Shown here in pieces: positions 1 to 42,215 of a stretch of DNA of 42,215 bases; position 1 is the first letter of the stretch, and each line of letters starts with the position of its first letter. The stretch lies in the NCBI GenBank assembly GCA_015231265.1, contig JADGBX010000009.1, forward strand, positions 1 to 42,215, given 5' to 3'. A program made the position numbers and the translations under genes. The notes below the pieces were generated by a model that had not been told where the DNA came from, did no database searches, and saw only the letters and a program-made list of their open reading frames with translations. Source of the DNA: Magnetococcales bacterium. GTDB taxonomy: Bacteria; Pseudomonadota; Magnetococcia; Magnetococcales; JADGBX01.

Positions 1-251
1 TGATCGATTGAAATGTCGATATATAATCGTTGAGAGTGATGTTTTGTAAAGTTTTTTGTTGGGTATGGCCTGCTCAATTCGTTTCCTGGACGGTTGTGGA
101 TCACAGTGGTTTTTTCTGGGTCTGTTAGTCTGTTTTTTACTGTAATCCTCAAGTCTTTGCTTTATACTCGAAGCTGTTCCATCCACTGGAACTGTCAAAG
201 GGGATCTAATGGGTCCATGGCTTGTTTGAAGTATTAAGCACCGGGTTTGTG

Positions 252-722
252 ATGCAGAGATTTCTTGATACCATTCCCCTTGTTGCTCTTCTCTGTTTTA
301 TATCTGCACTGTTTTCCATTTCCGTGGGAAATACGGAGTATCAACAGCCAGGATTGGAGCGTGCGGTTGCCAAGCAACTTCCGCCTGCAGATCCCTCCTG
401 GTCAGGTGAGTGGTCCACTTCATGGGGAACTCTGTCCTTAATGCAGTGGGAAGAGAGTGTTGTTGGGCACTATCCCGAGAAACTCCAAGGCCGTCTCTTC
501 GGCACCATAAACGGGGATGTGCTCAGGGGATTCTGGTCCCAGTCCTTCTCTGACCGTCCTTGTTCATCGCTACGGGATGGCCGTAAGCATTGGGGACAGT
601 TTGTGTTTCTGATGGAAGAGGATGGACTGTTCAGTGGTAGTTGGAGCTTCTGTGAAGATCAACCCATTGCCGAAGGATGGAATGGGAAACGAAGCTCTAT
701 AATAACGACTAAGACTAAATAA
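252..722 (+). CDS. Secreted hypothetical protein with Trp/Gly-rich beta domain
   Basis: I do not recognise the family. From the ATG at 252 the protein has about 156 residues and opens with a short polar stretch and a hydrophobic segment (LVALLCFISALFSISVG), which looks like a signal peptide or anchor. The mature part repeats the pattern W-x-G-x-W, L-x-L-x-Q, V-x-G-x-Y, G-x-x-x-G and G-x-W, which is typical of small calycin-like beta meanders. Two cysteines in the C-terminal half could form a disulfide. The same frame stays open to a TTG at 222 and a GTG at 249, and no start has a convincing ribosome site. A purine-rich AAGGGG lies near 199, too far from 252. The gene converges on the sensor kinase gene. 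Function is unknown. Confidence 0.55.
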   Translation: MQRFLDTIPLVALLCFISALFSISVGNTEYQQPGLERAVAKQLPPADPSWSGEWSTSWGTLSLMQWEESVVGHYPEKLQGRLFGTINGDVLRGFWSQSFSDRPCSSLRDGRKHWGQFVFLMEEDGLFSGSWSFCEDQPIAEGWNGKRSSIITTKTK

Positions 723-826
723 ATTAACGCAATTAAGTCAAAGGCTTGTAATCAATTTAGCTTGTTGGTTCAACGCTCTCACCAACGCTTGTATCTTTCC
801 CGAAACAGATGCCTCTATTTCCCCAC

Positions 827-2335
827 CTAACTGCCATTCGGAATTTTGATTCGGCAGCGAACCCCTATGTAGTCGTCATCGAACTGCATTGAACCGTTCA
901 ACTGATGGGTGACGAGTGTTTTAACCAGTTGTAATCCCAAGCTTCTGTCCGGAGGAGATGAGGGGTCAATCGATACCGGTAAACCAACTCCATCATCCTC
1001 AACTGTGAGTAGGATGGTCCCGATGTCATCGATTTGTTTCATTTCTATAATGATATTTCCTTTCTTTTCAGCAGGAAAGGCGTGTTGCAGAGCGTTGGAT
1101 ACCAGTTCCTGAATCACCAGACCGATAGGCATGGATTTACTAAGATCCAGTTGCACATCGTCCCCATTGATTTGAAGGGAAATTCTGCTCTTGTTCAGGC
1201 CGAATGAAATCTGTAAATGGTGTGTCAGTTGGCGGATATAGCTACGCAGATCAACGTGGGAGAGGTTTTCCGAATCATAGAGCTCTTTATGGACAAGAGC
1301 CATGGCCTGAATTCTGTTCTGGCTCGATTTGAAGATACTGCTGATGGTTTCATCTGCTTGTTCACCCAACGTTCTTGTTTGCATTCGGATTAGGCTGGAG
1401 ATCACTTGGAGGTTGTTTTTCACCCGATGGTTGATCTCCTTGAGAAGGATCTCCTTCTCTTGCAAGGAGGCTCTTAGATCACTCTCCATTCTGCTGCGTT
1501 TCGCGATCTCTTTAGAGAGTTCTTGATTACTCTTCTGCAACTCCGATGTGCGATGTGCGACGGTCTTTTCAAGGGTTTGCTTGTGTCCTCTAAGCTCTTC
1601 TTTGGAGTGTTTGAGATTGATGCGCATCGTATTGAAGGCGCGGACGAGTTCACCCAGTTCATCTTCATTGAGATGTGGCGCGTTCCTCCTCTTCAGATGC
1701 AGAGGGGTGTCCAGGTCACCCTTATCTAGCCGAGCAATGCTTTCGGAGAGGGATCCCAGATGTCTGGTGACCATTCTTTGGAATATCAGCAAAATGAAGA
1801 GCGAGACTAGGAATGTTCTCACCCCTTGAGTCGATAGAATGACGATGAGTCGGTTGGTGGTTCGCGCATAGATGCGTTCCAGGTTTCCTTCGACTTGAAG
1901 TATTCCCAGGTAAACCGTTTTACCCAAATGCTCATGTGTGAGGCGGAAACTCCGGGATATCTTTCTCTTTCCATCCATGTGATGAGAGCCAACTGCTCGA
2001 ACTGTGCCATCATCCAGTGTTAAATGCACATGGGCGATGTCTGGCAGATTGCTGATGCCTTGAAGTTGAACATCCAACTGCGCATTGTCCACATTCCATA
2101 TACTCCTGATTACTCCTCCAAGTTGGCTTCTTTCAATAAATGACAGTTGTTCTTCTATCTGTTCGATATCATTTCGAAAATCCAAGTAGAGTTGCAAGGC
2201 GGAACCCGAGAGCGTGATCAGGCCACTGAACATTACGATGAACAGAAGAAGACGGAATCCGATTTTTCTGGGAAGAGGAAATCGGTGTACGTAGGAGATG
2301 TATTTGTATATTAATGAAAAGAAATAGATTTTCAT
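827..2335 (-). CDS. Membrane sensor histidine kinase, HisKA_2 family
   Basis: This 502-residue protein should autophosphorylate on His303 and pass the phosphate to an unidentified response regulator. A first transmembrane helix lies at about 27-48, a periplasmic sensor region at about 50-162, a second helix at about 163-188, then a HAMP linker (to about 245) and a coiled coil. The phosphoacceptor motif LLKEINHRVKNNLQ at 297-310 is the HisKA_2 type, followed by a HATPase domain with an N box (NALQHAF) and a DDGVGLP G box. No response regulator gene lies in the window. The gene is divergent from the amino-acid importer at 2804-7392, so a regulatory link is possible but unproven. The periplasmic domain is not one I can name. 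Confidence 0.85.
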   Translation of the reverse strand: MKIYFFSLIYKYISYVHRFPLPRKIGFRLLLFIVMFSGLITLSGSALQLYLDFRNDIEQIEEQLSFIERSQLGGVIRSIWNVDNAQLDVQLQGISNLPDIAHVHLTLDDGTVRAVGSHHMDGKRKISRSFRLTHEHLGKTVYLGILQVEGNLERIYARTTNRLIVILSTQGVRTFLVSLFILLIFQRMVTRHLGSLSESIARLDKGDLDTPLHLKRRNAPHLNEDELGELVRAFNTMRINLKHSKEELRGHKQTLEKTVAHRTSELQKSNQELSKEIAKRSRMESDLRASLQEKEILLKEINHRVKNNLQVISSLIRMQTRTLGEQADETISSIFKSSQNRIQAMALVHKELYDSENLSHVDLRSYIRQLTHHLQISFGLNKSRISLQINGDDVQLDLSKSMPIGLVIQELVSNALQHAFPAEKKGNIIIEMKQIDDIGTILLTVEDDGVGLPVSIDPSSPPDRSLGLQLVKTLVTHQLNGSMQFDDDYIGVRCRIKIPNGS

Positions 2336-2803
2336 TGTCTCTACAATCGATTCGTATCTGAAAAAGCAATCCAGTGTGGAGAAAGAAGGGTCGAAATAGC
2401 GAGAGCCTGTACTTCCACTAAGAGTGGGCGATCGTTGAAACGAATCGCTTGTATCCTCTGGGAACTGATCAGAGCGCAGGAATTGAAATAGAGTTTGATG
2501 ATTATGCTATTTTTTATCGTCTGTCGATGGAAAATTGATTGCCGATCTGATAGGAGAGTAGATAAGGGCTTGAATTATTAATAGAACACATCATTGAAGT
2601 GAAATGTATTCAACATGGAAACCCATGATTGACTTGGCCTATATATGGCTATATAGTGCTTGGGTTCTCAACTGCAGCATATCGACAGCCGGTTGCATTA
2701 CGAATAGAGTGGCTTTGAATTCTCTCTTTGTCACCTTTTGTGATGTGCAATGTGCGCGGTTTGCTGTGCAAAGAGCCATTCCTAAACGATTTGGGGGACT
2801 CAC
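2336..2803. other. Divergent intergenic region between sensor kinase and amino-acid importer
   Basis: This 468-bp AT-rich stretch holds the 5' regions of both divergent transcripts. On the plus strand I see one strong sigma70-type promoter at 2629-2657 with a dyad over its -10, followed by a leader of about 140 bases. A GGGGG-rich ribosome site lies just before the ATG at 2804. No equally clear promoter was found for the kinase on the minus strand. A short plus-strand open frame beginning near 2604 has no family resemblance and is not called. Confidence 0.6.
2629..2657 (+). promoter_or_regulatory. Sigma70-type promoter of the amino-acid importer operon, with dyad
   Basis: A TTGACT -35 (2629-2634) is separated by 17 bases from a TATAGT -10 (2652-2657). 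A perfect 7-bp inverted repeat, CTATATA-tggc-TATATAG at 2639-2656, covers the spacer end and the -10. A repressor bound there would block RNA polymerase. The predicted transcript starts near 2664 and leaves a leader of about 140 bases before the binding-protein gene. Confidence 0.6.
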
Positions 2804-3988
2804 ATGAAACCTTATTCAACCCTTGTGGCTATTCTTGGTTTATTTCTCGCATTCTTGGTGTCAGCACCTACTCTGCACGCAAGTGAAACAACGATTCAGG
2901 TCGGTGCTTCTGTCGCGCTGACGGGCAAATACTCTCGCACCGGTCAAGAACAGCTCAATGGCTACCGTATGTGGGTAGAGGATATCAACGCCCGGGGTGG
3001 TTTGCTGGGGAAGACCATCGAGCTTGTTCACTACGATGACGAGTCCAAACCGGCCACGGGCGCCAAGCTGTATGAAAAGCTGATTACGGATGATAGCGTC
3101 GATCTTCTGCTTGGCCCTTACTCTTCCGGGGTGACGCTCTCTGCCAGCAGTGTCGCTGAAAAGCATAGTTTTCCCATGGTGAGTACGGGAGCCTCGTCCA
3201 GCAAGATCTGGGCGCGGGGTTACAAGAATGTTTTCGGACTCTACACACCTGCTGAGATCTATATGAATCAGGTCTTGGAGTTTGCAAAAAAGAAACGCTT
3301 GAAGCGGGTTGCTCTCATCTATGCCGATACCGCTTTTCCTCGCTCCGTTGCCAAAGGTGTACGTGCCAAGGTGAAAGAGCTTGGTATGTCGCTCGTCTTT
3401 GAGGAGGAGTATGGAAAGGGCTCAACCGATTTTGCTTCCATGATCGTTAAGATGCGCCTGAAGCGCCCGGATGTTCTTATCGGCGGCTCTTATCTGCCCG
3501 ACTCCGTCGCGTTTGTTCGCCAATCAAAAGAGTACCGTCTCAACCCCAAAGTGGTGGCTTTCGCTGTTGGACCCGGCCTTCCTGACTTCGGAAAGAATCT
3601 CGGTGCAGATGCTGAAGGCGTTATGGGTAATACCCAATGGGAGCATACACTGACTATTCCCGGTGCAAAATCCTTTACCAGTCGCTACAAAGCGAAGTTC
3701 GGTCATCTTCCTGGCTATCATGCAGCCGGAGGTTACGGCGCCGGCCAGGTTCTGGAAGAAGCGGTTCGCTCTGCTGGTTCGACCGATCGTGATGCTATAC
3801 GTAAGGCGTTGAGTGAACTGGATAGCATAACCGTTTTTGGTCGCTACAAAGTGGATGCCACTGGCAAACAGGTGGGCAAGCCTGGATATGCCATTCAGTG
3901 GGTGAATGGAAAACGCCACATCGTTCTCCCGGCCAGCGTTTCAACGGAGAAGGTTCGCTATCCGTTCAAACAGTGGAAAAAGCGGTAA
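2804..3988 (+). CDS. Branched-chain amino acid/amide ABC transporter, periplasmic binding protein
   Basis: This 394-residue type I periplasmic binding protein (Peripla_BP_6, LivJ/LivK-like) captures an amino acid or related solute for the permeases encoded next. A cleavable signal peptide covers about residues 1-26, ending near LHA-SE. The mature protein begins with the family pattern VGASVALTGKYSRTGQEQ and has DINARGGLLGK and a C-terminal GYHAAGGYGAGQVLEEAV segment. The start follows a GGGGG-rich ribosome site. The gene is first in a five-gene operon and is followed by a strong hairpin, which may keep its message more abundant than that of the permeases. The ligand cannot be read from sequence. 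The annotation could equally be LivJ-like or a generic HAAT binding protein. Confidence 0.9.
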   Translation: MKPYSTLVAILGLFLAFLVSAPTLHASETTIQVGASVALTGKYSRTGQEQLNGYRMWVEDINARGGLLGKTIELVHYDDESKPATGAKLYEKLITDDSVDLLLGPYSSGVTLSASSVAEKHSFPMVSTGASSSKIWARGYKNVFGLYTPAEIYMNQVLEFAKKKRLKRVALIYADTAFPRSVAKGVRAKVKELGMSLVFEEEYGKGSTDFASMIVKMRLKRPDVLIGGSYLPDSVAFVRQSKEYRLNPKVVAFAVGPGLPDFGKNLGADAEGVMGNTQWEHTLTIPGAKSFTSRYKAKFGHLPGYHAAGGYGAGQVLEEAVRSAGSTDRDAIRKALSELDSITVFGRYKVDATGKQVGKPGYAIQWVNGKRHIVLPASVSTEKVRYPFKQWKKR

Positions 3989-4009
3989 TTCCCTTGAGCA
4001 CACGACCTA

Positions 4010-4039
4010 CCCGACATCTGGATCTGTCCAGATGTCGGG
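4010..4039 (+). promoter_or_regulatory. Intercistronic 13-bp perfect hairpin between binding protein and permease genes
   Basis: CCCGACATCTGGA (4010-4022) and TCCAGATGTCGGG (4027-4039) pair perfectly around a TCTG loop. No U-rich run follows, so it does not look like a classic intrinsic terminator. In binding-protein importer operons such hairpins commonly protect the upstream message from 3' exonucleases or partly attenuate read-through. Either role would suit the excess of binding protein over permease that these systems need. Confidence 0.65.
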
Positions 4040-4082
4040 AGAAGAGACCGTACCCTTATAAGTGCTGCTGGAGTGCCCGATT

Positions 4083-4964
4083 ATGATGGAACTTCTGGAT
4101 CCCATCGTCTTGACGCAGTTTGCCGTGGGCGGCATCTTGGCAGGGGCGCTCTATGCACTTCTGGCGTGCGGCCTCAATCTGGTATTCGGTGTGATGAAGG
4201 TGATCAACCTTGCTCATGCCGAACTCATGCTGTTGGGGTCATTTCTCACGTGGTTGCTCTTTACCACTTTTGAAATCCACCCTCTTGTGGCACTACCGTT
4301 CATTATGGTGGTGCTTTTCTTCTTCGGTTATGGCCTGCAACGGGTTCTGATCGAGCGCATCGTCGGAACGACTGAGCTCTCATCACTGATGGTCACCTAC
4401 GGTTTGGCCATTATTATGATGAATCTCGGCTTGCTTATCTTCTCTTCCGATTTCAAGGCCGTTCCTGCACTTCAGGGAGCGTGGTTCCTGTGGGATGAAA
4501 TCATCATCTCCATACCCAGAGGAGTTGCGGGCATCGTTGCCCTTCTGGTGACTCTGTCGGTCTATCTGTTTCTTGAAAAAGCGCGTATCGGCAAGGCGAT
4601 TCGCGCGGTGGCCGAACACGCGGATGTGGCGCTGATATGCGGTATCGATGTGGTGAAGATTCGCATGATCACCTTTGGACTTTCCGCAGCCATGGCAGGG
4701 GCGGCCGGTGTTATGCTGAGTATGATCTACTCCTTCTCTCCGGAGACCGGTCCCGACTTTATTCTGAAGTGTTTTGCCATCATCATCATCGGTGGTATGG
4801 GTAACTTTGCCGGTGCTTTTTTCGGCGGGTTGTTGCTCGGGGTGGTTGAGGCGTTTACCGCAGGCTTCATCTCAACACAGTGGGCGGAGGGAGTTGCCTA
4901 TATGCTGCTTGTGATCATCCTTCTGGTCCGTCCGACCGGTTTGCGGGGGAAAGCCCATGCGTAA
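4083..4964 (+). CDS. livH: Branched-chain amino acid ABC transporter permease, LivH type
   Basis: This is an inner-membrane permease subunit of the LIV/HAAT importer, with about eight hydrophobic helices. It carries the family signatures GLNLVFGVMKVINLAHAEL near the N-terminus and IIIGGMGNFAGAFFGGLLLG in the C-terminal half. The reading frame is open from a GTG at 4062. I prefer the ATG at 4083 because a GGAG lies 9 bases upstream of it and family members start close to the first helix; the ATG at 4086 is equally possible. The end overlaps the next permease gene by 8 bases, which implies translational coupling. Confidence 0.9.
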   Translation: MMELLDPIVLTQFAVGGILAGALYALLACGLNLVFGVMKVINLAHAELMLLGSFLTWLLFTTFEIHPLVALPFIMVVLFFFGYGLQRVLIERIVGTTELSSLMVTYGLAIIMMNLGLLIFSSDFKAVPALQGAWFLWDEIIISIPRGVAGIVALLVTLSVYLFLEKARIGKAIRAVAEHADVALICGIDVVKIRMITFGLSAAMAGAAGVMLSMIYSFSPETGPDFILKCFAIIIIGGMGNFAGAFFGGLLLGVVEAFTAGFISTQWAEGVAYMLLVIILLVRPTGLRGKAHA

Positions 4965-5931
4965 CGACCTGATTATCGCTGCGCTTCTTGTGGTTCCGGC
5001 ACTGTTTGCCCCCATGGTGGCGTCACCGTACCATCTCACCTTTCTTCTCAATCTCTGGATGATGATTGCGCTGGCCCAATCTTGGAACCTGATATCGGGT
5101 ATGACCGGTTATGTCTCTTTTGGTCATGCGGCATTTTTCGGTATCGGCTCCTATGCGGGTGCCATCGCGATTCTTGCCGGTTGGCCCTGGTATCTGGCCG
5201 TTGTTGCCGGGGCAGTTTTGGCCTGGATCGTCGCTCTGCCCCTTGGCGTTTTGACGCTGCGTCTGCGCGGCCCCTATTTTGCCATTGCCATGTTGGGTCT
5301 GAACGAACTGGGAAGGATCATCGCAACCCTCTGGGTGGATATGACGGAAGGGGGGGATGGGATCGCCTTGCATCCTGATCTTCTTCCTTCATTAACGGCC
5401 AACTACACCCTGATGCTTATCCTGGCAATCATTTCTTGCGGGATGGTTGCCTGGATCTACAATGGGCGCATGGGGTTGGAGCTTAGAGCCATCCGAGAAG
5501 GAGAGGATGTTTCGGAGATGTTGGGCGTCGATACGGTCAGGAACAAGGTAATCGCTTTTGTTCTCAGCGCCATTGTTCCCGGGGCTGCAGGGGTTGGCTA
5601 TGCCATGTTTACCAGCTACATCGACCCGGCATCAGTCTTTGCCCCGGTTCTTAATATTCAGATGATCGTCGTCGTGTTGTTGGGTGGTAGCGGTACCATC
5701 TGGGGCCCTGTTCTCGGAGCGTTCATCGTGACGGGCTTGCAGGAGGTTTTCTGGGCTCAGTTCCCCATGGTTCACATGATGCTGATGGGAACACTTCTGA
5801 TTGTGGTCATACTCTATCTTCCCAATGGAATTCTCTCGATCATTCACAAAAGAAAACGTATCCGTCCAGATCAGATCACCCCGACATCGGAGCCTGCCAA
5901 GAGTGCAGGGATGCAGGAGGTGGAGAGATGA
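4957..5931 (+). CDS. livM: Branched-chain amino acid ABC transporter permease, LivM type
   Basis: This second membrane subunit of the importer has 324 residues. It shows the LivM pattern SWNLISGMTGYVSFGHAAF close to the N-terminus, RLRGPYFAIAMLG in the middle, and VVVLLGGSGTIWGPVLGA in the C-terminal third. A GGGGGAAAG ribosome site lies inside the end of the livH-type gene, and its last codons overlap the ATPase gene through ATGA at 5928-5931. The C-terminal tail after the last helix is basic (HKRKRIR) and should be cytoplasmic. Confidence 0.9.
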   Translation: MRNDLIIAALLVVPALFAPMVASPYHLTFLLNLWMMIALAQSWNLISGMTGYVSFGHAAFFGIGSYAGAIAILAGWPWYLAVVAGAVLAWIVALPLGVLTLRLRGPYFAIAMLGLNELGRIIATLWVDMTEGGDGIALHPDLLPSLTANYTLMLILAIISCGMVAWIYNGRMGLELRAIREGEDVSEMLGVDTVRNKVIAFVLSAIVPGAAGVGYAMFTSYIDPASVFAPVLNIQMIVVVLLGGSGTIWGPVLGAFIVTGLQEVFWAQFPMVHMMLMGTLLIVVILYLPNGILSIIHKRKRIRPDQITPTSEPAKSAGMQEVER

Positions 5932-6659
5932 GTTCCAGCTCTGAAGTGATCTTACGGACCCGAGGCTTGAACCGAGATTTTGGTGGTGTACACGCACTTC
6001 GTCATGCTGATCTGGATGTGCAGAGAGGTAAGATTACCGGTCTGATCGGCCCCAATGGCAGTGGTAAAACTACCTTTTTCCAAGTGGTTTCCGGCATGGA
6101 CCAAGGTGGTACGGGTTCTGTTCTGTTCAATGAGACCGAGATTCTGGGTAAACGCCCCTCACAGATCTACAAACTGGGGTTGGCGCGCACTTTTCAGCTC
6201 AGTCAGGTGTTTCCAGCCATGACTGTTCTGGAGAACCTGATCGTCGCTGGTAGAAACCATGATCGAAGAGATCGCGATCGAGCTGTGAATCTACTCAAGC
6301 AGGTGCGCATGGACGCCTATGCTGATGTGATGGGGAGTGATCTCTCCTATGGGCAGCAGCGCCTTGTCGAGTTTATTCGCGCTTTGATGAGTGAACCGTC
6401 ACTTCTGCTTCTTGATGAACCGGCGGCGGGAGTCAATCCAACCTTGCGCAAGGTACTCTGGAAGATGGTGCGTCAGATGAAGGCGCTTGGCACAACGGTA
6501 CTGATTATCGAGCATGACATGCATGTGATCGACGATCTCTGTGATGAAGTGTATGTGCTGAATGAGGGTGAAGTGATCGCTCAGGGTGCCTTTGAGACAG
6601 TGCGTGAAGATAGAGCGGTGATGGAAGCCTATTTCGGTACGGCGCAAGAGGAGAACTGA
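5928..6659 (+). CDS. livG: Branched-chain amino acid ABC transporter ATPase, LivG type
   Basis: This 243-residue nucleotide-binding subunit powers the importer on the cytoplasmic face. It has a Walker A (GPNGSGKTTFF), Q-loop region (ARTFQLSQVFPAMTV), signature LSYGQQRLVEFIRAL (LSYGQ variant), Walker B LLLLDEPAAGVNP and switch histidine in IIEHDMHVI. The AAGVNP after Walker B is the LivG hallmark that separates it from LivF. GGAGGTGGAG just before the ATG is a strong ribosome site, and the start overlaps the upstream stop (ATGA). Confidence 0.9.
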   Translation: MSSSSEVILRTRGLNRDFGGVHALRHADLDVQRGKITGLIGPNGSGKTTFFQVVSGMDQGGTGSVLFNETEILGKRPSQIYKLGLARTFQLSQVFPAMTVLENLIVAGRNHDRRDRDRAVNLLKQVRMDAYADVMGSDLSYGQQRLVEFIRALMSEPSLLLLDEPAAGVNPTLRKVLWKMVRQMKALGTTVLIIEHDMHVIDDLCDEVYVLNEGEVIAQGAFETVREDRAVMEAYFGTAQEEN

Positions 6660-6663
6660 TCCC

Positions 6664-7392
6664 ATGTCCGGAAATAATTCCAAACTCTTAAAGATTCGAG
6701 CGCTCGATGTCTCCTATGGATCCGTACAAGTGCTCTTCGGGATCGACTTGGATGTCACACCTGGTGAGATCGTCTCCATCATCGGTCCCAACGGGGCAGG
6801 GAAGTCTACAGTTATCAAAGCGGTGATCGGAATTGCCCCGGCGCAACGCGGTTCCATTCACTTCAAAGGCCGGGAGATCACGCGGCAGCCAGCGCATGAG
6901 ATCCCTGCCCTGGGAATCGGTTATGTTCCTCAAGGTCGCATCGTCTTCGCTGAGATGACGGTGACGGAGAATTTGGAGATGGGGGCTTTCTTGCTGAAAG
7001 ATGGTAAACGGGTCAGAGACGCAGTTGACCGGGTGTTTAGCGAATTTCCCAGGCTTCATGAGAGACGAAAACAGAACGCCGGTCGCCTGAGTGGTGGTGA
7101 GCAGCAGATGTTGGCGATAGGTCGTGCCTTGATGCTCGACCCAGAATTGGTGATTCTGGATGAACCCTCTCTGGGGCTCTCTCCCAAATATGTTGATATC
7201 ATCTTTGAAAAGCTGATGGGTTTGAAGGAGCAGGGACGCACACTTCTCATGGTCGAGCAGAACGCAGCGCGTGCTTTATCGGTCTCTGATCACGCCTATG
7301 CTCTTGAGTTGGGTAAGAATCGTTTCTCCGATACTGGTCAGGCTCTATTGAACAATACCGATGTGCGAAAAATGTACCTTGGTGGTGCATGA
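6664..7392 (+). CDS. livF: Branched-chain amino acid ABC transporter ATPase, LivF type
   Basis: The second ATPase of the importer has 242 residues and is encoded 4 bases after the livG-type stop, with GAGGAG as the ribosome site. It contains Walker A GPNGAGKSTVI, the LivF-typical GIGYVPQGRIVFAEMTV segment, signature LSGGEQQMLAIGRAL and Walker B LVILDEPSLGLSP. It completes the set: one binding protein, two permeases and two ATPases. No clear intrinsic terminator follows, only a weak 6-bp stem near 7394-7414. Confidence 0.9.
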   Translation: MSGNNSKLLKIRALDVSYGSVQVLFGIDLDVTPGEIVSIIGPNGAGKSTVIKAVIGIAPAQRGSIHFKGREITRQPAHEIPALGIGYVPQGRIVFAEMTVTENLEMGAFLLKDGKRVRDAVDRVFSEFPRLHERRKQNAGRLSGGEQQMLAIGRALMLDPELVILDEPSLGLSPKYVDIIFEKLMGLKEQGRTLLMVEQNAARALSVSDHAYALELGKNRFSDTGQALLNNTDVRKMYLGGA

Positions 7393-7502
7393 CCACTGCC
7401 TTTGTTTCTGGGCAGTATGAATTGATTGCTATCCTTTCTGAATTGGTGATACCCTTCACTGTTCCTCTCTGGATTGATTTCCCCACTTTCTGGTTCTGAA
7501 GT

Positions 7503-8186
7503 ATGTGTTCCTCTGCCCGTTCTCCTGAATGGCCGGCACTCTTTTCATGCCTCATAGATCATTATGGACCGCAAATGTGGTGGCCAGCATCATCAAGATT
7601 TGAAATGATGGTTGGTGCGCTTCTGGTGCAAAATACGACATGGCGGCAAGCTTCGCAGGTGATTGACAGATTGCGGGATCATTCACTATTAGATCCTGTC
7701 ACGTTCTCAACGGTCCCGATTTCGAGAATGCAGGAGCTATTGAAACCGGCCGGTTTTTTCCGTGTCAAAAGCCAAAGGCTAAGAAATCTTCTCGCACTAC
7801 TTGAGCGCTATGATTATGACTTGGACCGGCTCTTTTCCCAGAAAGCTCCTGAATTGCGTAAAACGCTCTTGGCAGTTAACGGGATTGGCAAGGAGACAGC
7901 CGATTCCATCGTCTGTTATGGAGCGGGTTATCCGGTATTCGTTGTGGACGCTTACGCTCGGAGATTGGCAAAACGTTTGCAGTGGCAACATCACGATGCA
8001 GAGTATGATCTTTTGAGAAAGAGTGTCGAACAGTCGTTCAATGGTGTGATGGAGCAGCTTGGTGAGTTGCATGGTCTCATTGTGGTCCATTGCAAGGAGG
8101 TGTGCCGCAAAAAGCCACTTTGTGTGCAGTGTGTGTTGAAGCAACCCCCTCTCAACTGCCCATTTCCGCGAGGAGAGTCCTTGTGA
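7503..8186 (+). CDS. Endonuclease III-like DNA glycosylase (HhH-GPD, COG2231-like)
   Basis: This 227-residue base-excision repair glycosylase has a helix-hairpin-helix (AVNGIGKETAD, about 124-134) and the catalytic aspartate of the family in VVDAYARR (Asp149). The position of the catalytic Lys in E. coli Nth is Glu131 here, so I expect a monofunctional glycosylase without beta-lyase activity. A C-terminal cysteine cluster (C201, C207, C210, C219) resembles the [4Fe-4S] loop but is spaced 5-2-8 rather than the 6-2-5 of Nth. LLVQNTTWRQA near residue 40 matches the family's substrate-side helix. The stop overlaps the GTG start of mutL, so the two repair genes are probably translated together. 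The nearest named relative may be MagIII-type 3-methyladenine glycosylase. Confidence 0.8.
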   Translation: MCSSARSPEWPALFSCLIDHYGPQMWWPASSRFEMMVGALLVQNTTWRQASQVIDRLRDHSLLDPVTFSTVPISRMQELLKPAGFFRVKSQRLRNLLALLERYDYDLDRLFSQKAPELRKTLLAVNGIGKETADSIVCYGAGYPVFVVDAYARRLAKRLQWQHHDAEYDLLRKSVEQSFNGVMEQLGELHGLIVVHCKEVCRKKPLCVQCVLKQPPLNCPFPRGESL

Positions 8187-10510
8187 CGCAGAGTCGTCAA
8201 AACCAAGAAAATGAGCAGCAGTTACTAAAACAGGAGCTTTACGCTGATCCTGTTCCGGGACGCTCTATCCGGATACTTCCCGAAATGCTTGCAGATCAGA
8301 TAGCCGCAGGTGAGGTGGTGGAACGTCCGGCCTCCGTGATTAAAGAGTTGGTTGAGAACAGTATAGATGCCGGAGCACGTCACATCCGTCTGGAGATCGA
8401 ACAGGGCGGCAAGCGGCTCATCCGTATCGCTGACGATGGGCATGGCATTCCTGAAGAGCAGCTTCTTCTTGCGGTGAAGCGTCATGCCACATCAAAAATT
8501 CGTTCCAAGGAAGAGCTTTTCTCTCTCGCCAGTCTGGGGTTCCGAGGTGAGGCTTTGCCCTCCATAGCCAGTGTCTCGGAGTTTGAAATTGAGAGCAGAA
8601 TCCGCTCTGAGCCTGATGGTGCAAAAGTACGGATCAGGGGAGGGAAAGAGGGTACAGTGCGGCGCATTGCCATGCCTCAAGGAACAAGGATTACGGTACG
8701 GAGTCTCTTCTATAATACACCGGCGCGTTTGAAGTTCATGCGGGCGGACCGTACTGAGATAGGCCATGTAGTTGAAATGATGCATCGATTCATCCTCTCC
8801 TTTCCCATGGTCAATTTCCGTATGAGCTCCAACGGACGTTCGCTTTTCCATGTTCAGCCAGCACATAACGACCGTTTTGCCCGAGAAAGGATGGCACTCG
8901 TCTTAGGAGCCGATTTTCCTGATAACTGCTTGGAAATCGACGTTGGCCACAATGATAGCCAGGTGTTTGGTTGGGTAGGGCTTCCAGCTTTGAGTCGTTC
9001 GAACACTGCAGGCATCAATATCTTCGTGAACAATCGCTGGGTACGCGACAAAGTGATTCTGCATGCCACCCGAGACGCTTACAGAGATGTGTTGGAACGG
9101 AACCGCTATCCTGTCGTCGCACTTTTTGTGAACGTCGCACCGGATTCTGTAGATGTTAATGTGCATCCAACCAAACAAGAGGTGCGTTTCCGGAACCAGC
9201 ATGCTGTCTATTCTTTGGTGAAAGAGGCATTGAAACGCGCCTTTGATGGGTTAGGCAGTCGTGCAGCAAACATTAAATCCTCTCTGACAGGAGGAGGGCG
9301 GCAGCCTCGTGTTGGTATTGAACAGGGATATGTTTCATCAAACATACATCATAAAAATCAAAGTGTTGTGTCGAAAACGGAGAGTAGCCACACGGTTTCT
9401 AGCACCGCTTCACCTTCCCTTGATCACAAGCAGCGCCTTGATCCGAATAGAGTGATGTTGCCCGCAGGTGTGAGAGAGAATAAAGCAACTGTTCCGGATA
9501 GCTGGAAAAAAAAGCCGAGCCCATCACACGTGGACGGATCAGAGTCGCCCTCACCAGGAACGGATAATCCATCGAAAGAACCAAAGATGGCAACATCTAT
9601 ACAGAGAGAGGTGCCGTTACGGAAAGCTGGAGGGAGGGCAGGGGAGGGCACCACGATAGCGTCTTGCGTTCTGCATGAAGAAAGCTCACCAGAGGGGGAG
9701 TCTGTTGACGTTACTTCACAGGAAACCTTAAGGAATTGTGATCTAGAGCGAGAAAAAGATCCTCCTCTTCCTGAAGAAACAACGCCGGTTGATGTTCTGC
9801 AACCGGGCCTGAAACTGACCTACAAACAGATGAGGGACCGCACTGGTCCCATTGTTGGGGACCAGTGTGATCCACTTGAATTTTCAGATGGGAAATCTCC
9901 TGCGGTACCTCACTCTCGTTCAATTGATGTTGATGGACCTCTTGGTCAAGCACTGGCTCAAATACACGGTACCTTCATCCTTGCGCAAACATCAGATGGT
10001 GTCATTTTGGTCGATCAGCATGCGGCCCATGAGCGCATCGTCTATGAACGTTTGAAAACTGCCTATACCTCCTCGGGAATAACGACGCAGCTTCTGCTGA
10101 TGCCCGAGTTGATCAACTGCTCGACAACTGAGTTTGAACGGATTTCGGCACATTGTGAAACACTCAAACGTTACAGTGTTGTGGTCGAACCGTTTGGCAC
10201 AGATGTTATGGCCGTAAGAGAGCTTCCTGAACTCCTTGCCTCCTCGTCGGCGAGAGGGTTGGTTTTCGATATGGTGGATGCTTTGGAGCGGTTTGGTGAA
10301 AGCCATCAGGTTCAAGAGAAGCAGTTTGAAATTCTGGCGACGATGGCGTGTCACGGTTCCGTACGTGCCAATCGTCGTCTGAAACCTCAGGAGATGAACC
10401 AGCTTCTGCGGGAGATGGAGAGTACAAACCTCTCCGGTCAATGCAATCACGGTCGACCAACCTATATTACGCTCTCAAAAAAAGAGATTGAAAAACTGTT
10501 CCATCGATAA
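8183..10510 (+). CDS. mutL: DNA mismatch repair protein MutL, endonuclease-type
   Basis: This 775-residue protein links MutS mismatch recognition to strand removal. The N-terminal GHKL ATPase shows IAAGEVVERPASVIKELVEN, DDGHGIP, TSKI and GFRGEAL. A polar, low-complexity linker runs about 340-555. The C-terminal domain has the metal-binding DQHAAHERIVYE motif (611-622), ACHGSVRANRRL and CNHGRPT, so it should nick DNA itself, unlike E. coli MutL. QLLLMP at 636-641 fits the beta-clamp-binding pattern. I chose GTG 8183 because AGGAGA lies 6 bases upstream and GTGA overlaps the preceding stop. The frame stays open upstream to 8090, but that part encodes no MutL sequence. Confidence 0.93.
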   Translation: MTQSRQNQENEQQLLKQELYADPVPGRSIRILPEMLADQIAAGEVVERPASVIKELVENSIDAGARHIRLEIEQGGKRLIRIADDGHGIPEEQLLLAVKRHATSKIRSKEELFSLASLGFRGEALPSIASVSEFEIESRIRSEPDGAKVRIRGGKEGTVRRIAMPQGTRITVRSLFYNTPARLKFMRADRTEIGHVVEMMHRFILSFPMVNFRMSSNGRSLFHVQPAHNDRFARERMALVLGADFPDNCLEIDVGHNDSQVFGWVGLPALSRSNTAGINIFVNNRWVRDKVILHATRDAYRDVLERNRYPVVALFVNVAPDSVDVNVHPTKQEVRFRNQHAVYSLVKEALKRAFDGLGSRAANIKSSLTGGGRQPRVGIEQGYVSSNIHHKNQSVVSKTESSHTVSSTASPSLDHKQRLDPNRVMLPAGVRENKATVPDSWKKKPSPSHVDGSESPSPGTDNPSKEPKMATSIQREVPLRKAGGRAGEGTTIASCVLHEESSPEGESVDVTSQETLRNCDLEREKDPPLPEETTPVDVLQPGLKLTYKQMRDRTGPIVGDQCDPLEFSDGKSPAVPHSRSIDVDGPLGQALAQIHGTFILAQTSDGVILVDQHAAHERIVYERLKTAYTSSGITTQLLLMPELINCSTTEFERISAHCETLKRYSVVVEPFGTDVMAVRELPELLASSSARGLVFDMVDALERFGESHQVQEKQFEILATMACHGSVRANRRLKPQEMNQLLREMESTNLSGQCNHGRPTYITLSKKEIEKLFHR

Positions 10511-10680
10511 ACGGTCTTGCTTTGGTGGCATCGTCAAACAAGCCTCTTTTTGTTCGGCCGCAACGTGAGCGAAAACAGTCACTCGATGGTTGATTGTTTC
10601 GCCCTCTTTCAACCAGTGGTAGACTAGCGTGGGGATGGAGTTTGTGATCCATTAGTGTGTGACCTCCGGAAAGACGTATA

Positions 10681-13332
10681 ATGGCAAAAACAAAAAAAAG
10701 CATGTCCGGTTCTGATAAGAGCCGTCGTCTTTTCCGTATCAATCTTCTTCTGCCTCTGGCTTTCGTCGTTCTGATTGGTATAACGACCTTGATCAACCTG
10801 TTGCCGACACACTTGACGGCAATGGAAGCCTTCAAAGAACTCTCTCGAACGACAATGGAGAGAACCAGTCGCCGTACCTTGGATAAGACCGTCGATTTTC
10901 TTGAAACAGCTGCAAATGTCGTGCGTGTCAATCAAGGGCTTTTGCATCCAAAAAGAACGCACGCGTTGAATCATTACTTGCCACACTTCAATAGCGTTAC
11001 CTGGAACCAATTGGTGACGCACGACCATTTCAGTTTGATCTATTATGGTGACGAGCAAGGAAATCACTGGGTAAACAAGAGGGAGCGTGATGGCAGCATC
11101 CGAACACGGGTCATCCGGAGATTGGACGATTCTGCCCGCAGTCGCTCTGCACTTGGTGAAGCGCTGAAGCTGCAAAAAAGCTATCAGAGTACAAAAGATT
11201 CAAGAACTCGGAATAGAATTGCATCGCTTGTCGCACCAGTTTTGGAGACAAGCTGGTACAAGCATGACCATGTCGGTCGGCATAAAGCTCCTGATAGAGA
11301 TCACTATTTTGCCTATGATCCCCGGCTTCGTCCCTGGTATAGGGGTGCGAAAAATAAGGATGGTCTCTACTGGCACACTGTCTATTCGTGGTTGGATGAG
11401 TATGAGGGTGAATCCCGCTATCAACTTGGTATAACGGTTTCGGCTCCCGTCAAAGATGGATCCAAACTGCTGGGGGTGACAGCGGTTGATATCGTTCTCA
11501 AAGATATTTCCGATTTCCTGGCAACGCTCACAATCAGTGAGAATGGGCGTCCGTTCATCGTCGATGCCAAGGGAGATATCGTTGGGTTGCCGAACTATGA
11601 AGAGGTTCTGAATATATCGGAACAGAATCCGAATGAGGTTTCCAGAAACACGATTGGTACTGTGTCGGACAAAGGGATGGTTGCTGCCTTTCATGCCCTG
11701 CAGAGCCATTTCAACAGCACTCCTCAGGGTGAGATCAAACCCTTTTCCAAACCGGTGTTGCTTGAGTTCGAGCACGATGGGGAGCCGTTTTACGGGTTTT
11801 TCCAATCATTTAAACCGGTCTACGATGTTGATTGGACCATCGGCATTGTCGCCCCACAGAGTGACTTTTTAGGACGCGTTGAAGAGAATATGTTGATGAC
11901 GCTCAGTTTGACGCTGGCCGTTGTCATCCTGGTGATCGGAGTCGGTGCTTTTGTCGGTATCAAACTGGCGCGTCCCATCGATGCACTCTCTTCCCAGGCT
12001 CAGAGAGTCGGACGGCTTGATCTGCGCTCCATTGAGTTCAAGCCTACCCGTTTTGCAGAGATCTACCGCGCTCAGATCGCTTTTAAACGCATGCGCAAAC
12101 AGTTGCACGCCATGCTCACTCAGATTACCGATCGAACAGTGCTTCTTGATGAGATTTCAGAAGGAGTCGGTACCATCTCCGTCCAGATGAATGCCAACTC
12201 CGGCGATCTTCAGGAGACAGTGCAGAGCGTCAATGAGGTCACCGACGACGTGAAGCACTCTATGGAGTCGATTACCGATCTCACGGGTCAGATGGTGTCA
12301 AGGATGTCGGATGTGATCGACTCAAGCTCGGTCATCGAAGGCAACATGCACAAGATGGCGCAAGCAGCAGAAGAGTCAGGGGCCTCACTCGCTGTCTTGG
12401 CCGAGGCATCGCAGATGGCTTTCGGTGCGATTTCCGAGTTGATTCAGTCAAAGCATGAAAACAGCGATCAATTGGAAAAAGTGGTCACCTCACTGGCAGA
12501 AATCACGGATGATATCGGTGCGGTTCGACGAGAATGTGAAACCGCCAATATCCAATCCGGTCAGGCAAATGATCTGGTCACCAGCAATGCCGATTTGATG
12601 GACAATCTTGAAAAAGCGATCCGGAACATCGGTAAGGTTCTGGATATGATCAACGACATTGCGGATCAGACCAATATGCTGGCCTTAAATGCGGCTATTG
12701 AGGCGGCAGGAGCCGGAGATGCCGGCAAAGGTTTCTCAGTGGTCGCCAATTCCGTTAAAACCCTTGCTGTGCAGACGTCTGAAGCCACCAGAACCATCTC
12801 AAAAAATATTCTTGATATTCAGAATCGAGCATCAGAGGTGGGAGCTTCTTCCAACCATATGTTGGATATCATCGGTAAGATTGGTGATTCGACAGAGAGT
12901 ATTCGCTACTCCGTTGACTCACAGTCAGATCTGTTGAATGAGATTGATGGGCGCATGGAGTCGATCGCTGTCGATATTCGTCAGATGACGGAGAAGATCG
13001 ACCACTCTTTCCAGAGAATTCAAGCGGTAACGACGACAGTCGGCGAGATTTCCAATGGCATTACCCAGGTCAGTTCAGAAGTTATGGAGGCCTCTCAGGG
13101 TGTTCAGGGTATGTCATCGAAGATTTCTGAAGCTGCAGAAAGCAGCCACGAGATCAACAATAACGTCTCTTCAACATCCGAGCAGGCTTCTTTGATTGCT
13201 GAGCGCATGCAACATGTCAATACCGGCGCTCAGGAAACTCTGAAATCAGGGGAACAGTTGAACGAGCAATCTCTGGTCCTGGTGCGAACCTCCTCAGAGC
13301 TGAAGAAATTGGTCCAGAAGGTCAAAATCTGA
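10681..13332 (+). CDS. Methyl-accepting chemotaxis protein with Cache sensor domain
   Basis: This 883-residue chemoreceptor has a first transmembrane helix at about 20-40 and a long periplasmic double-Cache region to about 400. The typical [27 protein letters not shown] and [14 protein letters not shown] segments are visible. A second helix at about 403-428, a HAMP domain and a long coiled-coil signalling domain follow. The CheA/CheW-contacting tip reads [20 protein letters not shown], where nearly all receptors have EAARAGE. The tip is thus Arg-to-Gly and Glu-to-Asp. The start has a GGAAAG ribosome site; Met8 is a possible alternative. No che genes are in the window, so it is an orphan receptor. 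The Cache fold often binds amino acids or carboxylates, but the ligand here is unknown. Confidence 0.9.
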
Positions 13333-13371
13333 GCGTCTATTTGTCATTCCTCACACCATTGAGCCAAGTTG

Positions 13372-14112
13372 ATGGGCCACGACCCTGATCTTTCACCGAT
13401 TCTCCTTCACGCGAGTGATTCGGATCTTGATCCACTTGTGGAGTATCTGGTTAAGGGGGGAGCGCTGACATCTCGGCTAAAAGTGAGCGATGTCTACAAG
13501 CGTCATGCGCCGTTTCATTCATTATATATTAAGGAAATTGCAGAAGAAATTCGCTCATATGGTGGCAACTCAATTGCCAATGTGATCAGGGGAGGGGGGC
13601 CATCCTACCGTTCAGTCGTGCGCGATGTTGCCAAAAAACTCAAAACCGATCATGCCAGGAAAGCCACGACGGAAGAGATGGAGATGTCCATTCTTCTCAA
13701 GATCGTCGATGATGCGTGGACGACGTTTTCTGATGATGAAAAGAGAAGCTTTTTTAAGAGTTTAGGAGTGAAGGGCGCACAGAAGATCCCGTCGATATTT
13801 CCAACGATTGCCGTGCAGGCTGCCATACGCATGTCGGGGTTTTCTGCCTATCAAATCGCTATTCTTGTCGCCAACGCCATGGCGAAGAGAGTTCTTGGTC
13901 ACGGTTTACGTATGGGTGCCAACGCCGCACTCACGCGCACAGTCGGAGCACTCACCGGACCAATCGGTTGGGTGATTACAGGCCTGTGGACCATTGTTGA
14001 TATTGCCGGACCAGCGTTCAGGGTGACCATACCAAGTGTGATTCACGTTGCCATGCTGCGTCAGAAGCAGAAGGCATCAACACAAGAGGATGTCGTGATC
14101 ATCGATCCATGA
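13372..14112 (+). CDS. YaaW/UPF0174 family protein
   Basis: The protein has about 246 residues. It aligns by eye along its length with E. coli YaaW: ASDSDLDPL near the start, then EIRSYGGNSIANVIRGGGPS and YRSVVRDVAKKLK, and in the C-terminal half VLGHGLRMGA, GPIGW and a closing FRVTIPSVIHVAMLR. The C-terminal half has glycine- and alanine-rich hydrophobic helices that may associate with membrane. The biochemical role of the family is not established as far as I know. An in-frame TTG at 13369 directly precedes the chosen ATG. It follows the chemoreceptor by about 40 bases and may share its transcript. Confidence 0.75.
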   Translation: MGHDPDLSPILLHASDSDLDPLVEYLVKGGALTSRLKVSDVYKRHAPFHSLYIKEIAEEIRSYGGNSIANVIRGGGPSYRSVVRDVAKKLKTDHARKATTEEMEMSILLKIVDDAWTTFSDDEKRSFFKSLGVKGAQKIPSIFPTIAVQAAIRMSGFSAYQIAILVANAMAKRVLGHGLRMGANAALTRTVGALTGPIGWVITGLWTIVDIAGPAFRVTIPSVIHVAMLRQKQKASTQEDVVIIDP

Positions 14113-14439
14113 CCCAGGGAGGAGATCCCAGTTGGATTATGTTATGTGAAGAGACCGACTGTCTGACTATTTCAGAGATCAGCATAGAATTTCAGAGATC
14201 AGCGCAGATGTCGCATAAGATATATTATGTAAAAAAAGATATCATCAAGATATTCAAAGCACTGTGTCCACACCCTATGCTATTCCATTCTCTCTTTCAG
14301 AACCGGATATCTCCATTGTTCTGGGTACGCCCTATTGCTCCTTGCCAAGGTGACGCCTAGAATTGTGATTCTCGGGGCTGCAACGATGCGCAGTTCATAA
14401 TCAACGCTTCACCAACCTTTGTCGATCTCACTGGATAAC
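14113..14439. other. AT-rich leader region upstream of metG
   Basis: This stretch of about 330 bases separates the yaaW-like gene from metG. It contains a 20-bp tandem duplication (14169-14208) and A/T-rich runs around 14218-14260. An open frame starting at an ATGA overlap (14109) and ending at 14360 has composition unlike a protein and contains the DNA repeat, so I do not call it. No convincing -35/-10 pair, T-box or riboswitch could be recognised. Confidence 0.5.
14169..14208 (+). repeat. 20-bp imperfect tandem repeat (two units)
   Basis: Units 14169-14188 and 14189-14208 share ATTTCAGAGATCAGC exactly and differ at only two of 20 bases. They lie in the metG leader. A spacing of 20 bases is close to two helical turns, so binding of a regulator to one face is conceivable. 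A slippage duplication is the simpler explanation. Confidence 0.7.
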
Positions 14440-16518
14440 ATGACCAGCACAGACTCTTCCAATCGTCGTCGTATCCTTGTCACGAGTGCTCTTCCATACG
14501 CAAATGGGCACATCCATCTTGGACATCTGGTTGAATATATCCAGACAGATGTCTGGGTCCGTTATCAAAAGATGCGTGGTAATGACTGTCTCTATGTCTG
14601 TGCGGATGATACGCATGGTACCCCCATCATGCTGCGTGCCCAACGGGAAGGTATTTCCCCTGAAGAACTCGTCGAGCAGATGCATAAAGACCATGTTGAT
14701 GATTTTAAAGGATTTTATGTAGAGTTTGACAACTATTTCAGTACCAACTCCGAAGAGAATCGTCTCCTTTCAGAGGAGGTGTATCTAAAAAATCGCGAAG
14801 CAGGACACATTGCCCAGGAGACGGTTCGTCAAGCCTTCTGTGAACATGATGCCATGTTTCTTCCCGACCGCTATATCCGAGGTACTTGCCCATCCTGTGG
14901 AGCCGAGGACCAGTACGGTGACTCCTGTGAGGTGTGTAGTGCAACCTATGCACCGGTTGATTTGAAGGACGCGGGTTGTGCCCTGTGCGGAAAACCACCA
15001 GTCGAACGGGAGTCTGAACACTATTTCTTTAAACTTGGCGATTTTGAAGAGTTTCTCAAGAAATGGACACGCTCTGGGACACTCCAGGATGAGATGGCGA
15101 ACAAATTGGATGAGTGGCTGAATGCAGGGTTGAAAAACTGGGATATTTCCCGTGATGGCCCCTATTTCGGATTTGAGATCCCTGATGCGCCGGGTAAGTA
15201 TTTCTATGTCTGGTTGGATGCACCGATCGGTTACATGGCGTCCACGATGGCATTGTGCAAACGGACGGACCGGGATTTTGATACCTATTGGCGCAACGAG
15301 AGCGAGAGTGAGGTTTATCATTTCATCGGTAAGGATATTCTCTACTTTCACACCCTTTTCTGGCCAGCCATGTTAAAAGGCGCCGGATTCAGAACGCCTA
15401 CAGCTGTATTCGCCCACGGCTTCCTGACCGTTAACGGGCAGAAGATGTCCAAATCCCGTGGTACATTTATTAATGCCCGAACCTATCTGAAGCATCTGGA
15501 TCCTGAGTACATCCGGTACTATTACGCCTCGAAGTTGACAAGTCGTGTCGATGATATCGACTTGAGTATGGAGGACTTTACACTCAGGGTGAACAGCGAT
15601 CTTGTGGGTAAAGTGGTCAATCTGGCTTCGAGAACTGCCGGTTTCATCAATAAGCGTTTTCAGGGAAATCTCTCCGAGCAGTATCCGGATGATGAGAATC
15701 TGCATGAAGATTTCGTGATAACCGGCGAAGAAATTGCAGGTTATTACGAATCTCGTGACTACGCCAAAGCAATGTTCACCATCATGCGGCTGGCAGATCG
15801 GGCTAATCAGTTCGTTGAGAATAATGCGCCGTGGACACTGGCAAAAGATCCTGAGAAGACCGAGCGTCTTCAAGATGTTTGCACAATAACCCTCAACCTG
15901 TTTCGAATTTTGGTTACTTATCTAACGCCGGTACTGCCTACTTTGTCCGATAAGGTTGCAGCCTTTATGAATGAGGAGACTCTTTCTTGGGATGCGGTAA
16001 GTACACCGTATTCAGGAAGATCTATCAATAAATTCAAACATATGATGCAGCGTGTAGATCCAAAGAAGGTGGCAGCGATGATTGAGGATTCGAAAGAGTC
16101 CACACCCCCCTCCCCTGCCCCGCAAGCTGCAACTGGAAAAGGTAGCAAAAAGAAGGATAAGCAGAGAAATGATACCGATGATATTGCTGAAGAGATCGGG
16201 ATAGACGACTTCTTCAAGGTTGATCTCAGGGTAGCGCGCATCAAAGAGGCGAGTCATGTGGAAGGAGCTGATAAACTTCTCCAGTTGACACTAGATCTTG
16301 GAAAGTATGGAGAGCGTACTGTTTTTGCTGGTATAAAATCATCCTATTCACCTGAAGATCTTGTGGGAAGGATGACGGTTTGTGTCGCAAATCTCGCTCC
16401 GAGGAAAATGAAATTCGGCAACTCTGAAGGAATGGTGCTGGCTGCTGGTTCTGGCGGCAAAGAGCTCTTTATTCTTTCACCGGACTCAGGAGCAAACCCT
16501 GGAATGCGTATCAAGTAG
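14440..16518 (+). CDS. metG: Methionyl-tRNA synthetase
   Basis: This class I aminoacyl-tRNA synthetase has about 692 residues and charges tRNA-Met with methionine. The HIGH box reads HIHLGH (24-29) and the KMSKS box is KMSKS (335-339). A zinc knuckle with CPSC, CEVC and CALC pairs lies around 150-185. After the anticodon-binding helical domain comes a Lys-rich linker, then a C-terminal EMAP/Trbp111-like tRNA-binding domain ([29 protein letters not shown]). This domain order is typical of dimeric bacterial MetRS. I prefer ATG 14440; the frame is open from TTG 14419. The ribosome site is weak in both cases. Confidence 0.95.
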
Positions 16519-16531
16519 TCATCGTAGTGTT

Positions 16532-17548
16532 ATGATCCATAAGCATTCTTGGAAAGGTTTAGATAACTGTATGAAAATGTGCTACAGAGGATTCTCTCTG
16601 TTCATCGCTCTCTTTCTTCTTGCGGCCTGTGCACCGGCTCTGGAGCCTCCTGAAGTTCTGGATGCAGAAGCCAAGGTGGAGTCGGAGAAACTGCAAGATC
16701 GGGCGGTTGATCTTCAGATACGTCGATTGCAGCGGGTTGTTGATGTTTGGACACGTTTGAAACGTGCCAATGTTTCGTTCTGTGGCAAAGATGTTCATGG
16801 AAGCCTTAATGTGGGCATACTCCATGCAGAGATGCTTCCGGAGTCGTTGCGTGGGGCTTATAGGCGGAGAACAGGTCATATTCGTGCTCCACAATTCATT
16901 CATGTCGTTGGTGGAGGCCCTGCTGCCAAGGCTGGCATACAGGTTGGTGACAGTGTGATACAGGTGAATGGAGATACACTCACCAAACGGGATGAACTGA
17001 GTGAATGGACCGATGACACTCTCTATCGACCGATACAACGTGGTCAAATGGTGCAGTTGGTTCTGAATCGACCAGATGTTACCACGCCTATTACCCTTTC
17101 CGTAACACCAACTAAGGCGTGCAATTACGGGATATTCGTGATGAGCGATGATCTGATCAACGCTTATGCAGATGGGAAAAGGGTGTCCATCACTGCTGGT
17201 ATGCTGCGTTTTCTCAAGAACGACGATCAGTTAGCGTGGATCTTGGCACATGAGCTTGCCCATAATGTTTATGGATTAAACAATATGGGCTTCAAAGGGG
17301 AGTACTATGCCGACTATGTTGCCTCCTACTTCACTGCTCGAGCCGGATATGATCCAGTAGAGATTATCGATTTTTGGGAACGTCTCGGGGCGGAAGATCC
17401 AGAGGGACTGCGCCTGGAGGGCAGAGAGGTGCACCCATCAACGACTATTCGTATCATGAAGTTGCGGCGTACTGCTCAGGAGATTGCTGATAAGAAGGTG
17501 GTTGGCACACCATTGCAACCCAACACTGGACTAGAGAATTTCAAATAG
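16532..17548 (+). CDS. PDZ-containing M48-like metalloprotease lipoprotein
   Basis: This 338-residue protein is predicted to be an envelope lipoprotein: a hydrophobic segment ends in the lipobox LAAC (Cys33). It has a PDZ-like region (GGGPAAKAGIQVGDSVIQVN, about 128-150) and then an M48-type zinc site, HELAH at 240-244 with EYYAD at 257-261 supplying the third ligand. Such proteins act in protein quality control, but the substrate is unknown. ATG 16571 would give a more compact signal peptide starting MKMCYRG; GGAAAGG lies 13 bases before it. The gene begins 13 bases after metG and ends 15 bases before the OsmC gene, which suggests a shared transcript. Confidence 0.8.
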   Translation: MIHKHSWKGLDNCMKMCYRGFSLFIALFLLAACAPALEPPEVLDAEAKVESEKLQDRAVDLQIRRLQRVVDVWTRLKRANVSFCGKDVHGSLNVGILHAEMLPESLRGAYRRRTGHIRAPQFIHVVGGGPAAKAGIQVGDSVIQVNGDTLTKRDELSEWTDDTLYRPIQRGQMVQLVLNRPDVTTPITLSVTPTKACNYGIFVMSDDLINAYADGKRVSITAGMLRFLKNDDQLAWILAHELAHNVYGLNNMGFKGEYYADYVASYFTARAGYDPVEIIDFWERLGAEDPEGLRLEGREVHPSTTIRIMKLRRTAQEIADKKVVGTPLQPNTGLENFK

Positions 17549-17563
17549 ACGAGGAGAATCGAT

Positions 17564-17995
17564 ATGGCAGGCGTGGGATTGCCCGATATCACAGTGACGT
17601 TTCCCGGTGGGAAAAAAGTGGATGCCAATTTCTGGCAATTTACCGTCAACACTGATCAACCGGTTAAGGATGGAGGTGAAAACTCCGCTCCAGCTCCGTT
17701 TCTGATGTTTTTAACCTCCTTGGGAACCTGCGCCGGGATCTTTGTGCTCAGCTTCTGTCAAAATCGCAACCTTCCCACTGAAGGGATTACACTGACGCAG
17801 CGTCACGCGTTTGCTCCAGGAGAGAAACCCAATAGCATGCGGTTAGCCACTGTGGAGATAGACGTCAACGTTCCAGCAACCTTTCCTGAGAAGTATCACG
17901 GAGCCCTTGTCAAAGTGGCCAATAAGTGTGCTGTCAAACAGGTTCTGCAGGATCCCCCGGAGATTGTTGTCAATACAGTTGTTCAGGAAGAGTAA
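17564..17995 (+). CDS. OsmC/Ohr family thiol peroxidase-like protein
   Basis: This 143-residue OsmC-fold protein carries the two conserved cysteines of the family, Cys56 in LGTCAGIFVLSFC and Cys122 in ANKCAVKQ. Family members reduce organic or inorganic hydroperoxides through this pair. A third cysteine, Cys65, sits one helix turn pair after Cys56. GAGGAG precedes the ATG with good spacing. It is followed by rubrerythrin, so the pair looks like a small peroxide-defence unit. It may belong to the YhfA-like branch rather than true Ohr or OsmC. Confidence 0.8.
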   Translation: MAGVGLPDITVTFPGGKKVDANFWQFTVNTDQPVKDGGENSAPAPFLMFLTSLGTCAGIFVLSFCQNRNLPTEGITLTQRHAFAPGEKPNSMRLATVEIDVNVPATFPEKYHGALVKVANKCAVKQVLQDPPEIVVNTVVQEE

Positions 17996-18036
17996 TCGTT
18001 ATTTACTGAAGTGACAGATAGCAAAGGAAATGCGCG

Positions 18037-18618
18037 ATGCCCACCAAGCCCTTGAAGAGTACACGAACGGAACAGAATATCCTGACGGCCTTTATCGGCG
18101 AGTGTCAGGCGAGGACGCGGTACGAGTATTTTGCCAAAAAGGCGAAAAAAGAGGGATTTGTTCAGATCCATTACATCTTTTTGGAGACCGCCCGCCAGGA
18201 ACAGGCACATGCAAGTCGGTTGTTCAAACTGATGCAGGGTGGTGATGTCGAGGTGCAGGCTTCGTTCCCCTTTGGAGTCAACGGAACCACGGAAGAGAAT
18301 CTCAGGGCAGCAGCCAAAGGGGAGATGTATGAGGATCAAGAGATGTATCCCGCTTTTGCCAAGGTGGCAAGGGAGGAGGGATTCGACTCCATTGCCGTGA
18401 TTTTCGAGACCATCGGTATCGCAGAACGGATGCATGGTCAGCGCTTTCTTGCTCTGGCCGACGCCATTGCCAACGGAACGACATTCTCCCGTGAAGAGAG
18501 CCAGACGTGGCACTGTATCAAGTGTGGTTATCTTCATGAGGGAAAAGAGGCACCGGATGTCTGTCCTGCATGTGCCCATTCGAAAAGCTACTTCGAGATC
18601 TTCAAGGAAAACTGGTAA
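18037..18618 (+). CDS. Rubrerythrin
   Basis: This 193-residue rubrerythrin scavenges hydrogen peroxide in anaerobes and microaerophiles. The N-terminal ferritin-like four-helix domain supplies diiron ligands in FIGECQARTRYEYF (Glu22), FLETARQEQAH (Glu50, His58) and the second helix pair (Glu124, His133). The C-terminal rubredoxin domain binds one iron through Cys160, Cys163, Cys176 and Cys179 (WHCIKCGYLHEGKEAPDVCP). AAGGAA precedes the ATG. It lies 41 bases after the OsmC gene, which supports a joint role against peroxide. Confidence 0.93.
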   Translation: MPTKPLKSTRTEQNILTAFIGECQARTRYEYFAKKAKKEGFVQIHYIFLETARQEQAHASRLFKLMQGGDVEVQASFPFGVNGTTEENLRAAAKGEMYEDQEMYPAFAKVAREEGFDSIAVIFETIGIAERMHGQRFLALADAIANGTTFSREESQTWHCIKCGYLHEGKEAPDVCPACAHSKSYFEIFKENW

Positions 18619-18660
18619 TTCGACCCCCCATTGAGAATCCCGGTTGAAGAGGATTAGCGA

Positions 18661-20073
18661 TTGACGCAACAATCGAGCCCTCAGCAGAATCAGTCAGCAG
18701 CCGAGCGGTGGATGCTTGGCTCCCTGCTGACCCTTGAGCAGAATCTGCTGAATGCGGCTTCGGAAGAGGCATTCACCTTTATTGCCGTCAATGAGCTTCA
18801 TCACCTTATCCCCTTCCATCAAGCGCTCCTCTGGAGGGACTCCGGCAGGGATGGCAAGGTAGTCGCCGTTTCCGGACTACCGGTTCCTGACACCAAGGCG
18901 CCCTATTGTCGCTGGGTCGGTGCTCTATGCCATCATGTTCTGACAGCTGATGAGTATGCTTCTTCTAATCACGATGATGCATCCCCTACCCTGCAGAGAG
19001 TGTTACGTGCACTCCAGAAAAGAGATGTTCCTGAACGCTTCGCGAAACAGTGGGACGACTGGCTGCCACAGAGTTTGTTGATCGTCGAGTTGAAGACGGC
19101 AGATGGTCGTCGGTTGGGTGCGCTTCTACTCAGTCGCAGCCACGCATGGAGTGATTCCGAACTGGAGTTGATGCACGCTGTTGCCGCATCCATGGGGGCG
19201 GCTTGGGGTAATTTTCTGGATGCTCGGGGGATGATGGCAGCTGTCAGAGACTCTTTTCCGGTTCTCTGGCGTTGGTTTCTTGCCACTCTCGTCGTGGTGA
19301 TTCTGTTTCTTGTGCCGGTTCGTCAATCGATTCTTGCCCCTGGGGAGGTGGTTCCCTATCGACCCATCACGCTGCGATCACCACTTGAAGGAGTGGTCGA
19401 GAGCGTGCATGTGCAGCCTAATCAAGTCGTCGAAAAAGGGGATCTTCTTCTGACTCTAGACGACACGTACCTTCGAAACGCCCTTGTGGTTCTTGAGAAA
19501 CAGGTGGACATCGTTCGTGCAGAGTATCATCAGGCTGCACAGCGTCATGTGCGTGGAGGTGGAGAGAGTGGTACCGTCCCGCTATTAAGAAGAAAGCTGG
19601 ATCAGAAAAAGGCTGAGATGCAGTATGTCCGGGATCAATTGAATAAGGTCAGGATCGTTGCTCCGAAACCCGGGGTGGTGATTCTGGATGATCCCGACGC
19701 TCTCGATGGTCAACCGGTAGGTATCGGACAACGTCTTTTTACTCTGGCAGATCCGGCAAATGTCTGGTTACGCATTCATCTGCCGGTTGCCGATGCCGTC
19801 ACTCTGGATACCGGTACAGAGATGATATTCTTTCCATTTTCAGCGCCGGACTATTCATATCTTGGTCAGGTTCGCCAAGTGGGATTTACTCCACATCTCG
19901 TGCAAGAGGGGCGTCTCGCCTACCGTCTGCATGCTGATTTTAACCGGAAAGAGCCTCTGCCTATCGGCACGCGTGGGACGGCAAAACTGCTCCATGAACC
20001 GGTCACTCTGTTCCGTTATCTCTTCCGTCGTCCTCTGAATCTTCTGCGTCCTTGGTTTTGGACCTCTTCATGA
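18661..20073 (+). CDS. GAF-domain HlyD-type membrane fusion protein
   Basis: This 470-residue inner-membrane adaptor has an unusual cytoplasmic N-terminus of about 195 residues that resembles a GAF domain (VIVELKTADGRRLGALLLSR-type strands, then SDSELELMHAVAASMG). One transmembrane helix follows at about 201-220. The periplasmic part is HlyD/RND-adaptor-like: a biotinyl-lipoyl segment (LEGVVESVHVQPNQVVEKGD), a short coiled coil, a second lipoyl half and a beta-barrel. The start is TTG with GAGGA about 10 bases upstream. Its stop overlaps the ATG of the M50 gene. No TolC-like or ABC/RND partner is nearby, so the transported substrate and even export itself are unproven. Confidence 0.75.
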   Translation: MTQQSSPQQNQSAAERWMLGSLLTLEQNLLNAASEEAFTFIAVNELHHLIPFHQALLWRDSGRDGKVVAVSGLPVPDTKAPYCRWVGALCHHVLTADEYASSNHDDASPTLQRVLRALQKRDVPERFAKQWDDWLPQSLLIVELKTADGRRLGALLLSRSHAWSDSELELMHAVAASMGAAWGNFLDARGMMAAVRDSFPVLWRWFLATLVVVILFLVPVRQSILAPGEVVPYRPITLRSPLEGVVESVHVQPNQVVEKGDLLLTLDDTYLRNALVVLEKQVDIVRAEYHQAAQRHVRGGGESGTVPLLRRKLDQKKAEMQYVRDQLNKVRIVAPKPGVVILDDPDALDGQPVGIGQRLFTLADPANVWLRIHLPVADAVTLDTGTEMIFFPFSAPDYSYLGQVRQVGFTPHLVQEGRLAYRLHADFNRKEPLPIGTRGTAKLLHEPVTLFRYLFRRPLNLLRPWFWTSS

Positions 20074-22193
20074 CGCCTTCGGCGACAATCATGCTGCCCC
20101 GTGAATCTCTGGATCTTCACCCTGGTGCCATGGATGAAAAGGGGCACCCTACCTGGGTGATTCACGATGCGCCTTCAGGTCGCCATTTACGCATCGATTG
20201 GCTCAGTTTTGAGGTGCTCTGCCGGCTTCACCTCAAGAGCACGGCAGCGATTCATCACGCTCTTCATGTTGAAACATCTCTGCGTCCTTCACCTGAAGAG
20301 GTGATGGCTATCTCTGCCCGCTTGGGGCAACTGCATCTTCTTGATATGGAGGGTGAAGAGGGACGACACCAGTGGAAGAATACGATTAAGAGTGCTCGAA
20401 AGAGTCACTCCGGTTCCGGACTGCTCGGTCGGTTTCTGTTCCTGAAGATCCCGTTGATCAATCCCGCGCCCTTTCTGGAGCGGACCCTGCCATGGGTAAG
20501 ACCTCTCGCTTCTATTGCAGCCAGGATTCTGATGCTGGTTGTGACGATCGTTGGTTTTCTCTTGCTGGTCAGACAGTGGGAGTCGTTCACTCACACCATG
20601 CCTGACCTCTTTACCGTTCGAGGCGTGGCGCTCTTCTGGGGGACGGTCTTCGTAGCCAAAGCGCTGCATGAACTGGGACATGCCTTTGTTGCTACCCACT
20701 ATGGTGTCAGGGTGCCGGCGATGGGTGTGGCTTTGCTGGTCTTCTGGCCTGTGCTCTATACGGAGACTTCGGAAGCGTGGCGGTTGCCACGATCCAAATC
20801 CCGCGTGCATGTGGATCTGGCGGGTATCCGGGTGGAGTTGGCTTTGGCAGGATGTGCAACGCTTGTGTGGGCGATGAGTTCACCAGGGGTGTTGCGTGAT
20901 ATCGCCTTCATCCTGGCATCCGTTACATGGATCACCACGCTTGTTGTCAATCTGAATCCACTCCTGCCGTTCGATGGGTATTTTGCCCTCTGCGATCTCA
21001 CCAACACACCCAATCTTCGTCCACGCGCAGCGGCCCTGCTGAAAGGGTGGATTAGAATTCATCTTTTTGGGGCGAACCTTCCACCTTCTGAATATCTTTC
21101 ACCTTCCCGGCAGCGCCGTTTTTTGCTGTTCGGTCTTGCCGTAGCCCTCTATCGGCTCTTTCTCTACCTGGGAATCGCCCTGATTCTCTATCATTGGTTC
21201 TTCAAGCTTGCCGGTATCCTCTTGGCCGGGGCAGTGGTGGTTCGATTCATTATCGCGCCCATTCTGATCGAGTTTCGGGTTCTCTATCAAATGAAACATC
21301 CTCTTAAGATACGGACGCTTCTGCGGACGGTATTACTGTTCCTGCTGATCACACTCCCATTGCTCGTGCCGTGGGAGGAGACGCTACGGGTCCCTGCCCT
21401 GCTCAAAGCTGGCCATTTCAGCCAAGTTCACGCACCGTTTGCCGGTCGACTACAGGAGATTCACCTGCACGATGGACAAAAGGTTCATGAAGGTGATCTC
21501 CTTCTTGTCCTGCATTCTGAGGAGTTGGCCTATAAACGAGAGAGGAACAGAAAAAGTGCTCAGGAGATGCGCTGGAGAGTACGTGTCGGTGGATTATCTG
21601 AGGGATTACAGGATCAGGCCTTGGTTGCCCGTGAAACGTATATGCAAACACTGGCAGAGCAGGAAATCCTCCATCAGCAATGGCAACGAAGGAGAGTTCT
21701 GGCTCCCTTTTCCGGGACGATTGCCGCCTGGGATGAGAGCCGTACCGTCGGCTCCATGGTTGCAGAGCATGAGCCGCTCTTCACCATAATCGACCCAGAC
21801 TCTGCCGAGATTCTCGCTTTCTTTCCACAAGAGACGATCTCTGCCATCAACCATGCCGAATCTGCCCGCTTCGTGCCGGAAACAGAAGCGTTTCCTCTTC
21901 AACACTGCAGTGTTCAGACGCCAACACCCCTACCCTCTCCGGCGCTGGAGTCGCCGCTTCTTGCAGCGCACCATGGAGGTGGAATCCCTGTAGAGCCGGA
22001 TATCACCAACGAACGGTTCAAACCGTTGCAGGCAATCCATGTGGCCAGATGTTTGATTACAAAATCAGAGAAGAAAAGAGCGCTGCCGGCCATCATTCGC
22101 GGCACGCTGGTGCAGCCGGGACACTACATAATCCCACTGCAACGTATCGTAAGACAGATAGGATCAGCAGTGATACGAGAGAGTGGATTCTGA
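20070..22193 (+). CDS. PqqD-like/M50 site-2 protease/HlyD fusion membrane protein
   Basis: This polytopic protein of about 707 residues has three apparent parts. Residues 10-95 look like a PqqD-type winged-helix domain (WVIHDAPSGRHLRIDWLSFE, then helices ending in LGQLHLLD). The middle is an M50 site-2 protease with HELGH (200-204) and NPLLPFDGY (296-304) within several transmembrane helices. The C-terminal third is a periplasmic HlyD-like lipoyl/coiled-coil segment (HAPFAGRLQEIHLHDGQKVH). Proteins of this make-up are usually annotated as putative peptide zinc metalloproteases. ATG 20070 forms an ATGA overlap with the upstream stop; TTG 20052 is an alternative. Cleavage or export of a peptide is inferred. 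Confidence 0.75.
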   Translation: MTPSATIMLPRESLDLHPGAMDEKGHPTWVIHDAPSGRHLRIDWLSFEVLCRLHLKSTAAIHHALHVETSLRPSPEEVMAISARLGQLHLLDMEGEEGRHQWKNTIKSARKSHSGSGLLGRFLFLKIPLINPAPFLERTLPWVRPLASIAARILMLVVTIVGFLLLVRQWESFTHTMPDLFTVRGVALFWGTVFVAKALHELGHAFVATHYGVRVPAMGVALLVFWPVLYTETSEAWRLPRSKSRVHVDLAGIRVELALAGCATLVWAMSSPGVLRDIAFILASVTWITTLVVNLNPLLPFDGYFALCDLTNTPNLRPRAAALLKGWIRIHLFGANLPPSEYLSPSRQRRFLLFGLAVALYRLFLYLGIALILYHWFFKLAGILLAGAVVVRFIIAPILIEFRVLYQMKHPLKIRTLLRTVLLFLLITLPLLVPWEETLRVPALLKAGHFSQVHAPFAGRLQEIHLHDGQKVHEGDLLLVLHSEELAYKRERNRKSAQEMRWRVRVGGLSEGLQDQALVARETYMQTLAEQEILHQQWQRRRVLAPFSGTIAAWDESRTVGSMVAEHEPLFTIIDPDSAEILAFFPQETISAINHAESARFVPETEAFPLQHCSVQTPTPLPSPALESPLLAAHHGGGIPVEPDITNERFKPLQAIHVARCLITKSEKKRALPAIIRGTLVQPGHYIIPLQRIVRQIGSAVIRESGF

Positions 22194-22204
22194 TCGGCCG
22201 ATCA
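22191..22204. repeat. 14-bp perfect palindrome at the convergent gene ends
   Basis: TGATCGGCCGATCA is its own reverse complement. It starts on the stop codon of the M50 gene and lies 20 bases from the end of murA, which converges from the other strand. It has no loop and no T-run, so a terminator role is doubtful. A protein-binding or methylation site is possible (it holds two GATC). Confidence 0.6.
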
Positions 22205-22224
22205 TGCCATTGAAAAAGAGATGA

Positions 22225-23499
<1,275 letters not shown>

Positions 23500-23509
23500 T
23501 TACAGGATA

Positions 23510-23526
23510 ATTGCCCAATGGGCAAT
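23510..23526. repeat. 8-bp perfect inverted repeat upstream of murA
   Basis: ATTGCCCA and TGGGCAAT flank a single A, about 23-39 bases upstream of the murA start. The position fits an operator near the transcription start or a small 5'-leader hairpin. No factor can be named. Confidence 0.55.
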
Positions 23527-23769
23527 GGGAATAACGTTCCGGATGATTCACGGGTGTACTGTTTTCCCTGTTGCGAACGTGTGGTTTCTTGTGTCAAAGT
23601 ATTGATTTTATTTGATATATATATTTCTCAAAAAAAGTGGCAGTCGTGAGCCTGTTGATCACTCGTCCACCACCCCTCCAACGGATCAAAACAGAAAGCA
23701 AAGTGTACTCGAAAAGATGGATGCGCATGCGTGTTGCATTGACGCTGTGATAATGGCAGGGGGGGCCAT

Positions 23770-23810
23770 AAAAAGCAATTGGGCAGCTCCCCGAAACAGA
23801 AGCTGCCCAA
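23770..23810 (-). terminator. Intrinsic terminator of the tRNA gene
   Basis: On the minus strand TTGGGCAGCT and AGCTGCCCAA form a perfect 10-bp stem around a 12-base loop. The sequence TTGCTTTTT follows. It begins 15 bases after the tRNA 3' end and isolates the tRNA from murA. Confidence 0.8.
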
Positions 23811-23824
23811 GCTATAGATACTGT

Positions 23825-23901
23825 TGGTAGCGAGGGGGAGATTTGAACTCCCGACACATGGATTATGAATCCACAGCTCTAACCAACTGAGCTACCCCGC
23901 C
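23825..23901 (-). tRNA. tRNA with CAT anticodon, probably elongator tRNA-Met
   Basis: The 77-base cloverleaf is complete: acceptor stem GGCGGGG/CCTCGCT, D arm GCTC-AGTTGGTTA-GAGC, anticodon stem GTGGA/TCCAT around loop TTCATAA, T arm GGGAG-TTCAAAT-CTCCC, discriminator A and an encoded CCA. The sequence resembles E. coli elongator tRNA-Met in the D arm and anticodon loop. Initiator features (C1-A72 mismatch, three G-C pairs at the anticodon stem base) are absent. The first pair is G1-U72. A CAT anticodon is also found in tRNA-Ile2, whose C34 is changed to lysidine, and sequence by eye does not fully exclude that. It has its own promoter and terminator. Confidence 0.93.
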
Positions 23902-23916
23902 ATAGAAAGTGTGCTT

Positions 23917-23944
23917 ATTGTAGGGAGATTGGGAAAGATGTCAA
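23917..23944 (-). promoter_or_regulatory. Sigma70-type promoter of the tRNA gene
   Basis: On the minus strand a consensus TTGACA (-35, 23939-23944) is followed after 16 bases by TACAAT (-10, 23917-23922). The predicted start is about 10 bases before the mature tRNA 5' end. The promoter sits directly after the stop codon of the SPOR-domain gene. Confidence 0.8.
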
Positions 23945-23966
23945 CTCCTGAAAAAAGTCCCTCAAC

Positions 23967-24878
23967 TCATTGCTGGCCAACAGGTGCAAAACGCTTTTTG
24001 ATCACAGGAACAGCTAACCCCAAGTGTGACACTTCAGCGCTTATGGCTTTTGCCTCTTTGTGGGTGTCGAATGGTCCGATGATCACTTTGCGAACGGGAA
24101 GATCGGTTGCAACTTTAACGATTCGTACGGGCGTGATCTCAAGTTTTTTTGCAAGTTCGAGATCCTGAATCGCATAACCTAGCATGTACGACTTATTGAG
24201 AGAGATGATGTACCCTTCCCAGGTCTCTTCTGCTTCAACGTCCATTCCATTGGCTTTAAGCCGAACCTCTGCCTGCTTAGCCTGTTCAAGTGAAGCAAAA
24301 GGACCGGCTTGCACATTATTAACCTGGATGGTCTCCGTGGTGCTCTCAAGGATTGGGGTGAATCCATTCTCCTTGAGGCGCTTCATTAACGAGTCAGCAC
24401 CCATTTCCAGAACGAAGCTCCCAGCTTGGACGACATAACGGGGAGAGTCATAGGCAGTCTGGGGAGTTGACGATTCGAGAACGGGTGGAGGGCGCTGTTC
24501 AGGAGCGGCTTGAATGGCTGTTTGAGCCGTGTCAACAGGGTGTGCTGCCGGGGCTTTCGGTTGTGGTGCTGTTTGCAGTTTGGCAGGTGGTGTTGTCTGC
24601 TCAGATTGAGATGGGGATGCTAACACCATCTTTGATGGCGGGGAGGCCGGTTTTGCAGGTTGGTGAGGGGTGCTGGTTGAAAGGGCAGCCTCAAGCCATT
24701 CCGGCTGTTCCGGAAGCGCCATGATCTTTCCGGGCATTTCCGGCCCGGTCCAGAGTGCTCCGGGACCACTGCTCGACCCACTGACGAATAGCAGAATGTT
24801 GGCCGCAAGAAGGACGACAACCGCTATCCAGGGTAGAAGTGAGAGAACGATGGGAGGCAGTGGAATCCGTAAAGCCAC
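23967..24878 (-). CDS. Inner-membrane protein with two SPOR domains
   Basis: This 303-residue protein has a short N-terminus, one transmembrane helix at about 10-33, a Pro/Ala/Gln-rich periplasmic linker to about 140, and two SPOR-like repeats. The first begins RYVVQAGSFVLEMGADSLM and contains VQAGPFASLEQA. The second contains KVIIGPFDTHKEA. SPOR domains bind denuded septal peptidoglycan, so localisation at the division site is expected. The start is GTG, preceded by AAAGGG at good spacing. It is last in the minus-strand run before the tRNA. It is a FtsN- or DedD-like arrangement, but no specific orthologue is claimed. Confidence 0.75.
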   Translation of the reverse strand: MALRIPLPPIVLSLLPWIAVVVLLAANILLFVSGSSSGPGALWTGPEMPGKIMALPEQPEWLEAALSTSTPHQPAKPASPPSKMVLASPSQSEQTTPPAKLQTAPQPKAPAAHPVDTAQTAIQAAPEQRPPPVLESSTPQTAYDSPRYVVQAGSFVLEMGADSLMKRLKENGFTPILESTTETIQVNNVQAGPFASLEQAKQAEVRLKANGMDVEAEETWEGYIISLNKSYMLGYAIQDLELAKKLEITPVRIVKVATDLPVRKVIIGPFDTHKEAKAISAEVSHLGLAVPVIKKRFAPVGQQ

Positions 24879-24949
24879 GCGACGCCCTTTCTAAATAATA
24901 GTAAGAAAAAACAGTTCAGTGTATGCGATTACTCCAATCAGACGGTGAA

Positions 24950-25720
24950 TCATGTCTGATTGCGTTCATAAAGAAGCCTTAAACCATCAAGAGTGAGAAA
25001 CTCCTCAATCCGGTCGATTTTCTGCGTCTCCTTGGTGATGAGCCGCGCAAGGCCTCCGGTTGCAATCACCTGAATACCAGGAAGCTCAGACTCTTCTGAT
25101 ATTCTGTCGATCAGACTGTCCACCATACCGACGTAGCCCCAATAGAGTCCAGACTGCATTGAGGTGACGGTATCACGACCGATGACGCTTTTTGGTTCTG
25201 CCAGCTCAACACGTGGGAGTTTAGCAGTCTTCTCAAACAGAGCATCCAGCGCCAGTCCAGGCCCCGGGGCAATCGCTCCCCCTAGATAATCGCCGTTATC
25301 GGCAACGAGATCAAAGGTTGTTGCCGTACCGAAGTCAACGACGATGGCGGCACTCTTGACACACTCGAAAGCAGCAACAGCGTTGACGATCCTGTCTGCG
25401 CCGACCTCTTTGGGATTGTCATATCGAATAGACATCCCGGTTTTGATGCCGGGACCGACAATCAGAGGCGTAATGGTCATATAGCGCCGCAAGGTTCTGA
25501 TCAATGCCGATTGAATCGGTGGCACGACGCTGCCGATGATGACACCTTGAACCTGTCCAAGATCAAGACCGGACAACCGAAAGAGGTTAACGATCAGAAT
25601 GCCGTATTCATCACCCGTTCGTTCAACCCGTGTGGCAATCCGCCAATGCCTGACCAGACGGGGACCTTCGTAGACACCGAGAACGATGTTGGTATTGCCG
25701 ACATCAATCACAAGTAACAT
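24950..25720 (-). CDS. coaX: Type III pantothenate kinase
   Basis: This 256-residue enzyme phosphorylates pantothenate, the first step of coenzyme A synthesis, with the actin-like ATPase fold of CoaX. The N-terminal phosphate motif is [22 protein letters not shown] carries the catalytic Asp109, and [11 protein letters not shown] and [16 protein letters not shown] complete the type III signature. The gene starts 18 bases after birA ends. birA-coaX adjacency is common in bacteria and supports both calls. Confidence 0.93.
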
Positions 25721-25738
25721 GGAGTACTCAATTCATCA

Positions 25739-26554
25739 TCACTCCAGAGGCGTAACATCACCAGCAAGGATACGCTCTCGGGATCCATCCGTACACTCAA
25801 CCACCAGGAAACCGTCCTGATCAAGATCATTGAAGCACGCTTCCCGATCTCCATGCCTGCTGGAGAGTTTGACACGGCTTCCCACCGCAGGTCCATGCTT
25901 CAGCCACGCTTCCCGAATGGGGCTGACCCCCTCCTGCAACAGTGAACCGTACCACAGTTCGAATCGCTTGAGTACCGCTGCCAAAATATCTCCCCTGGCA
26001 ACTTCGACCCCTCGTTGATGACGCAGAGAGGTGAGCTGTTCCGACAGCGGTTTCGGGAACGCCTCCGGTAGAGCATTGATGTTGATTCCCACACCGATAA
26101 TCACAGCGGAAACATGGCTCCCCTGGAGGGACATTTCGCTGAGGATGCCACAGATCTTTTTGCCATGGATCAGAAGGTCATTGGGCCACTTCAGACGGAT
26201 ATCTTTGAGTTTGTGATCGTGGAGCGCTTCCAGTACGGCGACACCTGTCATTAGCGTAATAACCGGTACCTGTTGCGGCTGAAGCTTCGGACGCAGAATG
26301 AGAGAAAATGTGAGGTTGGAGCCAGCCGGAGCCTCCCATCGGCGCTGCATGCGCCCACGTCCCTGGGTTTGCCGGTCAGCAACGAAGAGCGTTCCTTCGG
26401 AGGCACCGTCACGGGCCGCTTCCATCGCCAGGGTATTGGTGGAAGGTGTTGTTTCGAGAAAGTGATAGTGCTCTGGCTGAAACAGTTTTCCCGTCAAAAG
26501 AGGGGTAAACCGTTCCGGCAAGAGAGAGAGATCCGTGAGGGTGGTGTCAGCCAT
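25739..26554 (-). CDS. birA: Biotin-[acetyl-CoA-carboxylase] ligase, catalytic type
   Basis: This 271-residue enzyme activates biotin as biotinyl-AMP and attaches it to the biotin carboxyl carrier protein. It shows TPSTNTLAMEAA, the nucleotide loop QGRGRMQRRWEAPAGSN and KWPNDLLIHGKKICGIL, followed by the small C-terminal domain. It lacks the N-terminal helix-turn-helix of E. coli BirA, so it should not repress a biotin operon. No clear ribosome site precedes the ATG. It lies 48 bases after nadC and 18 bases before coaX in the same transcriptional run. Confidence 0.93.
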   Translation of the reverse strand: MADTTLTDLSLLPERFTPLLTGKLFQPEHYHFLETTPSTNTLAMEAARDGASEGTLFVADRQTQGRGRMQRRWEAPAGSNLTFSLILRPKLQPQQVPVITLMTGVAVLEALHDHKLKDIRLKWPNDLLIHGKKICGILSEMSLQGSHVSAVIIGVGININALPEAFPKPLSEQLTSLRHQRGVEVARGDILAAVLKRFELWYGSLLQEGVSPIREAWLKHGPAVGSRVKLSSRHGDREACFNDLDQDGFLVVECTDGSRERILAGDVTPLE

Positions 26555-26602
26555 TTAAGAAAACAACATGTAAGCAACGGAAATGATTCATGCCGTGTCG
26601 CT

Positions 26603-27550
26603 TCAATCAATATCCGGGCCGGGTGGCAGGGAGAGGTGTTCGTGAAACGCCTCATCCCAGGCGTGTTGGCTTTCGGACTCCTCGCCTTCGAAGGGGCTGC
26701 GCTCCTTATAGTCCACCAACAGGGAGATGTCACAACTGCCCGCACTGTGGGTAATCGCTCCGACGGAGATCATGTTGATGCCTGTTTCTGCAATGGCACG
26801 TACTGTGTCGAGCGTCACATTGCCGCTGGCTTCAAGCAGGGCTTTGCCATCAACAAGAGCAACCGCTTCCCGCATCGCTTCCAAGTCCATGTTATCAAGC
26901 AGCAGGACGTGGGCCCCGGCATCCAGAGCGTCACGGACGTTTGTCAGGGTTTCGCACTCCACTTCAATACGGTGGAGATGGGATGTGGCGGCGTGGGCAC
27001 GTCGAACAGCCTGCTTCACCCCTCCTGCCAGGGTGATATGATTCTCTTTGATCAGAAAACCATCATCCAGTCCCATACGATGATTGACACCTCCACCGAC
27101 ACGCACTGCGTATTTCTGTAACCAGCGCATACCTGGTGTGGTTTTTCGCGTATCGGCGATTCGGACGCCGGTTCCCTGGACCTGATCGACGAATCGACGG
27201 GTCAGTGTTGCGACACCAGAGAGGTTCTGCATCAAGTTGAGGGCTAACCGCTCACCTGCCATCACCGCACGGGCAGGACCACGGATATCACAGATGGAGT
27301 TGCCGGGAAGCGCACCGCTGCCATCAGAGACTTCAGGGAGAAGCCGGACGCGGGAGTCGATGCGCCGAAACACTTCCGCTACGACTGGAAGTCCGCAGAC
27401 GATGAGATCCTGCTTGGCGACAAAAGTGGCTTCAGCTTCGATTCCTGCTGGAATCAACGCATTGCTCGTGACATCTCCACGACCGATGTCCTCTTCCAAA
27501 CCCAAGTCGATGATTCTGCTCCATGGCGTCATATCTCGATTCTCTCTCAT
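26603..27550 (-). CDS. nadC: Nicotinate-nucleotide pyrophosphorylase (quinolinate phosphoribosyltransferase)
   Basis: This protein of about 310 residues converts quinolinate and PRPP to nicotinate mononucleotide in de novo NAD synthesis. Recognisable segments are DLGLEEDIGRGDVTSNALIP, ERLALNLMQNLSGVAT, the PRPP/quinolinate region DTRKTTPGMRWLQKYAVRVGG, KENHI and LLDNMD. A C-terminal tail of about 30 residues (YKERSPFEGEESESQ onward) extends past the usual end. The ATG at 27532 (Met7) would match family starts better than 27550; both have weak ribosome sites. nadA and nadB are not in the window. Confidence 0.93.
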   Translation of the reverse strand: MRENRDMTPWSRIIDLGLEEDIGRGDVTSNALIPAGIEAEATFVAKQDLIVCGLPVVAEVFRRIDSRVRLLPEVSDGSGALPGNSICDIRGPARAVMAGERLALNLMQNLSGVATLTRRFVDQVQGTGVRIADTRKTTPGMRWLQKYAVRVGGGVNHRMGLDDGFLIKENHITLAGGVKQAVRRAHAATSHLHRIEVECETLTNVRDALDAGAHVLLLDNMDLEAMREAVALVDGKALLEASGNVTLDTVRAIAETGINMISVGAITHSAGSCDISLLVDYKERSPFEGEESESQHAWDEAFHEHLSLPPGPDID

Positions 27551-27595
27551 GCAGTCGCTAGTCTGTTGCCCATCGTCACGTACGGATAAGGATGG

Positions 27596-29665
27596 TCAGA
27601 GATTTTGATCTTCTTTGATCCGTTCGATCTCATTGAGAATCGCTTTTTCGATGAATTCCGGAAGAAGAGCATCAATCTTCTCCAAGACCAGTTCATTGAT
27701 GATCTCATCCACGCGTTCGCCGAACTCGGCCCGCACTGTTTCGGCATCCATAACTGGTGCACTTGAAGTGTCGTCAGAAGAGAGGCTCTCTTCAGCCACT
27801 TCACCTTCCGATTGCTCTTCAGTTAGTTCGGACTCTTCCTTGATCTCCTCAGCCCCATCGATCTCTGATTCTTCTTCAACAGGTTCAGAAGCCTCATCTC
27901 CGGTAGGTTGTTCCTCAGATTCCTGAGCACTCTCTTCCAAACTGTCGTCAGTATCGGTGAGTTCCTCAGATTCCGGAACATCACTCACTGAATCATCGTC
28001 ACCGGGCAGTTCCTGATCCAAAGGTTCCTCATCCAAAGGTTCCTCATCGACAGGTTCAGAGGTGGCCTCTTCGGCATCGGCTGGAGCTTCTTCAATGCTG
28101 TCACTCTCCACTGGCTCCTGAGGTGCATCTTCTTCAGCTGATGCCGTAACAGCGTCGTCAGAGTCTGATGAGAGATCTTCCGTCTCCTGAGACGCATCCT
28201 CTTCAGCCGAATCGGGAGCAGTATCATCGGAGCCTGAAGAGAGCGCATCATCCGGGCGTTCACTTTCGCTCTCATCAGCTTCTTCGGCTGCTGTCTCTGA
28301 TGCCTCGTCATCGTCATCCGACGCATCTTCCACTACCCCAACTTCTTCTTCACGCTCTGTTTCTGGAGTTTCTTCCTCGGAAGTGTCGTCATCCTCTAGC
28401 GGTTCAGACTCTTGAGGAGGCTCATCTGAAGTGTCTTCAGGCGTGTTGTCATCAGCAAGGTCAGGTTCGGCGGTTGTTTCTTCAGACGCTGTCGCTTCTT
28501 CCTCGCTCTCTTCTCCAAGAGGCTCTTCTTCAGAAGAGGGTGTTTCCTCTCCATCTTCAGTCGATCCGCTTTCAGGAATCTCTTTTTCTGTTGCAAGGTC
28601 GTCAGCTTCGGAAGATTCATCACTTTCCGGTGTTTCAGGAGTATCTACTTTCTGCTCATCCGGCTCTGAATCATCCTCAAGCTCTTCAGGACTTACCTCA
28701 CTCTCTGCTGCATGCTGGACTTCATAGCCGGAGAGATCCAAAGGCTCTCCTTCCTCTTCATCACCATCAAGCTCTCCAGCCGCTTCTTTCGGAGAATCGA
28801 GTTCTGCCGGAGTGTCATCTTCTTGTGATAGAGCCTCTTCCTCTTCAACTGTATCTTCGGGCTCCAGATCAGGATCCATGACTTCGTCAACGGCGCCATC
28901 GTCTTGCATCACTTCATCCAAAGCGGCATCCACTTCCGTCTCATCGGGAAGAGGTGTCTCGCCACTTTCATCAACATCCGGAACCTGAGCTTCCGTGTCA
29001 TCGGCTGCCAGGATCTCCTTGACCGGAGCATCAACCAGATGGTTGAGATCTTCATCGACAAGGCCGTCGGCAACCCGTTGTTTCGTGTCACGCACATCAA
29101 CGGCTTCGATGCTGGCCAGCTCTTCCTGAATGGGAAGCTCCGCGCTCTTCTCAAGCGTGGATTCGTCAGCCAGATTCTCTTCATCGTCGGAAGCTGAATG
29201 TGGGTCTGAGTCTATTGAGGTGTCGTCATCTGCAGGTTGGGAAGCACGTTCCTCTTCTGCGTTGATCTCTGCTTCATCGGGGACATCAACATCCATTGGC
29301 TGACCATCGACAGTGACGGTTGCCTCATCTACGACGTCGTTTTCACCGCTTCCGGTAACGTGTACGACGTGGTTTTGTCCTTCACCATCGTCTTTCCCCT
29401 TACCGCCCATGACTTGATTCAAGGAAGCGAGAATCTCTTCTGTCGAGAGGGTGTCATCGGTTGCGTCAGGAGCCGATGCCTCATCCTGATTCCCATCGCT
29501 CATGGTGGCCCCCATCTGTTTCTGAATGTCCCCGTCCATCTCCGATGCCAGTTCTGCCATGCTGTCCGTCATGGAGACTTCAAGGGAGTTGTTGCCCTTG
29601 GAACCACCTTTGGCAAGCGAAGATCTTCTCTTTTTGTTTGATGATTTCGATCGCTTTCTGCCCAT
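27596..29665 (-). CDS. Very acidic PopZ-like (DUF2497-like) protein with giant disordered linker
   Basis: This 689-residue protein has a basic N-terminal tip (RKRSKSSNKKRR), a short helix STEEILASLNQVM at 74-86, an enormous Asp/Glu/Ser-rich region at about 100-635 with almost no aromatic or basic residues, and a predicted C-terminal helical domain at 640-689. Caulobacter PopZ, from memory, begins with the same EEILAS helix and ends with a helix pattern LP-x2-VE-x7-V-x-RI. The end here reads DALLPEFIEKAILNEIERI and fits it. PopZ self-assembles at cell poles and anchors chromosome partition proteins. The linker here is several times the length of that in PopZ. GAGGTG precedes the ATG, 38 bases after the bcp gene. 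The homology is inferred. Confidence 0.6.
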   Translation of the reverse strand: MGRKRSKSSNKKRRSSLAKGGSKGNNSLEVSMTDSMAELASEMDGDIQKQMGATMSDGNQDEASAPDATDDTLSTEEILASLNQVMGGKGKDDGEGQNHVVHVTGSGENDVVDEATVTVDGQPMDVDVPDEAEINAEEERASQPADDDTSIDSDPHSASDDEENLADESTLEKSAELPIQEELASIEAVDVRDTKQRVADGLVDEDLNHLVDAPVKEILAADDTEAQVPDVDESGETPLPDETEVDAALDEVMQDDGAVDEVMDPDLEPEDTVEEEEALSQEDDTPAELDSPKEAAGELDGDEEEGEPLDLSGYEVQHAAESEVSPEELEDDSEPDEQKVDTPETPESDESSEADDLATEKEIPESGSTEDGEETPSSEEEPLGEESEEEATASEETTAEPDLADDNTPEDTSDEPPQESEPLEDDDTSEEETPETEREEEVGVVEDASDDDDEASETAAEEADESESERPDDALSSGSDDTAPDSAEEDASQETEDLSSDSDDAVTASAEEDAPQEPVESDSIEEAPADAEEATSEPVDEEPLDEEPLDQELPGDDDSVSDVPESEELTDTDDSLEESAQESEEQPTGDEASEPVEEESEIDGAEEIKEESELTEEQSEGEVAEESLSSDDTSSAPVMDAETVRAEFGERVDEIINELVLEKIDALLPEFIEKAILNEIERIKEDQNL
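28016..28045 (-). repeat. 15-bp perfect tandem repeat inside the acidic-protein gene
   Basis: ATCCAAAGGTTCCTC occurs twice in direct succession (28016-28030 and 28031-28045), with a degenerate third copy next to it. On the coding strand it encodes repeated DEEPL. It indicates growth of the acidic linker by slippage or short duplications. Confidence 0.85.
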
Positions 29666-29703
29666 GGTTCACCTCGTAGACATCGTCTGCAACGTCGTCT
29701 CTA

Positions 29704-30180
29704 TCACTCACCGAGAAGGGAGAACGCTTCGTCACGCACTTTGGCGACATGCTCCTTAACCCGGACTTTGGCGTAGCTCTTTTTAATGATGCCTTCATGA
29801 TCGACGATAAATGTCGAACGCACGATCCCCATATAGGTGCGTCCGTAGTTCTTCTTCTCCTGCCAGACACCGAACGCCTCACACAGCGCCCCTTCCTTGT
29901 CACTGAGCAGAGTGAAAGTGAGTTCGTGCTTGGTGCAGAAGTTGGTATGGGATTTCACCGAGTCCTTCGAGATTCCGATGATGGTCAAGCCTTCATCGGA
30001 GAATGACTGCAACATCTCCTGAAAATCCTTCGCTTCGGTGGTACAACCGGGGGTGTTGTCTTTGGGATAGAAATAGAAGACAGCCCCTTTCTCACCGATC
30101 AACTCTTTCAAGCTGCGCAGGTCGCCGTTCTGGTCTTCACAGCTCAGGTCGGGAATTGATGTACCTTCAGCCAGCAACAT
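29704..30180 (-). CDS. bcp: Thioredoxin-dependent peroxiredoxin, Bcp/PrxQ type
   Basis: This 158-residue peroxiredoxin reduces peroxides through a peroxidatic cysteine in PKDNTPGCTTEA (Cys46 from this start). The resolving cysteine five residues later, found in E. coli Bcp, is Lys here. Cys82 in SVKSHTNFCTKHEL sits 36 residues downstream, as in the beta-type PrxQ of Xylella, so a different disulfide is expected. I chose ATG 30180 because GGAG lies about 8 bases upstream. The ATG two codons earlier (30186) would sit too close to it. It heads or lies within the run leading to the PopZ-like gene and nadC. Confidence 0.9.
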   Translation of the reverse strand: MLLAEGTSIPDLSCEDQNGDLRSLKELIGEKGAVFYFYPKDNTPGCTTEAKDFQEMLQSFSDEGLTIIGISKDSVKSHTNFCTKHELTFTLLSDKEGALCEAFGVWQEKKNYGRTYMGIVRSTFIVDHEGIIKKSYAKVRVKEHVAKVRDEAFSLLGE

Positions 30181-30266
30181 GATCATTCTCCGTACGGATT
30201 CATCCAGGTGAGCACGCCTTCATAACTCGTAAGGCAAGAGGGTGACGCGTTTTATTCTCGATTCAA

Positions 30267-31427
30267 CTACCATCCGAGTTGCAGTCTGACAGAGTCGAGA
30301 AGTGTTCTGAAGAACCCCCCTTCCGCAACCTCTGCTCCGGCGACTACTGGACGGCTCAAGAGCTCTTCCTTACCCAGTTTGACCACCAGTGTCCCCACTT
30401 TCTGTCCATCGTGAATGGGGGCGAGAATCGGATCATCATAGAGCAGTCCCACTTCCAGGGTATCACGCTCTTTACGAGGAACCGTAACCAACAGTGGATC
30501 GCGAATCACACCCTCGACGTGATCGTTATCCCCTTTCCAGATTCTCAGACGGCGCACCAAGGAGTTGGCTTCGAACAGACGCACCGTTTCATAGGTTCGA
30601 TTTCCGAACCGCAACAGTCGCAACGCCTCCTCTTCACGTGTCTTGATGCGGTCGGCTCCCATGATGACGGCAGCCAGGCGTTGGCCGTCGTTTTCATTGG
30701 TCGCGATGAGGCAGTAACCGGCGGCGCGGGTGTGGCCTGTTTTCAGTCCGGTGATGGAAGGGTCACGCCAGAGAAGGCGATTGCGGTTGTATTGGCGGAT
30801 GCCATTGAAGGTGTACTGCTTCTCTTTGGCATAATGGGCGTACTGTGGAAAGTGCCGAACGATGGAGCTGGCCAGAATGAACATGTCCCGAGCCGTGGAG
30901 AAGTGGCCCTCCGTGGGCATGCCCGAGGAGTTCATGAAATTGGAGTTATGCAGTCCCAGATCCTTGGCTTTCTGATTCATCAGATCAGCAAAACCCTTCT
31001 CCGAGCCACCAATGTGTTCGGCGACGACCATGCAGGCGTCATTTCCGCTCTGAACGGCTATGCCACGAATGAGATCCTCAACCCGCACTTTGTCTCCAAC
31101 ATGGACAAAAGTCTTGGAGCCCCCCATTCTCCACGCTTTTTCACTCACCGGCAGGCGTTGATCCAGGCTCAGATTACCATTGGCCAACGCTTCATAGACC
31201 AGATAGAGGGTCATCACCTTGGTCAGTGAAGCCGGAGGTACCCGGACGTCGGCTTCCTGAGAGAAGAGGATTGTGCCTGAATCAACATCTCCGAGCACGG
31301 CTGCCCGGCTTTTGACCCTGAACGGCAGGCCCTCCGAAAGCGCCTCTGATACCGGTATCAGCATCAGAATAAGAGCCATAACCACCACAATGCCGTGGAA
31401 CATGCGAAATTCTGTTCGTAGCCTCAT
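30267..31427 (-). CDS. D-alanyl-D-alanine carboxypeptidase, PBP5/6 type
   Basis: This serine-type carboxypeptidase has about 386 residues and trims the terminal D-Ala of peptidoglycan pentapeptides in the periplasm. The signal peptide covers about 1-31. The penicillin-binding motifs are SLTK (67-70), SGN (127-129) and KTG (229-231), followed by the beta-rich C-terminal domain that usually carries a membrane-anchoring amphipathic helix (FFRTLLDSVRLQLGW). The frame is open from TTG 31436, but ATG 31427 gives a conventional signal peptide. It follows rlpA by 67 bases in a wall-remodelling cluster. DacA and DacC cannot be told apart here. Confidence 0.92.
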   Translation of the reverse strand: MRLRTEFRMFHGIVVVMALILMLIPVSEALSEGLPFRVKSRAAVLGDVDSGTILFSQEADVRVPPASLTKVMTLYLVYEALANGNLSLDQRLPVSEKAWRMGGSKTFVHVGDKVRVEDLIRGIAVQSGNDACMVVAEHIGGSEKGFADLMNQKAKDLGLHNSNFMNSSGMPTEGHFSTARDMFILASSIVRHFPQYAHYAKEKQYTFNGIRQYNRNRLLWRDPSITGLKTGHTRAAGYCLIATNENDGQRLAAVIMGADRIKTREEEALRLLRFGNRTYETVRLFEANSLVRRLRIWKGDNDHVEGVIRDPLLVTVPRKERDTLEVGLLYDDPILAPIHDGQKVGTLVVKLGKEELLSRPVVAGAEVAEGGFFRTLLDSVRLQLGW

Positions 31428-31494
31428 GAAACCCAATCCAATCTTCTATTTTTCAACACGATGATGATCGTTGCAGATGATCTCTCACGGGAGA

Positions 31495-32391
31495 TCACTT
31501 CGTTACCACCTGCCGTCCGCCGAAACCGAGATTTGCCAACGATTCCAGAATAGTGCCAGCCTCCTGGGTCGATGAAAACGGTCCCAACCGCACACGATAG
31601 AAAGGTGTTCCATCCACATCGACTTGCTGAATATGGGATGGTCCCACCGATTGCAGTTTGAGTGCAAGTCTTCGAGCGTTGGTTAATCGGCTGAAGGCTC
31701 CGACCTGAACAAACAGACCACTGTCAGTGTCAGGTGCGCGGGCGGCTGCGACCGGGGCTGCTCTCTTGGTCTGTATGGTGCTGTCCGGAGCACCATCCTT
31801 CATTGTGACCGGTTTGACCGGTCCCATGGAAGGATCATAACGAATTACCCGATAATTTTTTGGTATGGCGGGGTCGTTCTTCGGCAACGCCTCAACCCGG
31901 ACTCTGGCTGTACCCTTTTTGAGATAATCGAGCCGCTTGGCAGCTTCATAAGAGAGGTCGATCAAACGATCCTTGACGAAGGGGCCCCTGTCATTGACAC
32001 GGATGACCAGTGTTCGACCATTCTCCAGATTTGTGACACGCACCCATGTGGGTAGAGGAAGAACGGTGTGCGCAGCCGATGGCTTCCGCATGTCATACAG
32101 CTCGCCGTTGGCCGTGGGGCGGCCATGAAACGCCTTGCCGTACCAGGAGGCGATCCCTTCCGCGCGGTAACCTTTTGCGCTTAGAAGCGGTGTATAGGTG
32201 ATGCCAAACGCCTTGTAGGGGCGTTGTGTCGAGCGTCGCTCCTGGGTGGCGACCACGTTTTCCGATGCGTTCTCCTCTGACTGGAGAGGGTTCCATCCCG
32301 TGCAGCCGCTCAGGGTAAACATGGTGAAAACCAGCAGCCAAAGAGCACGCTGATCGGTGGAAAGGTGAGCCATCCGTGGGTTTATCGTCAT
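31495..32391 (-). CDS. rlpA: RlpA-like lipoprotein septal-ring lytic transglycosylase
   Basis: This 298-residue protein is an outer-membrane-type lipoprotein with lipobox LSGC (Cys30). A double-psi beta-barrel follows (GIASWYGKAFHGRPTANGE, AAHTVLPLPTWVRVTNL, VIRVNDRGPF) and then a C-terminal SPOR domain from about 222 (GLFVQVGAFSRLTNARRLA). RlpA of Pseudomonas cleaves naked glycan strands at the septum. The Asp and His of that active site are present here. The start codon overlaps the mltB stop (32388-32391), so the two hydrolases are translationally coupled. Confidence 0.92.
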   Translation of the reverse strand: MTINPRMAHLSTDQRALWLLVFTMFTLSGCTGWNPLQSEENASENVVATQERRSTQRPYKAFGITYTPLLSAKGYRAEGIASWYGKAFHGRPTANGELYDMRKPSAAHTVLPLPTWVRVTNLENGRTLVIRVNDRGPFVKDRLIDLSYEAAKRLDYLKKGTARVRVEALPKNDPAIPKNYRVIRYDPSMGPVKPVTMKDGAPDSTIQTKRAAPVAAARAPDTDSGLFVQVGAFSRLTNARRLALKLQSVGPSHIQQVDVDGTPFYRVRLGPFSSTQEAGTILESLANLGFGGRQVVTK

Positions 32392-33404
32392 GGTGTTGTC
32401 GTGTCGATCAAGCTGTCGGAGAACTCACGCACCACCATGGCAAAACGTCGTGAATTGTTCCAACGGGTGATGACGTAGAAATTGTTAAAGACCATATGAT
32501 AAACCGGACCACGCTTCCCTTCCAGCATGATCAGTGCAGCTTTCTGTTCGGGGGCAGGTAGAGGCTCTCCCTGGCTGACTCCGACACCCTTGCGAGCCCA
32601 CGATTTCCAGGTTTTCATCTTTCTTAGTGAAGAGGAAACCATGTCCCTGTTCACTGACGATCCATCAACGGAAGTCGCAAAGCGCCCTCCTCGAACCCAG
32701 CCATGTCCATGCAGATAGTTGGCAATGGAGGCCAGAACATCGGGCGTGGAGCCGAAGACATCTCTGGAGCCGTCACCATTATGGTCCACAGCATAGCGGC
32801 GCATGGTGTCCGGAATCATCTGTACCTGACCCATGGCACCGGCATAGGAGCCCTTCATGGTTGAAGGATCCCACCCCTGCTCTCGGCACAAGAGCAGAAA
32901 GGCGCGAAACTGTTCACGAAAAAAAGTCGCGCGTCGCGGATAGTCCGTTGCGAGCGTGAAGAGTGTTCGAAGCACCGGGTGTTTGCCCATATAGCTGCCG
33001 AAACGGCTCTCAATACCCCACAGTGCAACGACAACGTTACCCGGTACACCGTAGCGCTGCTCAATCTCCAAGAGCAGGTCAGCGTGCTGTCTCAGTAACC
33101 GCCTCCCCTTTGCAACGGCTTTGCGGGTGAGAAACAGCGTTCGATAGTGGTGATAGGGTTTCGCCTCCGCTTGGCGGTTCATCGCCTGGATAACCCGTGT
33201 ATAGGGTTGCAGCGGCGACAGAAGGGTGTTGAGCCAAGCCCTATCGAAGCGATCCTTAGTCACCAAATCCATGAGCCAAGGGTGTTTGTCAACGATATCA
33301 CCCTGGGCACACACTGATCCTGGAACCGACACCAGAATGAGGCCGGCGCCAAGTCCGGCCATGCAGGTTCTTCGTGAAATCTCAGTCTCTTCCGGCGCGG
33401 TCAC
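32388..33404 (-). CDS. Lytic murein transglycosylase, MltB family, with Tat-like signal
   Basis: This 338-residue enzyme cleaves the MurNAc-GlcNAc bond to yield anhydro-MurNAc ends. The catalytic Glu132 lies in ALWGIESRFGS. GSYAGAMGQVQMIPDTMRRY and DVLASIANYLHGHGW are MltB/SLT_2 signatures. The N-terminus reads EISRRTCMAGLGAGL followed by a hydrophobic stretch and VCAQG, which resembles a twin-arginine signal (Arg11-Arg12) rather than the usual lipoprotein signal. It is divergent from the ABC exporter genes, with 266 bases between them. It heads the minus-strand run that continues through rlpA. Confidence 0.88.
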   Translation of the reverse strand: MTAPEETEISRRTCMAGLGAGLILVSVPGSVCAQGDIVDKHPWLMDLVTKDRFDRAWLNTLLSPLQPYTRVIQAMNRQAEAKPYHHYRTLFLTRKAVAKGRRLLRQHADLLLEIEQRYGVPGNVVVALWGIESRFGSYMGKHPVLRTLFTLATDYPRRATFFREQFRAFLLLCREQGWDPSTMKGSYAGAMGQVQMIPDTMRRYAVDHNGDGSRDVFGSTPDVLASIANYLHGHGWVRGGRFATSVDGSSVNRDMVSSSLRKMKTWKSWARKGVGVSQGEPLPAPEQKAALIMLEGKRGPVYHMVFNNFYVITRWNNSRRFAMVVREFSDSLIDTTTP

Positions 33405-33670
33405 ATCTTCACTCCCGTGAACGATCGGTAGTATTCGTCGTTAATGTGGTCTCAGCATGCCAGAGAGGGTGGGTTCCATGGAAGGGGTGTTACGCAATAA
33501 ATCAAATCCACCGACGTGATATTCACCTTTTCAGGATTAAGAAATTACAACCAGAGATGAAAGAGGAGTGCTCGTTCAAGTGTTGGCCATGAATGCAGCA
33601 CCGCGCATCCTTTCCCCGGTTACGCTATCCTGACGATACGAGAGCACATCATTTCTGACAGGCATCCCTC

Positions 33671-35650
33671 ATGGAACGAGTCGGTCATTCATCCAGCGCT
33701 TCTGATACCCTTGCCCCTGCCAAGAGACGAAAAACCGGGCGATTAGCGGTGCTTCTGCCACACTATCGCAAGAATCGTTTCGCTTTCATCATGGGCTTTC
33801 TACTGCTGGTTCTCACCAGTTTGACGGCGGTCTCAATCCCCTACCTGCTCAAAATGGGGATTGATCAGCTCTCTGAGGCGACCAGGAACGGCCTGATCGA
33901 GATGTGGTGGATTGTATTCGCGATAATCGTGTTGGCTCTGCTCCATGCCGGTTTTCGCATTGGTAGCCGATACTGGATCTTCAGTATCGGACGGCGGGTG
34001 GAGTATGACCTGCGGGGCCGGGTTCTTCAGACTGTCCAGTCTCTTGATCAGGGCTATCTGGATGGAACCAAGATTGGAGATCTGACTGCTCGCGGATCCC
34101 GTGACGTTATTGCTTTGCGGATGTTCATGGGGGCCGGTTTTCTGCAGGTGTCCAATGCGTTATTGATCTATGCGGCTGTCGTACCCATGATGTTGAGTCT
34201 TGATCCCGTTCTGGCTGTGGCGGCACTCTCTCCTCTGCCCCTTGTTCTGCTCGGTGCAAGACTCTTGACGCGACGGCTCTACCGTTACAGCCGTGTGGTT
34301 GCCGATCGATTTGGTACAGTTTCCGGTTTTGTGCAGGAGTCTCTTGCAGGGATAGAAACCCTGCGCAATCACGCTCGGGAGTCCCACTGGCAGAAGCGCT
34401 TTGATGCTACGGCTGATGATCTGTTCAAAGCCCATCTCGATCATGCTCGAATTCAGGGCGCTTTTGCTCCGTTGATGGTGCTGGCCGGTGGTTTGGGGGC
34501 TCTTGTTATTCTTTTTCTCGGCTCCGAGCGCATCGTTGCCGGTACGATGACTATCGGCGATTATGTCGCTTTCAACGGCTATCTGGCTCTGCTGGTGATG
34601 CCCACCATCGGTTTTGGTTGGATTCTGTCGGTTCTTCAGCGTGGTTTGGCAGCTCTGGATCGTCTCGTCGAGTTGTTTGACGCACCGGTCGATCCCGGTC
34701 TGGCCGGAGTGCTTGAAACGTCGGAGAGATCCTCTCGAATCAACACTATCAATCGTCCTCGTTCTTCTGAATGGTCACCACCGGAAATCCAAGTCCGCAG
34801 GCTCACATTCAGCTACAACTCCCCTGGACATTCTGTAGCGAGTGCTGAAAAAGCGGATAACTCGGAACCGGCGATTGAGGAGATTACGCTCACTCTGAAT
34901 CCTGGATCATTCGTCGGTCTGGTCGGACCGGTGGGCTCTGGGAAAAGTACTTTATTAAACGTTTTGGCCAGGGTACGGCGGCCCCCTGATGCAACAGTGT
35001 TCTTGGATGGCAGAGATATCAATGACTGCAGTGAATCGGAACTGCGTGCTCTGCTTAGCATGGCGCCTCAGGAGAGTCATCTCTTCTCTGCATCGATCCG
35101 TGAGAATCTCCTCTACGGGGTAGACAACGTTCTGAACCAATCAGCAGAATCTGACCGACTCAAACAACGGGATGACCTTGCTTGGAAGATGGCGCATCTC
35201 TCTGACTTTGATGAGGAGATTCGTTCATTTCCCGATGGTCTTGATACTCTTGTAGGTGAGCGTGGCATCACTCTTTCCGGTGGTCAGCGCCAGAGGGCAA
35301 CCTATGCCAGAGCACTGGCGGTAGACCCGGCTATTCTGCTCCTCGACGACATCTTTTCCCATGTGGACGCCAAAACCGAGTTTCGAATGCTGGAGCGCTT
35401 GTTGGGCACGGTGATCGGTTCTGACCACACTGTCGCCAAACGAACGTTGGTCTTGGTTTCCCATCGGATCGAGACGCTTAAGAGAGCCGATTCCATACTG
35501 GTTATGGATAAGGGGCACATTGTGGCCACGGGCAGGTATGACGATCTCTTGGAGAAGAGTCCGCTCTTTCAGAGTCTGCACACTGCCATGCAACGCAAGA
35601 CGGCGATGGAGTCTCTGGAAAAGACGGTTCTACCCAGGATCGAGTCATGA
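33671..35650 (+). CDS. ABC exporter half-transporter, MdlA-like, degenerate ATP site
   Basis: This 659-residue protein joins a six-helix exporter domain (about 35-330) to a nucleotide-binding domain. Walker A is GPVGSGKSTLL (about 418-428), the signature [15 protein letters not shown] (about 534) and Walker B ILLLDDIFSHVDAKTE (about 555). The residue after the Walker B Asp is Asp instead of the catalytic Glu, as in MdlA and in the degenerate half of heterodimeric exporters. It overlaps the next half-transporter gene by ATGA (35647-35650), which supports a heterodimer. The N-terminal 30 residues are polar. The substrate is unknown: lipid, peptide or drug are all possible. Confidence 0.9.
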   Translation: MERVGHSSSASDTLAPAKRRKTGRLAVLLPHYRKNRFAFIMGFLLLVLTSLTAVSIPYLLKMGIDQLSEATRNGLIEMWWIVFAIIVLALLHAGFRIGSRYWIFSIGRRVEYDLRGRVLQTVQSLDQGYLDGTKIGDLTARGSRDVIALRMFMGAGFLQVSNALLIYAAVVPMMLSLDPVLAVAALSPLPLVLLGARLLTRRLYRYSRVVADRFGTVSGFVQESLAGIETLRNHARESHWQKRFDATADDLFKAHLDHARIQGAFAPLMVLAGGLGALVILFLGSERIVAGTMTIGDYVAFNGYLALLVMPTIGFGWILSVLQRGLAALDRLVELFDAPVDPGLAGVLETSERSSRINTINRPRSSEWSPPEIQVRRLTFSYNSPGHSVASAEKADNSEPAIEEITLTLNPGSFVGLVGPVGSGKSTLLNVLARVRRPPDATVFLDGRDINDCSESELRALLSMAPQESHLFSASIRENLLYGVDNVLNQSAESDRLKQRDDLAWKMAHLSDFDEEIRSFPDGLDTLVGERGITLSGGQRQRATYARALAVDPAILLLDDIFSHVDAKTEFRMLERLLGTVIGSDHTVAKRTLVLVSHRIETLKRADSILVMDKGHIVATGRYDDLLEKSPLFQSLHTAMQRKTAMESLEKTVLPRIES

Positions 35651-37479
35651 CAGCGCCCCTCACCGGCATGACCGAAGAGACTCACTTTAAAAAGACGTTG
35701 GATCTGAAGCTTCTCCAGCGCTTCTTTCGCTACGGTCTTGCCCATAAGAAGTGGCTGTTTCTCGCGTTGATCAGTGTGCCGCTGACGACGGTGATTCAGA
35801 CTGTGCAACCGATGATTGTCCAGGTGGTCGTCGATCAGCATATGGTGCCGAGAGTTGCACAGGGTATGGCATTTTGGCTGTGGCTCTTTGCGTCTCTGGT
35901 GGCTGTTCAGTTTGTTTTGGGATATCTACAGGCGCTGATCAACGTGCGTTTGGGACAGGGTATTGTCAACGATATTCGGCGCGATCTCTTTGGAAAGATG
36001 CTTGCGCTTGATGCCGGTTATCACACCCGAAATGCCAGCGGTACCTTAACCAACCGTCTGACCAATGACACGGAGTTGCTCACCCAGATGGTGAGTGCCG
36101 GGTTGATCCATCTTCTTACCGATATCATTCTACTGATCGGCATCTTTGCCGGTATGTTGCTGCTCTCCCCCACTCTCTCCCTGGTTGCCGTCGTCACCAT
36201 CCCGGTTCTTGTTGCAGGAACGCTGTTTATTGCGCGGCGCCTGCGCCATGTTCAGAGGCGTGCCAGGGTGCTGCAAGCGCGTATGTCCGGATTTCTCACC
36301 GAGGTGATCGAAGGGCGAGATGTGGTGCGCCTGTTCAATCGTCAGCAGGCAAATCTTGATCACTTCAACACACTCAACCGTGAACACCACGACTGTTCAC
36401 TGAAAAGCACCATGTTGGAGGCGGGCCAGTTCAGCTTTGTTGAAGGGGTTTCAACCATTGCTATCGCCCTGCTGCTTGGCTTAGGCGGGTTCTTGATTGC
36501 CGAGAGTCTGCAGGGTGCACCGGCATCAGGAGTGAGTTTGGGAGTTCTGGTTGCTTTCATCGACTATCTGCGCCGAGTGTTTCAACCAATTCGTGATCTT
36601 TCGTCAAAGTTCACCACCATGCAGGCAGCCATGTCGGCCTTGGAGCGTATCTTTGAGGTGATGGATACCACGCCTGCGGTTGAGGATGCTTCCCATCCTG
36701 ACTCGAACAAAAAACTGGTTTCATCCGTAGAGAAGGCCCCCCCAACTATCCGGTTCGAAAAGGTTGGTTTTCATTATGATAAGGAGAGCCCTGTTCTTAC
36801 GGATCTTTCATTGACGATTCACGGGGGAAGCAAGGTTGCTATCGTCGGACCGACAGGATCTGGAAAGAGCACTCTGATACGACTCCTCAATCGGAGTTGG
36901 GAGACCACCATAGGCGAGATTCGGATCGATGGCGTGAATCATCGTCAGATTCCATTGAATGTGTTGCGGAGCCGGATAGGTATTGTTGCCCAAGAGACCT
37001 TTCTCTTTGCTGAGACTCTCCGGAACAATATCACACTGTTTGATCCCTCTCTGGAAACGGACCGGATAGAGCAGGTGGTGGACCACATAGGTTTGTCCGA
37101 TGTGGTCAAGCGGTTGCCGGATGGTCTGGATACGGTTTTGGGAGAGCGGGGATCACCACTTTCCAGTGGGCAGAAGCAGCTTCTGGCTCTGGCGCGATTT
37201 ATGGTTCAAGATCCTGAAATCATGGTCTTGGACGAAGCGACCAGTTCCGTGGATGCGGTGAGTGAACGGCGCATCCAGTCGGCTTTGGAGCAGCTTCTGG
37301 AGAATCGAACCGCAGTGATTATCGCCCACCGTCTCTCAACGATACGGGGTGCGGATACAATCGCGGTTCTCAAAGGAGGGTGTGTGGCTGAGAGTGGCTG
37401 TCATGATGAACTGATGGCCAAACCCGATGGTCTCTACGCGGCAATGCAGTCTCTTGACCTGTTTCAAGCGGGTGAATGA
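35647..37479 (+). CDS. ABC exporter half-transporter, MdlB-like, catalytic ATP site
   Basis: This 610-residue partner of the preceding protein has six transmembrane helices in the first 330 residues and one nucleotide-binding domain. Walker A is GPTGSGKSTLI (about 400), and Walker B IMVLDEATSSVDAVSE has the canonical Glu. The signature is LSSGQKQLLALARF, with Ser in the second position. Each composite site uses Walker motifs of one half and the signature of the other. The site pairing this Walker B with the LSGGQ of the partner should therefore hydrolyse ATP. No accessory adaptor or outer-membrane gene is adjacent. Confidence 0.9.
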   Translation: MTAPLTGMTEETHFKKTLDLKLLQRFFRYGLAHKKWLFLALISVPLTTVIQTVQPMIVQVVVDQHMVPRVAQGMAFWLWLFASLVAVQFVLGYLQALINVRLGQGIVNDIRRDLFGKMLALDAGYHTRNASGTLTNRLTNDTELLTQMVSAGLIHLLTDIILLIGIFAGMLLLSPTLSLVAVVTIPVLVAGTLFIARRLRHVQRRARVLQARMSGFLTEVIEGRDVVRLFNRQQANLDHFNTLNREHHDCSLKSTMLEAGQFSFVEGVSTIAIALLLGLGGFLIAESLQGAPASGVSLGVLVAFIDYLRRVFQPIRDLSSKFTTMQAAMSALERIFEVMDTTPAVEDASHPDSNKKLVSSVEKAPPTIRFEKVGFHYDKESPVLTDLSLTIHGGSKVAIVGPTGSGKSTLIRLLNRSWETTIGEIRIDGVNHRQIPLNVLRSRIGIVAQETFLFAETLRNNITLFDPSLETDRIEQVVDHIGLSDVVKRLPDGLDTVLGERGSPLSSGQKQLLALARFMVQDPEIMVLDEATSSVDAVSERRIQSALEQLLENRTAVIIAHRLSTIRGADTIAVLKGGCVAESGCHDELMAKPDGLYAAMQSLDLFQAGE

Positions 37480-37516
37480 AACACATCGACTCGGCGCAGA
37501 AGAGGTCCGGAGACGG

Positions 37517-37765
37517 TTACGGCTGCCGGATCACTCTGATGAGGCGCTCCAGGTCCTGTGCAGAGAGAGGGGTATCCAGAGAGACACCGCAGTGAGACTC
37601 TTCATGACTGTTTGAACGCAGCATGACTGACGTCGGGGGTTCCATGGTACGGATCACTTCAGAATAGGCCCGGACATCGACGGAATGCTGCATCGTGCTC
37701 TCTCCTTTGGCATCCTGACCGATCGGGTCTTCATCGTGCTCGCGATTGCTTTGCTCGATCGGCAT
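37517..37765 (-). CDS. Small hypothetical protein
   Basis: I do not recognise this 82-residue protein. It is acidic and polar at the N-terminus, has no membrane segment, and ends in a short predicted helix (PLSAQDLERLIRVIRQP). Support comes from a GGAGA ribosome-site match about 10 bases before the ATG and from the absence of any competing gene. It converges on the exporter gene and is preceded by an AT-rich stretch (37840-37900) that could hold its promoter. It may be a chance open frame. Confidence 0.35.
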   Translation of the reverse strand: MPIEQSNREHDEDPIGQDAKGESTMQHSVDVRAYSEVIRTMEPPTSVMLRSNSHEESHCGVSLDTPLSAQDLERLIRVIRQP

Positions 37766-38195
37766 GAATGACGTTCTCCGTGAATCACTTTCACTGCGTT
37801 TGTCGTGTTGCCACTTAACAAAGCAAGCCTTGGACCATTTTTCATTTTTATTTTTTATTGTTTTAAAATCAATAATTTAGTAATTATTTCGTGCCTTTTT
37901 GAATAGGAGGCTCAGGCGGCAGATAATCCCTGTTAAAAGGAGATATGTGTGGGAAAAAAGGAGTGTGTCTGCTGGGGTTTCCCTGGTTTTTCCCTGGGGG
38001 AAGTCTGGGATTGTCGGGTGCTTGGACAATGACGGATGGGGATGGATATTTGACATAGTGCCCTCACCCTGGAAGAGATGATGTGGCACTTTGTGGAGAA
38101 TGCAGATGGTCGGCCTTTGACAGACGGCTACCTCCCACGGTATCCATAACCATCCTTTCATTCATCGTGTATGTCGTTGCAGGAGTATCTCGCCC
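37766..38195. other. AT-rich intergenic region upstream of yejE
   Basis: About 430 bases. Positions 37840-37905 are almost entirely A/T and may carry divergent promoters. Further on, the repeated TTTCCCTGG motif and a small TTCCC-tgg-GGGAA dyad lie around 37978-37998. No trace of a yejB-type permease gene was found here. AGGAG at 38181-38185 is the ribosome site of yejE. Confidence 0.45.
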
Positions 38196-39227
38196 ATGCC
38201 GCTGTGGAAGCCCTCGCCCATTGCCCGCCGTCGCTGGCAACGCTTCAAGGAGCATCGGCGCGGTTATCTCTCTCTCTGGATCTTCATCACACTCTTCTCC
38301 CTGTCTCTTGTCGCCGAGGTGATCTCCAACGATAAACCACTGTTGGTTCACTATAACGACAGCTTCTACTACCCGCTGTTCAGCACCTATCCGGAAACCA
38401 CCTTTGGTGGAGTCTTTGAAACGGAAACCGACTATCGGGATCCTTTTGTGCTGGAGATGTTGACGGAGGGTGGCAACTGGGTTCTTTTTCCGCTCAACCG
38501 CTACAGCTTTGACACCATCAATACCCAGTTGGAGCAACCTGCGCCGGCACCACCAGGTGCTGGTAACATTCTTGGAACCGATGATCGTGGACGGGATGTT
38601 CTGGCGCGTTTGATCTACGGTTTTCGGCTCTCGGTTCTGTTTGCCATGGGGCTGACGGTGATCGGTGTTGTCGTGGGCATTGTTGCCGGGGCGGTTCAAG
38701 GGTATTTCGGTGGCAGGGTTGATCTGATCTTTCAGCGATTTATCGAGATCTGGGGCAGTATGCCGGAGCTCTATCTCCTGATTATCTTCGCCGGCATGTT
38801 TACACCGAATATCTGGCTACTGGTGATCCTCCTGTCGCTCTTCGGCTGGATGGGATTGTCGGACTATGTGCGTGCCGAATTCCTGCGGGCGCGGACCATG
38901 GTCTACGTCAAAGCGGCTCGATCCATGGGGGTGCCGGATCGAACCATCATGTTTCGACATCTGCTTCCCAATGCCATGACGCCGGTGATCACCTTTTTGC
39001 CATTTCGTATCTCCGGGGCGATTCTGGCACTGACCAGCCTCGACTTTCTCGGACTTGGCGTTCCTCCATCCACTCCCAGTCTGGGGGAGCTGTTGCGACA
39101 GGGAAAAGCCAATATTGAAGCGTGGTGGCTCTCTCTCTCCACCTTTGTGGTTCTGGTGGCCATGTTGATGCTGCTCAATTTCATCGGCGAGGCTCTGCGT
39201 GATGCGATGGATCCGAGAAAGGAGTGA
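38196..39227 (+). CDS. yejE: Peptide ABC transporter permease, YejE-like
   Basis: This 343-residue inner-membrane permease belongs to the oligopeptide/microcin C importer type. It has a first helix near residues 25-45, then a long periplasmic insertion (YNDSFYYPLFSTYPETTFGG, then DYRDPFVLEM) that is characteristic of YejE. The membrane core follows, with NILGTDDRGRDVLARLIYGF and the EAA loop KAARSMGVPDRTIMFRHLLP that docks onto the ATPase. AGGAG lies 10 bases before the ATG. The partner permease YejB and binding protein YejA, normally encoded just upstream, are absent from the window. Confidence 0.9.
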   Translation: MPLWKPSPIARRRWQRFKEHRRGYLSLWIFITLFSLSLVAEVISNDKPLLVHYNDSFYYPLFSTYPETTFGGVFETETDYRDPFVLEMLTEGGNWVLFPLNRYSFDTINTQLEQPAPAPPGAGNILGTDDRGRDVLARLIYGFRLSVLFAMGLTVIGVVVGIVAGAVQGYFGGRVDLIFQRFIEIWGSMPELYLLIIFAGMFTPNIWLLVILLSLFGWMGLSDYVRAEFLRARTMVYVKAARSMGVPDRTIMFRHLLPNAMTPVITFLPFRISGAILALTSLDFLGLGVPPSTPSLGELLRQGKANIEAWWLSLSTFVVLVAMLMLLNFIGEALRDAMDPRKE

Positions 39228-39230
39228 GCC

Positions 39231-40853
39231 ATGTCCGAGCCTCTGCTTGAAATCGATGATTTGACCATACGCTTCGGCAAGGATGATGACGCACCGGTGG
39301 ATGCGGTCCGCCATCTCTCCTTCTCCCTTCCCATGGGAAAGACGCTGGCCCTGGTTGGCGAGTCGGGAAGTGGCAAGACCATGGCTGCGCTGTCTACGCT
39401 CGGTCTGCTGCCGCCATCGGCAAGAAAACTGAGCGGGCGCATTCGGTTTCTAGGACGGGATATTACCGATCTCCCTGAAAAGGAACGGTTGGCGATCACC
39501 GGTCGAGAGATCGCCATGGTGTTTCAGGAGCCAATGACCGCCCTCAACCCGTTGCACATCATCTCTAAACAGATCGGCGAGTCCATGGCGATTCACATGG
39601 GACTCGACCAAAAAGAAGCGCGACAACGCTCCCTGCAATTGATGAATCGGGTTGGTCTGCGTGATCCGGAACGTCTGCTCACCGTTTTCCCCCATCAACT
39701 CTCCGGCGGCCAGCGGCAGCGCGTGATGATCGCCATGGCGCTGGCGTGCTCACCGAAACTGCTCATCGCCGATGAGCCGACAACAGCGCTCGACGTCACG
39801 ATTCAGGCGCAGATTTTGGACCTCTTACAGGAGATCCAGAACGAAATGGGTATGGGGTTGCTCCTGATCACCCACGATCTACCCATGGTACAGCGGGTGG
39901 CCGACGAGGTGTGTGTGATGGAGAAAGGGGTTCTGGTGGAGCAGGCCGAGACATCGATACTCTTTGATTCGACACAGTTGCAGCAGCGCCAGTCCTACAC
40001 CCGGAAGCTTCTGAGCAGTCTGCCGGATGAGACCTCACCGGTTTCGGATGGCAATCAAGAGATTCTCTATGACGCACGTGATGTGCGCTGCTATTTTCCC
40101 ATCAAAAAAGGGCTTTTCAAACGGACAGTTGGGCATGTGAAAGCGGTTGACGGTGTCTCTCTGGCACTGCGTCGAGGAGAGACGGTCGGAGTGGTCGGTG
40201 AATCCGGAAGTGGCAAAACCACGCTGGGTGAAACGTTGTTGCGGCTCAATGACGGCACCGGGCAACTGCTTTTCAAAGGTCAGGATCTCACAGCCCTTCC
40301 ACGCACGGGATTTCGGGCCATGCGGCGCCATATTCAGGTGGTGTTTCAGGACCCTTTCTCCTCTCTCTCCCCCAGGTTAACCATTGGTCAGATTCTGGAA
40401 GAGGGCTTGACGGTGCACAAGATTGATCCTGATCCTGCGACACGGCAGCAACGCATCGCTACCATTCTTTCCGAAGTGGGCCTTTCCGAAGAGGTGGTCA
40501 GCCGCTATCCCCATCAGTTCTCAGGTGGGCAGCGACAACGCATCGCCATCGCCCGTGCGTTGATCATGGAGCCGGATCTGCTGATTCTGGATGAACCCAC
40601 AAGTGCTCTGGACCTGTCGGTACAGGCACAGATCATTACGCTTCTCAAAACACTTCAGGAGCGGCGCCAGCTCGCCTACCTCTTCATCTCCCACGATCTC
40701 AGAGTGATTCGCACCATGTCCCATCATGTCCTGGTCATGCGTAACGGGAAAATGGTAGAGAGCGGGCCTACGGAGCAACTATTCACCCATCAACAACACC
40801 CGTATACACAGCAACTTCTTTCTGCAGCATTGCATCTCACATCGGTCCAATGA
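39231..40853 (+). CDS. yejF: Peptide ABC transporter ATPase with two nucleotide-binding domains, YejF-like
   Basis: This 540-residue protein contains two complete ABC domains in tandem, as in YejF. The first has Walker [12 protein letters not shown], signature [15 protein letters not shown] and Walker [14 protein letters not shown]. The second has [27 protein letters not shown] and [13 protein letters not shown]. Each ends with the oligopeptide-transporter C-terminal extension ([12 protein letters not shown] at the end of the second). AAGGAG precedes the ATG, 3 bases after yejE. It would drive peptide uptake together with YejE and a YejB encoded elsewhere. Confidence 0.92.
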
Positions 40854-40971
40854 GTCACTGTTGCCCTTTTCCGTAACGCACGCCCTTTGAATCCGTGCTC
40901 ACCACCGTGCTGACATGGTATTACTAGATTGATTGATGTTACGCACTCACCCAGGCTGAAAGCATCGCTCC

Positions 40972-41235
40972 ATGAAACGTTCCATCTCTTACGGCTTCCT
41001 CTTCGTGATCATTGCTATGATGATGAGTGGTTGCCTCTATACAAGCTCAAGAAGCTACAACGATTTTAATGATGATGGCATGACAAGCGATCAGGCTTGG
41101 GAGGAGTGCAACCGGGAGAGTGGTCGGTTTACGCACTATGATAATGCTCACAGTAACGACATAAGCCGTGCCGTTGCGATCAAAGAGCGTCAGAAGCAGT
41201 GCATGGAGTCTCGTGGTTTCCGCATCAAGAAATAA
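40972..41235 (+). CDS. Small predicted lipoprotein
   Basis: This 87-residue protein has a signal sequence ending in the lipobox MSGC (Cys21), so it should be a lipid-anchored envelope protein. The mature part is polar, with two cysteines about 30 residues apart (WEECNRESGR and QKQCMESRGF) that could form a disulfide. The ending CMESRGFRIKK resembles the C-M-x-x-(K/R)-G-(Y/F) end common in small lipoproteins of proteobacteria. The family has no role that I know of. Confidence 0.7.
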   Translation: MKRSISYGFLFVIIAMMMSGCLYTSSRSYNDFNDDGMTSDQAWEECNRESGRFTHYDNAHSNDISRAVAIKERQKQCMESRGFRIKK

Positions 41236-41392
41236 ACGCGCCACTGAGAAGTAGTAGAGTGCTCTGTTCCGATGGCACAATTCTGTTGGAAAAGTTGCCA
41301 CAACGCGTTTCTGTTCTCAGGTTCTTCTTGACAGATCCATCGTAACCCGATGAACTATCTTTAATCCTGTTATGCCCGAATGAGTCGTGATT

Positions 41393-41884
41393 ATGTCCGA
41401 GAGTACGGTAGTTATCTACACCGATGGGGCGTGCAGTGGAAATCCTGGACCGGGTGGTTGGGGAGCCCTTTTGAACTATAAGGGGCATGAGAAGAGTCTC
41501 TCCGGCTACTCATCCCACACCACGAATAATCGCATGGAGATGCTCGCCGTGATCCATGCTCTGGAGGCTCTGACCAGAACGTGTGATGTTGAGATCTATA
41601 CTGATTCAGTCTATGTCAAAGACGGTATGACACGCTGGATTCACGGTTGGAAGAAAAAGAGTTGGCGCCGTAAGGATGGAAAGCCTGTTCGTAATGTCGA
41701 ACTGTGGAAGCGGCTGGAAAAGGCTGCCAGCAGTCACAGGGCTCAATGGAATTGGGTCAAGGGTCACGCCGGACACCCTGAGAATGAACGTGTTGATCAA
41801 CTCGCTAGGGAAGCGATTGATCGGGGCCGTCAGGGTGAGATCGAGGAGGATCCGGCCGGTTTGATCCAGGATGATGGAGATTGA
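41393..41884 (+). CDS. rnhA: Ribonuclease HI
   Basis: This 163-residue endonuclease cuts the RNA strand of RNA-DNA hybrids. The four carboxylates are in place: Asp11 ([15 protein letters not shown]), Glu49 (NNRMEMLA), Asp71 ([11 protein letters not shown]) and Asp135 (NERVDQLA), with the nearby histidine loop KGHAGHPEN. The basic handle region ([16 protein letters not shown]) is present. The frame opens at GTG 41387, but ATG 41393 matches family starts. A TTGACA at 41328-41333 lacks a good -10 at standard spacing. Confidence 0.95.
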
Positions 41885-41913
41885 TACCACACTTTTAAGA
41901 AAAGGAGACTCCT

Positions 41914-42129
41914 ATGTTCGAGGATCAGTTGGCGGCAGTGCAGGAACTACTGGATTCCGATCCTGAGTTCAAGGGACTGCATGACCGACATGGGGAACTC
42001 AAGGAGAAGATCGCCAACACCCCCGTCACCTCCATTAATCAACTGGAGGTGGAGAAAATGAAGAAGGAAAAGCTCCGTATCAAAGATAGACTGGCAAAGA
42101 TCCTGACGGAATTTACATCGGGACGCTGA
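41914..42129 (+). CDS. DUF465/YdcH family small protein
   Basis: This 71-residue, highly charged, all-helical protein has the pattern of the YdcH family: an N-terminal helix with a conserved L-x3-H (FKGLHDRHGELKEKI), a short turn, and the C-terminal KMKKEKLRIKDRLAKIL helix. Family members are small coiled-coil hairpins of unknown function. AAAGGAG lies 6-7 bases before the ATG. It begins 29 bases after rnhA and ends before a strong hairpin, so rnhA and this gene probably form one unit. Confidence 0.85.
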   Translation: MFEDQLAAVQELLDSDPEFKGLHDRHGELKEKIANTPVTSINQLEVEKMKKEKLRIKDRLAKILTEFTSGR

Positions 42130-42141
42130 AGCAACAGAAAG

Positions 42142-42175
42142 GGAAAAGCGGGTGCTTTCGGGCATCCGCTTTTCC
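42142..42175 (+). terminator. Terminator-like hairpin after the YdcH-family gene
   Basis: GGAAAAGCGGGTGC (42142-42155) pairs with GCATCCGCTTTTCC (42162-42175) in a 14-bp stem with one G-U pair, around a TTTCGG loop. The T-run lies within the 3' arm rather than after it, so it may act in both directions. It lies 12 bases after the stop codon. Confidence 0.65.
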
Positions 42176-42215
42176 TATGTGGGCATGATAGCAAGGCGGA
42201 AGAGACTGTAGCATA

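Follow-up and report, generated by a model that had tools for sequence, protein, structure and literature searches.

Does the PopZ family of polar organizers extend beyond the α-Proteobacteria, and what would a member with a far longer and more acidic linker look like? This question is raised by an open reading frame in a 42,215-nucleotide stretch of a Magnetococcales genome (hereafter the window), the two ends of which had been predicted, from the DNA sequence alone, to resemble those of PopZ. The same prediction took the host to be an alphaproteobacterium or a deep relative of one, which fits its placement in the small sister class Magnetococcia, a class of the Pseudomonadota in the NCBI listing.

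Organization of the window gene

The ORF reading of the window gives a gene of 689 codons at 27596-29665 on the minus strand, with an ATG start and an RBS-like GAGGTG just 5' of it. Together with the same-locus orthologues found across the class, these features identify it as a popZ-like gene of Magnetococcia type. The coordinates agree exactly with the original prediction, as do the length of the protein, its basic N-terminal tip and its acidic linker of about 540 residues. The tip (residues 1-24; 29594-29665, on the minus strand like all parts of this gene) is defined by the K/R count of the first 30 residues, which contain 10 K/R versus 1 D/E, and a K/R-rich start is also present in most Magnetococcia orthologues. 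A putative client-binding helix motif, H1 (STEEILASLNQVM, residues 74-86; 29408-29446), was assigned by profile and alignment comparison and is followed by a disordered, acidic linker (residues 87-640; 27746-29407). This linker, measured at 537-548 amino acids, consists of 41% D/E, 7% P and 2% K/R, and contains tandem repeats of minor extent (28009-28057 and 28115-28243) as well as a conserved motif, EPLDLSGYEVQ (residues 307-317; 28715-28747), recognized by motif counts against shuffled sequences.

The protein closes with a candidate oligomerization helix (residues 641-688; 27602-27745), assigned by homology to the DUF2497/PopZ C-terminus and by AlphaFold. This C-terminus reads LPEFIEKAILNEIERI, its last residues being LPEFIEKAILNEIERIKEDQNL, and follows the pattern LP-x2-IE-x5-EIERI; the LP-x2-IE and EIERI elements are those originally described, while the spacing between them is five residues rather than six. 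AlphaFold predicts a single straight helix, rather than a helix-turn-helix, over residues 641-688, with a pLDDT of about 96 over the core; being built from one sequence, the model has no power to reveal oligomerization or a kink at the LP. On the downstream side nadC (26603-27550, minus strand) directly follows popZ here, with valS lying between the two in relatives, while the upstream neighbor, common to some relatives, is a bcp-type peroxiredoxin gene (29704-30186, minus strand).

The PopZ relationship emerges from orthologues, profiles and locus

Taken by itself, the sequence of the window protein leaves the matter undecided, since it falls below the DUF2497 cut-off. No Pfam family was found in the protein by hmmscan, and in a permissive search of the whole genome its C-terminus was the best place for DUF2497 at only 12.3 bits (E 0.8) versus the PF10691 (DUF2497) gathering cut-off of 27 bits, so that the profile search originally proposed as a check gave no significant match for the window protein itself. 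Against its last 60 residues, an HMM of the alphaproteobacterial PopZ C-terminus scored 17.6 bits, with none of 3,000 shuffles exceeding 10.5, and the corresponding N-terminal HMM gave an E-value of 0.46 for the window protein alone. An HMM of the joined ends of the Magnetococcia proteins, from which the window protein was excluded, reached 35.1 bits (3.8e-9; best of 3,000 shuffles, 10.1). Solved structures searched with the C-terminal profile yielded no relevant match.

The last 72 residues of the window protein retrieve homologues throughout the class, which was sampled as 48 genomes, all in one order. The N-terminal helix of these orthologues is SMEEILASLEEILDE and their end is LPELLEKIIREEVERV; the H1 core, STEEILASL in the window and SMEEILASL in the orthologues, is of the EEILASI type looked for in a client-binding helix. 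One syntenic orthologue, in genome G024, lies above the DUF2497 cut-off at 30.6-31.9 bits. When 3,979 ORFs were scanned with the HMM of the alphaproteobacterial PopZ N-terminus, Magnetococcia proteins ranked next after the alphaproteobacterial PopZs (E 1e-4 to 1e-3). Profile-profile comparison of the alphaproteobacterial and Magnetococcia proteins put the match of the N-terminal helix at 97.4%, that of the C-terminus at 97.9% and that of the joined ends at 98.8% (E 4e-17), the last score being inflated because the N-terminal segments were picked by motif, a bias of which the scan of 3,979 ORFs is free. The Magnetococcia ends HMM, built without the window, in turn matched alphaproteobacterial PopZs at about 5e-13 to 2e-8. 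Homology of the oligomerization domain to that of alphaproteobacterial PopZ was likewise found by profile comparison, at a level never reached by shuffles. A linker motif of the [VILP][LIV][DE]L[ST] type, a pattern picked after inspection of the data, occurs in all 17 Magnetococcia linkers (shuffled mean, 2.4) and in 28 of the 56 linkers from α-Proteobacteria (shuffled mean, 1.6).

The locus points in the same direction. Its order in the class is mltB-rlpA-dacC-(bcp)-popZ-valS-nadC-birA-coaX plus a SPOR-domain gene, bcp being present only sometimes, so that popZ sits between dacC/bcp and valS-nadC throughout, with adjacency to valS kept outside the window genome. In Caulobacter and Agrobacterium valS likewise lies just downstream of popZ (PMC5686542), and it follows popZ in the alphaproteobacterial genome G059. 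The interval that separates popZ from nadC in the window (27551-27595) contains no valS. The divergent ValS of this genome, of 837-840 amino acids, is encoded on another contig (G000:C5:175-2688, L131) and scores 654 bits, above the family cut-off, versus more than 1,100 bits for the full-length ValS of relatives; the broken popZ-valS synteny probably reflects replacement by a foreign ValS, with some reservation because the assembly is 80% complete. The cell-wall genes that flank popZ in the class (mltB, rlpA, dacC and the SPOR-domain gene; 23967-33404 in the window) form a conserved septal or polar peptidoglycan neighborhood.

Because of the DUF2497 match of the orthologue, the locus and the profile match of the ends, the window gene is, as judged from sequence, PopZ-related and of a divergent Magnetococcia type. 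The predicted homology of both ends is borne out by the same lines, including the popZ-valS gene order of the other class members, and at the level of sequence and locus orthology to PopZ is established. With the PopZ of Caulobacter and Agrobacterium (PF10691) the Magnetococcia type shares the order of H1, acidic linker and C-terminal oligomerization helix, the EEILASL core, an LP-x-hh-E-x3-h-x2-EhxRh end, the DL[ST] linker motif and, in the class, the valS-side locus. It differs in its longer and more acidic linker, its basic tip, and the loss of Arg18/Arg19 and of the WLD-NLP turn.

Long acidic linkers are a trait of the class

Linkers of the Magnetococcia proteins (n=14) range from 234 to 930 amino acids (median 558) with 19-56% D/E (median 40%), versus 65-511 amino acids (median 142) and a median of 19% D/E in alphaproteobacterial PopZs (n=56); over family medians, the two groups differ in both length (p 0.0002) and charge (p 0.002). 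A long acidic linker, with about 4 times the length and twice the acidity known from other PopZs, is by these sequence comparisons a class-wide trait. The original prediction of an extreme natural variant is right about the linker, but what is surprising is a property of the whole class rather than of this one gene. The short-linker norm against which it was set also needs amending, as linkers of more than 100 amino acids are common in α-Proteobacteria and one reaches about 500. The latter, in the PopZ of genome G115 (L113:4292-6055), has just 12% D/E, a solution to charge opposite to that of the Magnetococcia.

A 2022 study by Lasker and colleagues described PopZ as confined to α-Proteobacteria, reported that longer natural PopZ linkers have a lower charge fraction, and found that doubling the Caulobacter linker to 156 amino acids gave over-fluid condensates, abolished polar location and impaired fitness (PMC9512792). 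The Magnetococcia class departs from all three of these expectations. The engineered Caulobacter variant IDR-156 resembles the Magnetococcia proteins in that its acidic linker is lengthened, yet it already impairs fitness at 156 amino acids, while natural Magnetococcia linkers extend to 930 (PMC9512792). In our alphaproteobacterial set, length and charge are anticorrelated over sequences (rho -0.55), but no such relation is seen among the 16 family medians (rho 0.18), and our argument therefore rests solely on the difference between the classes.

Several individual genes deserve mention. In the popZ of the presumed Magnetococcus marinus MC-1 genome (L066:3044-4671), a 24-base tandem repeat in about 67 copies makes up most of the linker and encodes units of the EEVAEEEA type, which suggests that the linker may have grown by repeat expansion. 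In the alphaproteobacterial genome G068, popZ appears as two overlapping ORFs in different frames that carry the N-terminal and C-terminal halves (L121:3787-4388), a split that we ascribe to a frameshift or a sequencing error. Proteins of one GTDB family (f39; L115-L119) start with EDVLSSIRRLVSE, continue into a long linker and end in LGERITRNVRKLVRREI; they are not located beside valS and, from their sequences, seem to form another branch of PopZ-like proteins that has diverged very far.

A changed candidate client helix and a lost turn

All 56 alphaproteobacterial proteins have R/K at position 18 of H1 and 53 of the 56 have it at position 19, versus none of 14 Magnetococcia proteins at either position. 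R18 and R19 of Caulobacter PopZ are replaced by N and Q in the window protein and by acidic or polar residues in the class. In Caulobacter, R19E is one of the changes in the KEP mutant, which has lost its binding to ParA/ParB and further clients (PMC5182065); given this, the client interface of a Magnetococcia H1 without the Arg pair should differ. The WLD-x-NLP turn between H3 and H4 is not found in the window protein, which has EKIDALLP instead and aligns there with a gap of 4 residues. The MipZ Pfam model carries little information as a marker of clients, since it also matches ParA-like proteins in 14 of 14 controls and its best match in the class is partial (53 bits).

A second protein with the oligomerization helix

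The class has a second protein with the PopZ oligomerization helix, encoded beside proS in several relatives. In many genomes these proS-linked proteins consist of a doubled helix without a linker, in others the helix is fused to CheX (PF13690), and single-helix versions occur too; in the window genome a CheX ORF adjoins a 72-amino-acid single-helix ORF on contig C68. One doubled protein lies above the DUF2497 cut-off (34.1 bits, in two stretches). When the class was searched with a model derived from the doubled proteins, 47 of 48 genomes contained a match and 29 of them at least 2, popZ copies included. In genomes beyond the class, the matches of this model at E 0.001 coincide with popZ itself. 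Loci of the second protein are G000:C68:3-758 (L053), L049, L063, L069, L071, L126, L055-L058, L073, L129, L246 and L247. The literature searched contained no description of such proS-linked double-OD or CheX-OD proteins.

In Caulobacter, the effect of lengthening the linker is countered by additional oligomerization helices (PMC9512792), and on this basis a second protein may add valency; by analogy, it may compensate in trans for the long linker of Magnetococcia PopZ. These elements can be assembled into a two-component polar condensate, in which a long, self-repelling PopZ would be balanced by a proS-locus protein adding both valency and chemotaxis, and in which the charge-changed H1 would imply a re-tuned set of clients. 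We offer this model tentatively and regard it as rather doubtful.

Proposed mechanism and alternatives

Taken jointly, the evidence makes it very probable that the window gene is a Magnetococcia popZ orthologue acting as a condensate scaffold with a client-capturing H1 and an acidic spacer. Condensation, polar location and client capture are carried over from studied PopZs and would be expected by analogy. In such a scaffold the C-terminal helix would self-associate to form a condensate, and the EEILASL helix near the N-terminus would capture client proteins. The acidic linker of roughly 550 residues would act as a strongly self-repelling spacer that sets the looseness, fluidity and exclusion of the condensate. 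Possible binding partners of the basic tip are nucleic acid, membrane and the acidic linkers on adjacent molecules.

Several features count against a PopZ reading: the window protein scores below the DUF2497 cut-off and lacks the Arg pair and the WLD-NLP turn, its C-terminus is predicted to be a straight helix rather than a helix-turn-helix, and valS is not adjacent in the window genome. The low complexity of the linker and the weak scores of the window protein itself (DUF2497 E 0.8, N-terminal E 0.46) could suggest a generic acidic low-complexity protein in which both ends are alike by chance. We give this reading hardly any credence, as 3,000 shuffles never approached the real scores and both ends as well as the locus are conserved over the class; chance resemblance is refuted by the profile comparison and the shuffles. 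The oligomerization helix also occurs in the proS-linked proteins, whose DUF2497 matches equal or surpass that of the window protein; this would fit membership of the latter in a class-specific oligomerization-helix family (double-helix or CheX-fused, proS locus), its likeness to PopZ being limited to the C-terminal helix. However, those proteins have no H1, no linker and no DL[ST] motif, whereas the window gene has all three, at the popZ locus, and the two kinds co-occur in genomes, including that of the window, making this explanation very unlikely.

A different possibility is a PopZ orthologue without polar condensate function that now works in soluble form, either as an acidic chaperone or by buffering charge. 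This idea arises because so long and acidic a linker should raise the saturation concentration; a doubled linker already makes Caulobacter condensates too fluid and costs them their polarity (PMC9512792), and the linkers of Magnetococcia are much longer still, as well as far more acidic. On the other hand, the oligomerization helix, the H1 core and the linker motif are retained across the class, and valency could be restored by a second oligomerization protein; we consider such a loss of function improbable and favor a condensate scaffold.

Our literature search found no paper on a polar organizer in Magnetococcia, and the protein described here is a candidate for that role in a group that includes magnetotactic cocci. 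Magnetococcia PopZs offer natural material for studying how extreme spacers are tolerated, or put to use, in condensate scaffolds, and the pair of proteins in this class allows one to ask whether valency from a second protein compensates for a long linker.
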